A DNA stretch of 64,000 nucleotides from assembly GCA_018268755.1 (NCBI GenBank), contig JAFDVW010000006.1, positions 62,148-126,147 on the forward strand, in the 5' to 3' direction. Numbering within the stretch: position 1 is the first letter of the stretch; every line of letters starts with the position of its first letter. This DNA is from Acidobacteriota bacterium. Lineage in GTDB: Bacteria; Acidobacteriota; Terriglobia; Terriglobales; Acidobacteriaceae. The notes beneath the pieces were generated by a model, which saw only the letters and a list, made by a program, of their open reading frames with translations, did no database searches and was not told the DNA's origin. Shown here piece after piece: positions 1-64,000 of this stretch. Both the position numbers and the translations under genes were made by a program.

Positions 1-687
1 CTGGCTCAGCGCCACGATCGTGACATGTTCGCCCGTCCGCTTAATCGCAGCCTTGCCAAAAGGAATCAGGTATTCCTCTTTGGGCACCGGACCTTTAACG
101 CCATACAGGCCCTTGTGGTCGATGAAGACCACCGGGTTCTGATCGCGCAGCGCCGTCTTCATCAGCCCCTTTACGTCATAAGGCGTGGAGGGCAGGGCGA
201 CCTTCAATCCGGGAATGTGCATAAAGAAGGAATAGAAGGTATGGGAGTGGTGCGGACCGGTGCTGCGCACCCCGCCGCCGGCGGCGCGTATCACCAATGG
301 GACCTTGAACTTGCCGTCAGAAATGTAATGGATGGTGGAAGCCTGCTGAATGATCTCGCAGATGGCTTCGAGCACGAAATCCAGGAACACGATATCCACC
401 ACGGGATGGCTGCCGGCCAAAGCGGCGCCCACGCCCAACCCGGCCTGCGCGCGCTCGGCAATGGGCGTGTCGCGCACGCGATCGCCGCCGAATTCCGCCC
501 ACAACCCGCGGCTCTGTTGAAAGTTGCCGCCGCGCGGGCCAATGCCCTGCCCGATATAAAAAATGCTCGGGTCGCGCCGCATTTCCTCCTGCAGGGCTTC
601 TACGCCCGCCTCTGCATACGTGATGACCCGCTGAGCATCCTGCGAGATCTCCGGTTCCGCCTGGGACACTGTCTTTGATCCTGCCAT
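1..687 (-). CDS. 2-oxo acid dehydrogenase (pyruvate/acetoin type) E1 component, beta subunit, C-terminus cut by window edge
   Basis: The first 229 codons, read from the ATG at 687, encode a transketolase-like E1 beta subunit. Visible family features are the N-terminal VITYAEAGVEALQEEM, the block GPRGGNFQQSRGLW, the DTPIAERAQAGLGVGAALAG segment with the usual active-site Glu, and the RAAGGGVRSTGPHHSH loop. The protein pairs with E1 alpha (alpha2beta2) to decarboxylate a 2-oxo acid with thiamine diphosphate and pass the acyl group to an E2 lipoyl protein. It starts 18 bp after the E1 alpha stop, so the two are co-transcribed. No stop is reached before base 1. Whether the substrate is pyruvate, acetoin or a branched-chain oxo acid cannot be told. 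Confidence 0.9.
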   Translation of the reverse strand, partial: MAGSKTVSQAEPEISQDAQRVITYAEAGVEALQEEMRRDPSIFYIGQGIGPRGGNFQQSRGLWAEFGGDRVRDTPIAERAQAGLGVGAALAGSHPVVDIVFLDFVLEAICEIIQQASTIHYISDGKFKVPLVIRAAGGGVRSTGPHHSHTFYSFFMHIPGLKVALPSTPYDVKGLMKTALRDQNPVVFIDHKGLYGVKGPVPKEEYLIPFGKAAIKRTGEHVTIVALSQ

Positions 688-705
688 TTTTCTTTTCCGA
701 ATCCC

Positions 706-1674
706 CTAGTTACTAAAAACGTGGTCGAGGGCCGTGCTCACATCCGGCTGCGGACTCTTTAAGGCGTACTCCGCAGCGTCGTTGATCACTTTTTCGACGT
801 CCCGATCCACTTGTGCAAACTCCTCCGCTGTCACCAGGGAGTCCGCCAACGCCTTGTCCCGCAATCTGCGAACCGGATCCAACTCCCTCCACTTCGCAAT
901 CTCTTCCTTGGCGCGATAAGAGGTGCCGGCATCGCCCTCGTGATGCCCGAACCAACGATAGGTCCGGCATTCCAGCAGCGTGGGACCTTCTCCTCGCCGC
1001 GCCCGCGCGACCGCTTCCCCCGCGCGCTCGTAAACTTCCAGAACATTGTTTCCATCCACCTGGTAGCCAGGAATCTTGTAGGCGGCCGCGCGGCTGGCCA
1101 CGTCGGTGTTCTTGGTGGCCTGCTCGAAGGGCATCTCGGTGGCGTAAAGATTGTTTTCGCACACGTAAATGACCGGCAGGTTCCAGGTGGCGGCGAAATT
1201 CAAGCCTTCATGGAAGGCGCCGTTGTTGACCGCGCCGTCCCCGAAAAAGGCGACGGCCACCTGGTCGCTCTTGCGCACCTTCGCGCTCAGAGCGGCGCCG
1301 GTGGCGATCAGGATCCCGGGAGGCACCACGCCATTGGAGCCGAGAAATCCCACTTCCGGCTCATACAGGTGCATCGTGCCGCCGCGTCCCCCGGAGCAGC
1401 CGTCAATCGCACCCATCAATTCCGCCATCGAGCTGCGCGCGGAGATTCCCTTGGCGATGGCGTGCCCATGCCCGCGGTGGGTGCTGGCCACGTAGTCGTC
1501 TTTCCGCAACTGGGCGCAGATCCCGGTGGCGATGGCTTCTTCGCCGATATACACGTGGATAAAACCGGGCATCTTCCCCGAACGGAAGATTTCCCGCGCT
1601 TTCATTTCAAATTCCCGGATTTCCACCATGCCCCGGTACAGCGACAAAACTAGTTCTTTGGAAGGCTTCACCAT
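706..1674 (-). CDS. 2-oxo acid dehydrogenase (pyruvate/acetoin type) E1 component, alpha subunit
   Basis: The 322-aa product has the thiamine diphosphate motif GDG...NN (FFGDGAVNNGAF to ICENN-like VCENN), the GGRGGTMHL loop and the YRWFGHHEGD region typical of PdhA/AcoA. It forms the cytoplasmic E1 heterotetramer with the downstream beta subunit. The frame stays open to 1776, but that TTG is itself the -35 box of a strong candidate promoter, so the ATG at 1674 (MVKPSKE) is preferred; 322 aa also fits AcoA-type subunits. An 18-bp palindrome lies upstream of the promoter and probably binds the neighbouring IclR protein. No E2 or E3 gene is in view. Confidence 0.92.
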   Translation of the reverse strand: MVKPSKELVLSLYRGMVEIREFEMKAREIFRSGKMPGFIHVYIGEEAIATGICAQLRKDDYVASTHRGHGHAIAKGISARSSMAELMGAIDGCSGGRGGTMHLYEPEVGFLGSNGVVPPGILIATGAALSAKVRKSDQVAVAFFGDGAVNNGAFHEGLNFAATWNLPVIYVCENNLYATEMPFEQATKNTDVASRAAAYKIPGYQVDGNNVLEVYERAGEAVARARRGEGPTLLECRTYRWFGHHEGDAGTSYRAKEEIAKWRELDPVRRLRDKALADSLVTAEEFAQVDRDVEKVINDAAEYALKSPQPDVSTALDHVFSN

Positions 1675-1747
1675 GGGTCCCTGACTTACAGACTTTGAAC
1701 GGCAAGCAGTGGTCTCGATGTCATGAAATCTTACCCGCCGACTCACT

Positions 1748-1776
1748 TTTTTAGAGGCTGGGGTACGCAGTGTCAA
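1748..1776 (-). promoter_or_regulatory. Sigma70-type promoter for the E1 alpha/beta operon
   Basis: On the minus strand TTGACA (1776-1771) is followed after exactly 17 bp by TAAAAA (1753-1748), which predicts transcription starting near 1741. The E1 alpha ATG is at 1674. The 18-bp palindrome at 1780-1797 ends 3 bp upstream of the -35 box, the usual place for an activator. Confidence 0.6.
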
Positions 1777-1779
1777 TCG

Positions 1780-1797
1780 ATTTCAACCTATTGAACA
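1780..1797. promoter_or_regulatory. Candidate IclR operator, copy 1 (E1 alpha/IclR spacer)
   Basis: Read on the minus strand this is TGTTCAATAGGTTGAAAT, a slightly degenerate copy of the TGTTC-N8-GAACA palindrome found in three more spacers of this region (9307, 15042, 15992). It is next to the E1 alpha promoter and near the IclR gene. Confidence 0.45.
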
Positions 1798-2058
1798 GAC
1801 ACTGCTTGTCCGAGATTTTGTAGTTAAATGGCGGACGCGGGGTGGGTTTAAAGGTTGACGGGGTAAAATCCGGTATGATAAAAACTGCTCGCCTAGCTGG
1901 AACCGGTTAATGTGGGGGATCATTTCCTCATTCCGCTTCCGCTTGGTACACGGGCCCAGGGGATTTAGCGCCGCCCGCTGTGGATCCGCACGAAGCTCGC
2001 TCCATGACCATTGAGCGGGCCAACGAGGAATAGACCGACGAAGGTCAGGGCGAACCGC
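1798..2058. other. Intergenic region upstream of the IclR gene
   Basis: No gene is seen here. It contains a TTGACG at 1855 and a TATGAT at 1874, but they are only 13 bp apart, so they do not form one standard promoter. It presumably holds the promoter and 5' leader of the IclR gene. Confidence 0.4.
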
Positions 2059-2868
2059 ATGGGCAAACAAGATACGGGTACTTTGACGACCGGGGAACTT
2101 CTCGAGGGCCAGGATTTTCGATTACCCGCCGTGGATCGGGCCATGAGTTTATTTGAATTGCTGGCCCGTTCGCAGAATGGCATGACACTCTCCGAGTTGA
2201 GCCGCAAGCTCAACATCCCCAAGAGTACGACCCACTATCTTATCTACACCCTGGTTTCCCGCGGTTACGTACAGCGTGGGCGGGATGGACGCCACTACCT
2301 GCTCGGCCTGCGTCTGGCCGATGTCGCCAGCGCCAGCCCGGCTGAACTCCACTTGCGCACTCTGGCCATGCCCTATCTGCGGCAATTGGGCGCGCGCGTG
2401 AACCTGACGGCCACCGTCACCGTGCTGCGCGGAGCCGAAGCCGTCATTATCGCCAAAGTGGATTCCTTTCAGGACGCGGGCGGCGGAGCCTGGATCGGCC
2501 GCCACATTGACCTGCACTGTACGGCGCAAGGCAAAGCCCTCATCTCCGCCATGTCGGAGGCGGAATTGGACAAACTCTTCGGCGGCCGTGAACTGGCGCG
2601 CTTCACCGCCAAAACCATCTCTTCCTTGACCGCCCTCAAGACCCATCTTGCCCAGGTCCGGGAAAACGGCTTCGCTTCCAATGATGAGGAGCAGGTCGCC
2701 GGAGTTCGCGCCGTGGCCGCCCCGGTCGTGGATGGGGAGGGAGTTGTAATCGCGGCGGTTTCCGTGCGTGGTTCCACCCAACAGATTCCCACTACCCGCT
2801 TCCCCCAGCTGGGACGCGACCTCATGGCAGTCTCGCAGGACATCTCCCAGCAGCTCTGCGGCGGCTAG
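2059..2868 (+). CDS. IclR family transcriptional regulator
   Basis: The 269-aa protein has an N-terminal winged helix (about residues 20-85; MTLSELSRKLNIPKSTTHYL is the helix-turn-helix) and a C-terminal effector-binding IclR domain (about 100-265) with HCTAQGKALIS and GFASNDEEQVAGVRAVAAPV. Members bind palindromes as dimers or tetramers and respond to small aromatic or sugar-derived acids. A TTG start at 2011 is possible, but the ATG at 2059, preceded by AAGG and AGGG, gives the usual length. It is convergent with the sugar ABC permease (6 bp between stops). It is the only regulator in the first 19 kb and the likely controller of the TGTTC-N8-GAACA sites. Confidence 0.93.
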   Translation: MGKQDTGTLTTGELLEGQDFRLPAVDRAMSLFELLARSQNGMTLSELSRKLNIPKSTTHYLIYTLVSRGYVQRGRDGRHYLLGLRLADVASASPAELHLRTLAMPYLRQLGARVNLTATVTVLRGAEAVIIAKVDSFQDAGGGAWIGRHIDLHCTAQGKALISAMSEAELDKLFGGRELARFTAKTISSLTALKTHLAQVRENGFASNDEEQVAGVRAVAAPVVDGEGVVIAAVSVRGSTQQIPTTRFPQLGRDLMAVSQDISQQLCGG

Positions 2869-2874
2869 CCCGCT

Positions 2875-3882
2875 TCATGCCGCTTGTGAGCGTTCGTGCA
2901 TCGCTAGTTTCTTGCGATGCCGCTCCTGCTGTTCCTGGGTCACCTGGTCCAGCCCGACCGCCACGATCAGGGCAATGCCCTTCACTACCTGCGCATAGTG
3001 CGGATCGACCCCGACCGAGATCAGCCCGCTGTTGATCACACCGAGCAACACCACGGCCAGCAGGACCCCGGCCACCGTCCCTTCTCCTCCGGTGAAAGCG
3101 ACCCCTCCTAAAATCACCGCGGCAATGACATCCAGCTCGAAGCCCACGCCGAAGGTGGGCGCGGCCGTGCCAAAGCGGCTGGCGGCGAGGACGGCGCACA
3201 ACCCGATCAGCGCTCCATTCAAAGTGAAGATGGCGAGCACCATGCGCTTGCCATCAATGCCGGCGGCCTGCGCCGCCTGAGGATTTCCCCCATAGGCGAA
3301 GAGATGTCTTCCCTGCCGCGTGGAATGCATCACTACATGCGCCAGCACGGCGAGAATCAGCAGCATCCAGACCGGCATGGGAACATCCAGCCAGCGGGCG
3401 CGGCCAAAGACAGAAAAGGATTCCGGCACGCCGCGGACCCCGAAGCCGTTGGTCAGGCGCAGCGCGAGTCCGCGAAAAATCGTCAGCGTGCCCAGCGTAA
3501 TAATGATGGGCGAAATGCGGATGCGCCACACCATGAGTGCATCGGCCAGCCCGAGAAGCGCTCCCAAAGCGACCCCGGCGATCCAGGCCAGCGGCGAAGG
3601 CACTACCTTGGCCAGCATGGCGGCCGCGACGGCACATAGCGCATATTGCGAGCCGATGGAAAGATCGATATTGCCGCTGATGATCAGGCACGCCATTCCC
3701 AGGCTGGCGATGCCCACGAATGAGACCTGCAGCGCCACCACCAGCAGGTTGTCCACGCTGAGAAACTGCGGACTGACCAGCGAGACCAGCAGCAATACCA
3801 GAATGACCGTGGCCAGCAGTCCCAGATTGCGGCCGCCGGCCAAAGTTTTCCAGGCGATGGAAAGCGAAGCAGCAGGCTTCAC
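2875..3882 (-). CDS. Sugar ABC transporter permease (RbsC-like)
   Basis: The 335-aa polytopic membrane protein of the RbsC/XylH/AraH type has many hydrophobic segments, the loop SVDNLLVVALQVSFVGIASLGMACLIISG and the GGVAFTGGEGTVAGVLLAVVLLGVINSGL segment typical of monosaccharide permeases. The GTG start at 3882 overlaps the TGA of the upstream ATPase gene (GTGA) and has GGGAG 7 bp before it, so translation is coupled. A start further upstream at 3918 is less likely. It forms the transmembrane channel with the ATPase and the binding protein encoded upstream. The transported sugar cannot be deduced. Confidence 0.93.
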   Translation of the reverse strand: MKPAASLSIAWKTLAGGRNLGLLATVILVLLLVSLVSPQFLSVDNLLVVALQVSFVGIASLGMACLIISGNIDLSIGSQYALCAVAAAMLAKVVPSPLAWIAGVALGALLGLADALMVWRIRISPIIITLGTLTIFRGLALRLTNGFGVRGVPESFSVFGRARWLDVPMPVWMLLILAVLAHVVMHSTRQGRHLFAYGGNPQAAQAAGIDGKRMVLAIFTLNGALIGLCAVLAASRFGTAAPTFGVGFELDVIAAVILGGVAFTGGEGTVAGVLLAVVLLGVINSGLISVGVDPHYAQVVKGIALIVAVGLDQVTQEQQERHRKKLAMHERSQAA

Positions 3883-4667
3883 GCAGACTCCCTTCCAAAA
3901 GACATTCCGGTCATGCATGCCACCACCTGTTCGCGTGAAGTCTGGGCCAGCGGCGCATCCAGGGTGACGCTGCCCAGGCGCATGGCCACCACGCGGTGGG
4001 CCACGCTGAAAACGTCGTCCAGATTATGGCTGATCACGATGACTGCCACCCCCTGCGCGGCCACCCGCTGGATAAGGTCCAGCGTGGCGTGGGTCTGGCG
4101 GATGCCCAGGGCCGCGGTGGGCTCATCAAACTGAATCAGACGATGGGCGTTCACGGTGGCGCGGGCAATAGCGATGGCCTGGCGCTGGCCTCCCGAGAAG
4201 CGGCGTACCGGGGTAATCATGTCTTCCATCGTGCTACCCAGTTCGGAGAGGCGCCGCCGGGCTTCTGCAATGGATTTCTGGGTATCCACGAACTTGAGCG
4301 GGCCAATGCGCAAACGAATGGGCTCCTGCCCCAGCATGACGTTGGCGGCCGCACCCAGATTGTCGCAGAGCGACAAGTTCTGATAGACCGTCTCGATGCC
4401 GAACTGCCGGGCTCGCGCCGGTGTGAGGTGCATCACCTCGGTATCGCCCAGCCAGATGCTGCCTTCATCCGGGTGATGGAGGCCGCTGAAGATTTTCACC
4501 AGCGTGCTCTTGCCGGCGCCGTTATCGCCGACCAGAGCCACAATCTCGCCCGCCTGGAAGTCGAGCGAGACCTGGTTCACCGCGCGCACTCCGCCGAAGT
4601 ATTTGGTGATGCCCGCGCAACGGACCAGGGCCTGGCCGGCCTTGCGATCGTCTGTCATCGCCACCAC
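3879..4667 (-). CDS. Sugar ABC transporter ATP-binding protein (single-domain, FrcA/XylG-like)
   Basis: The 262-aa protein has one nucleotide-binding domain: Walker A GDNGAGKST (47-55), Q-loop Q96, signature SGGQ (158-161), Walker B LIQFDEP (177-183) and switch His214. RbsA and XylG usually have two such domains in about 500 aa; this is the short type that works as a homodimer. The GTG start at 4667 has AAAGGA 6 bp upstream, better placed than for the ATG at 4658. It sits 23 bp after the binding-protein gene and overlaps the permease gene by 4 bp. Confidence 0.93.
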   Translation of the reverse strand: MVAMTDDRKAGQALVRCAGITKYFGGVRAVNQVSLDFQAGEIVALVGDNGAGKSTLVKIFSGLHHPDEGSIWLGDTEVMHLTPARARQFGIETVYQNLSLCDNLGAAANVMLGQEPIRLRIGPLKFVDTQKSIAEARRRLSELGSTMEDMITPVRRFSGGQRQAIAIARATVNAHRLIQFDEPTAALGIRQTHATLDLIQRVAAQGVAVIVISHNLDDVFSVAHRVVAMRLGSVTLDAPLAQTSREQVVACMTGMSFGRESA

Positions 4668-4690
4668 TCTGTGTCCTTTCCTGAAAACCG

Positions 4691-5734
4691 CTAAAGCGAA
4701 GGCGTCTGCAATGGCACATCGCTATAGCGCATGACCGCAGGGTCACTGTAGAAGTGCGCGAACTCCGGCGACTGCGCGTTGCGGGAAATTCGCTCGAACT
4801 CCGCCACGTTATCTCTCGTCACCAGTTCGCTGCCCATGATGCGAGTGGGGAATATCTTTTCTCCCCGCAGGCAGCGGGCCAGATCGCGAATGGCCTGGGT
4901 GGCGCTGAAAGAAAAGAAAAAGAAGGCGCAGCATTGATAGATGCCGCCTTCGGAAACTTTTTCCATGCCCAGGCGCGTGCCGTCGGCGCTGCCCACAAAG
5001 AATTTGTTGGGATCGCGCTTGCCGGCTTCGCGCGCCGCCGTGTAGGCGCCCACGCCCGGATCGTCGCCGAAAGCCAGCAACACCGAGATGTTGGGATGGG
5101 CCTGCAGCAAGTTGGCCGCGGCCGAGGCTCCGCGGTCCGGCGTATTGGCTTCCACCTCGCCCGCAAACACGGCCCCCGGACAGTTCTTCTGCACACCGTC
5201 TTTGATCCCATTGCTGCGCACGATGAGCTGCGGATCCGTCAGATTGGTCAACAGGCCGACCTCGGCTTTGCCGCCCTGGTTTTTGTGGATCCACTCCGCC
5301 GCGAAGCTTCCCACCTTGTAGCCGGCGCTGTACTGATCGAGCACTATGTTCTGGGAGCAGCCTGTAATCGGCGAGGCGCTATGGTTGAACAGGCATACTC
5401 CTTTCCGATGGGCCTCGGCGACAATGCGCTCCATTCCTTCCGGCAGCACAAACATGAACACTCCGCCGAAGCCCTGCGCGATGAACATTTCAATGTCCAT
5501 GGACTGCTTCACGAAATCGCCGCCCGCATCCATCAACACCAGCTGCAGGCCGATTTCGGGGCGCTCGGCCTCGCGCTTCATGTCGGCATAAAATTCATTG
5601 AGGATTTCCGCTTCATAGGGAATGGAGACGCCGATGCGGCGATGCACCGGCAGGCGATTGCATGCGGTCGCGCCCAGCAAGGCTGCTCCCCCGCAAGCCG
5701 CGGCCAGATCCACAAGAAATTTTCGCCGGTGCAG
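4691..5734 (-). CDS. Sugar ABC transporter substrate-binding protein, probable Tat-exported lipoprotein
   Basis: This is a periplasmic-binding protein of the RbsB type (two Rossmann lobes: RIGVSIPYEAEILNEFYADMKRE, MDAGGDFVKQ, then FGDDPGVGAYTAAREAGKRD). A GTG at 5713 begins inside an apparent signal peptide. Reading upstream in frame gives RRKFLVDLAAACGG followed by LLGATAC, a twin-arginine signal with a lipobox-like cysteine. No ATG, GTG or TTG lies between this and the in-frame stop, so a CTG at 5734 or 5749 is proposed as start; the coordinate given uses 5734. A sequencing error is the alternative. It is followed after 23 bp by the ATPase gene. Confidence 0.85.
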   Translation of the reverse strand: MHRRKFLVDLAAACGGAALLGATACNRLPVHRRIGVSIPYEAEILNEFYADMKREAERPEIGLQLVLMDAGGDFVKQSMDIEMFIAQGFGGVFMFVLPEGMERIVAEAHRKGVCLFNHSASPITGCSQNIVLDQYSAGYKVGSFAAEWIHKNQGGKAEVGLLTNLTDPQLIVRSNGIKDGVQKNCPGAVFAGEVEANTPDRGASAAANLLQAHPNISVLLAFGDDPGVGAYTAAREAGKRDPNKFFVGSADGTRLGMEKVSEGGIYQCCAFFFFSFSATQAIRDLARCLRGEKIFPTRIMGSELVTRDNVAEFERISRNAQSPEFAHFYSDPAVMRYSDVPLQTPSL

Positions 5735-5804
5735 CCGTGGTGAGAGCAGAAGGTCCCCCGAGTGGTCTTAGAGCAATACTTCTTCCCGCGCCAGCCTACC
5801 TTTT

Positions 5805-7103
5805 CTAAAAGGACGGCGCGGCAGAGTCAACGCCGTTCAATACCTTGAACTCTCGTTCTTCTTCCCGGGCGTGGGCCTGAAGGTCGCGCGGCAAATAGCG
5901 CAGCATGGTCAGCACCATCACCAACAAGGCAAGAAACAATAATAAGGACATGGCGGAGAGCGCATACCCAATGCCCCAGGACGCTTTTTTCATCCCGATG
6001 AAGAGAATCCCCAGGCTACCCGCCAATGTGCCCGCCAGATTGTAAGTGCCGTAAGCCATGGCCCAGCGATTCGGTCGCACCACCGAACAGAAAAGCGGCA
6101 TGGAGTTGCCTTCCAGCATGCCGCGGGCCACAGAGTAGATGAGCAGGTTGCCGGCTACGGCAGAGGCCGTGGGCAGGAATCCCATGGCCAACATGGTGGG
6201 CCCCATGACGGCGAAGCCCAGGACCTGCACCGCCATGCGTCCTCGGACGTCGCGCTTGCTCCACCAGTCCGCCAGCACGCCGCCGCCTATGCTGCCCAGT
6301 AAAGCTGGCAGCGCGGCAAACAGGCTGATGACCGATCCCGCGGCGGTGAGGGTCAGGTGAAACCGCTCATAGAGATATGTGGGCAACCAGGAATGCGCCG
6401 GCCAACTGGTGAGCGACAGAGCAAAGGCCAGAAACATCAGCGCCAGCGCGGTGCGCACACGCAGAATGCCCGCCAGCTTTTGGAAGAACGGCTCTCCCTC
6501 TTCCACGGCCGTCTCGTGGCCGGCCATGGCCGGCTGTTCCCGCAGCACTACTGCTGTGAGCACCGCCGCCAGCACGCCCACGCCTCCCAGCACAAAAAAT
6601 CCGGCGTGCCAGGTGTAGTGGTCGCTCATGAATCCGCCAAACCATGCGCCCAGCCCCGCGCCGGCGGGAAGTCCCGTAAGCACCAGGGCATTGGCGGAAG
6701 AGCGGGTTGCACTGCTATGAAAGCTGGCTACGTAAGCCAGCGCGGGAGGAAGAAACAAGGCCTCTGACAATCCCAGCAGCACGCGCAGGCTGAGAAGCTG
6801 CGCTCCGGTGCGCGCCAACCCGGTAGCGAAAGTGACCACGCTGAAGATAATCAGGCTGCCCAGAATCACCTTGCGCCGCGACAGCCGGTCGCCCAGATAT
6901 CCGCCCAGAGGAGAACAGAGGGCATAGGCCCACAGAAACGTCGACCCCACCAGCGACAGCAGGATGTCGGACAGGCCCATCTCCCGCTTCAGTACGGGAA
7001 GCACCGTGAAGATGGTCATGCGGTCGGTATAGTTCAGGCAGGCGATCAACCAAATGACGGCAACCACGATCCACTTGTAGATTCCCGGGTCCCTGGGGTT
7101 CAA
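5805..7103 (-). CDS. MFS transporter (anion:cation symporter-like)
   Basis: The 432-aa protein has about 12 membrane segments and the MFS loop signature GGYLGDRLSRRKVILG between helices 2 and 3. The N-terminus (VVAVIWLIACLNYTDRMTIFTVLPVLKREM) resembles transporters of sugar acids and other organic anions. The start is TTG, with AGGAG 6 bp upstream. It lies 23 bp after the PQQ dehydrogenase gene and about 70 bp before the ABC binding protein gene, so all five genes can be one transcript. Uptake of an aldonic acid made in the periplasm by the dehydrogenase is a reasonable inference but not shown. Confidence 0.9.
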   Translation of the reverse strand: MNPRDPGIYKWIVVAVIWLIACLNYTDRMTIFTVLPVLKREMGLSDILLSLVGSTFLWAYALCSPLGGYLGDRLSRRKVILGSLIIFSVVTFATGLARTGAQLLSLRVLLGLSEALFLPPALAYVASFHSSATRSSANALVLTGLPAGAGLGAWFGGFMSDHYTWHAGFFVLGGVGVLAAVLTAVVLREQPAMAGHETAVEEGEPFFQKLAGILRVRTALALMFLAFALSLTSWPAHSWLPTYLYERFHLTLTAAGSVISLFAALPALLGSIGGGVLADWWSKRDVRGRMAVQVLGFAVMGPTMLAMGFLPTASAVAGNLLIYSVARGMLEGNSMPLFCSVVRPNRWAMAYGTYNLAGTLAGSLGILFIGMKKASWGIGYALSAMSLLLFLALLVMVLTMLRYLPRDLQAHAREEEREFKVLNGVDSAAPSF

Positions 7104-7126
7104 AACTGGCTCCTGACCGATCGTTC

Positions 7127-9226
7127 TTATTTCCTGGGCAATGCAAATGCCACGTACACGCCCCCGGAAGGGGCCTTTCCCGCTTTGCCTCCGCCGGCGG
7201 CGATCACTACATACTGCCGCCCGTCAACTTCGTAGGTCGCCGGGGTAGCATTGCCGGAGAATGGAAGCAGCGTCTCCCACAGCAACTTGCCGGTGTCTTT
7301 GTCGAAGGCGCGCAACTTCTTGTCGAAATTGGTGGCGCCGATGAACAGCAAACCACCCGCCGTGACCATCGGCCCGCCATAATTTTCCGTTCCGGTATTT
7401 GTCTGGCCCTGCGCGGCCAGCTCCGGATATTCCCCCAGAGGAATCTTCCACACGTATTCGCCGCTATTCAGGTCAATGGCGTTGAGCGTTCCCCAGGGAG
7501 GCGCCACCGCCGGATAGCCTTCCGGGTCCAGGAACTTGTGGTATCCGGTGAAGTAATACTTCGCGGTGGCGACTTCCCCGGAAGTCAGTTCCCTCTTCTC
7601 TCCCGTCGTCAGATACGCGATCAAGGCGCGGACTTGCTCGCCACTCAGCGCGGGAAAGGCCGGCATGCGGCCCTTGCCATGGGTGATCGTATTTTCGATT
7701 TCCATGGGGCTGGTATGTTGTCCAATGTTGACCAGCGAGGGGAACTGGGGCGGCGAGCCGGCACGGTCCGCGCCGTGACAAACACTGCACTGGCTAAGAT
7801 AAAGTCCGTGGGCATCCTGGGCTTTGCCGCCCGACGATTTCACCAGGGAGCCGGTCCAGGCCACATCGTTGGAATTCACGTAGAGCACGGCGGTCCCGGG
7901 ATCCACCGCGAAGCCACCCCATTCCGCCCCGCCGTCAAAGCCGGGGAAGATCACGGTCTCCTGATTCGCCGTCAGGGGCGCGAACTGCCCGGCATTGCGA
8001 AAGGTGGCAAACTCCTTCACCGCCCAGGCGTGCGCCGGGGAAGTTCTCGTGGTGAGCAGATCGCTGGTCAAGGATTGCCGGGCGAATGGCGCTGGCTTGG
8101 CGGGCAACCCCTGGGTGTTGGCGGTCCACTCCTCCGGCACGGTGCTGGCCGGATATTTTTTGTAGGTCAAGGGAAACAACGGCGCGCCATTGCTACGATC
8201 GAAGAGGTAAACGAATCCCTGCTTCGAAGTTTCGGCGATCGCGTCCACGCGCTTGCCATCATGCTTCACTGTGACCAGAGCTGGAGGCGAGGGAAAATCG
8301 CGGTCCCAGAGATCGTGCTTCACCGCCTGAAAATGCCAGATGCGCTCGCCCGTCTCCGCATTTAATGCAAGCAGCGAATTGGCAAAGAGATTGTCGCCCG
8401 CCCGGTCCGCACCATAAAAGTCGGAGGCCGCCGAACCGGTCGGCACATAGAGAATGCCCCGGGCGACATCCAGCGCCATGCCCGCCCAGTTATTGGCCCC
8501 GCTGCTGTAGGTCCACGCGTCTTTTGGCCAGGTGTCATAGCCATATTCCCCAGGATGAGGAATGGTGTGAAACGACCAGCGCAATTTTCCCGTAGGAATT
8601 TCATAGGCGCGAATATCGCCGGGAGGGCCGGGCAATTCTTCCGGTAGCCGTCCACCTACGATGATGAGGTCTTTGTACACAGTACCGGGGGTGGTGAGCG
8701 CAATAAACTGGCGCTGGTAATCAGGGCGGCCCAGGTCTTTGCGCAGATCGATGCGGCCATTTTCGGCAAACTCCGCCAGCGGTTTTCCGGTCTCCGCATT
8801 CAGCGCATAGAGAAAGTGCATGATGCCGACCAGAATGCGGCGGTCTTTTCCCTTCTGCCAGAAAGCCAATCCCCGCGCCGGCTGGGTGCCCGCAATCCCA
8901 GAATCAAACTTCCACAGCTCCTTTCCGGTCGCGGCGTCGAGGGCAAATACTTTTTGGGTCGGGGTCACGCCATACAGCACGCCCTCCACTACGATGGGGC
9001 TGGTTTGCAGCCCGCCTTCTTCGCCGGTGTCATAGCTCCAGGCCATTTGCAGGCTCGACACATTGTCGCGGTTGATCTGCGCCAGCACGGAGTAATGATT
9101 GTTCTCCGGGTTTCCCCCGTATACCGGCCAATCCAATCGGCCGGAAGCTGCGCTTTGCACTTGCTGCGAACTCGCCATAACGGACAGGCCCAGAAAACAA
9201 ATCACCGCCGGGAAGAACAATCTCAT
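7127..9226 (-). CDS. PQQ-dependent dehydrogenase with inserted cytochrome c domain
   Basis: The 699-aa secreted quinoprotein has a signal peptide (1-20), a beta-propeller with tryptophan-docking segments (for example ALDAATGKELWKFDSG, 96-110; ALNAETGERIWHF, 287-299) and a haem c site CSVCH (480-484) with a likely distal Met521 (KGRMPAF). The cytochrome domain (about 465-545) is inserted before the last propeller blades, not added at the end. No adjacent Cys-Cys pair as in methanol/ethanol dehydrogenases is seen, so a sugar or polyol substrate is more likely. The start ATG has GAGGA 3 bp upstream. It is first in the minus-strand run and lies about 80 bp from operator copy 2. Confidence 0.92.
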   Translation of the reverse strand: MRLFFPAVICFLGLSVMASSQQVQSAASGRLDWPVYGGNPENNHYSVLAQINRDNVSSLQMAWSYDTGEEGGLQTSPIVVEGVLYGVTPTQKVFALDAATGKELWKFDSGIAGTQPARGLAFWQKGKDRRILVGIMHFLYALNAETGKPLAEFAENGRIDLRKDLGRPDYQRQFIALTTPGTVYKDLIIVGGRLPEELPGPPGDIRAYEIPTGKLRWSFHTIPHPGEYGYDTWPKDAWTYSSGANNWAGMALDVARGILYVPTGSAASDFYGADRAGDNLFANSLLALNAETGERIWHFQAVKHDLWDRDFPSPPALVTVKHDGKRVDAIAETSKQGFVYLFDRSNGAPLFPLTYKKYPASTVPEEWTANTQGLPAKPAPFARQSLTSDLLTTRTSPAHAWAVKEFATFRNAGQFAPLTANQETVIFPGFDGGAEWGGFAVDPGTAVLYVNSNDVAWTGSLVKSSGGKAQDAHGLYLSQCSVCHGADRAGSPPQFPSLVNIGQHTSPMEIENTITHGKGRMPAFPALSGEQVRALIAYLTTGEKRELTSGEVATAKYYFTGYHKFLDPEGYPAVAPPWGTLNAIDLNSGEYVWKIPLGEYPELAAQGQTNTGTENYGGPMVTAGGLLFIGATNFDKKLRAFDKDTGKLLWETLLPFSGNATPATYEVDGRQYVVIAAGGGKAGKAPSGGVYVAFALPRK

Positions 9227-9306
9227 GGTTCCTCATGTGCGGCGTTCTGCGAATATCACACCCAGAACGCCCATTCAATGTTTTATGCAGCGCGGCCCCG
9301 AAATGC

Positions 9307-9324
9307 TGTTCAATAACCGGAACA
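9307..9324. promoter_or_regulatory. Candidate IclR operator, copy 2
   Basis: TGTTCAATAACCGGAACA, perfect 5-bp arms with an 8-bp centre. It lies between the divergent PQQ dehydrogenase (81 bp away) and esterase (112 bp away) genes, so it could control both. Confidence 0.5.
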
Positions 9325-9435
9325 CTCCGGTAAATGCCTGGCGGGAAGAGGCATACTTGCCGCCGGATTTCGCTGCCCCTGCCCAGGCCTAGGAAGACTT
9401 CCAGCCGGCTGGAACAGCGCACCGAATTCTACGAC

Positions 9436-10377
9436 ATGAGCCACAAATTCTTGCCGCGCTTCGCGAAAAATCTACGTGGGCTGCTGCTGATCGCCGCCGC
9501 CGCGCTTTCCCTCCCCCTTTATGCGCAATCTGGAATGGACCCCGTGAAGCGAACCACCGACGTCATTTATGGCCGCAAGGCCGGTATGGCGCTGACCCTG
9601 GATGTCTTCGAACCGGCCCATAAAAACGGCGCGGGCGTGGTGTTTTTGGTTAGTGGAGGATGGGCCTCCAGCCACGACGACCTTACCATGGTGCATGTGA
9701 CCCCGGAGAATTACACGCCCTACCTACGGCGGGGATACACCGTGTTCGCCGTGGTGCACGGATCCATGCCGCGCTTCAACGTGCCCGACATTATTCTCGA
9801 CGTGCAGCGTGCGGTGCGCTTTATTCGCCACAATGCCCCCCAATATGGCGTCGATCCGAACCGCCTGGGCGTTCTCGGCTCCAGCTCCGGCGGTCATCTG
9901 GCCCTGATGATCGCGGTGCAGGGCGGGCCCGGCCCCGCGTCCTCTCCTGATCCCATCGACCACGAAAGCAGCGCCGTGCAGGCGGTAGCCTGCTTCTTTC
10001 CGCCCACGGACTTTCTGAACTGGGGCGCGCCCGGCGTCGATGGCGTAGGCCGCGGCCCGCTCTCGCCTCTCTTTGCCGCTTTCGGCTCGCTGTCCGACAC
10101 CGACCTCGGCCGGCAAATCGTGGGCAAGATGATTTCTCCCATTTACTACGTGACCGCCAAGCTGCCGCCGACTTTGATCATTCACGGCGACGCGGACACC
10201 GTCGTGCCCCTGCAACAGTCGGAAAGTTTTGCCGCCAAGGCCAAAACCGTGGGCGCGCCGCCGGTGAAAATCATCGTGCGCCCCGGCAAAGGCCACGGTT
10301 GGGGAGACTTCTGGAAGTCGCAGGAAGATGTCGAAGCCTTTGCCGACTGGTTTGATCAGCACCTCGGAAAACGCTGA
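9436..10377 (+). CDS. Secreted alpha/beta hydrolase (esterase/BD-FAE-like)
   Basis: The 313-aa protein has a signal peptide (about 1-30, ending LPLYAQ) and an alpha/beta hydrolase fold. The nucleophile elbow is GSSSG (148-152, Ser150), the acid is probably Asp254 in HGDADTVVP and the base His287 in GKGHGWG. A GG-containing oxyanion segment (SGGW, 73-76) is present. Such enzymes remove acyl groups from small esters or polysaccharides. The ATG at 9436 places the signal peptide at the N-terminus; the frame is open further upstream but without such a signal. It is followed after 21 bp by the glycosidase-like gene, and the two probably form one transcript. Confidence 0.88.
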   Translation: MSHKFLPRFAKNLRGLLLIAAAALSLPLYAQSGMDPVKRTTDVIYGRKAGMALTLDVFEPAHKNGAGVVFLVSGGWASSHDDLTMVHVTPENYTPYLRRGYTVFAVVHGSMPRFNVPDIILDVQRAVRFIRHNAPQYGVDPNRLGVLGSSSGGHLALMIAVQGGPGPASSPDPIDHESSAVQAVACFFPPTDFLNWGAPGVDGVGRGPLSPLFAAFGSLSDTDLGRQIVGKMISPIYYVTAKLPPTLIIHGDADTVVPLQQSESFAAKAKTVGAPPVKIIVRPGKGHGWGDFWKSQEDVEAFADWFDQHLGKR

Positions 10378-10398
10378 TCCGGCGCACCCACGATTCCC

Positions 10399-12510
10399 AT
10401 GATCAATCGGAAAGATTTTCTCAAATCGGTCGCATTCGCCGGCGTCTCTCAGGCTTTGGTCCGCCCCGGAGACTTACTGGCCTCGACCGCAAGCGGGAAA
10501 GAAGTCGTTGTTGCCAACTCCGACTTCCGGCTCACACTCGTCGGGCATGGAAGACTGCATGGGCACCTGGTGCACGTCCCGTCAGGCATCACTCTGGCCG
10601 ACGGCGACTACTCTTACTCTTTCGGCGATCCGGCGTTTACGTCCATAACGCAGGCAGGGCCGTCGGTCACACTGCGGGGCGTCACTTCCAGCGGCATCGC
10701 GGTGGTTCATGAATTCAAAGCGGGGCCCGGCTGGATCGAAGAGAAAATCACTGCCGCGAACCAAAGTTCCCACCCGGTGAGCGCCCCTTTCCGTTGTGGA
10801 TTTGTGTTGCCGGTCACACCGGACACGCTGAGGAGTTATACCTTCACCGCGGTGCCCTACCGGCGGGAGCCGCGAGGAGACAAAAATCAGTACGCCGATT
10901 ATTCCCTCGAGGACATTCTTTTCCGCCGGCGCACGTGCCGCCTGCGCGAAGATCCGCCGCGCTCACAGGCGGTCTGGCCGCGCCAATACGAAGACTATGC
11001 TTCCGAAGGCTGGGCCTTCACCGACGGCCGGCACGGTTTTCTGGTCACCAAGTACAACCAGAGCGCGCGCGAATATGCCATCCTCGACCGCGTGCCGCTC
11101 GACGGCAACCGCATTGGCCTGCGCTGGGGCGGGGCCGGTGTCAGCCATGGCGATCCGGAAGGGTATTTGCATCTGGAGCCGGGGCAAACGCACTCCTTCG
11201 GCGTCACTCGCCTGACCGCATTCCAGGGAAATGCCAATCAAGGCTTCTACACTTTTCGCTCTGAGATGGAATCGCGAGGGCATGGTGTCCCGCAGAATTT
11301 CGATCCTCCCGTGCACTGGAACGAGCTCTACGACAACAAGCTTTGGTGGCTGGGAGAGCCGGCGTACTTGGAAGCACCCAACCGCGAAAAATATTACCGG
11401 CTCGAGGGCATGAAGGAGGAAGCGGCCAAGGCGCGCGCCATAGGCTGCGAAGCTCTCTATCTCGATCCCGGCTGGGACACTCCCCAATCTTCCAAAATTT
11501 GGGACGCCGGCCGCCTGGGCGCGCTGCCTGACTTCGTGAAGTTGCTGCAGAACCAGTATGGGCTGAAGCTTTCCCTGCACACCCCTCTCACCAATTGGGT
11601 GGATTCCCACTGTGACATCATTCCCGGCACGTTGCGCAAAGATTCACACGGCCAGATCATTCCATTTTCTCCCTGCGGCGCCTCCCGGCAATACGTGGAA
11701 GAGACCGCCCGCCGCCTGCATGTTCTGGCGGAAGCGGGAGTGGGATTCTTCATGTTCGATGGGACCTGGTTCAACGGTCCGTGCTGGGACCCTACCCATG
11801 GCCATTCCGTCCCTTCGACCGTCTCCGAGCATGTGGACGCCACCAATCGCCTGGCCAGTCTGGTACACGAGAAATATCCCAAGGTGTTGATCGAGATGCA
11901 TGACCAGGTAGTGGGCGGGGCCGACATTCGCTATGTCCCGACCTATTACGGACACGGCGCAGGCGGACCGGACAAGCTGGGCTTCGACTCCGTGTGGGCC
12001 TTTGAGATGATGTGGGACCCGATGCAGAATCTGCTCGCCGGCAACAGCATCGTCCTCTATTACTACAACCTGGCGTATTCGCTGCCGTTGTACATCCACA
12101 TCGATCTGCGCAAGGACAACCCGCAGGCCCTGATGTTCTGGTGGAACGCATCCACCTGCCGTCATTTAGGGTTCGGGGGTACGCCGGCCGATGCCGCCAC
12201 CCGCGAGGCCCATGCTTCCGCCATGAAGACTTACCGCCGGCTCAAACCTTTCTTTGCGGCGGGAAGTTTTTACGGCATCGAGGAGTTGGTGCATCTCCAC
12301 CGGCATCCGGCGAAAAATGCCGCCGTCGTGAATTGCTTCAATTTGGAAGAACGCGCTGTGGAGAAGGAGTTTACTTTTGATCCTCTGGCTTGCGGGCTGA
12401 AGGCAGGACCATACAACTTCTCCGCGGGATCTGCACTGCGCAGTGGCGGCGCCTACAAAGTCACTGTGCCCATCCCGGCCCGCGGACACAGCCTCATCGA
12501 AATCACTTAG
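10399..12510 (+). CDS. GH36/alpha-galactosidase-like glycoside hydrolase, exported
   Basis: The 703-aa protein has an N-terminal signal region (INRKDFLKSVAFAGV, resembling a Tat signal but with RK in place of RR), a beta-sandwich (about 40-300) and a TIM barrel (about 320-620). In the barrel the strand FFMFDGTW (Asp454) sits where clan GH-D enzymes have their nucleophile, and LYLDPGWDT and FEMMWDP are further barrel motifs. A C-terminal beta domain ends the protein. This suggests a retaining glycosidase, perhaps on alpha-galactosides, but the assignment is by general resemblance only. The last 8 bp overlap the convergent cytochrome gene. Confidence 0.7.
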   Translation: MINRKDFLKSVAFAGVSQALVRPGDLLASTASGKEVVVANSDFRLTLVGHGRLHGHLVHVPSGITLADGDYSYSFGDPAFTSITQAGPSVTLRGVTSSGIAVVHEFKAGPGWIEEKITAANQSSHPVSAPFRCGFVLPVTPDTLRSYTFTAVPYRREPRGDKNQYADYSLEDILFRRRTCRLREDPPRSQAVWPRQYEDYASEGWAFTDGRHGFLVTKYNQSAREYAILDRVPLDGNRIGLRWGGAGVSHGDPEGYLHLEPGQTHSFGVTRLTAFQGNANQGFYTFRSEMESRGHGVPQNFDPPVHWNELYDNKLWWLGEPAYLEAPNREKYYRLEGMKEEAAKARAIGCEALYLDPGWDTPQSSKIWDAGRLGALPDFVKLLQNQYGLKLSLHTPLTNWVDSHCDIIPGTLRKDSHGQIIPFSPCGASRQYVEETARRLHVLAEAGVGFFMFDGTWFNGPCWDPTHGHSVPSTVSEHVDATNRLASLVHEKYPKVLIEMHDQVVGGADIRYVPTYYGHGAGGPDKLGFDSVWAFEMMWDPMQNLLAGNSIVLYYYNLAYSLPLYIHIDLRKDNPQALMFWWNASTCRHLGFGGTPADAATREAHASAMKTYRRLKPFFAAGSFYGIEELVHLHRHPAKNAAVVNCFNLEERAVEKEFTFDPLACGLKAGPYNFSAGSALRSGGAYKVTVPIPARGHSLIEIT

Positions 12511-14191
12511 CCGCCGGCGCCGCGCACTTCTCTTGCCCGGACTCAATGGCCGCCAGCCGTTCGCGCGCGATCTGGCGGTCGGGGCTGTAGACCAGCACCC
12601 GCCGCAGAACATCCATGGCCCCATCCTTATTGCCCAGCCGGCATTCCACCAGCGATAGATTGATGCCCGGCCCATCCACATCCTCGTTCACCGCAAATAC
12701 CTTGCGCCAGATGTCGCGCGCCTCGGGCAGGTTGCCGGAGCGGGCCAGCAGGATGGCCAGATTGTTTTCCGCAATCAGGTCGTTGGGATCGAGCTTCAGC
12801 GATTCCCGGTAGAATTCCACCGCCTTGGCCGTGTTGCCGCTGAGTTGTGACATGTAGCCCAGGGCGGAAAGCACGGGAGCATCCTGAGGGTTGGCCTTCT
12901 GGGCCGCCTCCAGCATCCGCCAGGCGCGGTCGCGCTCCAGCGTGTTGCCGTCGATCACCACGTTGTAATAGGCGAGGGCAAGATCGCGCGGGCTGGCCTC
13001 GCCCGAGAGGAACGACACCAGCCCGCTTGGCGCCGGCGTGCGATCGAGCAATTCCGGGCGATCGGGCTCCCGGCGAATGCGGTGGTCGGTCCAGGCCACG
13101 TGCGGCACATTCTGCGCTTTGCCTTTGGGCATATGACAACTGGTGCAATCCGGGTTCTCAGAATGGTGGGCGCTGGCATACTTCGGCTGCGCGTGGCAGG
13201 ACAAACACTTCTGGCGATAATAGGCGGGCTGCTCAGCCGGTTTCGGCGAATAGTGCGGATCATGGCAGTTCATGCACGACATACGCTCGCCGCTCATCCG
13301 CTTGCAGCGGCTTTGACTGAATTGCTCGATCTCGCTCACACCCCGGCTGGAGTGGCCTTCGCGGTCATAAACGAAATAAGAGATGAAATCGCTGATATTG
13401 TCGCCCGGCTTGAAGTCATCCACCGAGCGCCCTGAACGCTCCACACGCGTCTCTCCTTCCAGATGGCAATTTATGCAGATGGAGTCGCGCTGCTGCGGGG
13501 CGAGCTTGAGGGGGTTGAGGACCGCGGTCTTGCCGCCCGAGGTCACATGCTGGGCCGTTTCCCCATGGCAGCTTTCGCAGGTGATGCCGCCATGCAGAAA
13601 GGGGAGGCCGCTAAATCGGCTGCGCGACCCCGTTACCTCGCGCTGCACCGCGCTCATGTGGCAGCGCATGCAGCCTCGCGTGACCGGCAGGGCGGGGGGC
13701 ATGCTGCGCACATTGGTCAGCCCCGGCTTCATGTCGTAGCTCTGCGAGTTGGCGTAATAGGCCACGGGAGATTCCAGCAGGTATCCCCCGAGTTCGTACA
13801 GATAGGTCACGCCCAGGTGTCCGGAGCCAAGAAAATACAGGAGCTGCTGCTTGCCTTCCAGGCGCGGCTCCTCGCGCCGGACATAGTGCAGCCACACTTC
13901 CCCGTCCTTGCTGGTCACGCCGTAGTCGACCCCGGAGTTCGCGTGCTGAAATTTTCCCGGGATCGCCTTATCGACGGCCAGGCCGCTGGCGTTGGCCATG
14001 GGGGTGGAGAGATATTTCTGGAAAATTTCCTGATGACACTTGGCGCAGACGGCGTCGGCCACCCGCACCGGGCTGGCCAGCGGGCGGCTGGCGGGGTTGG
14101 TGGATTGCGCAGCCAGAGACACGCTCAGCGCCGAAAACACCAGCAGCACGAGCACAGAACAATTCCATCCCTTGCCTTCACCCATCCGCAA
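12503..14191 (-). CDS. Seven-haem cytochrome c with C-terminal TPR domain
   Basis: The 562-aa protein has a signal peptide (about 10-28), seven CxxCH haem sites with first Cys at 49, 174, 205, 239, 306, 329 and 349, then TPR-like helices (about 415-545, e.g. LSALGYMSQLSGNTAKAVEFYRESLKLDPND). The haem-binding part resembles cytochrome c554/NrfA-related multihaem proteins that are common in Acidobacteriota. The TTG at 14191 is preceded by GAGGA at 7 bp and is preferred over the ATG two codons later. It follows the aldolase gene by 4 bp, so the two are co-transcribed. Electron donor and acceptor are unknown; a periplasmic redox role is inferred. Confidence 0.85.
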   Translation of the reverse strand: MRMGEGKGWNCSVLVLLVFSALSVSLAAQSTNPASRPLASPVRVADAVCAKCHQEIFQKYLSTPMANASGLAVDKAIPGKFQHANSGVDYGVTSKDGEVWLHYVRREEPRLEGKQQLLYFLGSGHLGVTYLYELGGYLLESPVAYYANSQSYDMKPGLTNVRSMPPALPVTRGCMRCHMSAVQREVTGSRSRFSGLPFLHGGITCESCHGETAQHVTSGGKTAVLNPLKLAPQQRDSICINCHLEGETRVERSGRSVDDFKPGDNISDFISYFVYDREGHSSRGVSEIEQFSQSRCKRMSGERMSCMNCHDPHYSPKPAEQPAYYRQKCLSCHAQPKYASAHHSENPDCTSCHMPKGKAQNVPHVAWTDHRIRREPDRPELLDRTPAPSGLVSFLSGEASPRDLALAYYNVVIDGNTLERDRAWRMLEAAQKANPQDAPVLSALGYMSQLSGNTAKAVEFYRESLKLDPNDLIAENNLAILLARSGNLPEARDIWRKVFAVNEDVDGPGINLSLVECRLGNKDGAMDVLRRVLVYSPDRQIARERLAAIESGQEKCAAPAAK

Positions 14192-14195
14192 GCTT

Positions 14196-14963
14196 CTATC
14201 CTCGCAATCTGGCCAGACCCTCGCGATATCCGCGCAGCAGGACGCCGATATCGCTGCTATACATCAGCATTCTTACCCCCATGGCGCGGGCCCGCAAGAG
14301 CAAGTCCATATTGTCGTTCTGCAAGGCCATGGCGATGTTGGCTTTCCGGCAGGCCTGCAGCACGCGGTCCATGGCCTGGATGAACTTAGGATGCTCAAAC
14401 TGCTCCACGATGCCCATGGAGAGCGAAAGATCATAGGGGCCGACAAAAAGCGCATCAATCTCCGGCACAGTCGCGATTTCTTCGACCGCTTCTACGCCCT
14501 CGGGAGACTCGATCATGATGACCGCCATGGTCTCCTGATTGGCGCGAGCAATCCGCTCCGCCGCCGGCAGCGACTCGAAATCGGTGACAATGCCGCGCAG
14601 CCCAAACCCGCGCCTCCCCAAAGGAGGAAACTTCATATGCTGAATGGCGGCGCGGGCCTCCTCGGCCGAATCCACCCGCGGCACCACAATGCCCATGGCC
14701 CCGCAATCGAGGGCGCGGGTAATGAGCGGACCTTCATTCTGGGTGATGCGCACCAGAGGAACAACCCCGGCGCTACGGGCCGTGCGGCACATGCTCTGGA
14801 TCTGCCCATAGCTGGCCGGCGAGTGCTCGGTATCGATAAAGAAGAACTCTACCCCTGCCGCGGCCAATACGATACTGATCTCCGGATCCAGGCACTCGCC
14901 GATCGAGGTCCCGTACACCGTCTCTCCGGAGCGCAGCCGCTCCTTCAACGTATTCTTCTGCAA
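14196..14963 (-). CDS. HpcH/HpaI family aldolase (2-keto-3-deoxy sugar acid aldolase-like)
   Basis: The 255-aa protein belongs to the metal-dependent class II pyruvate aldolases (GarL, HpaI, RhmA). Visible features are YGTSIGECLDPE near the start, FFIDTEHSP, the substrate loop RITQNEGPLITRALDCGAMGIVVPRV, and the metal-ligand stretch MIESPEG ... FVGPYDLSLSMG. These enzymes split 2-keto-3-deoxy acids into pyruvate and an aldehyde in the cytoplasm. The TTG at 14963 has GGGGGAG 5 bp upstream and gives the usual N-terminus; a GTG at 14999 would add 12 residues. With the divergent SDR dehydrogenase it fits a sugar-acid pathway. Confidence 0.9.
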   Translation of the reverse strand: MQKNTLKERLRSGETVYGTSIGECLDPEISIVLAAAGVEFFFIDTEHSPASYGQIQSMCRTARSAGVVPLVRITQNEGPLITRALDCGAMGIVVPRVDSAEEARAAIQHMKFPPLGRRGFGLRGIVTDFESLPAAERIARANQETMAVIMIESPEGVEAVEEIATVPEIDALFVGPYDLSLSMGIVEQFEHPKFIQAMDRVLQACRKANIAMALQNDNMDLLLRARAMGVRMLMYSSDIGVLLRGYREGLARLRG

Positions 14964-15041
14964 AATGAGCTCTCCCCCACAGCGTGCCGCAAGAGACACA
15001 CCAAATTAGGTTCTTCTCGTCCGGCAAACTCTGCCACCGTT

Positions 15042-15059
15042 TGTTCGATAAGCTGAACA
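15042..15059. promoter_or_regulatory. Candidate IclR operator, copy 3
   Basis: TGTTCGATAAGCTGAACA, perfect 5-bp arms with an 8-bp centre. It lies between the divergent aldolase (79 bp away) and SDR (112 bp away) genes, nearly the same distances as copy 2. GTTCGATAA also resembles half of the known PcaR/PcaU (IclR family) site. Confidence 0.5.
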
Positions 15060-15170
15060 CATATCCTACAAGGCAGGACCTTGCAGGGTAACAAAGAGCG
15101 CCGCATCTTTTCCCCGGCGCTGCCTTGTCTTAAGATACGGACGTCCGCTGGAAGTGGGGAGAACAGAATC

Positions 15171-15953
15171 GTGAGCGCGCAAAAGCGAATCGCCGTCATT
15201 ACCGGCGCGGCCCAGGGCATTGGGCGGCGCACCGCCGAAGTCCTGGCCGAAAAGGGATACGCCCTGGCCTTGAATGATCTGCACTCGCCTGCCGCCACCA
15301 TCCTGGCCACCCAGGCCCGCGGCGCGGAGGTCCTGGAATTTATCGGCGACATCTCCGACGAAGCCACAGTCTCGCGCCTGGGCTCCGCGGTCCAGCAAAA
15401 ATGGGGCCGGGCCGATGTGCTGGTGAACAATGCCGGCATCAGCTTCATCGCGCCGGGCGAGACGGTTTCCACTGCCGATTTCCGCCGCGTGCTGGAAGTC
15501 AATCTGGTGGCGCCCTTTCTCCTCGCCCGGACCTTCGGCAGCATCATGCTGGCGCAGAAAGCGGGCAGCATCGTCAATGTTGCGTCCATCGCAGGATTGG
15601 TGGGGGTCGCCGACCGCGTCGCCTATAACGCTTCCAAGCATGGTTTGATCGGCATCACCCGCACCCTGGCGGCGGAGTGGGGTGGACACGGGGTGCGCGT
15701 AAACGCAGTGTGTCCGGGCTGGGTGAAGACGGAAATGGACGCCGCCGACCAGGCCCGCGGCACCTACAGCGATGCCGACATCACCGGACGCATTCCCATG
15801 GCGCGCTTCGCCTCGCCCGACGATATCGCCAACGCCATCGCCTACCTCAGCGACGAAAAGGCCAGCGCCTTCGTCAACGGCCATTGCCTGGTGGTCGATG
15901 GGGGATGGACCTCCGACGGTAGTTGGGAGAGCTTGCGGTTGTCCCACCGGTAG
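15171..15953 (+). CDS. SDR family NAD(P)-dependent oxidoreductase
   Basis: The 260-aa classical short-chain dehydrogenase has the cofactor motif TGAAQGIG (11-18), NNAG (86-89) and catalytic Ser139, Tyr152, Lys156 (YNASK), plus the PGWVKT motif and the C-terminal DGGW. An acidic residue after beta-2 (ALALND) suggests a preference for NAD(H). The GTG at 15171 has GGGGAG 8 bp upstream. It is divergent from the aldolase. The likely substrate is a sugar or sugar-acid intermediate of the same pathway, inferred from context only. Confidence 0.9.
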   Translation: MSAQKRIAVITGAAQGIGRRTAEVLAEKGYALALNDLHSPAATILATQARGAEVLEFIGDISDEATVSRLGSAVQQKWGRADVLVNNAGISFIAPGETVSTADFRRVLEVNLVAPFLLARTFGSIMLAQKAGSIVNVASIAGLVGVADRVAYNASKHGLIGITRTLAAEWGGHGVRVNAVCPGWVKTEMDAADQARGTYSDADITGRIPMARFASPDDIANAIAYLSDEKASAFVNGHCLVVDGGWTSDGSWESLRLSHR

Positions 15954-15991
15954 AAACTCACGCACAGCTCCACGCCTCTCGCCAAATAGAT

Positions 15992-16009
15992 TGTTCAATT
16001 CCATGAACC
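15992..16009. promoter_or_regulatory. Candidate IclR operator, copy 4
   Basis: TGTTCAATTCCATGAACC, one mismatch from perfect arms. It is 88 bp upstream of the GTG of the Tat-exported BNR/discoidin protein. Confidence 0.45.
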
Positions 16010-16097
16010 GGGCCGGATTCGACGGCCCGCTCGGGCATACTCGGAAAATTCAAAATCCACAGCCACTTTCAGTACGGCGCTAGAAAGAGGAACTCGC

Positions 16098-18671
16098 GTG
16101 TCCCCAAAACCATCCCTCCCCAGCGGAGCGGGAAATGATTTGTCGCGCCGTAATTTTCTGCAAAAAACTGGACAACTAGGATTGACCGCCATGGCCCTGC
16201 CCGCCGCCCTGCGCGGGCAGAGCGCGCCGATTCAGGGCGCGCCCGCCGGCAGCGGATATGAATACGCCGCCGGCGAAGTCATACTTCCCTTTGCCTACTC
16301 CGCCACCCCGGCCGCGGCGCCGCAACCCGTGGGACTCGACTTCTCCCGGCAGTTGAATCCGGACAACTCCCAGGTCTTCATTCGTATCGATGGCGAACTG
16401 TTTGAGTTCCGCAGCCAGTGGGTCATCAATCGGGGCACCGTCGCCCGCTATAAAGGCCCCGACATCGACAACCTGACGCGCATCGAGGACGGCCTCTATC
16501 CCAACGGGATGACGGCCTGCTGGTTCCTGGGCGGCATGTGGTACGACGAAGAGGAAAAGAAGCTGTATGCGCCCATGCACGTCGAGCATGACAACGTCCG
16601 GCGCACCTATCCCTTCAGCCGCAAAATCATTCTCGCCACCAGCACCGATAAAGGACGAAGCTGGAAGTACGAAGGCGACATCATTACCTCCGAGACTTAC
16701 TACTACCCTTACGACTTCTTCAAATTTTCCGGCCACGGCTTCGGCATCGGCGTCGCCGATTTCGGCTTCTACGCTGACGTGCGCGGCGGATATTTCTATG
16801 TCTTCCCCGATGAAGCCTGGTCCCTGCGGGCAAAGCGCGCCATGCGCTGGAACAGCCGCGCCGCCCGCTGCGCCATCCGCGACAAAATGGCCCCCGGCAA
16901 ATGGAACTATTTCTACAACGGCAAGTGGGAAGAACCGGCCCTGGGCGGAAAATCCTCCATCGTCGCCCCCAGCCACTTGTGGGGCGTCACTTACAGTAAG
17001 ACGCTGAATCTGTACGTGGGCATGCTGCTGGGAAACCAGGACCCGCCGGTGCGCGACAACATCGACGGCATCTACATCGGGGCCTGCACCGATCTGGGCA
17101 AGCAGGACTGGGTGTGGGGACATTGCCCGGAAGCCATGTTCGGCTTCATGAACCTGATCAACGCTGAAGGCACGGATGTGGCCTGGACCTGCGACGACCG
17201 CTTCCGCCGTTATGCCTATTTCGAGAAGGATGATTTCCAGCGTCTCGACATCAAGCTGGCCCCGGGAAAAACCGCGACCACCAATCTGGCCCCGCGCTAT
17301 CTGTTTGAGCCGCACCCGGAGTCTTCCGAACCGATGATGGGCCGCTCTACCAAAATCGTGGGTTGCGCCAGTGCGGAGATGAAATACACCGGCACGTGGA
17401 GCGAGCGCAGCAATCCCGACTCCTACGAAGATCGCACCAAGGAGAGTTCCACTCCCAACAGCAGCGTGGAGTTCTCCTTCCAGGGAGACGCGGTGTACTG
17501 GCGCGCGGTGCGCTCGCCGCAGAGCGGGCGGGCCGACGTCTACGTGGATGGCGTCCTGCGCAAAACCGTGGACTGCTATAGCCCGCAGAGCACTACCTGC
17601 GAGCAGTTCCTCTATCTCCGCCAAGGCCTCGCGCCCGCCACGAAACACACCATCAAGGTTGTCGTCAGCGGCAAGAAGCACCCTAAATCCAGCGGCGCGG
17701 CGGTGCAGCATATCGCTTTTGAGTTCTCGGCGGAGAGCTACAAGGCTTCGGCGGGATTTTCCGGTTTGATGGGAAAGAACCACTGGCACTACCAGCAATG
17801 GGACGACAAAAAACAGGAATTCAGCAATCTCGCCTTCTTCCCCGATGAAGCCTACACCCGTCCTTATTGGGTGGGCCAGGACGGTTGCCAGATCGGCCAC
17901 GACTATCAGATCGCGGGCAAGCATGCGGCGGTGCGCAAATGGGTGGCGCCCCATGGCGGCTTATTGCGGATCGAGGGCGCCGTTCACGGCGGCAGCGCAA
18001 GCATCTGGCTCAATCACAAACCAATTTGGCCGGAGGCAGCCGGAGCAGCGCACGACTTGCAGGTCACCGTCATTCAGGGGGATGCCATCAGCTTCGTAGT
18101 CAGCCCGAGGGAGGGCGGCGAGGCCAAAGTTTTCTGGGACCCGGTCCTCACCTACACGCAAAGCGTTCCCGCCATCTGGAAGCCGAACGTGCCCAGCGCG
18201 GACAATCTGGCCCTGAACAAGTACGCCCGCTCCAAAGTCCTGGTGTCGCACTACCGGCCCTTTCAGGCGGTGGATGGCGACCTGAATACATCATTCACCA
18301 TTCACTCGGATGATCCGCTTTCCTCGGGCGATGACTGGTTGCAGGTCGATCTGGAAGATTTGCTGCTGGTCGACCGCTACGTGGCCAGTTTTGCCTCGCC
18401 CGATGCGGCCTATCGTCCCAAAAGCTTCAGTCTGCAATACAGCGAGGATGGGCTTGCCTGGAAAGATGCCGACAGCGTGGTCACGCAGGCCGGCGATCTG
18501 GACCACTACTATGCCGTGCCCATGCTGAAGATCGCCAAAGATGTGCCCGCCTTCCGCGCCCGCTACGTGCGGCTCTATTTCCCGCAGGGAAAGCCCTTCA
18601 CCATCTCCGGATTTGAGCTCTACTACACGGAAGGCAAGACGTCATTCGGGCCACCAATCCCAGCCGGATAG
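16098..18671 (+). CDS. Tat-exported BNR/sialidase-like protein with C-terminal discoidin (F5/8 type C) domain
   Basis: The 857-aa protein starts with a clear twin-arginine signal (SRRNFLQK, RR at 17-18). An Asp-box, STDKGRSW, is at 182-189 in a region likely to be a beta-propeller (about 60-430). A middle beta-rich region follows, and a discoidin-like domain (about 700-850: NLALNKYARSK, FQAVDGDLNTSF, WLQVDLEDLLLVDRY, RARYVRLYF) should bind carbohydrate. The GTG start has AGAGGA 7 bp upstream. The enzymatic activity is unknown; Tat export and carbohydrate-binding features suggest polysaccharide handling outside the cytoplasm. It is the last gene with a candidate IclR site. Confidence 0.75.
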   Translation: MSPKPSLPSGAGNDLSRRNFLQKTGQLGLTAMALPAALRGQSAPIQGAPAGSGYEYAAGEVILPFAYSATPAAAPQPVGLDFSRQLNPDNSQVFIRIDGELFEFRSQWVINRGTVARYKGPDIDNLTRIEDGLYPNGMTACWFLGGMWYDEEEKKLYAPMHVEHDNVRRTYPFSRKIILATSTDKGRSWKYEGDIITSETYYYPYDFFKFSGHGFGIGVADFGFYADVRGGYFYVFPDEAWSLRAKRAMRWNSRAARCAIRDKMAPGKWNYFYNGKWEEPALGGKSSIVAPSHLWGVTYSKTLNLYVGMLLGNQDPPVRDNIDGIYIGACTDLGKQDWVWGHCPEAMFGFMNLINAEGTDVAWTCDDRFRRYAYFEKDDFQRLDIKLAPGKTATTNLAPRYLFEPHPESSEPMMGRSTKIVGCASAEMKYTGTWSERSNPDSYEDRTKESSTPNSSVEFSFQGDAVYWRAVRSPQSGRADVYVDGVLRKTVDCYSPQSTTCEQFLYLRQGLAPATKHTIKVVVSGKKHPKSSGAAVQHIAFEFSAESYKASAGFSGLMGKNHWHYQQWDDKKQEFSNLAFFPDEAYTRPYWVGQDGCQIGHDYQIAGKHAAVRKWVAPHGGLLRIEGAVHGGSASIWLNHKPIWPEAAGAAHDLQVTVIQGDAISFVVSPREGGEAKVFWDPVLTYTQSVPAIWKPNVPSADNLALNKYARSKVLVSHYRPFQAVDGDLNTSFTIHSDDPLSSGDDWLQVDLEDLLLVDRYVASFASPDAAYRPKSFSLQYSEDGLAWKDADSVVTQAGDLDHYYAVPMLKIAKDVPAFRARYVRLYFPQGKPFTISGFELYYTEGKTSFGPPIPAG

Positions 18672-18710
18672 AGCGGGCGAGTGGCGCACTCTCACCCGAA
18701 GAAGTAATGT

Positions 18711-18730
18711 GGCGCGGACTCCTGTCCGCG
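18711..18730 (-). repeat. REP-like palindrome, copy A
   Basis: On the minus strand CGCGGAC-AGGA-GTCCGCG followed by CC. It is one of three copies in spacers of this window (also 37155 and 40884) with the same loop and the same trailing CC. Confidence 0.6.
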
Positions 18731-18918
18731 AAATAAGCTCCCGGAACCTTGTGGATAAGGGTGAAATCTCCACCCGCAGGAATTTTCGCCTCGATGAATT
18801 CGAAAGTTGCGTTTTTGGATCCACCTCGCGAGAAGCCACCCGCCAAACGGGAAGCGCTAGGAATTCTGGCAAGGAAACTGGGCCGCCCGCGGACTCAAGG
18901 CCTATAGGAAGGAAATTC

Positions 18919-18994
18919 TGGTGAGCGCGGATGGACTCGAACCATCGACCCATGCCTTAAAAGGGCATTGCTCTGCCAACTGAGCTACGCGCCC
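18919..18994 (-). tRNA. tRNA-Lys (anticodon TTT)
   Basis: The 76-nt minus-strand cloverleaf has acceptor arms GGGCGCG/CGCGCTC, a D arm GCTC...GAGC, an anticodon stem ATGCC/GGCAT around loop CTTTTAA (anticodon TTT, bases 18959-18961) and a T arm GATGG-TTCGAGT-CCATC. Discriminator A and the CCA end are encoded. It stands alone. Confidence 0.97.
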
Positions 18995-19218
18995 CACGTC
19001 CTTCCACTGTAGCACAGGATTCCGTGTATCGGGGCCGGCCCCAGCCAGACCCGCCCACAGCGCTGTCGCGCCGGCGTGCAACCGCCGGGCCATTGCTGCC
19101 CGCCAGCTTCTTCCCGCCAGGAACCAGACACGCAAAAGTCGCGCCCAGCAAGGGTTTCGCTCGAGCGGCAAGGGGGCAATTGTCCAGGAGAAGACCTTAC
19201 TTATGCACTATTCGCTCG

Positions 19219-19247
19219 TTGACAAGCAAGGCAGGCGAGACGATACT
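19219..19247 (+). promoter_or_regulatory. Sigma70-type promoter of the SBBP protein gene
   Basis: Consensus TTGACA at 19219-19224, a 17-bp spacer, then GATACT at 19242-19247. Transcription would start near 19254, giving a leader of about 130 nt before the ATG at 19385. Confidence 0.6.
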
Positions 19248-19253
19248 CCGTGC

Positions 19254-19384
19254 AATGCCCTGTTCGCAGGGCACTCTGCCCCTGCGGGCGGGAGCATGCC
19301 AGACCCGTGCGGATTCAGGAGTCCATGATCCAACCGCCGCCGGCAAAAGTCTCATCAGAGGTTTCCTTTCTTCGGAGGAGAAGT
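19254..19384 (+). other. Possible structured 5' leader of the SBBP protein gene
   Basis: Directly after the promoter are two compact hairpins: GCCCTG-TTCG-CAGGGC (19257-19272) and GCCC-CTGC-GGGC (19278-19289). The rest shows no clear motif. The leader ends with GGAGGAG before the start. No known riboswitch was recognised. The stretch 18995-19218 upstream of the promoter holds no gene that can be seen. Confidence 0.3.
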
Positions 19385-22090
19385 ATGATCGCACACCGTC
19401 CCAAGCGTAGTCGGGGCTTGGTTTTCCTGTTTGCATTTCTGGGCGCAGCACTGGCCCTGGGGGCCGTGGCGTTGGCGCGGCATTCCTCGAAATCGGCGTC
19501 CGCGAGCGCCCCCAACTTCCAGCCCGCGGCCAACCGGCAACAGATGATGGCCGCCTACGCCAAGACGCCCCTGGCCTTTGAAGCCAACCAGGGACAAACG
19601 GATGCGCGAGTCAAGTTCCTGGCCCGCAGCCAGGGATATGGCCTGTTCCTGACTTCGGACGAAGTGGTATTTTCGCTCTCCGCGGCGCCATCGGCGCGCC
19701 GGAGTTCTGAGGCCAGCCAGACGGCCAAACAGGCGGTCATCCGCATGGCGATGCTGGGAAGTAACCCCCAGGCGGCGATCGGGGGCAGCCAAGCGCTGGC
19801 CAGCAAGACCAACTACTACGTGGGAAATGATCCGGCGAAGTGGCGCACCGGCGTGCCGCAGTATGGCCGCGTGGTGTACAGCCGGGTGTATCCCGGCGTG
19901 GACATGGCCTTCCATGGCGCGCAACAGATGATGGAATTTGATTTTGTGGTGGCCCCGGGCGCGGACCCGGCCCCCATCGCGTTGGGTTTCCAAGGCGCGG
20001 ACAGTGTGCGCACCGATAAAAATGGCAGCTTAGTGCTGGCTTCGCCGGCGGGCAATGTGACCATGCACAAGCCGGTGGCCTACCAGGAGATCGACGGGCA
20101 CCGTCGCCCGGTGGAGGCCAGCTTTGTAGTGGCGGAAAACCACGTGAAATTCGCGCTGGGCGACTATGACCGCAGCCGCGAGCTGGTGATCGATCCCACC
20201 CTGAGCTATCTCACCTTTCTGGGCGGAACCGGCGAAGACGAGGCCTTTGCCGCGGTGGTAGACAGTTCCGGCAATTTGTATGTGACCGGACAAACTGCCT
20301 CCATTGGCTTTCCGACAACTTCAGGGACGGTGACCACCAACGGAAGTTTTGACGCCTTTGTCACGAAGATCAATGCTTCGGCTTCGGCCATCAGTTTCAC
20401 GACCGTCATTGGGGGGAGCACCGCGGACTCGGGAACCGGCATCGCCGTCAACAGCACCGGGGTTTACGTCGCGGGAAACACGACCTCGAACAACTTCCCG
20501 GCCGGCACTACCATCGGCGGCGGCAACCAGGACGCTTTCGTGGCCAAGCTGAACGCCACGACCGGCGCGGCAAGCTTTGTCACGCGCTTTGGCGGCTCCG
20601 GAACTGACTCGGCCAATGGAATCGCCGTGGACAGCACGGGCAGCGCTTACGTGGGCGGCGACACGTTTTCGTCCAACTTCACGGGGTCTAGTTCCCTGCC
20701 GTCTTCCTCGGCTCCATCGGGCGGGGCCGATACCGGTTTTGTCGTGAAGTTCACCACCGCGGGCACCGCCTACTCCTGGGCCACTTATCTCGGGGGCACC
20801 AATGGCGGGCTGGTCACCGGCATCGCCCTCGACAGCTCGAACAATGTCTACGCCACCGGGCTTACGCTTTCGGGAAACTTTCCTACGACCAGCGGGGCTT
20901 ACAAGACCACGCAGCCCGGCGGTGAAGACGGATTCGTCTCGAAGCTGAACTCCACCGGAACCGCGCTGACCTACTCCACCTATCTGGGCGGAAGCGGCGA
21001 CGATGAAGCCCTGGGCATCGCGGTAGATGGGAGCGGCGAAGCGTATGTGACGGGCAACACGAAATCCACGAACTTTCCTGCCGTCAACGCGGCGCAAGCC
21101 AGCAACGGCGGAGCGCAAGATGCCTTTGTCAGCAAGCTCAGTGCGGATGGCGCCAGCCTGGTATTTTCCACCTACCTGGGCGGAACTCTGGATGACGTAG
21201 GCACAGGAATCGCGTTGGATGGCTTTGCCGATGCTTACATCACCGGGCAAACCAAATCTTCCAATTTCCCGACTTCCGGCTCCCCATTTCAAGCCAGTGC
21301 CGGCGGGAGTGCGGATGCATTTATCACCGAACTCAGCAATAGCGGCTATGTGGTTTACTCCAGCTATTTTGGGGGAAATGGAGATGAAAATCTGTTCCCC
21401 AACACCACCACAGGACTAGGCGCCATCGCGGTCGACGCCTCCAGCAATGCTTATTTAGTGGGCAACACCAATACCAGCAACATCAGCCTCAGCGCCACCG
21501 CCGGGGTCCTGCAGACCTTGAATGCGGGCGGGTTGAGCGATGCCTTTGTCGCCAAGGTGGGCGCAGCCCCGGCGGATTTCGCCGTTACCGCCTCTCCCTC
21601 CACCACCTCAGTGAATAAGGGCAGCTCCGGCACCTACACGGTGACGGTGAGTTCGGTGAACAGCGCCTTCGGAAATTCGGTGGCGCTTTCCTGCACCGGA
21701 CTTTCTTCCACGCTGGGATGCAGCTTCAGTCCGGCTTCGGTCACTCCGGGAGCAGGCGGAGCAACCTCGACCCTGACGGTAACCACGAAAGCCGCAACCA
21801 GCGGATCCCTGATGCATGCGAGCAGCATTCTCTATGCGAGCTGGCTACCCATTGGAGGAATTGCCATTCTGGGGGCGGGCTTCGGAGCGCGCCGCAAACG
21901 GCTGCTGATCGGCTTCCTGCTGGTATTGATGCTCTGCGGGCTGATGGTCATGGCGGCCTGCGGTGGCGGCAGTGGCGGAGGCGGTGGCGGTGGAGGCGGG
22001 GGTGGCACGCCTTCGGGAAACTACACCATTACGATCTCCGGAGCTTCCGGCAACACCCACACTACAGCAGTGACGTTGCACGTAAATTAA
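19385..22090 (+). CDS. SBBP beta-propeller repeat surface protein with unusual C-terminal tail
   Basis: The 901-aa exported protein has an N-terminal hydrophobic signal (10-30), a DUF7948-type domain (about 55-270: TPLAFEANQGQTDARVKFLARSQGYGLFLT) and then about seven SBBP repeats (about 275-725) of the pattern YSTYLGGSGDDEALGIAVDGSGEAYVTG. An Ig-like domain with CTGLSSTLGCSF follows. The tail has two hydrophobic stretches separated by GARRKR, then AACGGGSG with a glycine run and a short beta-strand end (YTITISGASG). The ATG at 19385 is preceded by GGAGGAG. It is probably a cell-surface or secreted protein; its function is unknown. Confidence 0.88.
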   Translation: MIAHRPKRSRGLVFLFAFLGAALALGAVALARHSSKSASASAPNFQPAANRQQMMAAYAKTPLAFEANQGQTDARVKFLARSQGYGLFLTSDEVVFSLSAAPSARRSSEASQTAKQAVIRMAMLGSNPQAAIGGSQALASKTNYYVGNDPAKWRTGVPQYGRVVYSRVYPGVDMAFHGAQQMMEFDFVVAPGADPAPIALGFQGADSVRTDKNGSLVLASPAGNVTMHKPVAYQEIDGHRRPVEASFVVAENHVKFALGDYDRSRELVIDPTLSYLTFLGGTGEDEAFAAVVDSSGNLYVTGQTASIGFPTTSGTVTTNGSFDAFVTKINASASAISFTTVIGGSTADSGTGIAVNSTGVYVAGNTTSNNFPAGTTIGGGNQDAFVAKLNATTGAASFVTRFGGSGTDSANGIAVDSTGSAYVGGDTFSSNFTGSSSLPSSSAPSGGADTGFVVKFTTAGTAYSWATYLGGTNGGLVTGIALDSSNNVYATGLTLSGNFPTTSGAYKTTQPGGEDGFVSKLNSTGTALTYSTYLGGSGDDEALGIAVDGSGEAYVTGNTKSTNFPAVNAAQASNGGAQDAFVSKLSADGASLVFSTYLGGTLDDVGTGIALDGFADAYITGQTKSSNFPTSGSPFQASAGGSADAFITELSNSGYVVYSSYFGGNGDENLFPNTTTGLGAIAVDASSNAYLVGNTNTSNISLSATAGVLQTLNAGGLSDAFVAKVGAAPADFAVTASPSTTSVNKGSSGTYTVTVSSVNSAFGNSVALSCTGLSSTLGCSFSPASVTPGAGGATSTLTVTTKAATSGSLMHASSILYASWLPIGGIAILGAGFGARRKRLLIGFLLVLMLCGLMVMAACGGGSGGGGGGGGGGGTPSGNYTITISGASGNTHTTAVTLHVN

Positions 22091-22106
22091 CCAAACCACT
22101 ATCCAC

Positions 22107-22141
22107 AAAAAACCGGCCGCGGATGCGGCCGGTTTTCTTTT
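22107..22141. terminator. Bidirectional rho-independent terminator
   Basis: A 10-bp stem AACCGGCCGC / GCGGCCGGTT with a 4-nt loop, A-rich on the left and TTTTCTTTT on the right. It lies between the convergent SBBP and outer-membrane barrel genes and can serve both. Confidence 0.85.
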
Positions 22142-22157
22142 GCCTTCCTGCGGGCGA

Positions 22158-22742
22158 CTAAAAGCGGAATTGCGGACCGAAGGTGACACGCAGGTTGTTG
22201 CGCGCGCCGTTGTCAAAGTAAATGGTGTCGCCCACTTCCAGACGCAAACCAATCGGGCCCCAGAAACCTTCCACGCCCGCCCCGGGATACATGGCAAAGC
22301 GCGTGTCCCCGGAAGTCACCCCGCCTAACGCGCCTTTAAATCCAGCAGCGGCATTCTGGTCAGAGACGCTGAAGTTCACAAAGCCGACTTTGGTGGTCAC
22401 GAAGGCGCGCAGCGGCCCGGAGGTTTGAAACTTGGGGCCAAAGAGCGCGGTCAGGGGACGAAGGCGGGTATCCACCAGCTGCGTGGTCACGCCATCGGTA
22501 AAGGTGCTGGTGAAGTTTCGTTTGAAGTCATACGCCATCTCGGCTTCCAATTGCACGTTGCGGTGCACGTTGAAAGCGGCCCGGCCACCCAGACCGACAA
22601 AGTTGATGTGCGGGTCAGTGCGGCTTAAGTTGAAGTAGTCGGCGAATACTCCCACCTCGACGTGGTTATAATCCTGCGCCTTCACAAACGAGGGCGCGGC
22701 CAGACATGCCCCCAACATCAGCAGCATTGCAAATCGTTTCAT
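22158..22742 (-). CDS. Small outer-membrane beta-barrel protein
   Basis: The 194-aa protein has a signal peptide (about 1-22, ending SFVKAQ), alternating amphipathic strands (VEVGVFADYFNLS, VGLGGRAAFNV, VQLEAEMAYDF, IGLRLEVGDTIYF) and a terminal Phe (VTFGPQFRF), the usual beta-barrel assembly signal. The length fits an eight-stranded OmpA/OmpX-type barrel. The ATG at 22742 is chosen because AAGGAG lies 11 bp upstream; a GTG three codons earlier is too close to it. No specific function can be given. Confidence 0.8.
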   Translation of the reverse strand: MKRFAMLLMLGACLAAPSFVKAQDYNHVEVGVFADYFNLSRTDPHINFVGLGGRAAFNVHRNVQLEAEMAYDFKRNFTSTFTDGVTTQLVDTRLRPLTALFGPKFQTSGPLRAFVTTKVGFVNFSVSDQNAAAGFKGALGGVTSGDTRFAMYPGAGVEGFWGPIGLRLEVGDTIYFDNGARNNLRVTFGPQFRF

Positions 22743-22851
22743 GCGCTTCACTTCTCCTTAATAAACCTCAATGCATTTCCTTCCGCGCAGCCGTGATCAG
22801 AACAGGCCGAGCGGATGGTGGGTAGATGCTGGGTCGAACAAGGAAGGTTGG

Positions 22852-22897
22852 TGTACAGAGGAACACCGAAGTGCATAGCTACGGGAACTTCTGTACA
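22852..22897. promoter_or_regulatory. Inverted repeat upstream of the MFS transporter gene
   Basis: TGTACAGA (22852-22859) and TCTGTACA (22890-22897) are perfect inverted 8-mers, 30 bp apart, ending 53 bp before the transporter ATG. TGTACA itself is a palindrome, so each arm could be a separate operator half. The regulator is unknown. Confidence 0.35.
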
Positions 22898-22950
22898 GTA
22901 GGCACTGCATCTTGGGATGCATTTGCCGCGAAATTCCGGGAAGGAGCCCT

Positions 22951-24219
22951 ATGACGGCACCGGCGAGACCCGAGCCTTCTTCTCTCTATCGCTGGACGGC
23001 GTTGGTATTTCTCAGCCTGGCCATGCTGGGCAACTACTACGTCTACGATTGCATAGCGCCGATTGCCGACCTGCTCTCCCGGCAATTGGGATTTTCCGAC
23101 GCCAATATCGGATGGCTGCAAGCCATCTACAGCCTGCCCAACGTATTTATGGTCCTGGTCGGCGGCTATGTGGTGGACCGCATCGGCACCCGCAAGGCGG
23201 TGCTTATCTTCGGCAGCATGTGCCTGCTAGGCGCCGTGGTCACGGCCCTGTCCGGGACCCTGAACATGATGGCGGGCGGGCGACTGCTTTTCGGTCTGGG
23301 CGCGGAATCCATGATTGTGGCGGCCACCACGGCGGTCGCCAAATGGTTTCGTGGCAAGGAATTCAGCTTCGCCTTCGGCATCATGATGATGCTGGCGCGG
23401 CTGGGATCGTGGCTGGCGCAGAACTCGCCTACCTGGGCGCACTCGCTTTATGAAAGCTGGCGCGGGCCACTGTTGGTCTCGGTGGCTTTCGGATCCCTGT
23501 GTGTTTTGGCCGCCCTGGCGTATTGGGGCATGGAAGCCCATGCGGAAAAGCAGATGGCGATTGGCGAGTCGGGCGCCACCGACAAAGTGGTCTTCCGCGA
23601 TATCTTCAAATTCGGAACGTCCTATTGGTATGTGGTGGCGCTGTGTGTGGTCTTCTATTCCGGGATCTTCCCGTTCGAGACCTTCGCCATCAAGTTCTTC
23701 ATGGACGCCCACGGCGTGAGCCGCCCTCAAGGCGGATTTCTGGTAAGCATTCTGACCGCCTTCGCCATGTTCGCGACCCCGGTCTTCGGCTTGTTCGTCG
23801 ACAAGGTAGGGCGGCGGGCACTACTCATGATGTTTGGTGCGGCCCTGCTGATCCCGGTCTACCTGATGATGGGGTACACCCGCACCAGCCTATATGTTTC
23901 CATGGCCATGATGGGGGTGGCTTTTTCACTGATTCCCGCCGTCATGTGGCCGGCGGTGGCCTACCTGGTGGACCAGTCCCGGCTGGGGACGGCCTATGGC
24001 CTGATGACCATGATCCAAAACATTGGATTAGCAGGATTTAATCTGCTGATCGGCTGGGCCAATGACCACGGCCACGCCGGTCCCCAGAACCCGGCCGGCT
24101 ATCACCTGGGGATGCAGATTTTCTCCCTACTGGGCTTCCTGGGAGTGCTGTTTGCCTTTTTGCTCCGTCAAAGAGAAACTGGCCCGAAGGGCCGTGGGTT
24201 AGAGACCATTACAGCCTAG
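22951..24219 (+). CDS. MFS transporter (MFSD1-like)
   Basis: The 422-aa protein has 12 predicted membrane segments, the loop GGYVVDRIGTRKAVLIFG after helix 2 and a second copy FVDKVGRRALLMMFG after helix 8. The start MTAPARPEPSSLYRWTALVFLSLAMLGNYYVYD and the family loop resemble MFSD1 and its bacterial relatives, for which dipeptide transport is known in animals. AAGGAG lies 4 bp before the ATG. It stands alone, so there is no context for the substrate. Confidence 0.85.
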   Translation: MTAPARPEPSSLYRWTALVFLSLAMLGNYYVYDCIAPIADLLSRQLGFSDANIGWLQAIYSLPNVFMVLVGGYVVDRIGTRKAVLIFGSMCLLGAVVTALSGTLNMMAGGRLLFGLGAESMIVAATTAVAKWFRGKEFSFAFGIMMMLARLGSWLAQNSPTWAHSLYESWRGPLLVSVAFGSLCVLAALAYWGMEAHAEKQMAIGESGATDKVVFRDIFKFGTSYWYVVALCVVFYSGIFPFETFAIKFFMDAHGVSRPQGGFLVSILTAFAMFATPVFGLFVDKVGRRALLMMFGAALLIPVYLMMGYTRTSLYVSMAMMGVAFSLIPAVMWPAVAYLVDQSRLGTAYGLMTMIQNIGLAGFNLLIGWANDHGHAGPQNPAGYHLGMQIFSLLGFLGVLFAFLLRQRETGPKGRGLETITA

Positions 24220-24410
24220 CCCGCTGGCCGGTCCGGCCGTGGGCCGGGAGTTGGGAGAAGGCAGAAACGTTACTTCTGTAATAGGATTGCAAAAGACCCT
24301 GCGGGACGCCCCAGCCCGGCGATTCGGGAAGCTGGCAAAAACGCGCGCAAGCAGGTACAACGAAAAGACATGAGCGCCGCATCACACAAAGTGCGGCCGG
24401 AAAATTCCAT

Positions 24411-25022
24411 TTGACGACCGCGAGAAAAACACTGGGCAACGGGCTGACCGAAGCCGAGGCCATTGAGCGAGCCAAACAGGGGGACGGCGAGGCGTTTGAG
24501 ACCCTCTACGGCTTGCACAAGCGGCGGGTCTATTCGCTCTGTCTGCGCATGACCGGCAACACCGCGGAAGCCGAAGACCTCACCCAGGAAGCCTTCCTCC
24601 AGTTGTTTCGCAAGATCGCCACATTTCGGGGCGAATCGGCATTCTCCACCTGGCTGCATCGCATGGCGGTGAACGTGGTGCTGATGCACCTGCGGAAAAA
24701 GGGCTTACCGGTGGTGCCGCTGGATGACACGCTGGAATCGGACGATGATGTTCCCAAGAAGGAGCCGGGCGCGCCGGACCTGGCGCTTACCGGGTCGGTG
24801 GACCGGCTGCAGCTACAGCGAGCCATTGGCGACTTGCCTCCGGGCTATCGCACGATTTTTGTTTTGCACGATGTGGAAGGGTACGAGCACAATGAAATTG
24901 CCGGCCTGGTAGGTTGTTCGATCGGCAATAGTAAGTCGCAATTGCACAAAGCGCGAGTGAAGTTACGGGAGCTCCTCAAAACGAGCAGAGCCGAAAAGGC
25001 CAATAAGCCGAGGGGAGCTTGA
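24411..25022 (+). CDS. ECF-type RNA polymerase sigma factor (SigE-like)
   Basis: The 203-aa protein has sigma region 2 (about 22-95, with [40 protein letters not shown]) and region 4 (about 133-190, with [48 protein letters not shown]). The only plausible start is the TTG at 24411. It overlaps the TGA of a 14-codon frame that begins with ATG at 24370, so translation may be coupled to that short reading frame. A zinc anti-sigma gene follows after 27 bp, the classic partner arrangement. Confidence 0.93.
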
Positions 25023-25049
25023 GTAAGAAGTAGCGGGGAGAGAGGAAGT

Positions 25050-25676
25050 ATGAATTGCGCGGAATTTCAGGATGATCTGCCCCAGTGGCTGGAGGGCGAC
25101 CGTAAGGTGGAATCCGAAGCCCACCTGCGGACGTGTCCGGCCTGTCATGAACTGATCGCTGATTTTGATTTCATCCGGCGCGCGGCGGGACAGCTGCAAG
25201 AGAGCGCCGAGCCCAGCCCGCGGGTGTGGAACTCCATCGCCATTGCCCTGCGACAAGAGGGGCTGATTCGCGACGGGGAGCGGGAAAGCGCCACCGTCAC
25301 CGTGTTCCCTAGACCGCGGGGCCGGTGGCTGAACTGGCTGGCGCCGATCGCGGCCCTGGGCTTGATCGCTTTCAGTCTCTGGACCTACCAGAACGGCTCG
25401 CCGGAATCGGCCGGCCAGTCGGCCCTGCCCCCCAAGGTGCAAACCGCCTCCATGAGCCTGGAAGACCGGCAGCTGCTGGACATGATTTCGGCCCGCATGC
25501 CCAGCCTGCGCCAGACCTATGAAAGCGACCTGCAGGACGTCAATGCCTACATCCAGGACGCCGAGCAGTCGGTCCATTCCAATCCGAATGATGAGGAAGC
25601 GCAGGAATCCCTGATGCAGGCCTATGAGCAACGGGCCATGCTTTATGAGATGGCTTTGAACCGTTCTCTGCCATAA
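25050..25676 (+). CDS. Zinc-finger anti-sigma factor
   Basis: The 208-aa protein has the ZAS-type zinc site with C3, H25, C29 and C32 (HLRTCPAC), one membrane helix (about 93-113, LNWLAPIAALGLIAFSLW) and an outer C-terminal helical domain. Such proteins hold the cognate ECF sigma factor at the membrane until a signal releases it. It directly follows the sigma gene and precedes the DUF4097 gene by 56 bp. Confidence 0.88.
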   Translation: MNCAEFQDDLPQWLEGDRKVESEAHLRTCPACHELIADFDFIRRAAGQLQESAEPSPRVWNSIAIALRQEGLIRDGERESATVTVFPRPRGRWLNWLAPIAALGLIAFSLWTYQNGSPESAGQSALPPKVQTASMSLEDRQLLDMISARMPSLRQTYESDLQDVNAYIQDAEQSVHSNPNDEEAQESLMQAYEQRAMLYEMALNRSLP

Positions 25677-25732
25677 TGAAAGGAAACCGGGGCAGCGGAC
25701 GGACCGTCCGTTGTGCGATTTAGGGGAGTGTT

Positions 25733-26584
25733 ATGAAGCAACACAGCAAACGTGCCGCCAAGCTGGTATTGGTCGTGGTCATCGCCGGAGCTGTCTACGG
25801 GGCAGCGCAAACCCGGAAAGAGTTCCGCTACACAGTCAGCCCCAAATCCACCGTGTATGTGGCCAACCAGTATGGCCCGATATCAGCCAAGTCCGCCCCC
25901 GGCAATCAAGTGGTGGTCACGGTCGTGCTGCGCTCCGACAAAGTGGAAGTCGAACAGAGCCAGCGGGGAAACCGGGTCGAAATACGGTCGCACCTGCTGA
26001 CCGGCGCCGATGTGGACAGCGGGCAGGCAGATTATGAGATCACCCTTCCCTCCGATGCCAATGTAACCCTGCAGTCTTCCACCGGCCCCCTGCACGTAGA
26101 AAAGCTGAATGGCGATGTGACCCTGGAAGGAGCCACGGCGGAAGTGGATGTCCGCGACCTGAGCGGAGGACACGTACACATCAAGACCCTGAATGGCCCG
26201 GTCACCTTGACCAACGTCCGCGATGGGCACGTCGAGATCACGTCGGTAAGCGGCGATGTAGTGCTGAACGGCGTGGAAGGCCCTCTGGTGCAAGTGAACT
26301 CGACCAGCGGCAAGATCCATTATGACGGGAATTTTGGCTTTGGCGGGCAATACTCTCTCACCAGCCACACCGGGGACATTGAGGCCCTGGCTCCGCCTTA
26401 CGCTTCGATCGATGTCACGGCTCGTTCCGTGCGTGGCCAGGTGGAGAACGACTTCCCCCTGGAGCCCAAGCATTCTTCCTTCGTCGCAAAGGCCGGGAGT
26501 GCCTTCGCAGGTACGGTGGGCAAGGCCGCGTCGTCGGTGAAGCTGCTTTCCTTCAGTGGTAAAATTCATCTCAAGAAACGCTAA
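25733..26584 (+). CDS. DUF4097 family secreted beta-helix-like protein
   Basis: The 283-aa protein has a signal peptide (about 1-25) and then short beta-strand repeats of the DUF4097 type (VTLQSSTGPLHVEKLNGDVTLEGATAEVDVRDLSGGHVHIKTL and VEITSVSGDVVLNGVEGPLVQVNSTSGKIHY). DUF4097 proteins often sit beside sigma/anti-sigma pairs, and their role is unknown. GGGGAG lies 5 bp upstream of the ATG. Confidence 0.85.
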   Translation: MKQHSKRAAKLVLVVVIAGAVYGAAQTRKEFRYTVSPKSTVYVANQYGPISAKSAPGNQVVVTVVLRSDKVEVEQSQRGNRVEIRSHLLTGADVDSGQADYEITLPSDANVTLQSSTGPLHVEKLNGDVTLEGATAEVDVRDLSGGHVHIKTLNGPVTLTNVRDGHVEITSVSGDVVLNGVEGPLVQVNSTSGKIHYDGNFGFGGQYSLTSHTGDIEALAPPYASIDVTARSVRGQVENDFPLEPKHSSFVAKAGSAFAGTVGKAASSVKLLSFSGKIHLKKR

Positions 26585-26606
26585 AAACAGGCAGATTACG
26601 GGAAAA

Positions 26607-27149
26607 ATGAGGAGCCCCGCCGGTCCCAGTCCTGACGCGCGTCCGATGGTACGGGCGGTGTTTCTGGTGGGCTTCATGGGGGCTGGCAAGACTAGTGTCG
26701 GACAGGCCCTGGGCCGCAGGCTCGGCTGGGCCTTTGAAGACCTGGATGCCCGCGTTCAGCTGCGGGAAGAACGCAGCATCGAAGAAATCTTCGCGGCTTC
26801 CGGGGAAAACGAGTTTCGCCGCGCGGAACATGCGGCCCTGCGCAGCCTGCTGGATGAACTGGAAGATGCCCCGCGGGTCGTAGCGTTGGGCGGTGGGGCC
26901 TTCGTGCAACCGGCCAATGCTGCGCTGTTGCGCGACCAGCTCACGGTGTTCCTGGACGCGCCCGCAGAAGAGTTGTACGGCCGTTGTGCGCAACAGGACA
27001 TTGCGCGTCCGTTGCGCCGGGAGCGCGAGCAGTTTTTCAAATTGTACGAAAGCCGCCGGCCGGCGTATCTGGCCGCCGCGGCGTGCATTGATACCAGCGG
27101 AAAAGATGTAGACGCCATCGCCGCGGAAGTAGCCCAGCTTTTGCTGTAG
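26607..27149 (+). CDS. aroK: Shikimate kinase
   Basis: The 180-aa protein phosphorylates shikimate at the 3-hydroxyl in the chorismate pathway. It has Walker A GFMGAGKTS (22-30), the substrate-binding DLDARVQ and FAASGENEFRRAE segments, the GGGAF loop and the lid arginines in ARPLRRE. The ATG at 26607 with GGGA upstream is preferred; an ATG at 26646 lacks a ribosome site. No other aro gene is nearby. The next gene starts 26 bp after the stop. Confidence 0.93.
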   Translation: MRSPAGPSPDARPMVRAVFLVGFMGAGKTSVGQALGRRLGWAFEDLDARVQLREERSIEEIFAASGENEFRRAEHAALRSLLDELEDAPRVVALGGGAFVQPANAALLRDQLTVFLDAPAEELYGRCAQQDIARPLRREREQFFKLYESRRPAYLAAAACIDTSGKDVDAIAAEVAQLLL

Positions 27150-27175
27150 ATTTTGGCCCCTTGGAGACAACTCGA

Positions 27176-27934
27176 GTGACCTGGAAAAACGCCCTGCTAC
27201 GTACCGCGCTGGCCACCCTGCTGGTCACGGCCGTTCTCTCCCCTGCCAAAGACAAGCAAAAGGAGAAAGCCAGTGAACCTTCCGGGGAGATGGTGGATTC
27301 CGGCAGTTTCGGAATTCTGCAGAACGGCCACCGGGTGGCTACCGAGACTTTCTCTATCCAGCAGGGCAACAGCGGCAGCGTGGTGAAGTCGGAGTTCAAG
27401 ACGCTGCTGGGAGACCCGGCGGCCCAGTCATCGGTGCTGCAGATGTCGCCGCAGGGAGACATCCGGCGCTACGAGTGGAAAGAGATCGCGCCCGGCAAGG
27501 CGCAGGCCACGGTGACGGTCAACGACAGCTTCCTGATGGAGCGCTCCACCGACAATCCGCAACAGAAGCCGGAAGAGCGGCCCTTTCTGTTGCCGGCGTC
27601 GACCAGCATTCTGGATGATTACTTCTTCATCCATCGCGAAATCCTGATCTGGAAGTATTTGGCCACGGCCTGCCATAAAGGGGCCGGGGCGGTGGAGTGT
27701 CCCATCGAGCAGCGGGCGCAGTTTGGAACGCTGAACCCGCACCAGCGCGCCTCCATGGCGGCCTCGGTCGCCTTCACCGGCCGGGACAAAATCGCGGTGG
27801 GTGGGGCGGAACGCGAACTGAACCGCTTCTCGCTGAAGAGCGACGGCGGCGAATGGATGTTGTGGCTGGACGAGCAGTTTAAGATCATTCGCATCCTGAT
27901 TCCCGGCGACAACACCGAAGTGGTGCGGGACTAA
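27176..27934 (+). CDS. Secreted protein of unknown function
   Basis: The 252-aa protein has an N-terminal hydrophobic signal (ALLRTALATLLVTAVLS) and a beta-rich body (GSFGILQNGHRVATETFSIQQGNSGSVVKSEFKT ... GGEWMLWLDEQFKIIRILIPGDNTEVVRD). The end looks like DUF6134 or DUF3108-type proteins in which a signal is carried on a beta-barrel half, but the family was not recognised with confidence. The GTG at 27176 is chosen for GGAG 9 bp upstream. It lies in the same direction as aroK and the AI-2E permeases. Confidence 0.6.
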   Translation: MTWKNALLRTALATLLVTAVLSPAKDKQKEKASEPSGEMVDSGSFGILQNGHRVATETFSIQQGNSGSVVKSEFKTLLGDPAAQSSVLQMSPQGDIRRYEWKEIAPGKAQATVTVNDSFLMERSTDNPQQKPEERPFLLPASTSILDDYFFIHREILIWKYLATACHKGAGAVECPIEQRAQFGTLNPHQRASMAASVAFTGRDKIAVGGAERELNRFSLKSDGGEWMLWLDEQFKIIRILIPGDNTEVVRD

Positions 27935-27964
27935 CATTTCTAGCGCAGCCTGGGGCAAAGCGGC

Positions 27965-29053
27965 ATGTCCTTGATCGACACACGCACGACGCGGGTCTTA
28001 TTCACGGTGCTGCTGTTCGCCTTGGGACTGGGCTTTCTTTACATCGCCCATCGCACCCTGATCGCCTTCCTATTTGCGATTTTCTTTGCCTACCTGGTGG
28101 ACCCGGCGGTCTCCAAGATTGAACGCCGGGCGGGAGGGCGGGGCCGCGCCATCACCGTGATCTATCTGCTTCTGGTCCTGCTGCTCAGCACATTTTTCTT
28201 CTTCGTAGGCCCGCGCATCGGGCGGCAGGCGCAACGCCTGAGCGAGGCCCTGCCGCAGGTGATTGAGAACATCGGCTCCGGACAGATCGCGGAACAAATT
28301 GGGCAGGAACACGGCTGGAGCGCGCACACCCGGCAGCAGCTCTCCCGCTATCTGGCCAGCCATCGCGATGACCTGCTGAATCTGGTGCAGCGCATCGGAG
28401 TGCGGGCCGCGGAAGTCGCCAAGGAAGCCTGGATGCTGATTGTGGTGCCGATTCTGGCGGCCTTCTTTCTCAAGGACGGGCGGGCTTTTCGGCAGGTGTT
28501 GCTCTCGTTTGTGCATACCCGCGCGCAACATGAATTTCTGGAGGGAGTGCTGGGCGATCTAAATCGCATGCTGGCGCAGTTCATCCGCGCGCAATTGACC
28601 CTGGCGGCGCTTTCCATGATCGCTTATACCTCCTTCCTGGGCCTGTCGCGCGTGCCCTACGCCATGATGCTGGGCACGGTGGGTGGCATTCTGGAATTCA
28701 TTCCGGTCGTGGGGCCGCTGGTGGCGGCGCTGTTGATCTTCGGGGTGTCCTCGCTGGTGGGCTACAAATACTGGTTCCTGCTGCTGGTTTTTCTGGGCGC
28801 CTGGCGGCTGATCCAGGATTATGTGGTCTCTCCCCGCATCATGGGGCGAAGCATGGAACTGCATCCTCTGGCAGCCATCTTCGGAGTGCTGGCCGGGGGA
28901 GAGATGGCCGGCGTGCTGGGGGTCTATCTTTCGATCCCGGTCATGGCCAGCCTACGCATCGTGTGGCGGCGCTGGCGGCTCTATGCCGAAAAGAAGCGCT
29001 TCGGCCCCCTGAATGACTACTCCTTCGGCGGCGATCTGACCGTGCAAAAATAG
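27965..29053 (+). CDS. AI-2E family transporter (PerM/YdiK-like permease), first copy
   Basis: The 362-aa membrane protein has about seven or eight hydrophobic segments in the usual layout: an N-terminal set, a soluble helical stretch (about 85-150), then the conserved GGILEFIPVVGPLVAALL and the DYVVSPRIMGRSMELHPLAAIFGVLAGGEMAGVLGVYLSIPV region. The family includes putative AI-2 exporters and Na+/H+ antiporters, so the substrate is open. The second copy starts within 75 bp. Confidence 0.88.
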   Translation: MSLIDTRTTRVLFTVLLFALGLGFLYIAHRTLIAFLFAIFFAYLVDPAVSKIERRAGGRGRAITVIYLLLVLLLSTFFFFVGPRIGRQAQRLSEALPQVIENIGSGQIAEQIGQEHGWSAHTRQQLSRYLASHRDDLLNLVQRIGVRAAEVAKEAWMLIVVPILAAFFLKDGRAFRQVLLSFVHTRAQHEFLEGVLGDLNRMLAQFIRAQLTLAALSMIAYTSFLGLSRVPYAMMLGTVGGILEFIPVVGPLVAALLIFGVSSLVGYKYWFLLLVFLGAWRLIQDYVVSPRIMGRSMELHPLAAIFGVLAGGEMAGVLGVYLSIPVMASLRIVWRRWRLYAEKKRFGPLNDYSFGGDLTVQK

Positions 29054-29123
29054 GCGGTTGACTTCAGCCGGCCAGCCGATTCCGGCATCTAAGCTTCCCT
29101 CTGGACGGGGCCAGAGATCCAGC

Positions 29124-30134
29124 ATGGGCTATCGCAAAGAAATCCTGTTCACCATCACAATCTTATTGCTGCTGGGGCTGGCCTTTGCGGCGCGCAATGT
29201 GTTGCTGCTGATCTACGTCAGCGCGCTGTTCGCGGTGATGATCACGCCTTTGGTCAACCGCATTGCCGCGCTGCATCTGGGAACGTGGCGCCCCAGCAGG
29301 GGCCTGGCGCTCATGGGCATTGTCCTGGCCGGGGTGGTCGTCATGGTCCTGTTCTTCATGGTGGCCGTGCCCCCGATTTTTGAGGACATGCAACAGCTCA
29401 CCGCCGACCTGCCCAACAAGACGGGTGCGGTCATGCAGCACATCAAGCAAGTTCCGATCCTGAACCGGGTGAACCCGGAAGTCATTCAGCGTGAAGCCAC
29501 GGAACTGGCGGCGCGCACGGTGCGCCTGATTCCCGGGCTGGCGGGCGGGGTATTGGCCTTCTTCAGCTTCCTCATCATGACCGCCTATTTCGTTTTGGAC
29601 GGGGAAACCGCGTTCCGCTGGATCCTTTCCATGCTGCCGCGCCAAGCGGAACCACGGCTACACCGGACCCTGCTGGAAGCCAAGGACCGCATGCGCCGCT
29701 GGTTGCTGGGGCAGCTGCTGCTGATGCTGGTGCTGGGCAGTGCCAGCGCGCTGGTGTATGGGCTGCTGGGCATTCGCTACTTCAACGTGCTGGCCGTATT
29801 CACCGGGCTGGCCAACATTGTGCCGATCGTCGGCCCGGTGCTGTCGGTGGTGCTGGCCTGCGTGGTGGCGGCGTTCGACGGCTGGGCCAAAGTGGCAGGG
29901 GTACTGATCTTCTACCTGGTCTATCAGCAGATTGAAAACGCCTTTCTGACTCCGCGCATTATGAAAGCCGCGGTTGGCCTGCCGGCCCTGTCCATCATTA
30001 TTGCCCTTGCCATCGGAGGCGAGCTGGCCGGCCTGGTGGGGGCGGTGGTGGCCGTCCCCTCGGCCACGCTGATCGCCGTCTTGATGGACGAGTACCTGGT
30101 CAAACGCAAGGACAAAGAGGCCCCTGCCTCCTGA
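29124..30134 (+). CDS. AI-2E family transporter, second copy
   Basis: The 336-aa paralogue of the previous gene has the same arrangement and the conserved TGLANIVPIVGPVLSVVLACVVAAFDGW and LTPRIMKAAVGLPALSIIIALAIGGELAGLVGAVVAVP. The ATG at 29124 (MGYRKEILF) is chosen; the frame stays open to a TTG at 29058 with no ribosome site. The two copies are divergent in sequence (not a recent duplication), so they may form a heteromer or have separate roles. Confidence 0.86.
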   Translation: MGYRKEILFTITILLLLGLAFAARNVLLLIYVSALFAVMITPLVNRIAALHLGTWRPSRGLALMGIVLAGVVVMVLFFMVAVPPIFEDMQQLTADLPNKTGAVMQHIKQVPILNRVNPEVIQREATELAARTVRLIPGLAGGVLAFFSFLIMTAYFVLDGETAFRWILSMLPRQAEPRLHRTLLEAKDRMRRWLLGQLLLMLVLGSASALVYGLLGIRYFNVLAVFTGLANIVPIVGPVLSVVLACVVAAFDGWAKVAGVLIFYLVYQQIENAFLTPRIMKAAVGLPALSIIIALAIGGELAGLVGAVVAVPSATLIAVLMDEYLVKRKDKEAPAS

Positions 30135-30205
30135 CAAAATCGTACTTCTACCATTCCCCTGTGCCCGGTATGGCCTGTCCGGCAAGCGCTCGCGCACGAG
30201 TGTTG

Positions 30206-30211
30206 TAAAAT
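30206..30211 (+). promoter_or_regulatory. Candidate -10 element of asd
   Basis: TAAAAT ends 13 bp before the asd ATG, and there is no purine-rich ribosome site between them. No good -35 is seen, so this is weak evidence for a nearly leaderless transcript. Confidence 0.25.
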
Positions 30212-30224
30212 TCCTAAATAACCT

Positions 30225-31277
30225 ATGTCGAAGAAAATCCCTGTAGGAATTTTGGGCGCGACTGGAATTGTTGGTCAGCGCTTCGTGCAAATGCTGGAGC
30301 ATCATCCGTGGTTTGAGGTCGCATGGCTGGCCGCTTCGGACCGCTCCGAAGGCAAGCCTTATGGCGAGGCGGCGCGCTGGCGCCTGAAGACAGCCATTCC
30401 CGCCCAGGTGGCGAAGATGCAAGTCTCCCCGGCCAAGCCGGAAGGAGCGCCTAAAGTCATTTTTGCCGCGCTCGATTCGGCCATCGCCGCCGAGCTGGAG
30501 CCGCGTTTCGCCGAAGCCGGTTGTGCCGTGGTTTCCAACTCCAGCGCTTTGCGTATGGCAGAGGACGTGCCCCTGGTGATTCCGGAAGTCAACTCCGACC
30601 ACGTCAAGTTGATCGAGACCCAGTCCTGGAAGAAAAAATCCGGCGGCTTCGTGGTGACCAACCCCAACTGCTCGGCGATCGGTCTGGTCATCGCGCTGGC
30701 CCCGCTGCAAAAGGCCTTCGGCCTGGACGTTGTCATGGCAGTTACCATGCAGGCGGTGAGCGGCGCCGGCTATCCGGGAGTCGCCTCCCTGGATATTTTG
30801 GGCAATGTGATCCCCTATATCTCCAAAGAAGAAGAAAAGATGGAAGAGGAAACGCTGAAGCTGCTCGGCCATCTGAATGGAACGGCCGTGGTGCCCGCCG
30901 ACTTCCGGATGAGCGCGCAGTGCAACCGCGTGGCGGTTGAGGACGGGCACACCGAGTCGGTCTCCATCCAGCTGAAAAAGAAGGCCAAGCCGGAAGAGAT
31001 CCTGGCGGCGTGGAGTTCTTTCCGCGGTGTGCCGCAGGAGAAACAACTGCCCAGCGCGCCGGAGCAGCCGGTGTTTTACTCCACCGCGCCCGACCGCCCG
31101 CAACCGCGTTTTGACGTGGACCGGGGCAACGGCATGACCACCACGGTGGGGCGGCTGCGGCCTTGCAGCGTCTTCGACTGGAAGTTCACCGTGCTCTCGC
31201 ACAACACCATTCGCGGCGCCGCGGGCGCGGCTTTGCTCAATGCGGAGTTATTGAAAGTGCAGGGATATCTGAGCTAA
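30225..31277 (+). CDS. asd: Aspartate-semialdehyde dehydrogenase
   Basis: The 350-aa enzyme reduces aspartyl phosphate to aspartate semialdehyde with NADPH, the second step to lysine, threonine and methionine. It has GATGIVGQ (11-18), the catalytic Cys149 in TNPNCSAIG, the MQAVSGAGYPG segment and the CNRVAVEDGHTESV stretch with the active-site His. The layout matches the archaeal/fungal-type ASADH found in several bacterial phyla. It is the first gene of the DAP cluster. Confidence 0.95.
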   Translation: MSKKIPVGILGATGIVGQRFVQMLEHHPWFEVAWLAASDRSEGKPYGEAARWRLKTAIPAQVAKMQVSPAKPEGAPKVIFAALDSAIAAELEPRFAEAGCAVVSNSSALRMAEDVPLVIPEVNSDHVKLIETQSWKKKSGGFVVTNPNCSAIGLVIALAPLQKAFGLDVVMAVTMQAVSGAGYPGVASLDILGNVIPYISKEEEKMEEETLKLLGHLNGTAVVPADFRMSAQCNRVAVEDGHTESVSIQLKKKAKPEEILAAWSSFRGVPQEKQLPSAPEQPVFYSTAPDRPQPRFDVDRGNGMTTTVGRLRPCSVFDWKFTVLSHNTIRGAAGAALLNAELLKVQGYLS

Positions 31278-31347
31278 TGAACGACGACGATTCTCCGCGG
31301 TACGCCTTCGCTGGCCGCCCACCACAGCAGCCAAGGACATTTCTGCC

Positions 31348-32721
31348 ATGATCGTGATGAAATTTGGCGGCACTTCGGTGCAGGACGCCCAAGCCATCAC
31401 CCGCGTGGCTGCGATCGTGAAAGGGCGCCTGGCGCAAAAGCCGGTGGTCGTGGTCAGCGCCATGGCGAAAGTCACCGACCAGCTGTTGAATATGGCGCGG
31501 GCGGCCGGCGCCGGCGACCGCAAAACCGCCCTCAAACTCTGCCGTTCCCTGCAGGAGCGGCACTACAACACAGCTGGCGAACTGCTGGGAACAGCGTTGT
31601 TCACGCAGTTCCACAGCGATCTGGGCGCGGACTTCGAGGAACTCGACGAGCTGCTGCGCGGTATTGTGGCCATCGGCGAATTGACGCCGCGCACCACCGA
31701 CCATGTAGCGGCATTCGGCGAGCGCCTCTCCAGCCGGATTGTGGCGGCGGCTTTTTCCGCCCTGGGCATGGAAAGTTCGCACGTGGACTCGCGCGACTGT
31801 GTGGTCACCGACAACAACTACATGCGGGCGGCCCCTCTGTTCGAGGAAACCAACGAACGCCTGCGCGAACGGGTGAAACCGCTGCTCGAGGAAGGCCGGG
31901 TCGTGGTGATGGGAGGCTTCATCGGCGCCACCAAGGCGGGGGTGACCACCACCATCGGGCGCGGTGGCTCGGATTATTCCGGGGCCATCATAGGGGCCGG
32001 GCTGGACGCGGAGCGCATTGAAATCTGGACCGACGTGGACGGGATGATGACCACCGATCCCAATGTCTGTACGGACGCGCGCCGCATCAAAGTCATCAGC
32101 TTCGATGAGGCGGCCGAGCTGGCCTATTTTGGGGCCAAGGTGCTGCATCCCGCGACCGTGCTGCCCGCCGTCCAGAAAAACATTCCAGTCTACGTATTGA
32201 ACTCGCGCAATCCCAGCTGCGAGGGCACACGCATTACCGCGCGGGCTCCCCATTGCAAGAACTACTTTAAGGCGATTGCGGCGAAAAAGCGCATCACCAT
32301 TGTGGACGTGGCCGCCCCCCGCATGTTGCTGGCACACGGTTTTCTGAAGGCGATCTTTGAGGCTTTCGACCGGCACCAGATCCCGGTGGATGTGGTTTCA
32401 ACCTCCGAGGTAAGCGTCTCGCTGACCGTGGATTCCAACGAATCGATCCCCGCCCTGGCGGCCGACCTGGCCAAGCTGGCGGACGTGAAATATGAAGGCC
32501 GCAAAGCCATCGTGTGCCTGGTGGGCGAGAGCATTCGCGACACGCCGGGGATCGCGGCGCGCGTATTCAGCGAATTGCTGGACGTCAACATCCGCATGAT
32601 TTCCCAGGGTGCATCCGAGATCAACCTGACCTTTGTGATTGAGGAAGATAAGGTACCGGAGGTCATCCGGCGTCTGCACAAGGCCTTTTTCTCGGAACTG
32701 GACCCAGAGGTTTTCGCGTAA
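31348..32721 (+). CDS. lysC: Aspartate kinase
   Basis: The 457-aa enzyme phosphorylates aspartate, the entry step of the cluster. The kinase domain (about 1-290) starts with KFGGTSV (5-11) and holds GFIGATKAGVTTTIGRGGSDYSGA and EIWTDVDGMMTTDP. Two ACT domains (about 300-455) follow, including VDVVSTSEVSVSLTVD and MISQGASEINLTFVIEEDKV, so allosteric control by lysine or threonine is likely. AAGGA lies 10 bp before the ATG. Confidence 0.95.
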   Translation: MIVMKFGGTSVQDAQAITRVAAIVKGRLAQKPVVVVSAMAKVTDQLLNMARAAGAGDRKTALKLCRSLQERHYNTAGELLGTALFTQFHSDLGADFEELDELLRGIVAIGELTPRTTDHVAAFGERLSSRIVAAAFSALGMESSHVDSRDCVVTDNNYMRAAPLFEETNERLRERVKPLLEEGRVVVMGGFIGATKAGVTTTIGRGGSDYSGAIIGAGLDAERIEIWTDVDGMMTTDPNVCTDARRIKVISFDEAAELAYFGAKVLHPATVLPAVQKNIPVYVLNSRNPSCEGTRITARAPHCKNYFKAIAAKKRITIVDVAAPRMLLAHGFLKAIFEAFDRHQIPVDVVSTSEVSVSLTVDSNESIPALAADLAKLADVKYEGRKAIVCLVGESIRDTPGIAARVFSELLDVNIRMISQGASEINLTFVIEEDKVPEVIRRLHKAFFSELDPEVFA

Positions 32722-32734
32722 GCTTTTTGGGCAG

Positions 32735-32800
32735 GACGAAAACTGCAGATCCCTCGTCGCTTCGTTCCTCGGGATGACACGTACTTAGATACGGGGAAGG
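32735..32800. repeat. Probable interspersed spacer element between lysC and dapB
   Basis: The short spacer contains CCTCGTCGCTTCGTTCCTCG followed by GGATGACA, a phrase I recall as a frequent intergenic element in Acidobacteriota genomes. Only this copy is in the window, so its repeat nature cannot be shown here. Confidence 0.25.
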
Positions 32801-32821
32801 CAGAAAGAGCAATTCATTCCA

Positions 32822-33502
32822 ATGCATCTTCTATTGCTAGGACGAGGCAAGACCGGGGCGCTGGTGGCGGAAATAGCCCGCCAGCGCGGCCATCAGATTA
32901 CCGTGCTGGGCGCAGCGGAAAATCCGCAAGGCTCGGCCCTGACCGAGGACAAGCTGCAAGGCATCGATGCGGTGATCGATTTCACGACTCCGCACGCCGT
33001 CCTGCCCCATATCGAGGCCTGCGTCCGCGCCAAAAAGAACATGGTGGTGGGCACCACGGGCTGGTACAGCGAGATCCCCCGTGTCCAAAAACTGGTCGAA
33101 GCCCAAGGCGGCGCGCTGGTGTTTGGGGCGAATTTTTCCGTGGGCGTGAATCTGTTTTTTGAAATTGCCCGCACCGCCGCCGCCGCCCTGCAGCACCAGT
33201 ATCAGGGGCAGATCTTCGAGCGCCACCACATCCATAAGAAAGATGCCCCGTCCGGCACGGCCGTGGCCCTGCGCAATGTGATCCGGGAGAGCTCGGGGAG
33301 CGAGCTGGAAATCACGTCTTTCCGCGAGGGCGAGGTGGTGGGCTTGCACGAACTTACCCTCGACTCCCCCGCCGACAAGATCTATCTATGCCACGACGCC
33401 AAATCGCGGCACGGCTTTGCCGAAGGGGCGGTGCGGGCTGCGGAATGGCTGGCCGCCAAGCGGGGCTTTTTTGACTTCAAAGACGTCTGGCGCCAGCTGT
33501 AA
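32822..33502 (+). CDS. dapB: 4-hydroxy-tetrahydrodipicolinate reductase
   Basis: The 226-aa enzyme reduces the DapA product to tetrahydrodipicolinate. It has the nucleotide motif GRGKTG (7-12), VVGTTGW (75-81), FGANFSVGVNLF (101-112) and the substrate motif HHIHKKDAPSGTA (135-147). It is shorter than the 240-270 aa typical of E. coli-like DapB, mainly because the segment after the first beta-strand is short, but all catalytic motifs are present. Confidence 0.94.
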   Translation: MHLLLLGRGKTGALVAEIARQRGHQITVLGAAENPQGSALTEDKLQGIDAVIDFTTPHAVLPHIEACVRAKKNMVVGTTGWYSEIPRVQKLVEAQGGALVFGANFSVGVNLFFEIARTAAAALQHQYQGQIFERHHIHKKDAPSGTAVALRNVIRESSGSELEITSFREGEVVGLHELTLDSPADKIYLCHDAKSRHGFAEGAVRAAEWLAAKRGFFDFKDVWRQL

Positions 33503-33530
33503 TTCTGCACAGGAATTCCACCCCTAAGTG

Positions 33531-33559
33531 TTTGCACTGGGCCCTATTCGCGTTATCTT
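33531..33559 (+). promoter_or_regulatory. Promoter of dapA, predicted leaderless
   Basis: TTTGCA (33531-33536), a 17-bp spacer and TATCTT (33554-33559). The predicted transcription start falls at about 33566, the A of the dapA ATG, and there is no ribosome-binding site before that ATG. Confidence 0.45.
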
Positions 33560-33565
33560 AATGGT

Positions 33566-34693
33566 ATGCAACTCCGCGGATGTGGTACAGCATTAGTCAC
33601 ACCGTTTCATCAGGACGGCTCGATCGATGAGCCGGCCCTGCGGAACCTCGTGTCCTGGCAGGTGGAGTCGGGCATCGATTTTCTGGTTCCCTGCGGCACC
33701 ACCGGCGAAACCCCGACCCTTTCCCACGAAGAATGGCTGCGGGTGATCGACATCACCGTCGAAGTCGTGGCCGGGCGCGTGCCCATTGTAGCCGGCGCGA
33801 CCTCCAATTCGACCCACGATGCCGTGGAAAAGGCCAAGCAAGCCGCCGCCCGCCCCGGGGTAAATTACATCCTTACTGCGAACCCCTACTACAACAAGCC
33901 CACGCAGGAGGGGCAATACCGCCATTTTCGCGCCGTGGCCGAGGCCCTGGACAAGCCGGTGGTCCTATACAACATTCCGGGACGCACCGGCGCCAATCTG
34001 GAGCCGGCGACGCTGGCGCGGTTGACCGAGATCCCCAACATCGTCGGCGTGAAGGAAGCCAGCGGCAACATTGCGCAAATTTCCGAAGTTTGCGGCCTGG
34101 TGCCCGAACACTTTTCGGTGCTGGCGGGCGACGATGCCTTTACCCTGCCCTTGATCGCGGTCGGGGGGGTGGGTGTGATTTCGGTGGCCTCCAATGAAAT
34201 TCCGAAAGAGATGGCGGAATTGACGCGTGCCGCCCTGCACAATGACTGGGCCACGGCGCGCAGCCTGAACCGCAAATATCTGCCGCTGATGCAGGCCAAC
34301 TTCATCGAGACCAGCCCCATGCCGGTGAAGGCGGTGCTGGCCATGATGGGGAAAATTGAAGAAGTCTATCGCTTGCCCATGGTCCCCATGCGGCGCGATA
34401 CCCGCTCCAAGCTGCAAAAGATCGCCACCGAAGCGGGAGTCGTCACCAAGCCGGCCGGGAGTTCCTCCGAGGCGGTGGAATTTTTCGTCTACGAGAACTG
34501 GCTGGCCGGGCCCCACAAGGTGGTGTTGCATCGCTCGACCTGCGGGCAGTGCAACCACGGTAAGGGACGTCCTACCGGACATGACGCCAACCATGCCCGC
34601 TGGCATGGCCCCTATGCCACGCTGACGGAAGCGCGCGACGCCGCACATCAGCTGCAAGGCGTGCTGATTCGCAGCGAGTGCAAGTGCATTTAG
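33566..34693 (+). CDS. dapA: 4-hydroxy-tetrahydrodipicolinate synthase with extra C-terminal Cys-rich domain
   Basis: Residues 1-296 are an ordinary DapA: GTTGE (44-48), Tyr135 in VVLYNIPGRTG and the Schiff-base Lys163 in GVKEASG. It condenses pyruvate with aspartate semialdehyde. Usual length is 290-300 aa, but this protein has 375. Residues 303-375 form a separate domain (FFVYENWLAGPHKVVLHRSTC, CGQCNHGKG at 326-334, WHGPYATLTEA, ECKC at 371-374). It resembles small stand-alone Cys-rich proteins of unknown function. The frame is continuous and codon use is unchanged, so this looks like a real fusion. Four Cys (326, 329, 372, 374) could hold a metal. Confidence 0.92.
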   Translation: MQLRGCGTALVTPFHQDGSIDEPALRNLVSWQVESGIDFLVPCGTTGETPTLSHEEWLRVIDITVEVVAGRVPIVAGATSNSTHDAVEKAKQAAARPGVNYILTANPYYNKPTQEGQYRHFRAVAEALDKPVVLYNIPGRTGANLEPATLARLTEIPNIVGVKEASGNIAQISEVCGLVPEHFSVLAGDDAFTLPLIAVGGVGVISVASNEIPKEMAELTRAALHNDWATARSLNRKYLPLMQANFIETSPMPVKAVLAMMGKIEEVYRLPMVPMRRDTRSKLQKIATEAGVVTKPAGSSSEAVEFFVYENWLAGPHKVVLHRSTCGQCNHGKGRPTGHDANHARWHGPYATLTEARDAAHQLQGVLIRSECKCI

Positions 34694-34749
34694 CGGTCTA
34701 GTGTGCGATGGCCGGTCGGGCAAGGAAAACCCGGCCACGCGATTTCCCT

Positions 34750-34755
34750 TATACT
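34750..34755 (+). promoter_or_regulatory. Candidate -10 element of dapD
   Basis: TATACT ends 9 bp before the dapD ATG. The stretch between is pyrimidine-rich with no ribosome site, so the transcript may be leaderless. No clear -35 is seen. Confidence 0.3.
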
Positions 34756-34764
34756 TTTTCTCTC

Positions 34765-35592
34765 ATGTCATCCTTACAATCCGCCATAGAACGCTGCCTT
34801 GCCGCGGGCGAAGCCACGCCGGAAACGCGCCAGACCTTTTTGCAGTTCCGTGACGCCCTGACCCAGGGCAAGATCCGTGCCGCGGAAAAGACCAGCGGCC
34901 AGTGGACGGTCAACACCTGGGTGAAACAGGGCATCCTGCTGGGCTTTCGGCTGGGGGTACTGGCCGAGATGGGCGCCGGCTCCGGACTTTCTTTTGTCGA
35001 TAAGGACACCTTCCCTGCCCGCCACTTTGCGGTAGAGGACCGGGTGCGCGTAGTGCCGGGAGGCTCTTCGGTGCGCGAAGGCGCGTATGTCGCGCCGTCG
35101 GTCATCTGCATGCCGCCCATGTACATCAACGTAGGCGCCTTCGTCGATGAAGGCAGCATGGTGGATTCCCATGCACTGGTGGGTTCCTGCGCGCAGATCG
35201 GCAAGCGCGTCCACTTGAGCGCGGCGGCGCAAATTGGCGGCGTGCTGGAGCCGGTAAATGCGGCCCCAGTCATCATCGAAGACGACGTCCTGGTAGGCGG
35301 AAATTGCGGGGTCTATGAAGGCACACTGGTGCACGCCCGGGCCGTGCTGGGCGCAGGCACCGTATTGACCCGCTCCACGCCGCTTTATGATCTGGTGCGC
35401 GGCGAAGTGTATCGAGCCACGGCCGACAAGCCTTTGGAAGTCCCGGAAAACGCGGTAGTGGTGCCGGGTTCGCGGGCGGTCAAAAAAGGCGTAGCCGCGG
35501 AATGGGGCATTTCCCTGTACACCCCGGTCATCGTGAAATATCGCGATGAGAAGACGGATCGCGGCGTAGAGCTGGAAGACTGGCTGCGGTAG
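34765..35592 (+). CDS. dapD: 2,3,4,5-tetrahydropyridine-2,6-dicarboxylate N-succinyltransferase
   Basis: The 275-aa enzyme transfers succinyl from succinyl-CoA to tetrahydrodipicolinate, so this organism uses the succinylase branch of DAP synthesis. An N-terminal helical part contains [17 protein letters not shown]. It is followed by the left-handed beta-helix with hexapeptide repeats ([45 protein letters not shown]) and a C-terminal cap. The ATG at 34765 gives the family's usual length; a longer frame starts at 34708. dapE and dapF are not in the window. Confidence 0.94.
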
Positions 35593-35653
35593 CTCCGTTC
35601 CTTGCAGGGACGGGCGAACGGACGCGAACGCTGCCGATCCGAACAACTTCGCT

Positions 35654-35675
35654 GGGCAGCTGAGGACACCTGCCC
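35654..35675. terminator. Hairpin between convergent dapD and HAD phosphatase genes
   Basis: GGGCAG (35654-35659) and CTGCCC (35670-35675) pair around a 10-nt loop. There is no T-run on the plus strand, so termination is only suggested by its place. Confidence 0.3.
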
Positions 35676-35685
35676 CTACAGAATT

Positions 35686-36342
35686 TCAGGCGGGTCGAAT
35701 TTCCACTTTGAGCTTCTGCGCGCCATCGACGCTGAGCGCAATCTGGGCCAGGCGCTGAATGACGGCATCGGCTGGGGACAGTTCAGCGGCGGCGTAGGTA
35801 CTGGTCAAGCCCACCGCCTTCATTCCGCCCGCCTGCGCGGCCTGGATGCCGGCGGGAGCATCTTCCATCACCAGACATTCCTTTGGATCGGCGCCCAATA
35901 ATGCCGCACCCTTCAAATAGGGCTCGGGATGCGGCTTTCCGTTGACCACGTCATCCGCCGTAACCATCACCTGGGGCACCGGCAGCCGGCCGATCGCGAG
36001 GCGAGCCAACGCCAGGTGGCGGGTGCCGGAGGTCACCACGCACCAGCGGCCCTCGGGGATGGAACGAAGCAGTTCAGGTGCGCCAGGCATGACCGTCACG
36101 CCCTCCTGATCGGCCGCCTCACGCGCTTCCAGGCGGCGGACTTCTTCGGCGGCATCCAGGTGCGGGGCCAGTTGGCGGACCACTTCGATGGAACGCACGC
36201 CGTGGCCAATCTCCGCGAAACGATCAGGATCGATGTGGTGCTCCCGCGCCCATATTCCCCATTGGCGAACGACGGAGCGGGTGGAGTCGACGAGAACACC
36301 GTCTAGGTCAAAAAGTATGGCGGAGGGAAAGAAAGTCGGCAT
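35686..36342 (-). CDS. HAD-IA family phosphatase (beta-phosphoglucomutase/sugar phosphatase-like)
   Basis: The 218-aa protein has HAD motif I FDLDGVLVDS (nucleophile and acid/base Asp), motif II VTSGT, motif III Lys in NGKPHPEPYLKGA and motif IV VMEDAPAGIQAA, with a helical cap between I and II. The pattern is close to sugar-phosphate phosphatases such as YfbT/GPP. The ATG lacks a clear ribosome site. It is convergent with dapD. Its substrate is unknown. Confidence 0.9.
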   Translation of the reverse strand: MPTFFPSAILFDLDGVLVDSTRSVVRQWGIWAREHHIDPDRFAEIGHGVRSIEVVRQLAPHLDAAEEVRRLEAREAADQEGVTVMPGAPELLRSIPEGRWCVVTSGTRHLALARLAIGRLPVPQVMVTADDVVNGKPHPEPYLKGAALLGADPKECLVMEDAPAGIQAAQAGGMKAVGLTSTYAAAELSPADAVIQRLAQIALSVDGAQKLKVEIRPA

Positions 36343-36369
36343 TTTAAGAATCAGGATGACAGAGCTGCT

Positions 36370-37062
36370 TCAAGACGACAACTTGTAGGGGACCCCATCC
36401 AGCATAGGTTGCGCCGCCATGCGGTTGCGCATCTCCAGATGGCGGCGGCGGAAGTGCTCACGGGCGCGGCGGCCCCAGGTGCGGACAAAGTAGTAATTCA
36501 ACCCTGCGCCGAGCAGCGAGCTGACCACTGGAATCAGGCGCCCTGCCCACTTCTCCACCACTTCGGCGCTGGCTTGCGCGGCAATGCGCTGGATGACTTT
36601 GGGGACAAAGCGGTTGACCACTTCCTTTTCCAGCAGCTCGCGGCTGATGTCCACGCCCGCGGCGCTGGCAGCGGCGATCCACAGCTCGGCGGTCTCTTCT
36701 TCCGTGCTGTATTCGAAACCGTAGACCAGGCTGAGTTTTTGAATGGTGCGCAGGGTGATGGCGGCCAGGATGCTGAGATCGGGGACGATGGTGGTAATGC
36801 CGCCCAGCCCGAGACCGGCCCCTTCGGCGGCCGCGGTCTTCATGCCGCCGCGAATGATTTTGGTGGCCACATCATCGAGCAGGGCCACATCCACCGAATA
36901 GATGCCCTGATAGCTGCTCACGGGCAGACCATAGGCCGACTGCAGCTGGCGGAGAAAGCGCACCTGGTCCACTTTGACGGTTTCATAAGCCCGCAGAAAG
37001 GCGCGGCGCAAAGAATTTTCCACCTTCCGCCGCAGCCAGGTCTTGCGCACCATACTCGCCAT
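36370..37062 (-). CDS. EcsC family protein
   Basis: The 230-aa protein has the EcsC-type core: a hydrophobic, glycine-rich segment (MKTAAAEGAGLGLGGITTIVPDLSILAAITLRTIQKLSLVYGF) and a second amphipathic region with GLNYYFVRTWGRRAREHFRRR near the end. EcsC was first described beside an ABC exporter in Bacillus; its function is unknown. The ATG at 37062 with AAGG 9 bp upstream is taken as start; a TTG at 37071 is possible. The gene is read away from RNase J, with about 150 bp between starts. Confidence 0.75.
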   Translation of the reverse strand: MASMVRKTWLRRKVENSLRRAFLRAYETVKVDQVRFLRQLQSAYGLPVSSYQGIYSVDVALLDDVATKIIRGGMKTAAAEGAGLGLGGITTIVPDLSILAAITLRTIQKLSLVYGFEYSTEEETAELWIAAASAAGVDISRELLEKEVVNRFVPKVIQRIAAQASAEVVEKWAGRLIPVVSSLLGAGLNYYFVRTWGRRAREHFRRRHLEMRNRMAAQPMLDGVPYKLSS

Positions 37063-37154
37063 ATCCCTCAACCTTATCGCAGATGAGGGCCGGGAGGAAG
37101 GCCGTTTTGTGGGGCTGGGGCTTTGTCCCCCTCGCCCGCACCCTTGGCCTTTTT

Positions 37155-37176
37155 CGCGGGCAGGAGTGCCCGCGCC
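37155..37176 (+). repeat. REP-like palindrome, copy B
   Basis: CGCGGGC-AGGAGT-GCCCGCG followed by CC. Compared with copies A and C both arms have changed together (GGAC/GTCC to GGGC/GCCC), so the hairpin is conserved. It is followed by TGCTAGCAT at 37184, which resembles an extended -10 element for RNase J. Confidence 0.6.
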
Positions 37177-37214
37177 ACATTCGTGCTAGCATCAATGGTT
37201 ACCGAAAGATCGAA

Positions 37215-38879
37215 ATGCCAACTGGAAAACTACACATAGTTCCCCTGGGTGGGATGGGCGAGTTCGGAATGAACTGCATGGCCATCCGTTGGGGTGATGA
37301 CATTCTCGTGGTGGATGCCGGGCTCATGTTTCCCGAGTCCGAGTTGCTGGGCGTGGATATTGTCGTCCCTGACATTTCCTACCTCTTGGAAAACCGCGAC
37401 AAGGTGCGCGGCATTCTCCTGACCCACGGCCACGAGGACCACATCGGGGCCCTGCCCTGGATCCTCAGCGAGCTGAACGTCCCGGTGTGGGGCACGGAAT
37501 TTACCCTGGCCTACGTAGAAGACAAGCTCGACGAGCATGAGCTGCTGGACGACGCCGACCTGCGGGAAATCCGCCCCGGCGAGGGCTTCAAGGTGGGGCC
37601 CTTCGCGGTGCACCCTATTCAGGTGACGCATAGCCTGGTAGATTGCGTGGCCCTGGCCATCCACACTCCCCTGGGAGTGCTGATTCATACCGGCGACTTC
37701 AAGGTCGACCCGACCCCCACCGACAACCGGCTTTTCGATCTGCACGCCTTTGCCGAGTACGGCAAGGAGGGCGTGCTGGCGTTGTTGCAGGACTCCACCA
37801 ATGTAGAGCGCAAGGGATATACGCCCAGCGAGCAGGCGGTGCGGCGCAAGTTTGATGAAGTCTTCGCCCACACCAAGCGGCGGCTGTTTATCTCCTGCTT
37901 CTCCTCCTCCATCCACCGCATCAAGCTGGCGGTCGATATGGCCTGGCAACATGGCCGGAAGATCGCCTTCATCGGGCGCTCTATGAACAACTCGGCGGAG
38001 ATTGCCGAGGACCTGGGCTACATCGAAATCCCGGAAGGCCTGCTGATCCATCCCGGCGAGATGAAGAATTTTCCGCCCGAGAAGGTCTGCGTGCTGATCA
38101 GCGGCACCCAGGGAGAGCCGATGTCGGCGCTGTCGCGGGCGGCGGTGGACAACCACAAGCACGCCAAAATCGAAAAAGGCGACACCGTGGTGCTCTCTTC
38201 CCGCATCATTCCCGGCAACGAGAAATCCATCTATCGCGTGATCGACCACCTGTTCCGGCGCGAGGCGCACGTCATTTACGACGACGGCTCCTATCCACCC
38301 ATCCACGTCAGCGGACACGCCAGCCAGGAAGAGCTGAAGCTCATCATCAATCTGGTGAAGCCGCGCTATTTTATTCCCATCCACGGCGAGTACCGGCAAA
38401 TGAAGCTGCATGCCGAGCTGGCGGCCTCCATGCACGGGGCGGTGGGCAATGTGCTCATGATGGAGAGCGGCGACGTCATGGAGTTTGATGAACTCGGCGC
38501 GCGCAAAGTGGGCCGGGTAAACGTGGGGCGGGTGTGCATTGACTCCGGATCGCGCACCGACGTGGTGGAAGACCTGATCATCAAAGACCGCCGCCACCTG
38601 AGTGAAGACGGCATCGTGCTGCCCATCATTGCCATCAACAAACTTTCCGGCCGGGTGGAGAGCCTGCCGGAGATTGTGACCCGCGGCTTCTCGGCGGGAG
38701 AAGAAGGGTTCCTGGAAGATGCGCGGCAGATTGTGACCCAGACACTGGAACTCTCAAGCGAAGAAGAAAAGACCGACTACGGGGTGATCAAGGAAAAAAT
38801 CCGGGCAGACCTGAAGCGTTACATCTCCAAGCAGACGCAGAAGCGCCCCTTGATCATGCCGGTGATTCTGGAGATTTAA
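37215..38879 (+). CDS. rnj: Ribonuclease J
   Basis: The 554-aa metallo-beta-lactamase/beta-CASP nuclease acts in RNA decay and 5' end maturation. It starts with LHIVPLGGMGEFGMNCMAI and has the metal motif HGHEDH (71-76), the second-site His in VTHSLVDC, GDFKVDP, the beta-CASP RSMNNSAEIAEDLGY block and the HVSGHASQEEL motif, then the C-terminal domain. The ATG at 37215 gives the family N-terminus; upstream open frame (to 37083) crosses REP copy B and is not coding. Length is in the normal range. Confidence 0.95.
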   Translation: MPTGKLHIVPLGGMGEFGMNCMAIRWGDDILVVDAGLMFPESELLGVDIVVPDISYLLENRDKVRGILLTHGHEDHIGALPWILSELNVPVWGTEFTLAYVEDKLDEHELLDDADLREIRPGEGFKVGPFAVHPIQVTHSLVDCVALAIHTPLGVLIHTGDFKVDPTPTDNRLFDLHAFAEYGKEGVLALLQDSTNVERKGYTPSEQAVRRKFDEVFAHTKRRLFISCFSSSIHRIKLAVDMAWQHGRKIAFIGRSMNNSAEIAEDLGYIEIPEGLLIHPGEMKNFPPEKVCVLISGTQGEPMSALSRAAVDNHKHAKIEKGDTVVLSSRIIPGNEKSIYRVIDHLFRREAHVIYDDGSYPPIHVSGHASQEELKLIINLVKPRYFIPIHGEYRQMKLHAELAASMHGAVGNVLMMESGDVMEFDELGARKVGRVNVGRVCIDSGSRTDVVEDLIIKDRRHLSEDGIVLPIIAINKLSGRVESLPEIVTRGFSAGEEGFLEDARQIVTQTLELSSEEEKTDYGVIKEKIRADLKRYISKQTQKRPLIMPVILEI

Positions 38880-38930
38880 ACAGCACCAGCGCTGGCCACG
38901 GATTCGTCACATGGCGGCAAGGAGAATCCC

Positions 38931-39923
38931 ATCGTAACCCTCGCGGATATTCATGAGGCCCAGGTCCGCCTGCAAGGGGTCACGGTGCGCACCCCCCTGA
39001 TTGACAGCGGCTTCGCGCCCGAGGGCCTGGCGCAAGAAAATCGTAAACTCTACCTCAAGCCGGAAAACCTTCAGCCCATTGGCGCCTTCAAACTGCGTGG
39101 GGCCTACAACAAGATCGCGTCCCTGCCCCGGGAAGAGCGCAAGCGCGGGGTGATTTCCTATTCCAGTGGAAACCACGGGCAGGGGGTGGCCTATGCCGCG
39201 CGGGCGCTGGGCATCAAGGCCGTGATCGTGATGCCGGACAATGCTCCGGTCATTAAGCGCGAGGCGACGGCGGCGCTGGGAGCGGAGATTGTGCTGGTGG
39301 GTCCGGGCAGCGAGGAACGCATGCTGCGCGCCCAGGAACTCTCGCAGCAGTATGGGTATGTGATTGTGCCGCCCTACAACGATGAGAAGATCATTGCCGG
39401 CCAGGGCACCATGGGACTGGAAATTCTGGAAGATCTTCCCGACGTAGAAAGCGTGCTGGTCCCGGTGGGGGGTGGGGGCATGATCAGCGGGGTGGCCACG
39501 GCCCTCAAGCGGAGCAAGCCGGCGGTGAACGTGATCGGCGTAGAGCCGGAAGTGGCAGCCGACGCGCAAGCCAGCCTGCGCCACGGGAAGATCGAACAAT
39601 TTTCCGCGGAACAAGTCTCGCAGACGCTGGCCGACGGGCTGCGCACGCAGAGTATCGGTCACATTAATTTTGCCCACATGCGGCAATACGTGGACGACAT
39701 TGTCACGGTCAGCGAAGACGATATCCGCCGCGCCGTGCTGCGATTGGCGGAGCATCCCCGCACCCTGGCGGAACCCAGCGGGGCGGTGGCCGCGGCGGCA
39801 TTTCTGTTTCATTCGGCGCAATTGCCGAAAACCAAGATCAACGTCGCCATTCTCAGTGGGGGAAATATCGATCCGCGGATGCTGGAGCAACTGCGCCAGG
39901 CAGCCCATCCGGCAGTCCGCTAG
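38931..39923 (+). CDS. Threonine ammonia-lyase/serine racemase-like PLP enzyme, apparent ATC start
   Basis: The 330-aa fold-type II PLP enzyme has the Schiff-base Lys54 in GAFKLRGAYN, SSGNHGQGVA, the phosphate-binding glycine loop VGGGGMISG and SGGNID near the end. There is no ACT domain, so it resembles the catabolic type (TdcB) or serine racemase. A GTG at 38985 would cut off the conserved first helix. The family N-terminus VTLADIHEAQVRLQGVTVRTPL is present upstream, but before it no ATG, GTG or TTG lies in frame. AAGGAG (38919-38924) is 6 bp before ATC at 38931, so an ATC start is proposed. A base-call error (ATG) is the alternative. Confidence 0.88.
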   Translation: MVTLADIHEAQVRLQGVTVRTPLIDSGFAPEGLAQENRKLYLKPENLQPIGAFKLRGAYNKIASLPREERKRGVISYSSGNHGQGVAYAARALGIKAVIVMPDNAPVIKREATAALGAEIVLVGPGSEERMLRAQELSQQYGYVIVPPYNDEKIIAGQGTMGLEILEDLPDVESVLVPVGGGGMISGVATALKRSKPAVNVIGVEPEVAADAQASLRHGKIEQFSAEQVSQTLADGLRTQSIGHINFAHMRQYVDDIVTVSEDDIRRAVLRLAEHPRTLAEPSGAVAAAAFLFHSAQLPKTKINVAILSGGNIDPRMLEQLRQAAHPAVR

Positions 39924-39945
39924 ACCGCGCGAGGTGAAACGCCGC

Positions 39946-40872
39946 ATGAGACATCTGCTGACTCCGGCCTGTCTGCTGCTGGGACTATTTCTCTGCACTC
40001 CGGTTTACGCCCAGGCGCCCCGAGGGGCCGTGGTGCGGGTGGCCACCATCTACATTTCTCCAGACACCACGTCCGCCAAGCTGGCCGAGATTGAACGCGG
40101 GCGCGAACTCATCATCATGGAGACCAACAACCAGTGGGTGCACGTGCAGGCCAATCTGACGGAGACACGAACGGTGGGCGGCTGGGTGCTGAACAAGGGC
40201 GTGGTCCAGACATCCACGCCGGACGGGGACAAGATTCTTTTCGGCGAAGCCGTCGACTCGGAAGACCAGGCCAGCCGCGCGCGCGGACGCCGGGGCGCGG
40301 CCCAGGACGCCATGCACCTCTACCACCGGGTCTACGACTACTTTCCCAGTTCGCCGCTGGCGGGTGAGGCGCTGTATCGCTTTGCCGACATCAAGTGGCA
40401 GCTCGACAAACAGGACATCATGACCAAGCCCTCCGCGCGGGAGCAGGACGCTTACCTGCGCGGGGAAATTGACCAGCGCTGGATGAAAGAGGTCATCAAG
40501 AAATTTCCCGGCACCAAGTGGGCCGATCTGGCCGCCTTTCACCTGCTCGACAACAAGCTGTGCGGCGATTGGCAGGGCCAGTCGAAGTGCCCCAATAAAG
40601 AGGCCGGCGTTTACGAAGACTATGTAAAGGAACATGCGCAATCCCCGTCGGTGCCGGAGGCGCTGTATAACGCGGCGTGGCGGTATTCGGCGCTGATTGA
40701 GATCTACAAAACCGAAGAACAGCCCAAGAAATCCGACGAAGCCCGGGCGCGAGCGCTGGAGTTGGCCCAGCGCGTGGCCGCATCCACCCAGAATGACTGG
40801 AGCGCGCGCGGGCAACGGCTGCTTTACCTGATCCAGCAAGGCATTCCCACCTATGGGAATGAAAAGGACTGA
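39946..40872 (+). CDS. Secreted SH3-like/TPR-like protein
   Basis: The 308-aa protein has a signal peptide (about 1-23, ending PVYAQ), an SH3b-like domain (about 28-85: VVRVATIYISPDTTSAKLAEIERGRELIIMETNNQWVHV) and a helical repeat region (about 115-300: AMHLYHRVYDYFPSSPLAGEALYRFADI, KKFPGTKWADLAAFHLLDNKLCGDW) like TPR or the outer-membrane lipoprotein BamD/YbgF. A cell-envelope role is likely; the function is unknown. The ATG at 39946 fits the signal peptide. Confidence 0.75.
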   Translation: MRHLLTPACLLLGLFLCTPVYAQAPRGAVVRVATIYISPDTTSAKLAEIERGRELIIMETNNQWVHVQANLTETRTVGGWVLNKGVVQTSTPDGDKILFGEAVDSEDQASRARGRRGAAQDAMHLYHRVYDYFPSSPLAGEALYRFADIKWQLDKQDIMTKPSAREQDAYLRGEIDQRWMKEVIKKFPGTKWADLAAFHLLDNKLCGDWQGQSKCPNKEAGVYEDYVKEHAQSPSVPEALYNAAWRYSALIEIYKTEEQPKKSDEARARALELAQRVAASTQNDWSARGQRLLYLIQQGIPTYGNEKD

Positions 40873-40883
40873 ACCGGAAAGTG

Positions 40884-40905
40884 CGCGGACAGGAGTGTCC
40901 GCGCC
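40884..40905 (+). repeat. REP-like palindrome, copy C
   Basis: CGCGGAC-AGGAGT-GTCCGCG followed by CC. It lies 11 bp after the stop of the SH3/TPR gene. TGCTATCGT at 40916, resembling an extended -10, follows it, as TGCTAGCAT follows copy B. Confidence 0.6.
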
Positions 40906-40956
40906 CCATCAATTCTGCTATCGTAACTGCCTACATCCTTCCCGAGGTCCAGCATC

Positions 40957-42543
40957 GTGCGAACGTTCAGCCTGTTTCTAGTCATGGTTTTAGCGCTCCC
41001 ATCTTTTGCGCAAGAGAGCCACTTCGACGGCCAAAGCTGGTGGAACCACATCAAGGTGCTGGCCGACGACAAAATGGAGGGCCGCGATACCGGCAGCGAA
41101 GGTCTGCGCCAGGCGCAGGCTTACGTGGTCGATCACCTGAGGCAGCTGGGCCTGCAGCCCGCTGGCAGCCAGGGCTTCTATCAGCCGGTGAAGTTCGTCT
41201 CCCGCCAGATCGTGGAGCAGCAATCTCACGTGACCTTGCTGAAGAACGGGGTCGCCGAGCCATTGACCCTGGGAGACGACACCTACTTCAACACGCGGGT
41301 AGAGCTCTCTCCCAAAGAAGTGAAAGCGCCGCTGGTATTTGTAGGTTATGGCCTGAAAATTCCTGAGAAGAACTATGACGACTTTGCCGGCCTCGACCTC
41401 AAGGGCAAAGTGGTGGTACTGATCACGGGATCTCCCGCCGACGTTCCGGCCGCGCTGGCCTCGCATTATCAGACCACGGCGGAGCGCTGGAAGCCGCTGA
41501 AGGCAGCGGGAGCAGTCGGCATCATCAGCATTCCTAACCCCGCGGCCATGGATGTTCCCTGGTCGCGCAGCGCGGCCAACCGCACCCATCCCAGCATGAC
41601 CCTGGCCGGCGCCGAGTTTAATGAGTCAGCCGGACAAAAGCTGGCGCTCACTTTCAATCCCGCGAAAGCCGAACGGTTGTTTGCCGGCTCCAGCCATAGC
41701 TTCGAGGAAATTGCCGGCCTGGCCAAAGATCGCAAGCCTTTGCCGCACTTTACCCTGGCGCTTTCGATCGCAGCCCAGGCCAAAGTCGAGACGAAACCGG
41801 TGGTATCGGCAAACCTGGCCGCAGTGCTGGTGGGCAGCGATCCCGTACTGAAAAACGAGTATGTGGTGGTGTCCGCCCATCTGGACCACGTGGGCGTAGG
41901 AGCACCGGTCAACGGCGACTCCATCTACAACGGGGCCATTGACAACGCCTCGGGCTCTTCCCTTTTGCTCGACCTGGCCACATCATTCCGAGTGTCGCAG
42001 GACAAACTGCGCCGTTCCGTGCTCTTCCTCTGGGTAACGGCGGAAGAAAAGGGATTGTTAGGTTCCAGATATTTTGCGGCCCATCCTACCGTCCCCCCAA
42101 AAGCCATGGTCGCAGATGTCAACACCGATATGTTCCTGCCTCTGGTGCCGTTGAAAGTGCTGACCGTATACGGCCTGGCGGAATCCGACCTGGGTGACCG
42201 GGTGCAAGCCGTGGCCGACAAGCTGGGGGTGCGGGTGCAGCCTGATCCAGAGCCGCTGCGCAACGTGTTTATCCGCAGCGACCAGTACAACTTTATTCGC
42301 AGAGGCATTCCCGCTCTGGCCATGAAAGTAGGGGCGGTGCCGGGGTCCCCGGAGCAGGAAGTCTTCAAAGCCTGGCTGACCAACCGCTATCACGCTCCCA
42401 GCGATGATCTGGACCAGCCGGTGGACCTTTCCGCGGCTGCCAAGTTCGAAGAGATTTGCCGTGGGCTGGTGGTGGATGTGGCCAATACCGAGCAACGTCC
42501 GCAGTGGAAGCCGGACAGTTTCTTCCGTCGCTACGCGCAATAA
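40957..42543 (+). CDS. Secreted M28 family zinc aminopeptidase
   Basis: The 528-aa protein has a signal peptide (about 1-19), a PA-like insert (about 120-270) and the M28 catalytic domain. Zinc ligands and catalytic residues are visible in SAHLDHVG (His308, Asp310), NGAIDNASG (Asp329), TAEEKGLLGS (Glu363/364), VADVNTDM and YHAPSDD (about 483). Such enzymes release N-terminal residues from peptides outside the cytoplasm. The GTG start has GAGG 10 bp upstream. Confidence 0.9.
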   Translation: MRTFSLFLVMVLALPSFAQESHFDGQSWWNHIKVLADDKMEGRDTGSEGLRQAQAYVVDHLRQLGLQPAGSQGFYQPVKFVSRQIVEQQSHVTLLKNGVAEPLTLGDDTYFNTRVELSPKEVKAPLVFVGYGLKIPEKNYDDFAGLDLKGKVVVLITGSPADVPAALASHYQTTAERWKPLKAAGAVGIISIPNPAAMDVPWSRSAANRTHPSMTLAGAEFNESAGQKLALTFNPAKAERLFAGSSHSFEEIAGLAKDRKPLPHFTLALSIAAQAKVETKPVVSANLAAVLVGSDPVLKNEYVVVSAHLDHVGVGAPVNGDSIYNGAIDNASGSSLLLDLATSFRVSQDKLRRSVLFLWVTAEEKGLLGSRYFAAHPTVPPKAMVADVNTDMFLPLVPLKVLTVYGLAESDLGDRVQAVADKLGVRVQPDPEPLRNVFIRSDQYNFIRRGIPALAMKVGAVPGSPEQEVFKAWLTNRYHAPSDDLDQPVDLSAAAKFEEICRGLVVDVANTEQRPQWKPDSFFRRYAQ

Positions 42544-42564
42544 CCGCAAGTTGATTCTCAAGGC

Positions 42565-42590
42565 ACCAGGGCGATCTCGCCCTGGTTTTC
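42565..42590 (+). terminator. Rho-independent terminator after the M28 peptidase gene
   Basis: ACCAGGGCGA and TCGCCCTGGT pair nearly completely around a 2-4 nt loop and run into TTTTC. It lies 22 bp after the stop. Confidence 0.8.
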
Positions 42591-42648
42591 TCCGGCCTGT
42601 GCGCGCGGGCTTCTGCCATACTCTAGAGACTCACCCGCTGGAGGAAGC

Positions 42649-43518
42649 TTGAACCAATATCTGCTGTCCGGGGTCCTGGGAGTGATTGAGGGACTCACGG
42701 AATTTCTGCCCGTCAGCTCGACCGCTCACCTGCGCATTGCGGAGTGGCTATTCCACATCAATCTGGCCGACGGCTACTGGAAGATGTACACGGTGGTGAT
42801 CCAGCTGGGCGCAATTCTGTGCCTGCCGGTATATTTCCGGGAGCGGATTGCCAAATTTCTTTCCACCTTCCCCCAAGGGGAGCGCGGCGACCGCACCGTA
42901 CTGACCCATCCTCTGAGCCTCACCATGCTGGCCTTTGTGTGTACCGCCGTGCCGGCCTTCCTGCTGACCAAGGTGATCGGCAAGCACCTGGAAAGCCTGA
43001 CCATTATCGGGACGTCCCTGCTGGCGGGCGGCATCGTCATGTGGATTGTCGATCTCCGCAGCACCAAGGGAGAGGCCGCGGGGCCGAATGCGACCGGCTC
43101 GCCGATCCATACCTGGCACATGGAGGATATGTCGTTCGGACAAGCGATTTGGATTGGGCTCTGCCAGATTCTTTCCGCGGTATTTCCCGGGACCTCGCGC
43201 TCCATGTCGACCATTGCTGCCGGACAGTTAGCCGGAATGTCGCGGGCCTCGGCGCTGGAATTCTCTTTTTTCCTCTCCATGCCGACCATGGGAGCGGCCG
43301 TGGCCTATGAATTTCTGAAATCCGTGCGTGGGCACGAAGCCGTACACATGGACGGGCAGGCCTGGATTGTGCTGGCCATTGGCTTCGTGGTCTCGTTCGT
43401 GGTGGCGTATGCGGCCGTGGCCTGGTTCATGGCCTGGGTGCGCAGGCGCGGCTTTGTGCCGTTTGCGATTTACCGGATTGTGGCCGGCATTCTCGTGCTT
43501 CTTCTGGCCGCCAGATAA
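42649..43518 (+). CDS. uppP: Undecaprenyl-diphosphate phosphatase
   Basis: The 289-aa membrane protein recycles the undecaprenyl carrier of cell-wall synthesis. Both family motifs are present: EGLTEFLPVSSTAH near the N-terminus and FPGTSRSMSTIAAGQLAGMSR in the second half, with about eight membrane segments. The start is TTG, with GGAGG 4 bp upstream. It is also known as BacA because overproduction gives bacitracin resistance. Confidence 0.95.
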   Translation: MNQYLLSGVLGVIEGLTEFLPVSSTAHLRIAEWLFHINLADGYWKMYTVVIQLGAILCLPVYFRERIAKFLSTFPQGERGDRTVLTHPLSLTMLAFVCTAVPAFLLTKVIGKHLESLTIIGTSLLAGGIVMWIVDLRSTKGEAAGPNATGSPIHTWHMEDMSFGQAIWIGLCQILSAVFPGTSRSMSTIAAGQLAGMSRASALEFSFFLSMPTMGAAVAYEFLKSVRGHEAVHMDGQAWIVLAIGFVVSFVVAYAAVAWFMAWVRRRGFVPFAIYRIVAGILVLLLAAR

Positions 43519-43711
43519 TCGCAGGGCTATTCTTTTAATACTTCCCTAAAGCTTAAACCGCAGAGTTCGCGGAGATGGCAAAGGGCAGTAACCTGATTGG
43601 ATACTCCCCACCGTGGCACCCACCCGAAATTCTTGGCATAATTGAAAGGCTCTGGCGTGGATCTGGCCCTGCGGTGGGAGTGTCTCTGCTGCTGCGCGGC
43701 TGTTTGCGCCC

Positions 43712-46072
43712 ATGAATTATTTTTCCCGGATATTCGCTCCCACCAACAACCGCCGGCTCAATGAGCTGATCGGGTTCTTGTTGTGTGTCTCCGCGCTCCT
43801 CCTGTTCCTCGCGCTGGCTTCGTATTCGCCGCTCGATCCTTCCCTCAACAGCGCTTCGGTGTTGAATGGCTCGCGCGCCGCCCGCAATTGGATTGGCGTG
43901 GTGGGTGCCCTGGGCTCCGATCTGTTGCTGCAGGGCTTTGGCATCGGAGCATTTCTGCTGCCGGTATTTCTGGCCATGCTGGGCGTGCGCTGGTTCCGCT
44001 CGCGCAAGGTGGCTTCCCCGGTGGCCAAGACACTGGGGGGAGTGTGGCTGCTGGTGTTCATCCCGGCGCTGCTTGCCCTGCTGCCCGGCCACTTGCACTG
44101 GATGCACTCCATACCGGTCGAAGGGCTGCTGGGGCGGATTGTGGGCGATGTGCTCATCCACTACTTCAACCTGGCAGGTGCCTATATTGTCTGCGCCACA
44201 GTGTTGGCGGTGGCCCTGTACTTCACCACGGCGTTTTCTTTCAGTTCGCTGCAAGTTTGGGCGCCCACGCGCTTCGCTTTTGCCGTCGCCCTGTGGGACC
44301 GCTTTAAAGATTGGCAGGACGAGCGCAATCGCAAGAAGATGCAGAAGGACCTGGAGAAGCGGCGGGCTGCGCCCCGCCCGGTGATCCAGGCCCAGATGGT
44401 GCCCGCACGCACCATCACGCCGCCTGCGCCGGCCGCCGCCCGGGAAGAGCGCCGCTCCACCGGCATTGAGCGCATGGCGAGCGAAAAGGAAGAAGATATA
44501 CCGGTGCCGCAGATTACGGCCCGTGCGGAGGCCGCGCCTCCCGTCACGGAGCGCGCGGACACCGGAGAGAAATCCAAGACCACGATGCCGCGCATGGCCG
44601 GCGGATTCAAGCTTCCGCCCAGCAGCCTGCTGCACCGCTCCGACGAGCAGCAGACGGTCGATCCCGAAGAACTCAAACTCGTCGCCCAGGTCCTCACCGA
44701 GAAATATGCGGAGTTTGAGGTGCATGGCCAGGTCACGCAGATCAATCCTGGGCCGGTGGTCACAACCTATGAATTCAAGCCGGAAGCGGGCATTAAATAC
44801 AGCCGCATTACCAATCTGACCGACGATCTCTGTCTGGCCCTGAAAGCCGAGAGCATCCTGGTAGAGCGCATGGCGGGAAAATCCACGGTGGGCATTCAGG
44901 TGCCGAACCGGGAGCGCGAGATCATCTGGCTGCGCGAGAATGTGGAATCGCAGGAATTTCTGGGGTCCAAATCGAAACTGACCCTGGCTTTGGGAAAAGA
45001 TATTAACGGACGCATCGTGACCGCCGACCTGGCGGGCATGCCCCACCTGCTGATCGCGGGCTCAACCGGCACCGGCAAGAGCGTGGCCATCAATGCCATG
45101 ATCATGTCGATCCTGTACAAATCGACGCCCGATCAGGTGCGCTTGGTCATGGTCGATCCCAAGCGGCTGGAACTGGGCAACTACGAAGGCATCCCTCACC
45201 TCTACACGCCGATCATCACCGAGCCCAAGCTGGCGGCCAATGCCCTGCGCAATGCGGTGCGGGAGATGGAACGACGGCTGAAGGTGCTGGCGGAAAAGGG
45301 TGTCCGCAACATCGATCAGTACAACAAACTCTTCGATGAAGCTTCCACGCGCAGTCTGTTTGGCGAGGACTCGGAAGATCGTCCCCTGCCCTATATCGTC
45401 ATCATTATCGACGAACTGGCTGACCTCATGATGCTGGACGGCAACAACGTGGAAGAATCCATCACGCGCTTGGCGCAGATGGCCCGCGCCGTAGGCATTC
45501 ACCTGGTGCTGGCCACACAGCGGCCTTCCGTCGATGTCATCACCGGCTTGATTAAAGCCAATTTCCCTGCCCGGGTCTCCTTCCGGGTGGCCACCAAGAT
45601 TGATTCGCGCACCATCCTGGACGCCAACGGCGCGGAAGCCCTGCTGGGCAAAGGCGACATGCTTTACTTGCCCTCGGGATCAGCGCGGGTCCATCGTCTG
45701 CACGCCGCTTTCATCACCGAGAAGGAAATTGCCGCAGTGGTCGAATTCTGGCGCGCACAGGGCACCGCGGAATACGAGCAGGACTTCCTGGAAGTCCCCA
45801 AAGAAGAGCGCGAGGGCGGAGCCGGGGGTGGCGAGGTGGGGGCGGACGACAACGATCCTCTCTTCAACGATGCGGTGCGCCTGGTGATTGAGTTCGGCAA
45901 GGCATCCACATCCCTGCTGCAACGCCGCTTGCGCATTGGCTACGGGCGCGCCGCCCACCTGATCGACCTGATGGAGCGCGACGGCATCGTGGGCGCAGCC
46001 GATGGCCCCAAGCCGCGCGAGGTGCTGAAGCGTCCCGACTGGATCACGGAAGTCGAAGAATCGATGCGCTAG
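43712..46072 (+). CDS. ftsK: DNA translocase FtsK/SpoIIIE
   Basis: The 786-aa protein pumps DNA at division. It has four N-terminal membrane helices (about 15-180), a short linker (about 200-320), then the RecA-like motor with Walker A GSTGTGKS (450-457), Walker B IVIIIDELADLM and TQRPSVDVITG, and the C-terminal gamma winged helix (about 715-780: STSLLQRRLRIGYGRAAHLIDLMERDGIVG). It lies in the same direction as uppP, 193 bp downstream; the spacer has no visible gene. Confidence 0.95.
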   Translation: MNYFSRIFAPTNNRRLNELIGFLLCVSALLLFLALASYSPLDPSLNSASVLNGSRAARNWIGVVGALGSDLLLQGFGIGAFLLPVFLAMLGVRWFRSRKVASPVAKTLGGVWLLVFIPALLALLPGHLHWMHSIPVEGLLGRIVGDVLIHYFNLAGAYIVCATVLAVALYFTTAFSFSSLQVWAPTRFAFAVALWDRFKDWQDERNRKKMQKDLEKRRAAPRPVIQAQMVPARTITPPAPAAAREERRSTGIERMASEKEEDIPVPQITARAEAAPPVTERADTGEKSKTTMPRMAGGFKLPPSSLLHRSDEQQTVDPEELKLVAQVLTEKYAEFEVHGQVTQINPGPVVTTYEFKPEAGIKYSRITNLTDDLCLALKAESILVERMAGKSTVGIQVPNREREIIWLRENVESQEFLGSKSKLTLALGKDINGRIVTADLAGMPHLLIAGSTGTGKSVAINAMIMSILYKSTPDQVRLVMVDPKRLELGNYEGIPHLYTPIITEPKLAANALRNAVREMERRLKVLAEKGVRNIDQYNKLFDEASTRSLFGEDSEDRPLPYIVIIIDELADLMMLDGNNVEESITRLAQMARAVGIHLVLATQRPSVDVITGLIKANFPARVSFRVATKIDSRTILDANGAEALLGKGDMLYLPSGSARVHRLHAAFITEKEIAAVVEFWRAQGTAEYEQDFLEVPKEEREGGAGGGEVGADDNDPLFNDAVRLVIEFGKASTSLLQRRLRIGYGRAAHLIDLMERDGIVGAADGPKPREVLKRPDWITEVEESMR

Positions 46073-46197
46073 GCGTCCCCAGCTGCCAAAATCCCCGCAA
46101 GCCCCGCCCACAAGACTCGCCGCTGTCTTATGATCCGGCACCAGCTCCCCGTCGACCCTGCCAGCTTCCTGTATCATCGAAGCCTAGGAGCGAGTCT

Positions 46198-46809
46198 TTG
46201 ACCAAGATCAGCGCGATTTTCTGGGACATCGGCGGAGTCTTACTAACCAATGCGTGGGACGGCAGCCAGCGCGCCAGCGCGTTGACCAAGTTCAATCTGG
46301 ACCCGGTCGAGTTCGGCGACCGGCATGAGATGGTGGTCTCCTCCTGGGAGCGGGGCAAGATCAGCTTCGACGAGTATCTCGACCGCACCGTGTTCTACCG
46401 GGAGCGGGGCTTCCGTCGCGAGACCTTCAAGGATTACATCTACTCTCTTTCTCAACCCCATGGTGAAGCTCTGGAAATCGCCCGGGCCTTAGCCAGGAGC
46501 GGACGCTACCTCATGGGCACGATCAACAATGAATCGCGTGACCTGAACGCCTACCGCATTACGACCTTTGGGCTGCAGGAGATTTTCACCCTCTTCGTCA
46601 GCTCCTGCTACGTGGGGTTTCGCAAGCCGGAAGAAGCCATTTATCGCATGGCGCTGGAAATCGCGCAGCGGACGCCGGAAGAATGCTGTTTCGTCGATGA
46701 CCGGGCGCTGAACATTGAAACGGCGCAGGTCCTAGGCATGCATGGCATTCGCATGAGCGATCCCACCCAGCTGCGCGACCAGCTGAAGGAACTGGGCGTG
46801 GAAGTTTAG
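46198..46809 (+). CDS. HAD family hydrolase (YihX-like)
   Basis: The 203-aa protein has motif I FWDIGGVLL, where the second Asp of the usual DxD is Gly, as in the YihX/epoxide hydrolase N-terminal subfamily. Motif II (INNES), the Lys in FRKPEEAIYRMAL and motif IV CFVDDRALNIETA follow. The TTG start has GGAG 7 bp upstream. YihX dephosphorylates glucose-1-phosphate; here the substrate is unknown. Confidence 0.88.
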   Translation: MTKISAIFWDIGGVLLTNAWDGSQRASALTKFNLDPVEFGDRHEMVVSSWERGKISFDEYLDRTVFYRERGFRRETFKDYIYSLSQPHGEALEIARALARSGRYLMGTINNESRDLNAYRITTFGLQEIFTLFVSSCYVGFRKPEEAIYRMALEIAQRTPEECCFVDDRALNIETAQVLGMHGIRMSDPTQLRDQLKELGVEV

Positions 46810-46814
46810 AAGAT

Positions 46815-47687
46815 TTACTTCAAGCTGAGGTCGCTCGACCAGCAGTCGGAGATGATCTTCCATTCCCCGCTGGAAGAGCGGGTGTAGACGACGAGGTACT
46901 TACCGCGTTCCTCGCGGCGTTTCCCCACCGCAATGGGGGCGAGCATTTTGCAGCGCCCGGCGTCATACGCGGCATCGCCAAAAACCTCCAGCCGGATCGG
47001 GTCCATCTCCACATCCCCGAAGCCGGAATCGAGCAGGGCGACGAAATACTCGCGAATGGCGGCTACACCGCGCACCGCCGTCACGTTGGGGCGCAGGACG
47101 ATGGCGTCGGTGGCATAAAGACCGACCAGATCATCCAGATGGCGGGTGTTACAAGCTTGGGCCCAGTCCTGGGTAGCCTGGCGCACGGCAGCTTCCACCC
47201 GGCTGAGCACGGCGCCCCCCGGCGCCGAGGCGCGTAAGCGAGGGACTTCCCTTCCAGCGAGACCAGGGGGCGGGATACGCACCTCCGCGCCCGGGTGAGA
47301 AGAGGGCCCATCTCCGGAAAAATAATGATGGTGATAATGATGGTGGTAGTGGTGCGGCCCCGGCGCGGGCCGGGCCGCGGGGTCCACGATGCGGGTGGCC
47401 TCATCCAGGGGCACGCCGCAGGAAGAGCAGAACTTGTTGCCCGCGGCATTGGGGCTGCCGCACACGGCGCAAGCCCCGGCCAGGGACGCCGCCGGCAGCG
47501 AGGCCTCGGCATCGCCTTCAAAGGTCAACCCCTGCACCGCCTGTACCACGGCTTCCATGTCGTCCTGACCGGGCTGGGCGCTGCGCATGCCCTGTTTCAG
47601 GCGCGCCAGAAAAACGTCCATGCCGGGGGCCGTCCCGGACGCTTCCTCAGCTTTATGTACTGGCCCAAGTTGTTTTTCTTTTTCCAC
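46815..47687 (-). CDS. Zinc-ribbon, His-rich linker and SnoaL/DUF4440-like domain protein
   Basis: The 290-aa protein begins with a short helical part, then a zinc ribbon (Cys 73, 76, 87, 90: CAVCGSPN, KFCSSCG). A histidine/tyrosine-rich run (112-122, HHYHHHYHHHY) and a Pro/Gly-rich linker follow. The C-terminal half (about 165-285) has an NTF2-like fold, probably DUF4440/SnoaL (WAQACNTRHLDDLVGLYATDAIVLRP ... GKYLVVYTRSSSGEWKIISDCWSSD). The start is GTG. The combination suggests metal binding plus a small-molecule pocket, but no function is known. Confidence 0.75.
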   Translation of the reverse strand: MEKEKQLGPVHKAEEASGTAPGMDVFLARLKQGMRSAQPGQDDMEAVVQAVQGLTFEGDAEASLPAASLAGACAVCGSPNAAGNKFCSSCGVPLDEATRIVDPAARPAPGPHHYHHHYHHHYFSGDGPSSHPGAEVRIPPPGLAGREVPRLRASAPGGAVLSRVEAAVRQATQDWAQACNTRHLDDLVGLYATDAIVLRPNVTAVRGVAAIREYFVALLDSGFGDVEMDPIRLEVFGDAAYDAGRCKMLAPIAVGKRREERGKYLVVYTRSSSGEWKIISDCWSSDLSLK

Positions 47688-47725
47688 GCAGCCCTCTTTC
47701 GGCCCATTCTAAGCGAGAACTCGGC

Positions 47726-48172
47726 TCACCGGCTGGAAAACTCGATCTTGCCTTCCGTCTCGGTCGGCACCCCATTGCACATCGCCGGACGGTAGCGCCA
47801 GTAACGGACCGTTTCCAGCACCGTTCGGTCCTTGGCATCGCCGGCGCTCTCCAGAATGAACGGGCTGTGGACCCGGCCATCGGTCCCGATGATGAAGCTC
47901 ACGGTAACTCGGGTTTTGCCATTGGGAGTGGACAGCAACGGATCGGGCGTAGCCAGTGCCTGCGGCGGCTGGGTGGCGGAACAGTTAGGAACAGGCGTGA
48001 GGTGGGCGATCGTAGCGTACTCGGCGCCACTGGTGCGCGAGGTGCTTTCCATGGCCCGCTCCCGCGCAGCAAACGAGTCGCTCCGCCAGCCGGCGCTGTC
48101 TTTTTCCAGCGAGGCCCCCGCAAAGGGTACAGCGGCCAAGAGAAAGATTCCGAGATAAGGACGAAGAGACAT
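47726..48172 (-). CDS. TonB C-terminal domain protein, secreted and without long anchor
   Basis: The 148-aa protein has a signal peptide (about 1-20) and a TonB_C-type domain (about 85-148: TRVTVSFIIGTDGRVHSPFILESAGDAKDRTVLETVRYWRYRPAMCNGVPTE) near its end. Normal TonB has an uncleaved membrane anchor and a long Pro-rich linker; here both are missing. It may be a periplasmic domain working with other partners. Confidence 0.7.
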   Translation of the reverse strand: MSLRPYLGIFLLAAVPFAGASLEKDSAGWRSDSFAARERAMESTSRTSGAEYATIAHLTPVPNCSATQPPQALATPDPLLSTPNGKTRVTVSFIIGTDGRVHSPFILESAGDAKDRTVLETVRYWRYRPAMCNGVPTETEGKIEFSSR

Positions 48173-48354
48173 GGCTTGCTTTTGGCGACCCCGAGTTAGG
48201 CTTCGGGCCGCAGCTCTGAAAAAGCAATCGCCATGCCAGCCGCATCAAAATAAATTATTCATTATCAGATACTTACAATCATCCCCGCATCCAGATTCTG
48301 AACAAAATATGCAAACAATTGCAGATGAGAAAACCTCGGACGCTGGGGGGGGGT
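48173..48354. other. AT-rich spacer with a nine-G run
   Basis: The 182-bp region between two minus-strand genes is clearly richer in A and T than the surroundings (about 48250-48340). It ends with nine Gs at 48345-48353, directly after the stop of the following gene. It may hold the promoter for the TonB-like gene. No other feature is seen. Confidence 0.4.
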
Positions 48355-49209
48355 CTATTTCACCTCGAAGTTGCGCGGATCGAGCGTCACATTGTCGGAG
48401 ATGTCGGTGAACTGCGCGTTCCATTGCCACATGGTGGTGCTGCCGTTTTGGAGCTCCTCGGTAAAGTGCAGATCATATTGCTGCGGCAAGGTGAGGCCGT
48501 TGTGTTCCTGGAAGTCGCTGAACCTTTCTTCGATGCGAAAGCGAGATTGTTCCTGGCGGGCACTGTCGGTCACACCGCGGCCCAGGCCGGCACTGACGGA
48601 AATGGTGTACAGGGTCGCCACATGATGAAAAGTCTCCGTATCGAAATACAGGTGGATGACCCAGTCCGTCCCCCTTTTGGGACGATAAAGAAGATCATAG
48701 ACGGATTGGCCTTCGAACTTTTTGGTGCCCTCAAGACTGAGCTTCGCCTGGTGATCCTGCAGGTCCAGCAGCGGCCACGCAGTGGAAATCACGCCCCCCA
48801 GAAGACCTTCGAGTAGGGGAGCGTTCTGGGAGTAAAGGAGTTCTCCAAACAGGGAGCGGCGCTGGTTGGCGGTGGTGGCCACCACGCGAATCTTTTTGCC
48901 GTCACAGACGAGCTGTTCCCCACGATAGTCAGCGTTGGAAAATTTCAACAGCAACACGAGTCGCGCTCCCTGCGACACCAGGGTGGCTTTGCCATCCAAC
49001 TTGCCGGCGCCTCCGACCAGGATTTTGAACTGGGCTGGGCCCGCAGCCACGCGGGACTGAGCCGCGGCGCGGGCCTGGGGGGCACCGATCGACTGCAAAT
49101 GGCGGGCGACCAGGTCTTCGGGCTTGAGTTCCTGGGCCCCGGCCAGGGCTACGAGCGATACCAAAACCACCCCGCAAGCCCATGAGCTAAAAGCATTTCG
49201 ATTCCACAT
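48355..49209 (-). CDS. Secreted protein of unknown function (LolA/LolB-like fold possible)
   Basis: The 284-aa protein has a signal peptide (about 1-25). The body (LKPEDLVARHLQSIGAPQARAAAQSRVAAG, FKILVGGAGKLDGKATLVSQGARLVLLLKF, RVVATTANQRRSLFGELLYSQNAPLLEGLLGG) looks like a beta-sheet half-barrel of the LolA type. The start 'DLVARHLQSIGA' occurs in many secreted acidobacterial proteins. The function is not known. Confidence 0.6.
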   Translation of the reverse strand: MWNRNAFSSWACGVVLVSLVALAGAQELKPEDLVARHLQSIGAPQARAAAQSRVAAGPAQFKILVGGAGKLDGKATLVSQGARLVLLLKFSNADYRGEQLVCDGKKIRVVATTANQRRSLFGELLYSQNAPLLEGLLGGVISTAWPLLDLQDHQAKLSLEGTKKFEGQSVYDLLYRPKRGTDWVIHLYFDTETFHHVATLYTISVSAGLGRGVTDSARQEQSRFRIEERFSDFQEHNGLTLPQQYDLHFTEELQNGSTTMWQWNAQFTDISDNVTLDPRNFEVK

Positions 49210-49415
49210 AGACGGTCCTCGCGCCCGAGTATAAGGGGTAGCAAGGCGAACGGAGAAGTCCTTTTCCCGGGACGGGAAAGGAGACCACTTGGGTTCCGCG
49301 TCTGGATCTCAGCTGTGAGGGGCGTCACAGCCTGCCGGCCGGGAAAAGCGCACAATGCCCCCGTAGTAAAAGATGGCGGTCCGTGCATCCGCCGCCGTGT
49401 CTATGGAGTGTGACC

Positions 49416-50093
49416 ATGTTTGAACAAGAAATAGAAATGGAAAGAAGACAGTCTTCGGTGGTGCCTCTGTTGCTCATCGTCGGTCTGATTTTCGGCACGG
49501 TGGGGGTGGCGGGCTACTACCTGATGCAGAACCGCAAGGTAGTGACCAGCCAGGAAGTCTCCACTCTGGCGGCCCGCGCCTTGGAAGCGCAGGGCCCCGT
49601 GGTGCTGAATTTCCATACCGGCATGGTGAAAGCCAGCGCCACCGAAAAACCCGGAGACCCGCAATACCGGCTCCTGGAAAAAATCGGCCTGGTCACGCTG
49701 GGAAAGCCCACCGGGCCGGCTAAAAACATTACGCCTGTGACGCTGACTGCAAAGGGAAAGGAATTTCTGGGCCAGATCGCAGGCGTGCAGCAAACCACGG
49801 AAAGCGACGGAACGGTGGGTTACGCGACGCCCCTGGCCTCACGCCAGCTGGTTTCGGTTTCCAATATCCGCCTGCTTTCGATTGGACATGCCGTGGCCGA
49901 CATTACCTGGAAATGGCAAACCACGGCCCTGGGAGAGTTTTTTGAAGCCTCCGGGCCCACGGTGAAGGGATTCAGCACCTGGGACCGTTCCCTGCTGATC
50001 GACAAATACGGAGCGAACTTCTACCACAGCGACCCGACGCGCGCCACGCTGGCCTTTGTCAGGAACGGTCACGATTGGCAAATCGCGGAGTAG
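49416..50093 (+). CDS. Membrane-anchored protein of unknown function
   Basis: The 225-aa protein has one membrane helix (about 14-36) after a short charged N-terminus and a C-terminal domain of about 180 residues outside the membrane (KVVTSQEVSTLAARALEAQGPVVLNFHTGMVK, HAVADITWKWQTTALGEFFEASG). The ATG at 49416 has GGAG 7 bp upstream. No family was recognised. It is divergent from the LolA-like gene and convergent with wecB. Confidence 0.65.
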   Translation: MFEQEIEMERRQSSVVPLLLIVGLIFGTVGVAGYYLMQNRKVVTSQEVSTLAARALEAQGPVVLNFHTGMVKASATEKPGDPQYRLLEKIGLVTLGKPTGPAKNITPVTLTAKGKEFLGQIAGVQQTTESDGTVGYATPLASRQLVSVSNIRLLSIGHAVADITWKWQTTALGEFFEASGPTVKGFSTWDRSLLIDKYGANFYHSDPTRATLAFVRNGHDWQIAE

Positions 50094-50111
50094 GGGCCGC
50101 GGCAGGAAGAA

Positions 50112-51212
50112 TCAGACTGCGACCGTCTTGGCGTAGAGGGGAGAAATCTGGGCGGCACTTTGCAGGAGCACATCGGCAATGCGCTGGGCGGCCGCGCCAT
50201 CCCATAAAGCGGGAGCAGAGCCCTGCTTGCCCAGGCCGGCCGTGATCTTCCAAACTTCGCGGCGCAGCTTGGCGAAGTCGCGTCCCACCAGAATATTGGT
50301 GCCTTCGGTGACGGTGATGGGCCGCTCGGTGTGTTCGCGCAAGGTAAGGCACGGCACTCCCAGATAGGTGGTCTCTTCCTGCATGCCGCCGGAGTCGGTG
50401 ATCACCACCGTGGCCCTCGCCTGCAGGGCGAGAAACTGAAGATAGGGCAAGGGGTCCATGAAATATAGTTGCCCGAGGTCCACCCCGAAGCGGGCCAGGC
50501 GTTCCTGGGTGCGGGGGTGGGCGGGGAAAACTACCGGCAGGTCCTGATGGATGGTAAGCAGGGTGTCCGCAATCTCACGCAAGGATTCTTCCTCGTCAAC
50601 ATTTCCGGGACGGTGCAAAGTGACCAGGGCGTAGCGGGGAGGAAGCCCGGGGGGCAAAGATCTTTGCGCCAGCGGCAGGAGTCGGACCAGAGAGTCGATC
50701 ATGACATTGCCGACAAGAAAAATCTTGTCGGCAGCCATGCCTTCGCGTTGCAGGTTCGCGTCTGCATCTGGCGAGGGGGTAAATAGAAAATCCGCCAGCT
50801 GATCGGTCACCACGCGGTTCACTTCTTCGGGCATGGTGCGGTCAAACGAGCGCAGGCCGGCTTCCACATGCCCGAGCGCGATCTGCAGCTTGGCGCATAC
50901 CAGGGCCGCGGCCATGGTGGAGTTCACATCCCCGTAGACCAGCACGACGTCAGGCCGATGGGCCAGCACGACCGGCTCAAAGCGCGCCATGATCTCCGCC
51001 GTTTGCTGGGCGTGACTGCCGGAACGGACATCTAGGTTGACGTCCGGCGCGGGAAGCTCCAGTTGTTCGAAGAACACATCCGACATGGCGGGGTCGTAGT
51101 GCTGGCCGGTATGCACCAGGGTCTGGCGGCAACCGCGTTGCCGAAGCGCCGTCAGCAGCGGAGCGGCCTTCATGAAATTCGGGCGCGCACCGACCACATG
51201 AAGGATGTGCAT
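50112..51212 (-). CDS. wecB: UDP-N-acetylglucosamine 2-epimerase (non-hydrolysing)
   Basis: The 366-aa enzyme interconverts UDP-GlcNAc and UDP-ManNAc for surface polysaccharides. It has the GT-B fold features GARPNFMKAAPL at the N-terminus, VYGDVNSTMAAAL, GHVEAGLRSFD, TLHRPGNVD and ITDSGGMQEETTYLGVP. It is not in an operon with the surface-polysaccharide genes 8 kb away, but it may supply their sugar nucleotide. Confidence 0.92.
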   Translation of the reverse strand: MHILHVVGARPNFMKAAPLLTALRQRGCRQTLVHTGQHYDPAMSDVFFEQLELPAPDVNLDVRSGSHAQQTAEIMARFEPVVLAHRPDVVLVYGDVNSTMAAALVCAKLQIALGHVEAGLRSFDRTMPEEVNRVVTDQLADFLFTPSPDADANLQREGMAADKIFLVGNVMIDSLVRLLPLAQRSLPPGLPPRYALVTLHRPGNVDEEESLREIADTLLTIHQDLPVVFPAHPRTQERLARFGVDLGQLYFMDPLPYLQFLALQARATVVITDSGGMQEETTYLGVPCLTLREHTERPITVTEGTNILVGRDFAKLRREVWKITAGLGKQGSAPALWDGAAAQRIADVLLQSAAQISPLYAKTVAV

Positions 51213-51280
51213 GGTCTTTCGATTACACCATGAAGCGTGTGGGGCGGGAGTTATCTAGGGAGCTTACCGTGACCGGAAAA

Positions 51281-52450
51281 TCACTGCGCAGTCAGCTTCA
51301 GGATGCTGCCCGCGTAATCCACCACATAAAGTTCCCCGGCGGCGTCCTGTCCAAAAGAACTGAGGTTGCGCCCGGTCGAGAGCACTAGGGCGCGTGTCCA
51401 CGTTCCGGGGCCTTCTTTCAGGCTCCAGATTTTCCCGCTGGAAAAATCCGTGAAGAGATAGGCATTGCGCAAACTGGCAATGGCGCTGCCCTTGTAGACA
51501 TACCCGCCGATCACAGCATTGCCTTCGCTGTGGTCATATTCCTGGATGGGAAGAATCAGCCCGCTGCTGCTGCAGCCCGACGCAGGACTGTAACAGTGGG
51601 AGCCTTCCATGGTGTTCCAGCCGAAGTTGCCGCCTTTCACCACGAGGTCGATCTCCTCGTACTTGTCCTGCCCGACATCGGCACAGAACAGGCGGGTACC
51701 GCCGCGTTCAAAAGAAAATCGCCAGGGATTGCGCAGCCCATAGGCCCAAATTTCCGGAAGTCCGCCTCCGCCGGCGTAAGGATTATCGGCCGGAATAGCA
51801 TATTGCAGACCGGGCGATGTGTGGTCCACATCGATGCGCAGCATCTTGCCCAGCCAGGTCTGCAGGCTCTGGCCATTGCCCAGGGGATCGCCCCCGCTGC
51901 CTCCATCTCCCAAGCCGATGTAAAGATATCCATCCGGCCCGAAGGCAAGCTGCCCACCTTTGTGGTTGGTGTAGGGCTGGTCGACGGTGAGGAGAACGCG
52001 CTCGCTGGCGGGGTTGGCCAGATTGGCATTCCCCGGGGAGACCTGATATTCCACAATCACGGTCTGGGCCTGTCCCCCGGCAAGGCGATTGTAGTTCAGA
52101 TAAAACTTGCCGTTGCCGGCGTAGTTGGGATGAAACGCGAGTCCCAGCAACCCCATTTCCCCGCTGTAGTTGACCTTGCTCTGAATATCCAGAAAAGCCG
52201 TGGTGAGCAGAGCGCCATTCTGCACGACGCGGATGGTCCCCGCCTCTTCCACCACGAACATCCTTCCGCTCTGATCATCCGGGACCTGAAGGTCCACGGG
52301 GGCGTTCAATCCACTTACCACCGGAGACAAACGCAAGACCGGGTCCGGAGTCGTCGGGGGTGGGGCGGAACTCTGCCCCCCGCCGCAGCCCGCCGTCAGG
52401 AGCAGGCCCGCCAGGAGCACGACACACTTCATGGCGCGCTGGGGATTCAT
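51281..52450 (-). CDS. PQQ-dependent sugar dehydrogenase-like lipoprotein (GSDH/Hhip-type propeller)
   Basis: The 389-aa protein has a lipoprotein signal (LLLTAGCGGG) and a six-bladed beta-propeller of the soluble glucose dehydrogenase/Yli family: PVDLQVPDDQSGRMFVVEEAGTIRVV, GLLGLAFHPNYAGNGKFYLNY, GGQLAFGPDGYLYIGLGDGGSGGDP, EIWAYGLRNPWRFSF and FGWNTMEG. It should bind PQQ and oxidise a sugar or similar compound on the cell surface. The ATG at 52450 (MNPQRAMKC) is chosen; the frame is open to 52486. Confidence 0.85.
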   Translation of the reverse strand: MNPQRAMKCVVLLAGLLLTAGCGGGQSSAPPPTTPDPVLRLSPVVSGLNAPVDLQVPDDQSGRMFVVEEAGTIRVVQNGALLTTAFLDIQSKVNYSGEMGLLGLAFHPNYAGNGKFYLNYNRLAGGQAQTVIVEYQVSPGNANLANPASERVLLTVDQPYTNHKGGQLAFGPDGYLYIGLGDGGSGGDPLGNGQSLQTWLGKMLRIDVDHTSPGLQYAIPADNPYAGGGGLPEIWAYGLRNPWRFSFERGGTRLFCADVGQDKYEEIDLVVKGGNFGWNTMEGSHCYSPASGCSSSGLILPIQEYDHSEGNAVIGGYVYKGSAIASLRNAYLFTDFSSGKIWSLKEGPGTWTRALVLSTGRNLSSFGQDAAGELYVVDYAGSILKLTAQ

Positions 52451-52883
52451 CCTTCGCCAGCATACTTCATCTTTTCGCAGAAGCAAGCGCCTTGCTCAGG
52501 GACGCTCGGGCTGGCGCAGGCCAGGGGCGAGCAACTTTAGAACAATTGCGACTGGACCTATCGGCCACTGGGCCATTGTCCGAAAGGACAGCAGAGGGCG
52601 CGGCCTTTCAAAACAGGAAATGAGAATGGCGCAGTGTTCATGCGGGCGGGCAGCCCTTTCCCGCAGTGGGACGAAAGCCGCAGGCGGGCCCAGCGAATAG
52701 TACGTCGTACCACCATACACCGCCTATTGGCCTTCGGATACCTAGGCGGTAAGCGAGACAGCAACCAAACTGATCTGGCTGCAACACTCCGCGAGCGTGA
52801 AGCTGGCGTTTGCGAGATGCAGAGCGGTAAATCCCCCGCCGTATATAAGCAGCGCGGTATACGGCCAAAAATTAGAGGTCTCC
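52451..52883. other. Intergenic region upstream of the large ASH-repeat protein, with inverted repeats
   Basis: The 433 bp hold no convincing gene. ACCGCCTA (52719-52726) and TAGGCGGT (52743-52750) form a perfect 8-bp hairpin with a 16-nt loop. CCGTATA (52839-52845) and TATACGG (52858-52864) form a 7-bp hairpin just before the ribosome site. GGGACGAAAGCC at about 52668 slightly resembles the core of c-di-GMP-I riboswitches, but the other parts are missing. Confidence 0.35.
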
Positions 52884-55800
52884 GTGAAGGATCTCGGTTC
52901 GCGTTGGGTCTCACTCCCCGTACTGTTCCTTGCGCTCGTGACTGTGCTCTCCATGTTGGGATGCCAGGCCTTAGATGCCAAACCCCAGCAAGCGACGAGC
53001 AGTAATAGTCTGATCGCACGTTACTCCACCTTGAATTTTGGCACGTCGGTCATTGGCGCCAGCCGCACCCTGACCAACTCGATCTATAACCCGACCAATG
53101 CGAGCGTGACCATCACCGCTGCTACGGTGGCGGGCGACGGCTTTCAGGTGCTTTCCCCTGCTCTGCCCTTGACGATTGCTCCGGGCAAGAGCGCGTCCCT
53201 GACCGTTTCTTATGCGCCGTCGGTCGCCGGCAAAACCACCGCGACGTTATTGGTTTCGAGCACGGCCACCAACGCTTCGCTCACCGTTTCTTTGCAGGGC
53301 ACGGCCGTCACGCCGGGCAAACTTGCGGTGAATCCCGCCAGCATCAGCTTCGGCAGCGTCTCGGTGGGCAGCACGCAGACCACGCCGGGAACTTTCACCA
53401 ACACGGGTGGGACGCGTTTGACCATTTCGCAGGTCTCGCTAACCGGCACCGATTTTCAGCTAAAAATGCAGCCCCTTCCCTTGACCCTCTATCCCGGACA
53501 AAGCGCAGGCTTCAGCGTGAGCTTTGCCCCCAGCAAGAGTGGCGCGCTGAGCACGGTGATGTCAGTGACCAGCACGGCTTCCCTGGGGACGTCGAGCGGT
53601 GGGGGGGTGAGCGCACGCAGCGCCACCGCCGCCAGCACGATGACTGTCCCGGTTACGGGCGCAGGACTCTCCGAGGGTCAACTGAGCGCCAGCCCCACCA
53701 GCCTGAGCTTTGGAACAGTGCAAGTGGGCAAGACGCAGACCTTGAGCGCCAACCTTACCAATACGGGCGGGTCCAACATCACGGTAAGTTCAGTCACCCC
53801 TAGTGGCGCGGGCTTCACCGTCAGCGGACTGAGTGTCCCCTTGACCTTATCCCCGGGACAAAGCGGTAGCTTTACGGTGACCTATGCCCCGCAGGCAGCG
53901 GGAGCGGGCAGCGGGAATTTGGCAATTCTGAGCAATGCCACAAACGCTCAGTTGAATATTGCACTCTCGGGCACGGCAGCCACCGCCGGCACTCTGGCGG
54001 CCAGCCCCGCCAGTCTGAGCTTCGGCACGGTGCAGGTCGGCAACACCCAATCGCTCACCGGCAGCATTACCAACTCCGGTGGAACGACGGTCAATGTCAG
54101 CGCCATTGCCGCCAGCGGCAGCGGTTTCAGCCTCAGCGGCATCAGCGCGCCGTTCACGCTTCCCGCCGGACAGAGCAAGTCTTTCAGCGTCGTTTTTACT
54201 CCGCAAGCGGCGGGCAGCGCCACCGGCAACATCAGCGTCGCCAGTGATGCTTCCAATGCTTCCCTCAGCGTTCCACTGAGCGGCACGGCAGCCACCGCCG
54301 GCACTCTGGCGGCCAGCCCCGCCAGCCTGAGCTTCGGCACGGTGCAGGTCGGCAACACCCAATCGCTCACCGGCAGCATTACCAACTCCGGTGGAACGAC
54401 GGTCAATGTCAGCGCTATTGCGGCCAGCGGCAGCGGTTTCACCCTCAGCGGCATCAGCGCGCCGTTCACTCTTTCCGCCGGACAAAGCAAGTCTTTCAGC
54501 GTCGCTTTTGCTCCGCAGTCGGCGGGCAGCGCCACCGGCAACATCAGCATCGCCAGTGATGCGTCCAATGCTTCCTTCAGCGTTCCGCTGAGCGGCACGG
54601 CAGCCAGCGCCGGCACGCTCGCGGCCAGCCCCGCCAGCCTAAGCTTTGGCACGGTGCAGGTCGGCAATACGCAATCGCTCACCGGCAGCATTACCAACTC
54701 CGGGGGAACGACGGTCAATGTCAGCGCCATTGCTGCCAGCGGTTCCGGTTTCACCCTGAGCGGCATCAGCGCGCCGTTCACGCTTTCCGCCGGACAAAGC
54801 AAGTCTTTCAGCGTCGCCTTTGCTCCGCAGTCCGCGGGCGGCGCCACCGGCAGCGTCAGCTTTTCCAGTGATGCGTCCAATGCTTCCCTCAGCGTTCCAC
54901 TGAGCGGCACGGCAGCCACCGCCGGCAGTCTGGCGGCCAGCCCCGCCAGCCTGAGCTTTGGCACGGTGCAAGTCGGCAATACGCAATCGCTCACCGGCAG
55001 CATTACCAACTCGGGTGGAACGACGGTCAATGTCAGCGCCATTGCTGCCAGCGGTTCCGGTTTCAGCCTGAGCGGAATCAGCGCGCCGTTCACTCTTTCC
55101 GCCGGACAAAGCAAGTCTTTCAGCGTCGCTTTTGCCCCGCAAGCGGCGGGCAGCGCCACCGGCAGCATCAGCGTCGCCAGTGATGCTTCCAATGCTTCCT
55201 TCAGCGTTCCGCTGAGCGGCACGGCAGCCACTGCCGGCACGCTCGCGGCCAGCCCCGCCAGCCTGAGCTTCGGCACGGTGCAAACGGGCAGCACGCAGTC
55301 GCTCTCGGGTACCATCACCAACTCGGGCGGATCCAGTGTCACCATCTCGTCCGCCACGGCCACCGGGACCGGTTATAGCCTGAGCGGACTAACGCTACCC
55401 CTCACCTTAGCGGCGGGACAAAGCAGCACGTTCAGCGTGACGTTCGCTCCCCAGTCGGCAGGCAGCAGCCCGGGGACGGTGTCCATTTCCAGCAACGCAT
55501 CCAACTCGTCGTTGAGCGTTGCCCTCTCGGGCACGGGCGCCACACCGGCAGCCGTTTCCGCCAGCCCGGCCAGCCTGGGCTTCGGCAGCGTGCAGGTCGG
55601 CAATACGCAGTTGTTGTCACAGACAGTGACCAACAGCGGCGGATCCAGCCTGACGATTTCCTCCAGCAGCGTGACCGGCTCGGCTTTCAGTGTAAGCGGA
55701 CTGAGCCTGCCCTTGACGCTCAGCCCCGGCCAAAGCTTCACCTTCGGAGTGAACTTTGCGCCCACGGCGAGCGGCAGCGCCAGCGGCAGTCTGGTGCTGA

Positions 55801-56417
55801 CCTCCAATGCCTCGGTGGCCAATTTGACCATCGCCTTGTCAGGTACGGGGACTTCTCCGGGACAGCTTTCCCTGAGTCCTTCCACCCTGAGCTTCGGCAG
55901 CGTGACGGTGGGATCGAGCAACAGCGCTACAGCAACGCTGAGTGCTTCCGGATCCAGCGTGACCATCTCCTCGGCGAGTGCTAGCACATCGGAGTTCAGC
56001 ATCAGTGGCCTGACACTGCCCCTGACGCTCAGCGCCGGCCAGAGCAAAACCTTCACCGTCACCTTCACTCCAGAGGCCAGCGGTTCCGCTTCCGCCACGC
56101 TGTCGGTAAGCAGCAATGCCTCCAACAGCAGCGCTAGCCAGGGACTCACTGGAACGGGGGCGGCCGCGGTGCAGCACAGCGTCAGCCTGTCCTGGAACGC
56201 CAGCACCGGAACGGTAGCGGGATACAACATCTACCGGGGAACAGTTTCCGGCGGACCGTACAGCAAGGTGAACTCGGCCCTGGATGTGATCACCAGCTAT
56301 ACAGACAGCACGGTGCAAAGCGGGTCCACCTATTACTACGTCACCACCGCGGTGGACGGTTCCGGCAAGGAAAGCGCCCAGTCCAATCAAGTACAGGTGG
56401 TGATACCCAATCCATAG
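52884..56417 (+). CDS. Lipoprotein with about ten choice-of-anchor D (ASH-like) repeats and C-terminal FN3-like domain
   Basis: The 1177-aa surface protein has a lipoprotein signal (VLSMLGC) and then about ten Ig-like repeats of about 104 aa that start with variants of ASPASLSFGTVQVG. A fibronectin III-like domain is at the end (about 1090-1177: VSLSWNASTGTVAGYNIYRG ... TYYYVTTAVDGSGKES). Four central repeats are nearly identical at DNA level. The GTG at 52884 has AGAGG 5 bp upstream; the frame is open to 52797. It is the first of three similar proteins. An adhesin or scaffold role is inferred. Confidence 0.85.
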   Translation: MKDLGSRWVSLPVLFLALVTVLSMLGCQALDAKPQQATSSNSLIARYSTLNFGTSVIGASRTLTNSIYNPTNASVTITAATVAGDGFQVLSPALPLTIAPGKSASLTVSYAPSVAGKTTATLLVSSTATNASLTVSLQGTAVTPGKLAVNPASISFGSVSVGSTQTTPGTFTNTGGTRLTISQVSLTGTDFQLKMQPLPLTLYPGQSAGFSVSFAPSKSGALSTVMSVTSTASLGTSSGGGVSARSATAASTMTVPVTGAGLSEGQLSASPTSLSFGTVQVGKTQTLSANLTNTGGSNITVSSVTPSGAGFTVSGLSVPLTLSPGQSGSFTVTYAPQAAGAGSGNLAILSNATNAQLNIALSGTAATAGTLAASPASLSFGTVQVGNTQSLTGSITNSGGTTVNVSAIAASGSGFSLSGISAPFTLPAGQSKSFSVVFTPQAAGSATGNISVASDASNASLSVPLSGTAATAGTLAASPASLSFGTVQVGNTQSLTGSITNSGGTTVNVSAIAASGSGFTLSGISAPFTLSAGQSKSFSVAFAPQSAGSATGNISIASDASNASFSVPLSGTAASAGTLAASPASLSFGTVQVGNTQSLTGSITNSGGTTVNVSAIAASGSGFTLSGISAPFTLSAGQSKSFSVAFAPQSAGGATGSVSFSSDASNASLSVPLSGTAATAGSLAASPASLSFGTVQVGNTQSLTGSITNSGGTTVNVSAIAASGSGFSLSGISAPFTLSAGQSKSFSVAFAPQAAGSATGSISVASDASNASFSVPLSGTAATAGTLAASPASLSFGTVQTGSTQSLSGTITNSGGSSVTISSATATGTGYSLSGLTLPLTLAAGQSSTFSVTFAPQSAGSSPGTVSISSNASNSSLSVALSGTGATPAAVSASPASLGFGSVQVGNTQLLSQTVTNSGGSSLTISSSSVTGSAFSVSGLSLPLTLSPGQSFTFGVNFAPTASGSASGSLVLTSNASVANLTIALSGTGTSPGQLSLSPSTLSFGSVTVGSSNSATATLSASGSSVTISSASASTSEFSISGLTLPLTLSAGQSKTFTVTFTPEASGSASATLSVSSNASNSSASQGLTGTGAAAVQHSVSLSWNASTGTVAGYNIYRGTVSGGPYSKVNSALDVITSYTDSTVQSGSTYYYVTTAVDGSGKESAQSNQVQVVIPNP
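53991..55238 (+). repeat. Four tandem 312-bp repeats inside the ASH-repeat gene
   Basis: Units start at 53991, 54303, 54615 and 54927, exactly 312 bp (104 codons) apart and nearly identical. A fifth unit at 55239 keeps the phase but is diverged. The repeat keeps the reading frame, so copy number could change without breaking the gene. Confidence 0.85.
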
Positions 56418-56435
56418 AGCAGGCTCCACGAACCA

Positions 56436-56470
56436 GCGAAGCGGGGCGGCCCAAGGCCGTCCCGCTTCGC
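56436..56470. terminator. Strong hairpin after the first ASH-repeat gene
   Basis: A 16-bp stem (GCGAAGCGGGGCGGCC with GGCCGTCCCGCTTCGC, one G-T pair) around a 3-nt loop lies 18 bp after the stop. There is no T-run, so termination is likely but not certain. Confidence 0.5.
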
Positions 56471-56595
56471 ATTTGGAGGAGCGTACAAACGAAAGTACCG
56501 CCTCCAGGACAACCCCGGGGTGTGCAAACCATTGTGTCAACCCCATGTCCTTCTCAGACCTGTGTCCGATAAGGAATTTCTGGAAGACTCCTGGC

Positions 56596-58191
56596 ATGCC
56601 ATCCTCCCCCCAGATGCCTTGGCGCCTAGTGTGCTTGAGTCTTGGAATTCTCCTGGCCGTAACATCCGGCCGGGCCCAAGCTGCGAGCGGAACCCTTACC
56701 TCGAGCCAATCCGCGCTGTGGTACAACACAGTCACTCTCGGCCAGAGCAAGACCCTGACGCTTACCCTGAAAAACACGGGAAACCAAGCGGTCAGGGTCT
56801 CGAAGATATACACCACGAACCCGGTCTTCAAGCTGCCGAATACCAGTGTGCCGTTCTCCCTGAACGCAGGCGCCAGCCGGCAGTTTTCGGTGACCTTCAC
56901 TCCTACCGGGACGGCCTGGGTCGATGCTTCTCTGAACATATTCAGCAATGCGTCCAACCCGGTGGTCGCGGTCCTGCTGCGCGGTTCCGGCGTGAAGGCC
57001 ACTAACACGACGACCCTCTCTCTGGCGGCCAGCCCGGCCAGCCTGAGCTTTGGCAGCCTGCAAACCGGAAGCAGCAAAAGTCTCTCCGTGACCCTGAAAA
57101 ATACGGGGACGGGCAGCGTCACGATTTCGAACGCCACATTGAGCGGAAGCAGTTTCACCCTGGGCGGGCTGAGCCTGCCCAAGACGCTTTCTGCCGGGTC
57201 CAGCGCGGCGTTCACGGTGACCTTCAGCCCCAAAACCGGGGGCAGCGCTAGCGGAAGCATCGCCATCACATCCAATGCCCCCACGGTGAACATTGGCCTC
57301 GCTGGGACTGGCACCACCAGCACCGCACTGAGCGCCTCGCCTTCGGCGTTGAGTTTCGGCAGCGTACAGACGGGAAGTAGCAAGAGCTTGTACGCCACCC
57401 TTACCAATACGGGCGGCTCCAGCGTGACGGTTTCCAAGGCGACGGTGAGCGGCACCGGCTTCACGGTCAGCGGGCTCAGCTTGCCCGCCACCATTCAGGC
57501 AGGCAGCAGCGTGACCTTCTCGGTGGGATTTGCCCCCAAGAGCGCAGGCAGCGCCAGCGGAAGCATCGCCATCACCTCGACCGCTCCCGCCTTGACCATA
57601 GCGCTTTCCGGGACGGGGGCGGCCACGGGGCAGTTGGCGGTCACGCCATCCAGCCTGAGCTTCGGCACTGTGACCGTGGGCAGCACCAAGAGCCTGACGG
57701 GCACAATCTCTGCCAGCGGAAGCAGTGTGACCGTTTCCTCTGCCGGCACCAGCAGCGCGGAGTGGGTCTTGAGCGGGGTAAGTCTGCCCTTCACCGTGGC
57801 GGCCGGATCCAGCAAAAGCTTCACCGTGACCTTCAAACCGCAAAGCAGCGGCTCCGCTTCCGGGACCGCATCCTTCGTGACCAGCACGGGGAGCACGGTC
57901 TCCGAGGCCCTTTCGGGGTCGGGGGCGGCCTCCGGGTCATCGACGCAGCACAGTGTAAATCTTTCCTGGAAAGCAGGTAGTTCTTCCGTAGTGGGATACA
58001 ACATTTACCGGAGTACGGTCTCGGGAGGGTCCTACACCAAGCTCAACTCGGCCCTGAACACCGCCACGAGCTACGTGGACAAGACGGTGGCCGCGGGGAC
58101 GACTTACTACTATGTGGCGACGGCGGTGAACTCCAGCGGCGCAGAAAGCGGATATTCCGCGGTGGTGGTGGCTGTGGTGCCCACGCCGTAG
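56596..58191 (+). CDS. Secreted protein with four ASH-like repeats and C-terminal FN3-like domain
   Basis: The 531-aa protein has a signal peptide (MPWRLVCLSLGILLAVTSGRAQA), four ASH-like repeats (SALWYNTVTLGQSK; AASPASLSFGSLQTGSSK; SASPSALSFGSVQTGSSK; AVTPSSLSFGTVTVGSTK) and the FN3-like end (VNLSWKAGSSSVVGYNIYRSTVSGGSYTKLNSALNTATSY). Unlike its two neighbours it has no lipobox. The ATG at 56596 with GGAAG 9 bp upstream is preferred; an ATG at 56614 is possible, and the frame is open to 56473. Confidence 0.8.
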   Translation: MPSSPQMPWRLVCLSLGILLAVTSGRAQAASGTLTSSQSALWYNTVTLGQSKTLTLTLKNTGNQAVRVSKIYTTNPVFKLPNTSVPFSLNAGASRQFSVTFTPTGTAWVDASLNIFSNASNPVVAVLLRGSGVKATNTTTLSLAASPASLSFGSLQTGSSKSLSVTLKNTGTGSVTISNATLSGSSFTLGGLSLPKTLSAGSSAAFTVTFSPKTGGSASGSIAITSNAPTVNIGLAGTGTTSTALSASPSALSFGSVQTGSSKSLYATLTNTGGSSVTVSKATVSGTGFTVSGLSLPATIQAGSSVTFSVGFAPKSAGSASGSIAITSTAPALTIALSGTGAATGQLAVTPSSLSFGTVTVGSTKSLTGTISASGSSVTVSSAGTSSAEWVLSGVSLPFTVAAGSSKSFTVTFKPQSSGSASGTASFVTSTGSTVSEALSGSGAASGSSTQHSVNLSWKAGSSSVVGYNIYRSTVSGGSYTKLNSALNTATSYVDKTVAAGTTYYYVATAVNSSGAESGYSAVVVAVVPTP

Positions 58192-58226
58192 CCAACCGCC
58201 GCAGGGACAAGCACTTTGGTGCAAAG

Positions 58227-58260
58227 AAAAAGCGAGGGATTCTCTCCCTCGCTTTTTTTC
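58227..58260 (+). terminator. Rho-independent terminator after the second ASH-repeat gene
   Basis: AGCGAGGGA and TCCCTCGCT form a 9-bp stem with a 5-nt loop, followed by seven Ts. Confidence 0.9.
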
Positions 58261-58599
58261 TGGCAACCGGGTTGCTGAGTGTTGGGCGGAAACTCCAGAA
58301 AGCAAGTGGAATTGGGCCGCTCCCTGGGTCGTTCTTTGCCCTAGATTTAGGGCAATAGGAGCCTAAGAAGTATCGGTGGCATGGTACTTCGTCGATTTCC
58401 ACAGGGGCCGGACAGGCTAAGCTGTTGAGCATCCGTCCCGAAAGTTACTGTCGTTTCTAAGGCCGTCTGGTAGAGCTTGCACGTGACCAGGCGATTACTT
58501 ACCGAAGGATTAGTCCGAGAACCGTCTGCACCATGCATCTCCGGACTCTAGTCGCTTTGGGCAGCGACCCACATAATTGCTAGCAGTACGAAACTGATT
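58261..58599. other. Intergenic region upstream of the third ASH-repeat gene, possible structured leader
   Basis: No gene is seen in these 339 bp. TTGCCCTA-GATT-TAGGGCAA (58336-58355) is a perfect 8-bp hairpin. GAAGTA/TACTTC (about 58367-58390) and GTCGC/GCGAC (about 58553-58570) are further inverted repeats. No known RNA family was recognised. Confidence 0.3.
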
Positions 58600-59892
58600 A
58601 TGGCTAAAAAATTCCTCCTACTGACGCCATTTCTGTTCGCGACGGCAATTCTCGTGGGTTGTGGAGGCGGGTTAGGATCCACGACCAAACCAGATCCTGC
58701 CAGCCCGGGAACCTTAACGGCTTCCAACAGCTCGGTGGATTTTGGGCAAGTCGCGGTGGGTGGCAATAAGACCAGTTCTCTCACCATTACCAACAGCTCC
58801 AGCAGCGCCTCGGTCACGGTGTCGCAAATCAGCCTGACCGGCAGCCGTTTCAGCCTGGTTTCCCCGCCCAGCACGCCCCTGACACTGGGGGCGGGCCAAA
58901 GCACCGCTTTGAGCGTGAAGTTTTCGCCGACTGCGGGCGGCAGCGCCAGCGGGACCTTGACGCTGACCTCGGACGCCTCCGATACCAGCCTGGACATCCC
59001 GCTGAGCGGCAACGGGCAGTCTTCCGGTCAGCTTTCCGCCTCGCCTTCCAGCTTAGGCTTTGGCAGTGTTTCGGTGGGCAGCACGAAGACCAGCTCCGTA
59101 ACCATCACCAATAGCTCCAGCAGCGCCTCGGTCACGGTGTCGCAGATCAGCCTTACCGGTAGCCGCTTCAGCCTGGTTTCCCCGCCCAGCACGCCGCTGA
59201 CGCTGGCGGCGGGACAGAGCACCTCGCTGAGCGTCAAGTTCACTCCGGCCGCGGGCGGGAGCGCGACGGGTACCGTGACCCTCACCTCCAATGCCTCCGA
59301 TACCAGCTTTGATGTAGCGTTGTCAGGGACCGGCTTAGCGGCGGGTCAGCTCTCGGCATCTCCCTCTACGTTGAGCTTCGGCACGGTTACGGTGGGCAGC
59401 AGCAAAAACTTGACTGGCACGCTGACCGCAGGCAGCGCGGATGTCACCGTTTCCTCGGCATCCTGGAGCGGATCGGGATATGCCGTAAGCGGGATCTCTT
59501 TCCCGTTCACTATCGCGGCGGGAAACAGCGTTTCTTATTCGGTGACGTTTGCACCGCAATCCGCGGGCAGTGCTTCGGGGAGCATCTCCTTCACCAGCAA
59601 CGCCAGCAATACGGCTTCGCAGACCTTCAGCGGCACGGGAGCGGCGGCGCAAGCCAGCCACAGCGTTTCTTTGTCGTGGGCTTCCGCCAATACGGCCACC
59701 GGATATAACGTCTACCGCGGAACGGTTTCAGGCGGGCCGTACACCAAGCTGACATCTTCCCCGCGCACCTCCACCAGCTATACCGATTCGGGCGTGAGCT
59801 CGGGAGCCACATACTTCTATGTGGCGACTTCGGTGAATTCCAGTTCGGTGGAAAGCGGCTATTCCAACGAAGTGGTCGCGGTCATCCCCTAA
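58600..59892 (+). CDS. Lipoprotein with three ASH-like repeats and C-terminal FN3-like domain
   Basis: The 430-aa protein has a lipoprotein signal (ILVGCGGG), three ASH-like repeats (TASNSSVDFGQVAVGGNK; SASPSSLGFGSVSVGSTK; SASPSTLSFGTVTVGSSK) and the FN3-like end (VSLSWASANTATGYNVYRGTVSGGPYTKL). The first two repeats share long identical DNA, for example around SSSSASVTVSQISLTGSRF. It is the last gene before the convergent exosortase operon. Confidence 0.85.
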   Translation: MAKKFLLLTPFLFATAILVGCGGGLGSTTKPDPASPGTLTASNSSVDFGQVAVGGNKTSSLTITNSSSSASVTVSQISLTGSRFSLVSPPSTPLTLGAGQSTALSVKFSPTAGGSASGTLTLTSDASDTSLDIPLSGNGQSSGQLSASPSSLGFGSVSVGSTKTSSVTITNSSSSASVTVSQISLTGSRFSLVSPPSTPLTLAAGQSTSLSVKFTPAAGGSATGTVTLTSNASDTSFDVALSGTGLAAGQLSASPSTLSFGTVTVGSSKNLTGTLTAGSADVTVSSASWSGSGYAVSGISFPFTIAAGNSVSYSVTFAPQSAGSASGSISFTSNASNTASQTFSGTGAAAQASHSVSLSWASANTATGYNVYRGTVSGGPYTKLTSSPRTSTSYTDSGVSSGATYFYVATSVNSSSVESGYSNEVVAVIP

Positions 59893-59914
59893 TTCGTTTG
59901 CTTCTTAAAACACG

Positions 59915-59948
59915 AAAGCGAGGCCGGCAGGCCTCGCTTTAAGTTTTT
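59915..59948. terminator. Bidirectional rho-independent terminator
   Basis: AAAGCGAGGCC and GGCCTCGCTTT pair over 11 bp around GGCA, with TTTTT at 59944-59948 on the right. It ends the plus-strand ASH gene and overlaps the end of the exosortase gene on the minus strand. Confidence 0.85.
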
Positions 59949-60820
59949 ACGGAAGTGGCCAGGGCCGGCCTTTTCGGGGGCCGGTCCTGCTCAGTCTGCA
60001 AGGATCGTATCAGCAGGACCACCGCCAGCAGCGAGAGCACAAAAAACACCACTCCGCCATCCTGATGCAGTGGACCGTTGAGAAACTCGGGGTCCACATA
60101 GATGGCCAGGGTGGTGAGCACAAAGATGCGCAGAGCGTTCTTGGCGATCGACAAAGGCACCAGAAAGAGCACCACCACGGCTTGCCGCCAGGGCGAACGC
60201 AGAAAGAGATGGGCCAGCACCATGCCGGAGAGAAACAGCATGGTGGTCGAGCGAATGCCGCTGCACTCTTCCGCCACTTCGATGGTGAGTCCAGGAAGAG
60301 TCAGCAGAAAGCCGTCGCGCAGTGCGGGAATTCCGACGGCGCGAAATGCGGCGTGGGTGGCTTCCATAGACCCTTCTTTGAGGAAGTCCACCACGCGCAG
60401 GAGATAGGACTCGGGTAGCGGGACCAGGAAAAGCAGGAAGAGGACGGCAAAGGTCATCCGCCGGAGCACGGCCAGACCGTAACACAGCACCATGCTGCCA
60501 AGCACAGCCAGGACCAGGGAGAGCACCCGCAGGGTGAGCCACTGGTCGGCGGCCAGACCTTGTCCCGCCCACTTGAGGCCGGCCTTAAGGACGAGGCTCA
60601 ATCCCAGCAAACACCCACCAGCGTAGGGAGAGTACGCGAGCTCGGCGGGCAGGTTCTTGCGCTCAAAAAAGATCAGCGTCAGACTCACCGGCACCACCAG
60701 CAGGATGTAGGTGTATTCGTTGCGCTCCAAGCTCAGGCTGAAAAGCTGGAAGAGAGTCCGCCAGGACACCCCCAGGACGAACAGAAGCAACCCTGCAAAG
60801 TAAATATGGCGAGTCTTCAT
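59939..60820 (-). CDS. Exosortase
   Basis: The 293-aa membrane protein has about eight hydrophobic segments and the three conserved active-site residues of exosortases: Cys186 in VAEECSGIRST, Arg231 in PLSIAKNALRI and His252 in GPLHQDGGVVFF. Exosortases cut C-terminal PEP-CTERM-type signals and help export proteins, often in exopolysaccharide producers. The EpsI-like C-terminal domain found in some forms is missing. It is the last gene of a four-gene operon with two glycosyltransferase-like genes and a FemAB-like gene. No clear PEP-CTERM substrate was seen in the window. Confidence 0.9.
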   Translation of the reverse strand: MKTRHIYFAGLLLFVLGVSWRTLFQLFSLSLERNEYTYILLVVPVSLTLIFFERKNLPAELAYSPYAGGCLLGLSLVLKAGLKWAGQGLAADQWLTLRVLSLVLAVLGSMVLCYGLAVLRRMTFAVLFLLFLVPLPESYLLRVVDFLKEGSMEATHAAFRAVGIPALRDGFLLTLPGLTIEVAEECSGIRSTTMLFLSGMVLAHLFLRSPWRQAVVVLFLVPLSIAKNALRIFVLTTLAIYVDPEFLNGPLHQDGGVVFFVLSLLAVVLLIRSLQTEQDRPPKRPALATSVKT

Positions 60821-60862
60821 GGTGGGCGACGAGTGGAACTTCCCTTCTGCTTGTCCTTCGCT

Positions 60863-62461
60863 TTAACGGCCCAGCTCCGAGGAATCCCTCTTGTCCTGGG
60901 TTGACCCGGACCACTCTCCCGCTGGACACGCGGTTGGCGTGTAGGGGTCTTGCGGAAGCGGAGCATACACATAGCTGGCTTCTGCCGCGAAGCAAAGCGT
61001 GTAGTTATGCCCGATGGCATTGTAGACTTCCGCGTCCAGGCGGGGATAGCGGGGGTAGCGGCCGGGGGCCACGTAAGGTAAGGTCACCAGCTCATTCAGG
61101 ATGAGCAGATCATATTTCTTCTGCTGCAGATCCTGGGCCAACGCGTCCGGCGACCAGCGGGCCTTGGGGCCGGCGTTCTCCGTATTGTAGAGAGCGGCCA
61201 GATCCACGAATTCCGGTTGCGGCTTGCGTGCGGAAAGGTAAGGTATATCGGTGAACACGTGCTGCGTTGCCAGCAGGGGTAAGAATTGCTTGAAATTCTC
61301 AGGACGGGTGCGGGAAAGTTCGAAGCGCTGCTCATCGAGCGAAGGCAACAGGAACATAAGCAGGAACACCACCGCGAAGGCCGCCAGCGGAGAGTCCCGG
61401 TGCCAGTAGTTCTGCAGCCAGGCCAAGCCGGAGGGGACCAGCAGGGCCAAGGCCAAGGCGGGTTCCAGATAGTGGTTCACGGCCGCGCCGGCGGCCGCTG
61501 AACCCAGCGTGGCCAAGCCCAGCGTGATGACCAGATAGAGTCCCAGCAGAGCGGTATGCGAGTTGCCGTTGCGGCAAACCGCAAGAAAGCCGAAGAGACC
61601 AAAAGCGAAGAGGGCGACGGCAAATCCGTGGCCGGGATCGTTGAGCAGGCGGCCGACAATATCATGCACATAGGTGCCGGCGAAGGTCCCGAACTGCGCC
61701 CCCGAAAGATTCAGCAGAAACATGCCATGGCTGATTTTCTGGAAGACGGCGAAGGTCGAGCCCACGACGACTCCCCAAACCGCGCAGAACAGAAAAGCGT
61801 GCTTCCAGCGTTTATTCCAGACCATCCACAGGACAAGGGCCACCGGTACCGCGACTGCGTTGTGGCGGATCAAAAAGGCCAATCCGGCAAGAACCGCGGC
61901 GACACAGACCGCGCCGGGGCTGGGGCGAAACGCCGCCCAGTAGAGCGCCAGCAAGACCAGAAACAGGGAGGGCAAATCCGGGCGTGCGGTCACGGCCCAA
62001 GGGATCAAGATGGGGAATGAAAGATAAAAAGCCGGGGTCAGGAGGGCCAGGGAGGGTGAGTGACCGAGGCGGCGGTTCCAGCGATATCCCACGGAGACCA
62101 GGCCAAGCAGACAGAGCAGGCTCAAACCACGCCCGAAGAGGGTGAGCGCATCCAGATCGAGATGGCCGAGCTTCGAAGCCAGGGCCATGATCCCGTACCA
62201 AAGGGGCGTGAAGGCCGTAACAATGTAGGGGGCGTGGCGATAGTCGTCATACAAGGGCAAGCCGTGGGCCCAGCGCTGCGCGGCAATGACGCCGGCGGCC
62301 TCGGGATGCATGTTATCTCCGATGACCGGGAGAAAACGCACGGTGTGAATGACAAAGAAGAGGCTGGCGCACCCCGTCAGCAATAACAGCAGGAGGTGAA
62401 AGCTGCGAAAAGAAAAGACCGCCGTCAGGCGGCCGGACAATCCGCTTGGTCCCATGCTCAT
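60863..62461 (-). CDS. GT39/ArnT-like membrane glycosyltransferase or related polytopic protein
   Basis: The 532-aa protein has about ten to twelve membrane segments in the first 400 residues and a C-terminal soluble part (about 410-532). Near the N-terminus is an acidic pair in a luminal loop (IGDNMHPEAAGVIAAQRWAHGLPLYDDYRHAPYIVTAFTPLWYG), as in polyprenyl-phosphate sugar-using GT39/GT83 enzymes. The assignment is by layout; sugar and acceptor are unknown. It is 12 bp from GT2 and 42 bp from the exosortase gene. Confidence 0.7.
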   Translation of the reverse strand: MSMGPSGLSGRLTAVFSFRSFHLLLLLLTGCASLFFVIHTVRFLPVIGDNMHPEAAGVIAAQRWAHGLPLYDDYRHAPYIVTAFTPLWYGIMALASKLGHLDLDALTLFGRGLSLLCLLGLVSVGYRWNRRLGHSPSLALLTPAFYLSFPILIPWAVTARPDLPSLFLVLLALYWAAFRPSPGAVCVAAVLAGLAFLIRHNAVAVPVALVLWMVWNKRWKHAFLFCAVWGVVVGSTFAVFQKISHGMFLLNLSGAQFGTFAGTYVHDIVGRLLNDPGHGFAVALFAFGLFGFLAVCRNGNSHTALLGLYLVITLGLATLGSAAAGAAVNHYLEPALALALLVPSGLAWLQNYWHRDSPLAAFAVVFLLMFLLPSLDEQRFELSRTRPENFKQFLPLLATQHVFTDIPYLSARKPQPEFVDLAALYNTENAGPKARWSPDALAQDLQQKKYDLLILNELVTLPYVAPGRYPRYPRLDAEVYNAIGHNYTLCFAAEASYVYAPLPQDPYTPTACPAGEWSGSTQDKRDSSELGR

Positions 62462-62473
62462 AGAGGTTCTCAG

Positions 62474-63556
62474 TTACTCCGATTTCTCGACTACGGAATC
62501 CATATAACCGCGAAAGCCGCCACTCGGCACACTGGCCGCAGGGGACGCGACGTGTTTGCGACGGAAGCTGGTAAGGCGGTTCCACAAGCGAATGCCCGGC
62601 GCGCCCAGGAGGGCCGCTCCGGCAAAGGCCAAGCCTTTGAGAGAAAATGCGCCGAAGCGAAATTGCCGGAAGGGCAAAGCCATGGGCACAGGCTGGCGCC
62701 GTTCGGCCAGTAACTGGCAGAGCCCGCGGACCTCGGCGGCATAGCGCTGGTTCCATGGGCTGCGGCGGCCGGTGGCGATCACGGCGCTGAACGCAATCAT
62801 ACGGGCGCGAAAATAATCCGGGCTGGTGACACCGGCCACGATGGCGGAGCTGGCGGCCAGATCAGAGGTGCGGAAATACTTCCCTACCACCCGCGGAATG
62901 CCCGCATAGCGATAGCGGCAGGCCACCTGAAATCCGGTCAGCAAATCTTCCGAGCTGTGCAGTCCTTCCTGAAAGCAGTTGAGATCGAGGAGCACCTGGC
63001 GGCGGATCAGGCTGCCCTGCAACAGGCCGAACTGGAAGGGATACTGCACCGCGAAAACATCGGGAAAGACGTAGGGAAATTCCGGCACGGTGAGGCCAAA
63101 TTCCTGGAAGAGGGTGATCTTCTCGCCTTCGTCGGTCACGACGCGCAGATCGCCGAAAATCCAGGCCACATCCGGGGGGACCCGCTCGGCGGCGAGGAGC
63201 AGATCGTGGTTGCGCTCGGGGACCCATTCATCGTCGCTGTCCAGGAAGGCGATCCACTGGCCGCGCGCCTCCTGAATGCCGCGGCGGCGGGCGCCGGAGA
63301 CGCCGCTGTTCTTCTGGCGCACCACGCGCACCTGCGCGCCGTATTTGCCCTCCACGTAATCGGCGGTGCCATCGGTGGAGCCGTCATCCACCACGATAAT
63401 TTCATCCACCGGCGTGGTCTGGGAGAGAATGCTCTGCAGGGCGCGGTCGATGTACGCCTTGCGATTGTAAGCAGGAATGACCGCCGACACTTTCAGGGAT
63501 TGAGGTTCCATCCGCGAGGACGACTCCGGGTGCTCGATTTCAGGATCAGCCAACAT
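62474..63556 (-). CDS. Glycosyltransferase family 2
   Basis: The 360-aa protein has the GT-A fold of family 2 at the N-terminus: VSAVIPAYNRKAYIDRALQSILSQT, VVDDGSTDGTADYV, the DxD-type FLDSDDEW and the acceptor region GLLQGSLIRRQVLLDLNCF ... HSSEDLLTGFQVACRY. It transfers a sugar from a nucleotide donor, probably in building an exopolysaccharide or lipid-linked glycan. Its ATG lies 11 bp inside the end of the FemAB-like gene, so translation is coupled. Confidence 0.9.
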   Translation of the reverse strand: MLADPEIEHPESSSRMEPQSLKVSAVIPAYNRKAYIDRALQSILSQTTPVDEIIVVDDGSTDGTADYVEGKYGAQVRVVRQKNSGVSGARRRGIQEARGQWIAFLDSDDEWVPERNHDLLLAAERVPPDVAWIFGDLRVVTDEGEKITLFQEFGLTVPEFPYVFPDVFAVQYPFQFGLLQGSLIRRQVLLDLNCFQEGLHSSEDLLTGFQVACRYRYAGIPRVVGKYFRTSDLAASSAIVAGVTSPDYFRARMIAFSAVIATGRRSPWNQRYAAEVRGLCQLLAERRQPVPMALPFRQFRFGAFSLKGLAFAGAALLGAPGIRLWNRLTSFRRKHVASPAASVPSGGFRGYMDSVVEKSE

Positions 63557-64000
63557 GCTTGTAAAGAAAATTGCCCAATTTTACCCGCAGCGGGTGGGGG
63601 GTATAGAGAAACAATCGTCTGGCCACGTCCGCCGGCCAGCCGTTGAGGTGGTTCTGCGTACCTTTTTCCCCTAGCCGCCAATATGTCAAGGTAGACTTCA
63701 CGCTGCCCCAGCGGTTCTTGAAGGTCACCAGGCCGGTGTCATCGGCGTCGCAGCGCCCCAGGTCCAGCTCTTCCAGGCCGCGCGCCTTGCCGTCCTGGAT
63801 CGTGCGCCAGAACAACAACGACATGCCGCCCATGGGATTAAATCGCGTATCGGTGCCGCCGTACTTGTAGACAATGGTTTTGCCGTGCACCAGAGTCAAC
63901 ATGCCGGCCACGGGACACCCTTCTTTCGAGGCGATGCGGACCTGCGCGTCCGGTCCAAAGCAATCCAGCAGATTGCGCAGCCATTGCAACGGAGAGGGCG
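63546..64000 (-). CDS. FemAB/GNAT-type transferase, N-terminus cut by window edge
   Basis: The frame runs open to the right edge; the visible 151 residues are the C-terminal part. The pattern GGTDTRFNPMGGMSLLFWRTIQDGKARGLEELDLGR ... TGLVTFKNRWGSVKSTLTYWRLG is like the FemAB-like GNAT proteins often found beside exosortases and EPS genes. A TTG at 63989 is in frame, but coding seems to go on past it. The role is probably acyl or aminoacyl transfer in envelope or EPS synthesis. Confidence 0.75.
   Translation of the reverse strand, partial: PSPLQWLRNLLDCFGPDAQVRIASKEGCPVAGMLTLVHGKTIVYKYGGTDTRFNPMGGMSLLFWRTIQDGKARGLEELDLGRCDADDTGLVTFKNRWGSVKSTLTYWRLGEKGTQNHLNGWPADVARRLFLYTPHPLRVKLGNFLYKHVG

What the first reader, a model, noticed from the sequence alone, without database searches (positions are those of the whole stretch)
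34463..34690. DapA fused to a Cys-rich domain of unknown function
DapA normally ends near residue 296; here about 75 residues are added with CGQC, WHGPY and CKC motifs. The domain resembles small stand-alone proteins with YENW...HKxxxHRxxCGxCNxGxG, whose role is unknown. Fusion to the first committed lysine enzyme could mean a new metal- or redox-dependent control, or that the small domain works in amino-acid metabolism.
Basis: partly seen in the sequence, partly recalled or inferred. Interest (0 to 1): 0.65.

Follow-up and report, generated by a model that had tools for sequence, protein, structure and literature searches.

The report
Lysine enzyme with added cysteine-rich domain
In one branch of soil Acidobacteriota the enzyme that starts lysine and cell-wall building (DapA) carries an extra, conserved 70-residue probable zinc-binding domain that no domain library knows, which also exists as a small separate protein and whose job is not yet known.

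Summary
Window ORF 33566-34693 (+) is a 375-residue DapA: the core ends near residue 288, then come a short linker and a 70-residue domain (306-375). It is not a readthrough or frameshift artefact: 24 relatives have it in frame, while 36 tail-less relatives of the same family stop at 292-307 residues with no remnant behind. The tail is under purifying selection (pN/pS 0.21; core 0.16; linker 0.50), and the linker varies from about 16 to about 120 residues. AlphaFold2 models the domain confidently (pLDDT 94); Foldseek finds no solved relative, and Pfam, NCBIfam, PHROGs and PADLOC have no family.

Related domains occur alone (72-73 residues, two genomes), inside a 192-residue protein, on a membrane protein, and as decayed copies on two rhizobial plasmids. 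Four Cys and one His are almost invariant, and one stand-alone copy has His where DapA has Cys, so zinc binding is likely. In the genomes sampled the fusion is confined to one Terriglobales family.

DapA's catalytic residues are intact, and lysine-site position 56 is Trp with or without the tail. Best reading: a tethered, zinc-stabilised binding module on the only DapA, partner unknown. New metal or redox control is possible but unsupported.

The parts
33566..34429 (+). DapA (4-hydroxy-tetrahydrodipicolinate synthase) core, residues 1-288
   Evidence: TIGR00674 334 bits over residues 8-288, PF00701 over 3-289; catalytic T44, T45, Y107, Y133, R138, K161 (E. coli numbering) all kept
34430..34480 (+). 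Variable linker, residues about 289-305
   Evidence: 1 invariant column of 21, pN/pS 0.50; pLDDT below 50 at 294-302 in the full-length model; 113-119 aa, Ala/Pro/Glu-rich, in two relatives
34481..34690 (+). C-terminal Cys-rich domain, residues 306-375: strand, strand, long loop, strand, helix, strand
   Evidence: Alignments A1/A3; AlphaFold2 pLDDT 94.4, pTM 0.82
34529..34552 (+). H322 and C326-x2-C329 (HRSTCGQC), first half of the proposed metal site
   Evidence: H322 and C326 invariant; C329 lost in one of 24 verified fusions (G011, CGIY)
34601..34612 (+). W346-H347-G348-P349 motif at the third strand
   Evidence: Invariant in the fusions; W, G and P also invariant in stand-alone and other forms
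34679..34687 (+). C372-K373-C374, second half of the proposed metal site
   Evidence: Both Cys invariant in the fusions; CxxC in one stand-alone relative and HxC in another
31348..32721 (+). lysC, lysine-sensitive aspartokinase 3 by model, first gene of the operon
   Evidence: NF006570 535 bits, cut-off 455; same order in relatives
32822..33502 (+). dapB, directly upstream of dapA
   Evidence: TIGR00036 147 bits, cut-off 122; same order in relatives
34708..35592 (+). dapD, directly downstream of dapA
   Evidence: NF008808 311 bits, cut-off 204; follows dapA in most tail-bearing and many tail-less relatives

Best explanation
In one branch of Terriglobales a small stand-alone-type domain was joined, probably once, to the C-terminus of the cell's only clear DapA, and has been kept by selection since. 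The domain is a compact, zinc-stabilised fold (four Cys and a His placed at the ends of strands 2 and 4) on a flexible leash, so a DapA tetramer would carry four of them. Its most likely work is binding: it recruits DapA to a partner (another enzyme of the pathway, another protein or a nucleic acid) or gathers several DapA tetramers, while the catalytic core works normally. Shown here: the fusion, its conservation, the variable linker, the independent fold (model), the intact active site. Inferred: the zinc, the tetramer, the binding role. Not known: the partner.
For: The domain folds on its own with high model confidence. The linker is weakly constrained (pN/pS 0.50) and grows from about 16 to 113-119 residues in G011 and G004, as expected of a tether. 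Tail pN/pS is 0.21, near the core's 0.16. Catalytic residues are all kept, and nearly every genome has one strong DapA match. A related domain occurs in other settings: alone (G780, G526, and a frame-broken copy in G914), in a 192-aa protein (G508), at the N-terminus of a 290-aa membrane protein (G177), and as decayed plasmid copies, which is how portable binding modules behave. Metal site: 4 Cys per tail on average; H322, C326, C372 and C374 invariant in the fusions; stand-alone G780 has HxC in place of CxC.
Against: No partner was identified and no experiment exists. One fusion (G011) has lost C329. The full-length model rested on a shallow alignment and cannot say whether the tail docks on the core.
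Confidence: 0.45

Rival explanations
1. The tail is a regulatory sensor: zinc supply, or oxidation of the CxxC/CxC pairs, changes its fold and so switches DapA activity or lysine feedback.
For: Conserved Cys/His set; DapA is the first committed step and in many bacteria allosterically inhibited; position 56, whose residue is reported to decide lysine sensitivity (PMC5109050), is Trp here, so the usual prediction fails.
Against: Trp at 56 is just as usual without the tail (34 of 36), and the other lysine-site residues do not clearly separate the two groups. The operon's aspartokinase already matches the lysine-sensitive model. A linker free to grow to about 120 residues is odd for a part that must press on a fixed site.
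Confidence: 0.25
2. The tail is a nucleic-acid-binding module, for example for control of its own mRNA.
For: Basic tails, pI mostly about 9; small zinc domains often bind nucleic acid (general knowledge); no known RNA regulatory element was found in the operon region.
Against: No match to a known nucleic-acid-binding family; the only recurrent Pfam hint, IN_DBD_C, is far below its cut-off.
Confidence: 0.12
3. The tail mainly stabilises the protein or its oligomer and has no partner of its own.
For: Single lineage; tail-less relatives in the same family have intact DapA cores and often the same operon neighbours without it.
Against: The linker does not look like part of a rigid interface, and a related domain is kept in unrelated settings.
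Confidence: 0.13
4. Artefact: a missed stop codon, frameshift or readthrough joins dapA to a separate small gene.
For: Stand-alone homologues do exist.
Against: In-frame fusion in 24 verified genomes and in 45 public contigs from many different MAG projects; linkers of different length all in frame; no conserved internal start codon before the domain (12 of 24 have any candidate, at differing places).
Confidence: 0.03

Closest known systems
DapA / DHDPS (TIGR00674, PF00701)
   Same: Core residues 8-288, all catalytic residues, operon with lysC, dapB and dapD; the best structural matches of the full-length model are all DHDPS.
   Different: The DHDPS structures listed as matches are 288-304 residues long; here about 87 residues follow the core, 70 of them a separate domain. 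Position 56 is Trp, not His, Glu, Lys or Arg, but this is family-wide.
Stand-alone 72-73-aa proteins in G780 and G526, decayed copies on Bradyrhizobium and Mesorhizobium plasmids (unnamed family)
   Same: Same length and motifs: aromatic first strand, HRxxCxxC, glycine-rich loop, WxGP; hhalign probability 98% for G526 and 96% for the Mesorhizobium copy.
   Different: Not fused to an enzyme; the C-terminal pair is CxxC or HxC instead of CxC; the hhalign alignments stop before the C-terminal Cys, so that part is matched by eye.
DUF6233 (PF19746)
   Same: Weak match (E 0.003, below the family cut-off) to the last 15 residues of the rhizobial stand-alone copy, around a CxxC.
   Different: The DapA tail itself does not match; no membership.
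Ada N-terminal zinc domain
   Same: Recalled pattern of Cys, then a helix, then a final Cys pair.
   Different: Rejected.

Membership tests
DapA (4-hydroxy-tetrahydrodipicolinate synthase) | Match to TIGR00674 above cut-off | tested here: met
   334 bits against a cut-off of 206
DapA (4-hydroxy-tetrahydrodipicolinate synthase) | Catalytic Lys161, Thr44, Thr45, Tyr107, Tyr133, Arg138 | tested here: met
   All present in the window protein and in all 60 relatives (E. coli sequence from memory, its letters checked at these positions)
DapA (4-hydroxy-tetrahydrodipicolinate synthase) | Place in the lysine/mDAP operon | tested here: met
   lysC-dapB-dapA-dapD
Lysine-inhibited DHDPS | His or Glu at position 56 (PMC5109050) | tested here: not met
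   Trp, in tail-bearing and most tail-less relatives; Lys or Arg, the mark of insensitive enzymes, is absent too, so sensitivity cannot be predicted
Zinc-binding domain (general) | Conserved Cys/His ligand set | tested here: met
   H322, C326, C372, C374 invariant, C329 lost once
Zinc-binding domain (general) | Bound zinc with tetrahedral geometry | not testable with these tools
   Model coordinates not released; needs ICP-MS or a structure
Stand-alone YENW/HRxxCxxC/WxGP family | Detectable homology over the domain | tested here: met
   Profile E 6e-25 (G780) and 2e-9 (G526); hhalign 96-98% for the Mesorhizobium and G526 proteins
Ada N-terminal zinc domain | Profile or fold similarity | tested here: not met
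   hhalign probability 1%; no Ada in the Foldseek list
Any Pfam, NCBIfam, PHROGs or PADLOC family (tail) | Match above curated cut-off or at E 0.001 | tested here: not met

The most novel reading that the evidence does not exclude
The tail is the first described member of a new family of small zinc modules that give lysine synthesis in these bacteria a control or placement not known for any DapA, by tethering the enzyme to a partner or by sensing metal or redox state.
Probability: 0.3. Interest if true: 0.72.

Novelty: new variant of a known kind. Interest (0 to 1): 0.5.

Why it matters
DapA is one of the best-studied enzymes of amino-acid synthesis and a drug and herbicide target; a conserved extra domain on it, in about 40% of the sampled genera of a soil family, points to an unstudied way to control or place the pathway. 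It also puts an uncharacterised small-protein family, seen here as lone 72-73-residue genes, next to a measurable enzyme: the effect of the domain can be assayed by removing it from DapA. No paper on such a fusion was found in the open-access library searched, which lacks most subscription journals.

Tried and rejected
Readthrough, frameshift or split gene: rejected. Conserved internal start that would make the tail a separate product: not conserved. Remnant of the domain behind the stop in tail-less relatives: the one weak match (G506) is unrelated sequence. Ada-like zinc fold: rejected. GIY-YIG-like fold: several weak hits in viral predicted structures (probability about 0.2 at best), not significant. 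Loss of the lysine-binding site in tail-bearing DapA: not seen. Known RNA element in the operon region: none. Viral origin: four scans of viral contigs and three phage tblastn searches gave no real relative. A hand-made consensus of the stand-alone form, used as a query, added nothing beyond the rhizobial copies and a chance hit in G208. G599: only a degraded, broken-frame match.

Full report
What is there. The ORF at 33566-34693 (+) encodes 375 residues. The first 288 are a normal DapA (TIGR00674, 334 bits). Then come a linker and a domain of 70 residues, FFVYENWLAGPHKVVLHRSTCGQCNHGKGRPTGHDANHARWHGPYATLTEARDAAHQLQGVLIRSECKCI. No library knows this domain: nothing above cut-off in Pfam or NCBIfam, nothing in PHROGs or PADLOC, and no PDB sequence even with a profile. 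It occurs once in the window's genome. The operon is lysC-dapB-dapA-dapD; lysC matches the lysine-sensitive aspartokinase model.

It is a real fusion. Thirteen relatives from whole genomes and 45 public contigs, mostly soil and peat MAGs of Acidobacteriota (several named Candidatus Sulfotelmatobacter, Terriglobales), encode the domain in frame directly behind dapA. I read dapA from 60 genomes of the same family: 24 have the tail; 36 do not and end at 292-307 residues, with no remnant downstream. Linkers differ in length yet stay in frame; in G004 and G011 they are 119 and 113 residues, rich in Ala, Pro and Glu. Over 253 pairs pN/pS is 0.16 for the core, 0.50 for the linker and 0.21 for the tail; pS is near 0.7, so these ratios are rough.

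Where it occurs. In a draw of 300 genomes of the family, 82 genomes in 32 of 79 genera had a match. Most have the open-frame length of a fused DapA, but not every one was read; known exceptions are G177 (a membrane protein), G599 (degraded) and G623 (cut by a contig end). G569 has two copies on two contigs, perhaps mixed strains. Evenly drawn searches of the phylum (396 genomes) and class (399) found fused DapA only in this family. On the DapA core tree 23 tail-bearing sequences form a supported group (SH-aLRT 95); G004 and G011 fell among tail-less ones, but the tree with all tails held together has a higher likelihood and the AU test does not reject it (p 0.82). One origin is the simplest reading, not proven.

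The same domain elsewhere. A profile with a more divergent copy added (A3) found stand-alone genes: 73 aa in G780 (another family of the class; GTG start behind AAGGAGG) and 72 aa in G526 (ATG start behind AAGGAGG). G914 holds a similar gene with a frame break, and G508 a 192-aa protein with the domain inside. G177 has it at the N-terminus of a 290-aa protein with one likely membrane span, after pilin-like genes. Two rhizobial plasmids carry decayed, unannotated copies. The homology of G526 and the Mesorhizobium copy is supported by hhalign at 98 and 96%.

Structure. AlphaFold2 gives pLDDT 94.4 and pTM 0.82: strands 2-7, 14-19 and 40-46, helix 49-58, strand 64-67 of the 71-residue model. Foldseek finds no solved structure with E below 1 and only weak viral hits. 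The Cys pairs follow strands 2 and 4, which could bring them together, but the coordinates were not released and I did not measure this. The full-length model is poorer (pLDDT 78, pTM 0.68, 25 close sequences); it shows the same tail elements and a linker below 50, and cannot decide on docking. Its best PDB matches are all DHDPS.

Metal site. In the fusions H322, C326, C372 and C374 are invariant and C329 is lost once (G011). In G780 the final CxC reads HxC, in G526 CxxC, in G914 CxC. A Cys-to-His exchange at one position and persistent pairs speak for zinc; this is inference.

Function. The catalytic residues are all present and nearly every genome has one strong DapA match, so the fused protein is very likely the working enzyme. 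Position 56, where His or Glu marks lysine inhibition and Lys or Arg insensitivity (PMC5109050), is Trp in all 24 tail-bearing and 34 of 36 tail-less proteins: the tail does not go with a change there. A long, loosely constrained leash and the domain's varied settings favour a binding module over a part that presses on the enzyme, but a sensor cannot be excluded. I give binding 0.45, metal or redox control 0.25, stabilisation 0.13, nucleic-acid binding 0.12 and artefact 0.03.

Verdict. Observation confirmed; interpretation partly supported. A new domain variant of a known enzyme, with an unnamed small-domain family behind it.

Noticed in passing
L192:5462-5734 (G526): Stand-alone 72-aa member of the domain family lies between a PIN-domain gene (PF01850) and a coaD-like gene, with a strong ribosome-binding site.
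   Followed up: partly
L114:8557-9429 (G177): 290-aa protein with the domain at its N-terminus and one likely membrane span, directly after genes that look like type IV pilus minor pilins.
   Followed up: partly
L191:4710-5288, - strand (G508): 192-aa protein of unknown family that holds a divergent copy of the domain; its final Cys pair is reduced to one Cys.
   Followed up: no
L063:3992-4132 and L078:2971-3207: Unannotated, decayed copies of the stand-alone gene on Bradyrhizobium and Mesorhizobium plasmids; intact chromosomal copies in rhizobia are likely but could not be searched.
   Followed up: partly
window 33734-33736 (DapA W57, equal to E. coli position 56): Trp at the position usually used to predict lysine feedback, in 58 of 60 DapAs of this family, with or without the tail; lysine sensitivity of these enzymes is unpredictable.
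   Followed up: partly
L140 (G011): Fused tail that lost the second Cys (CGIY) and gained three residues in the loop, beside a 113-residue linker.
   Followed up: no
L112 and L113 (G569): Two tail-bearing DapA copies on two contigs of one MAG, probably strain mixture.
   Followed up: no
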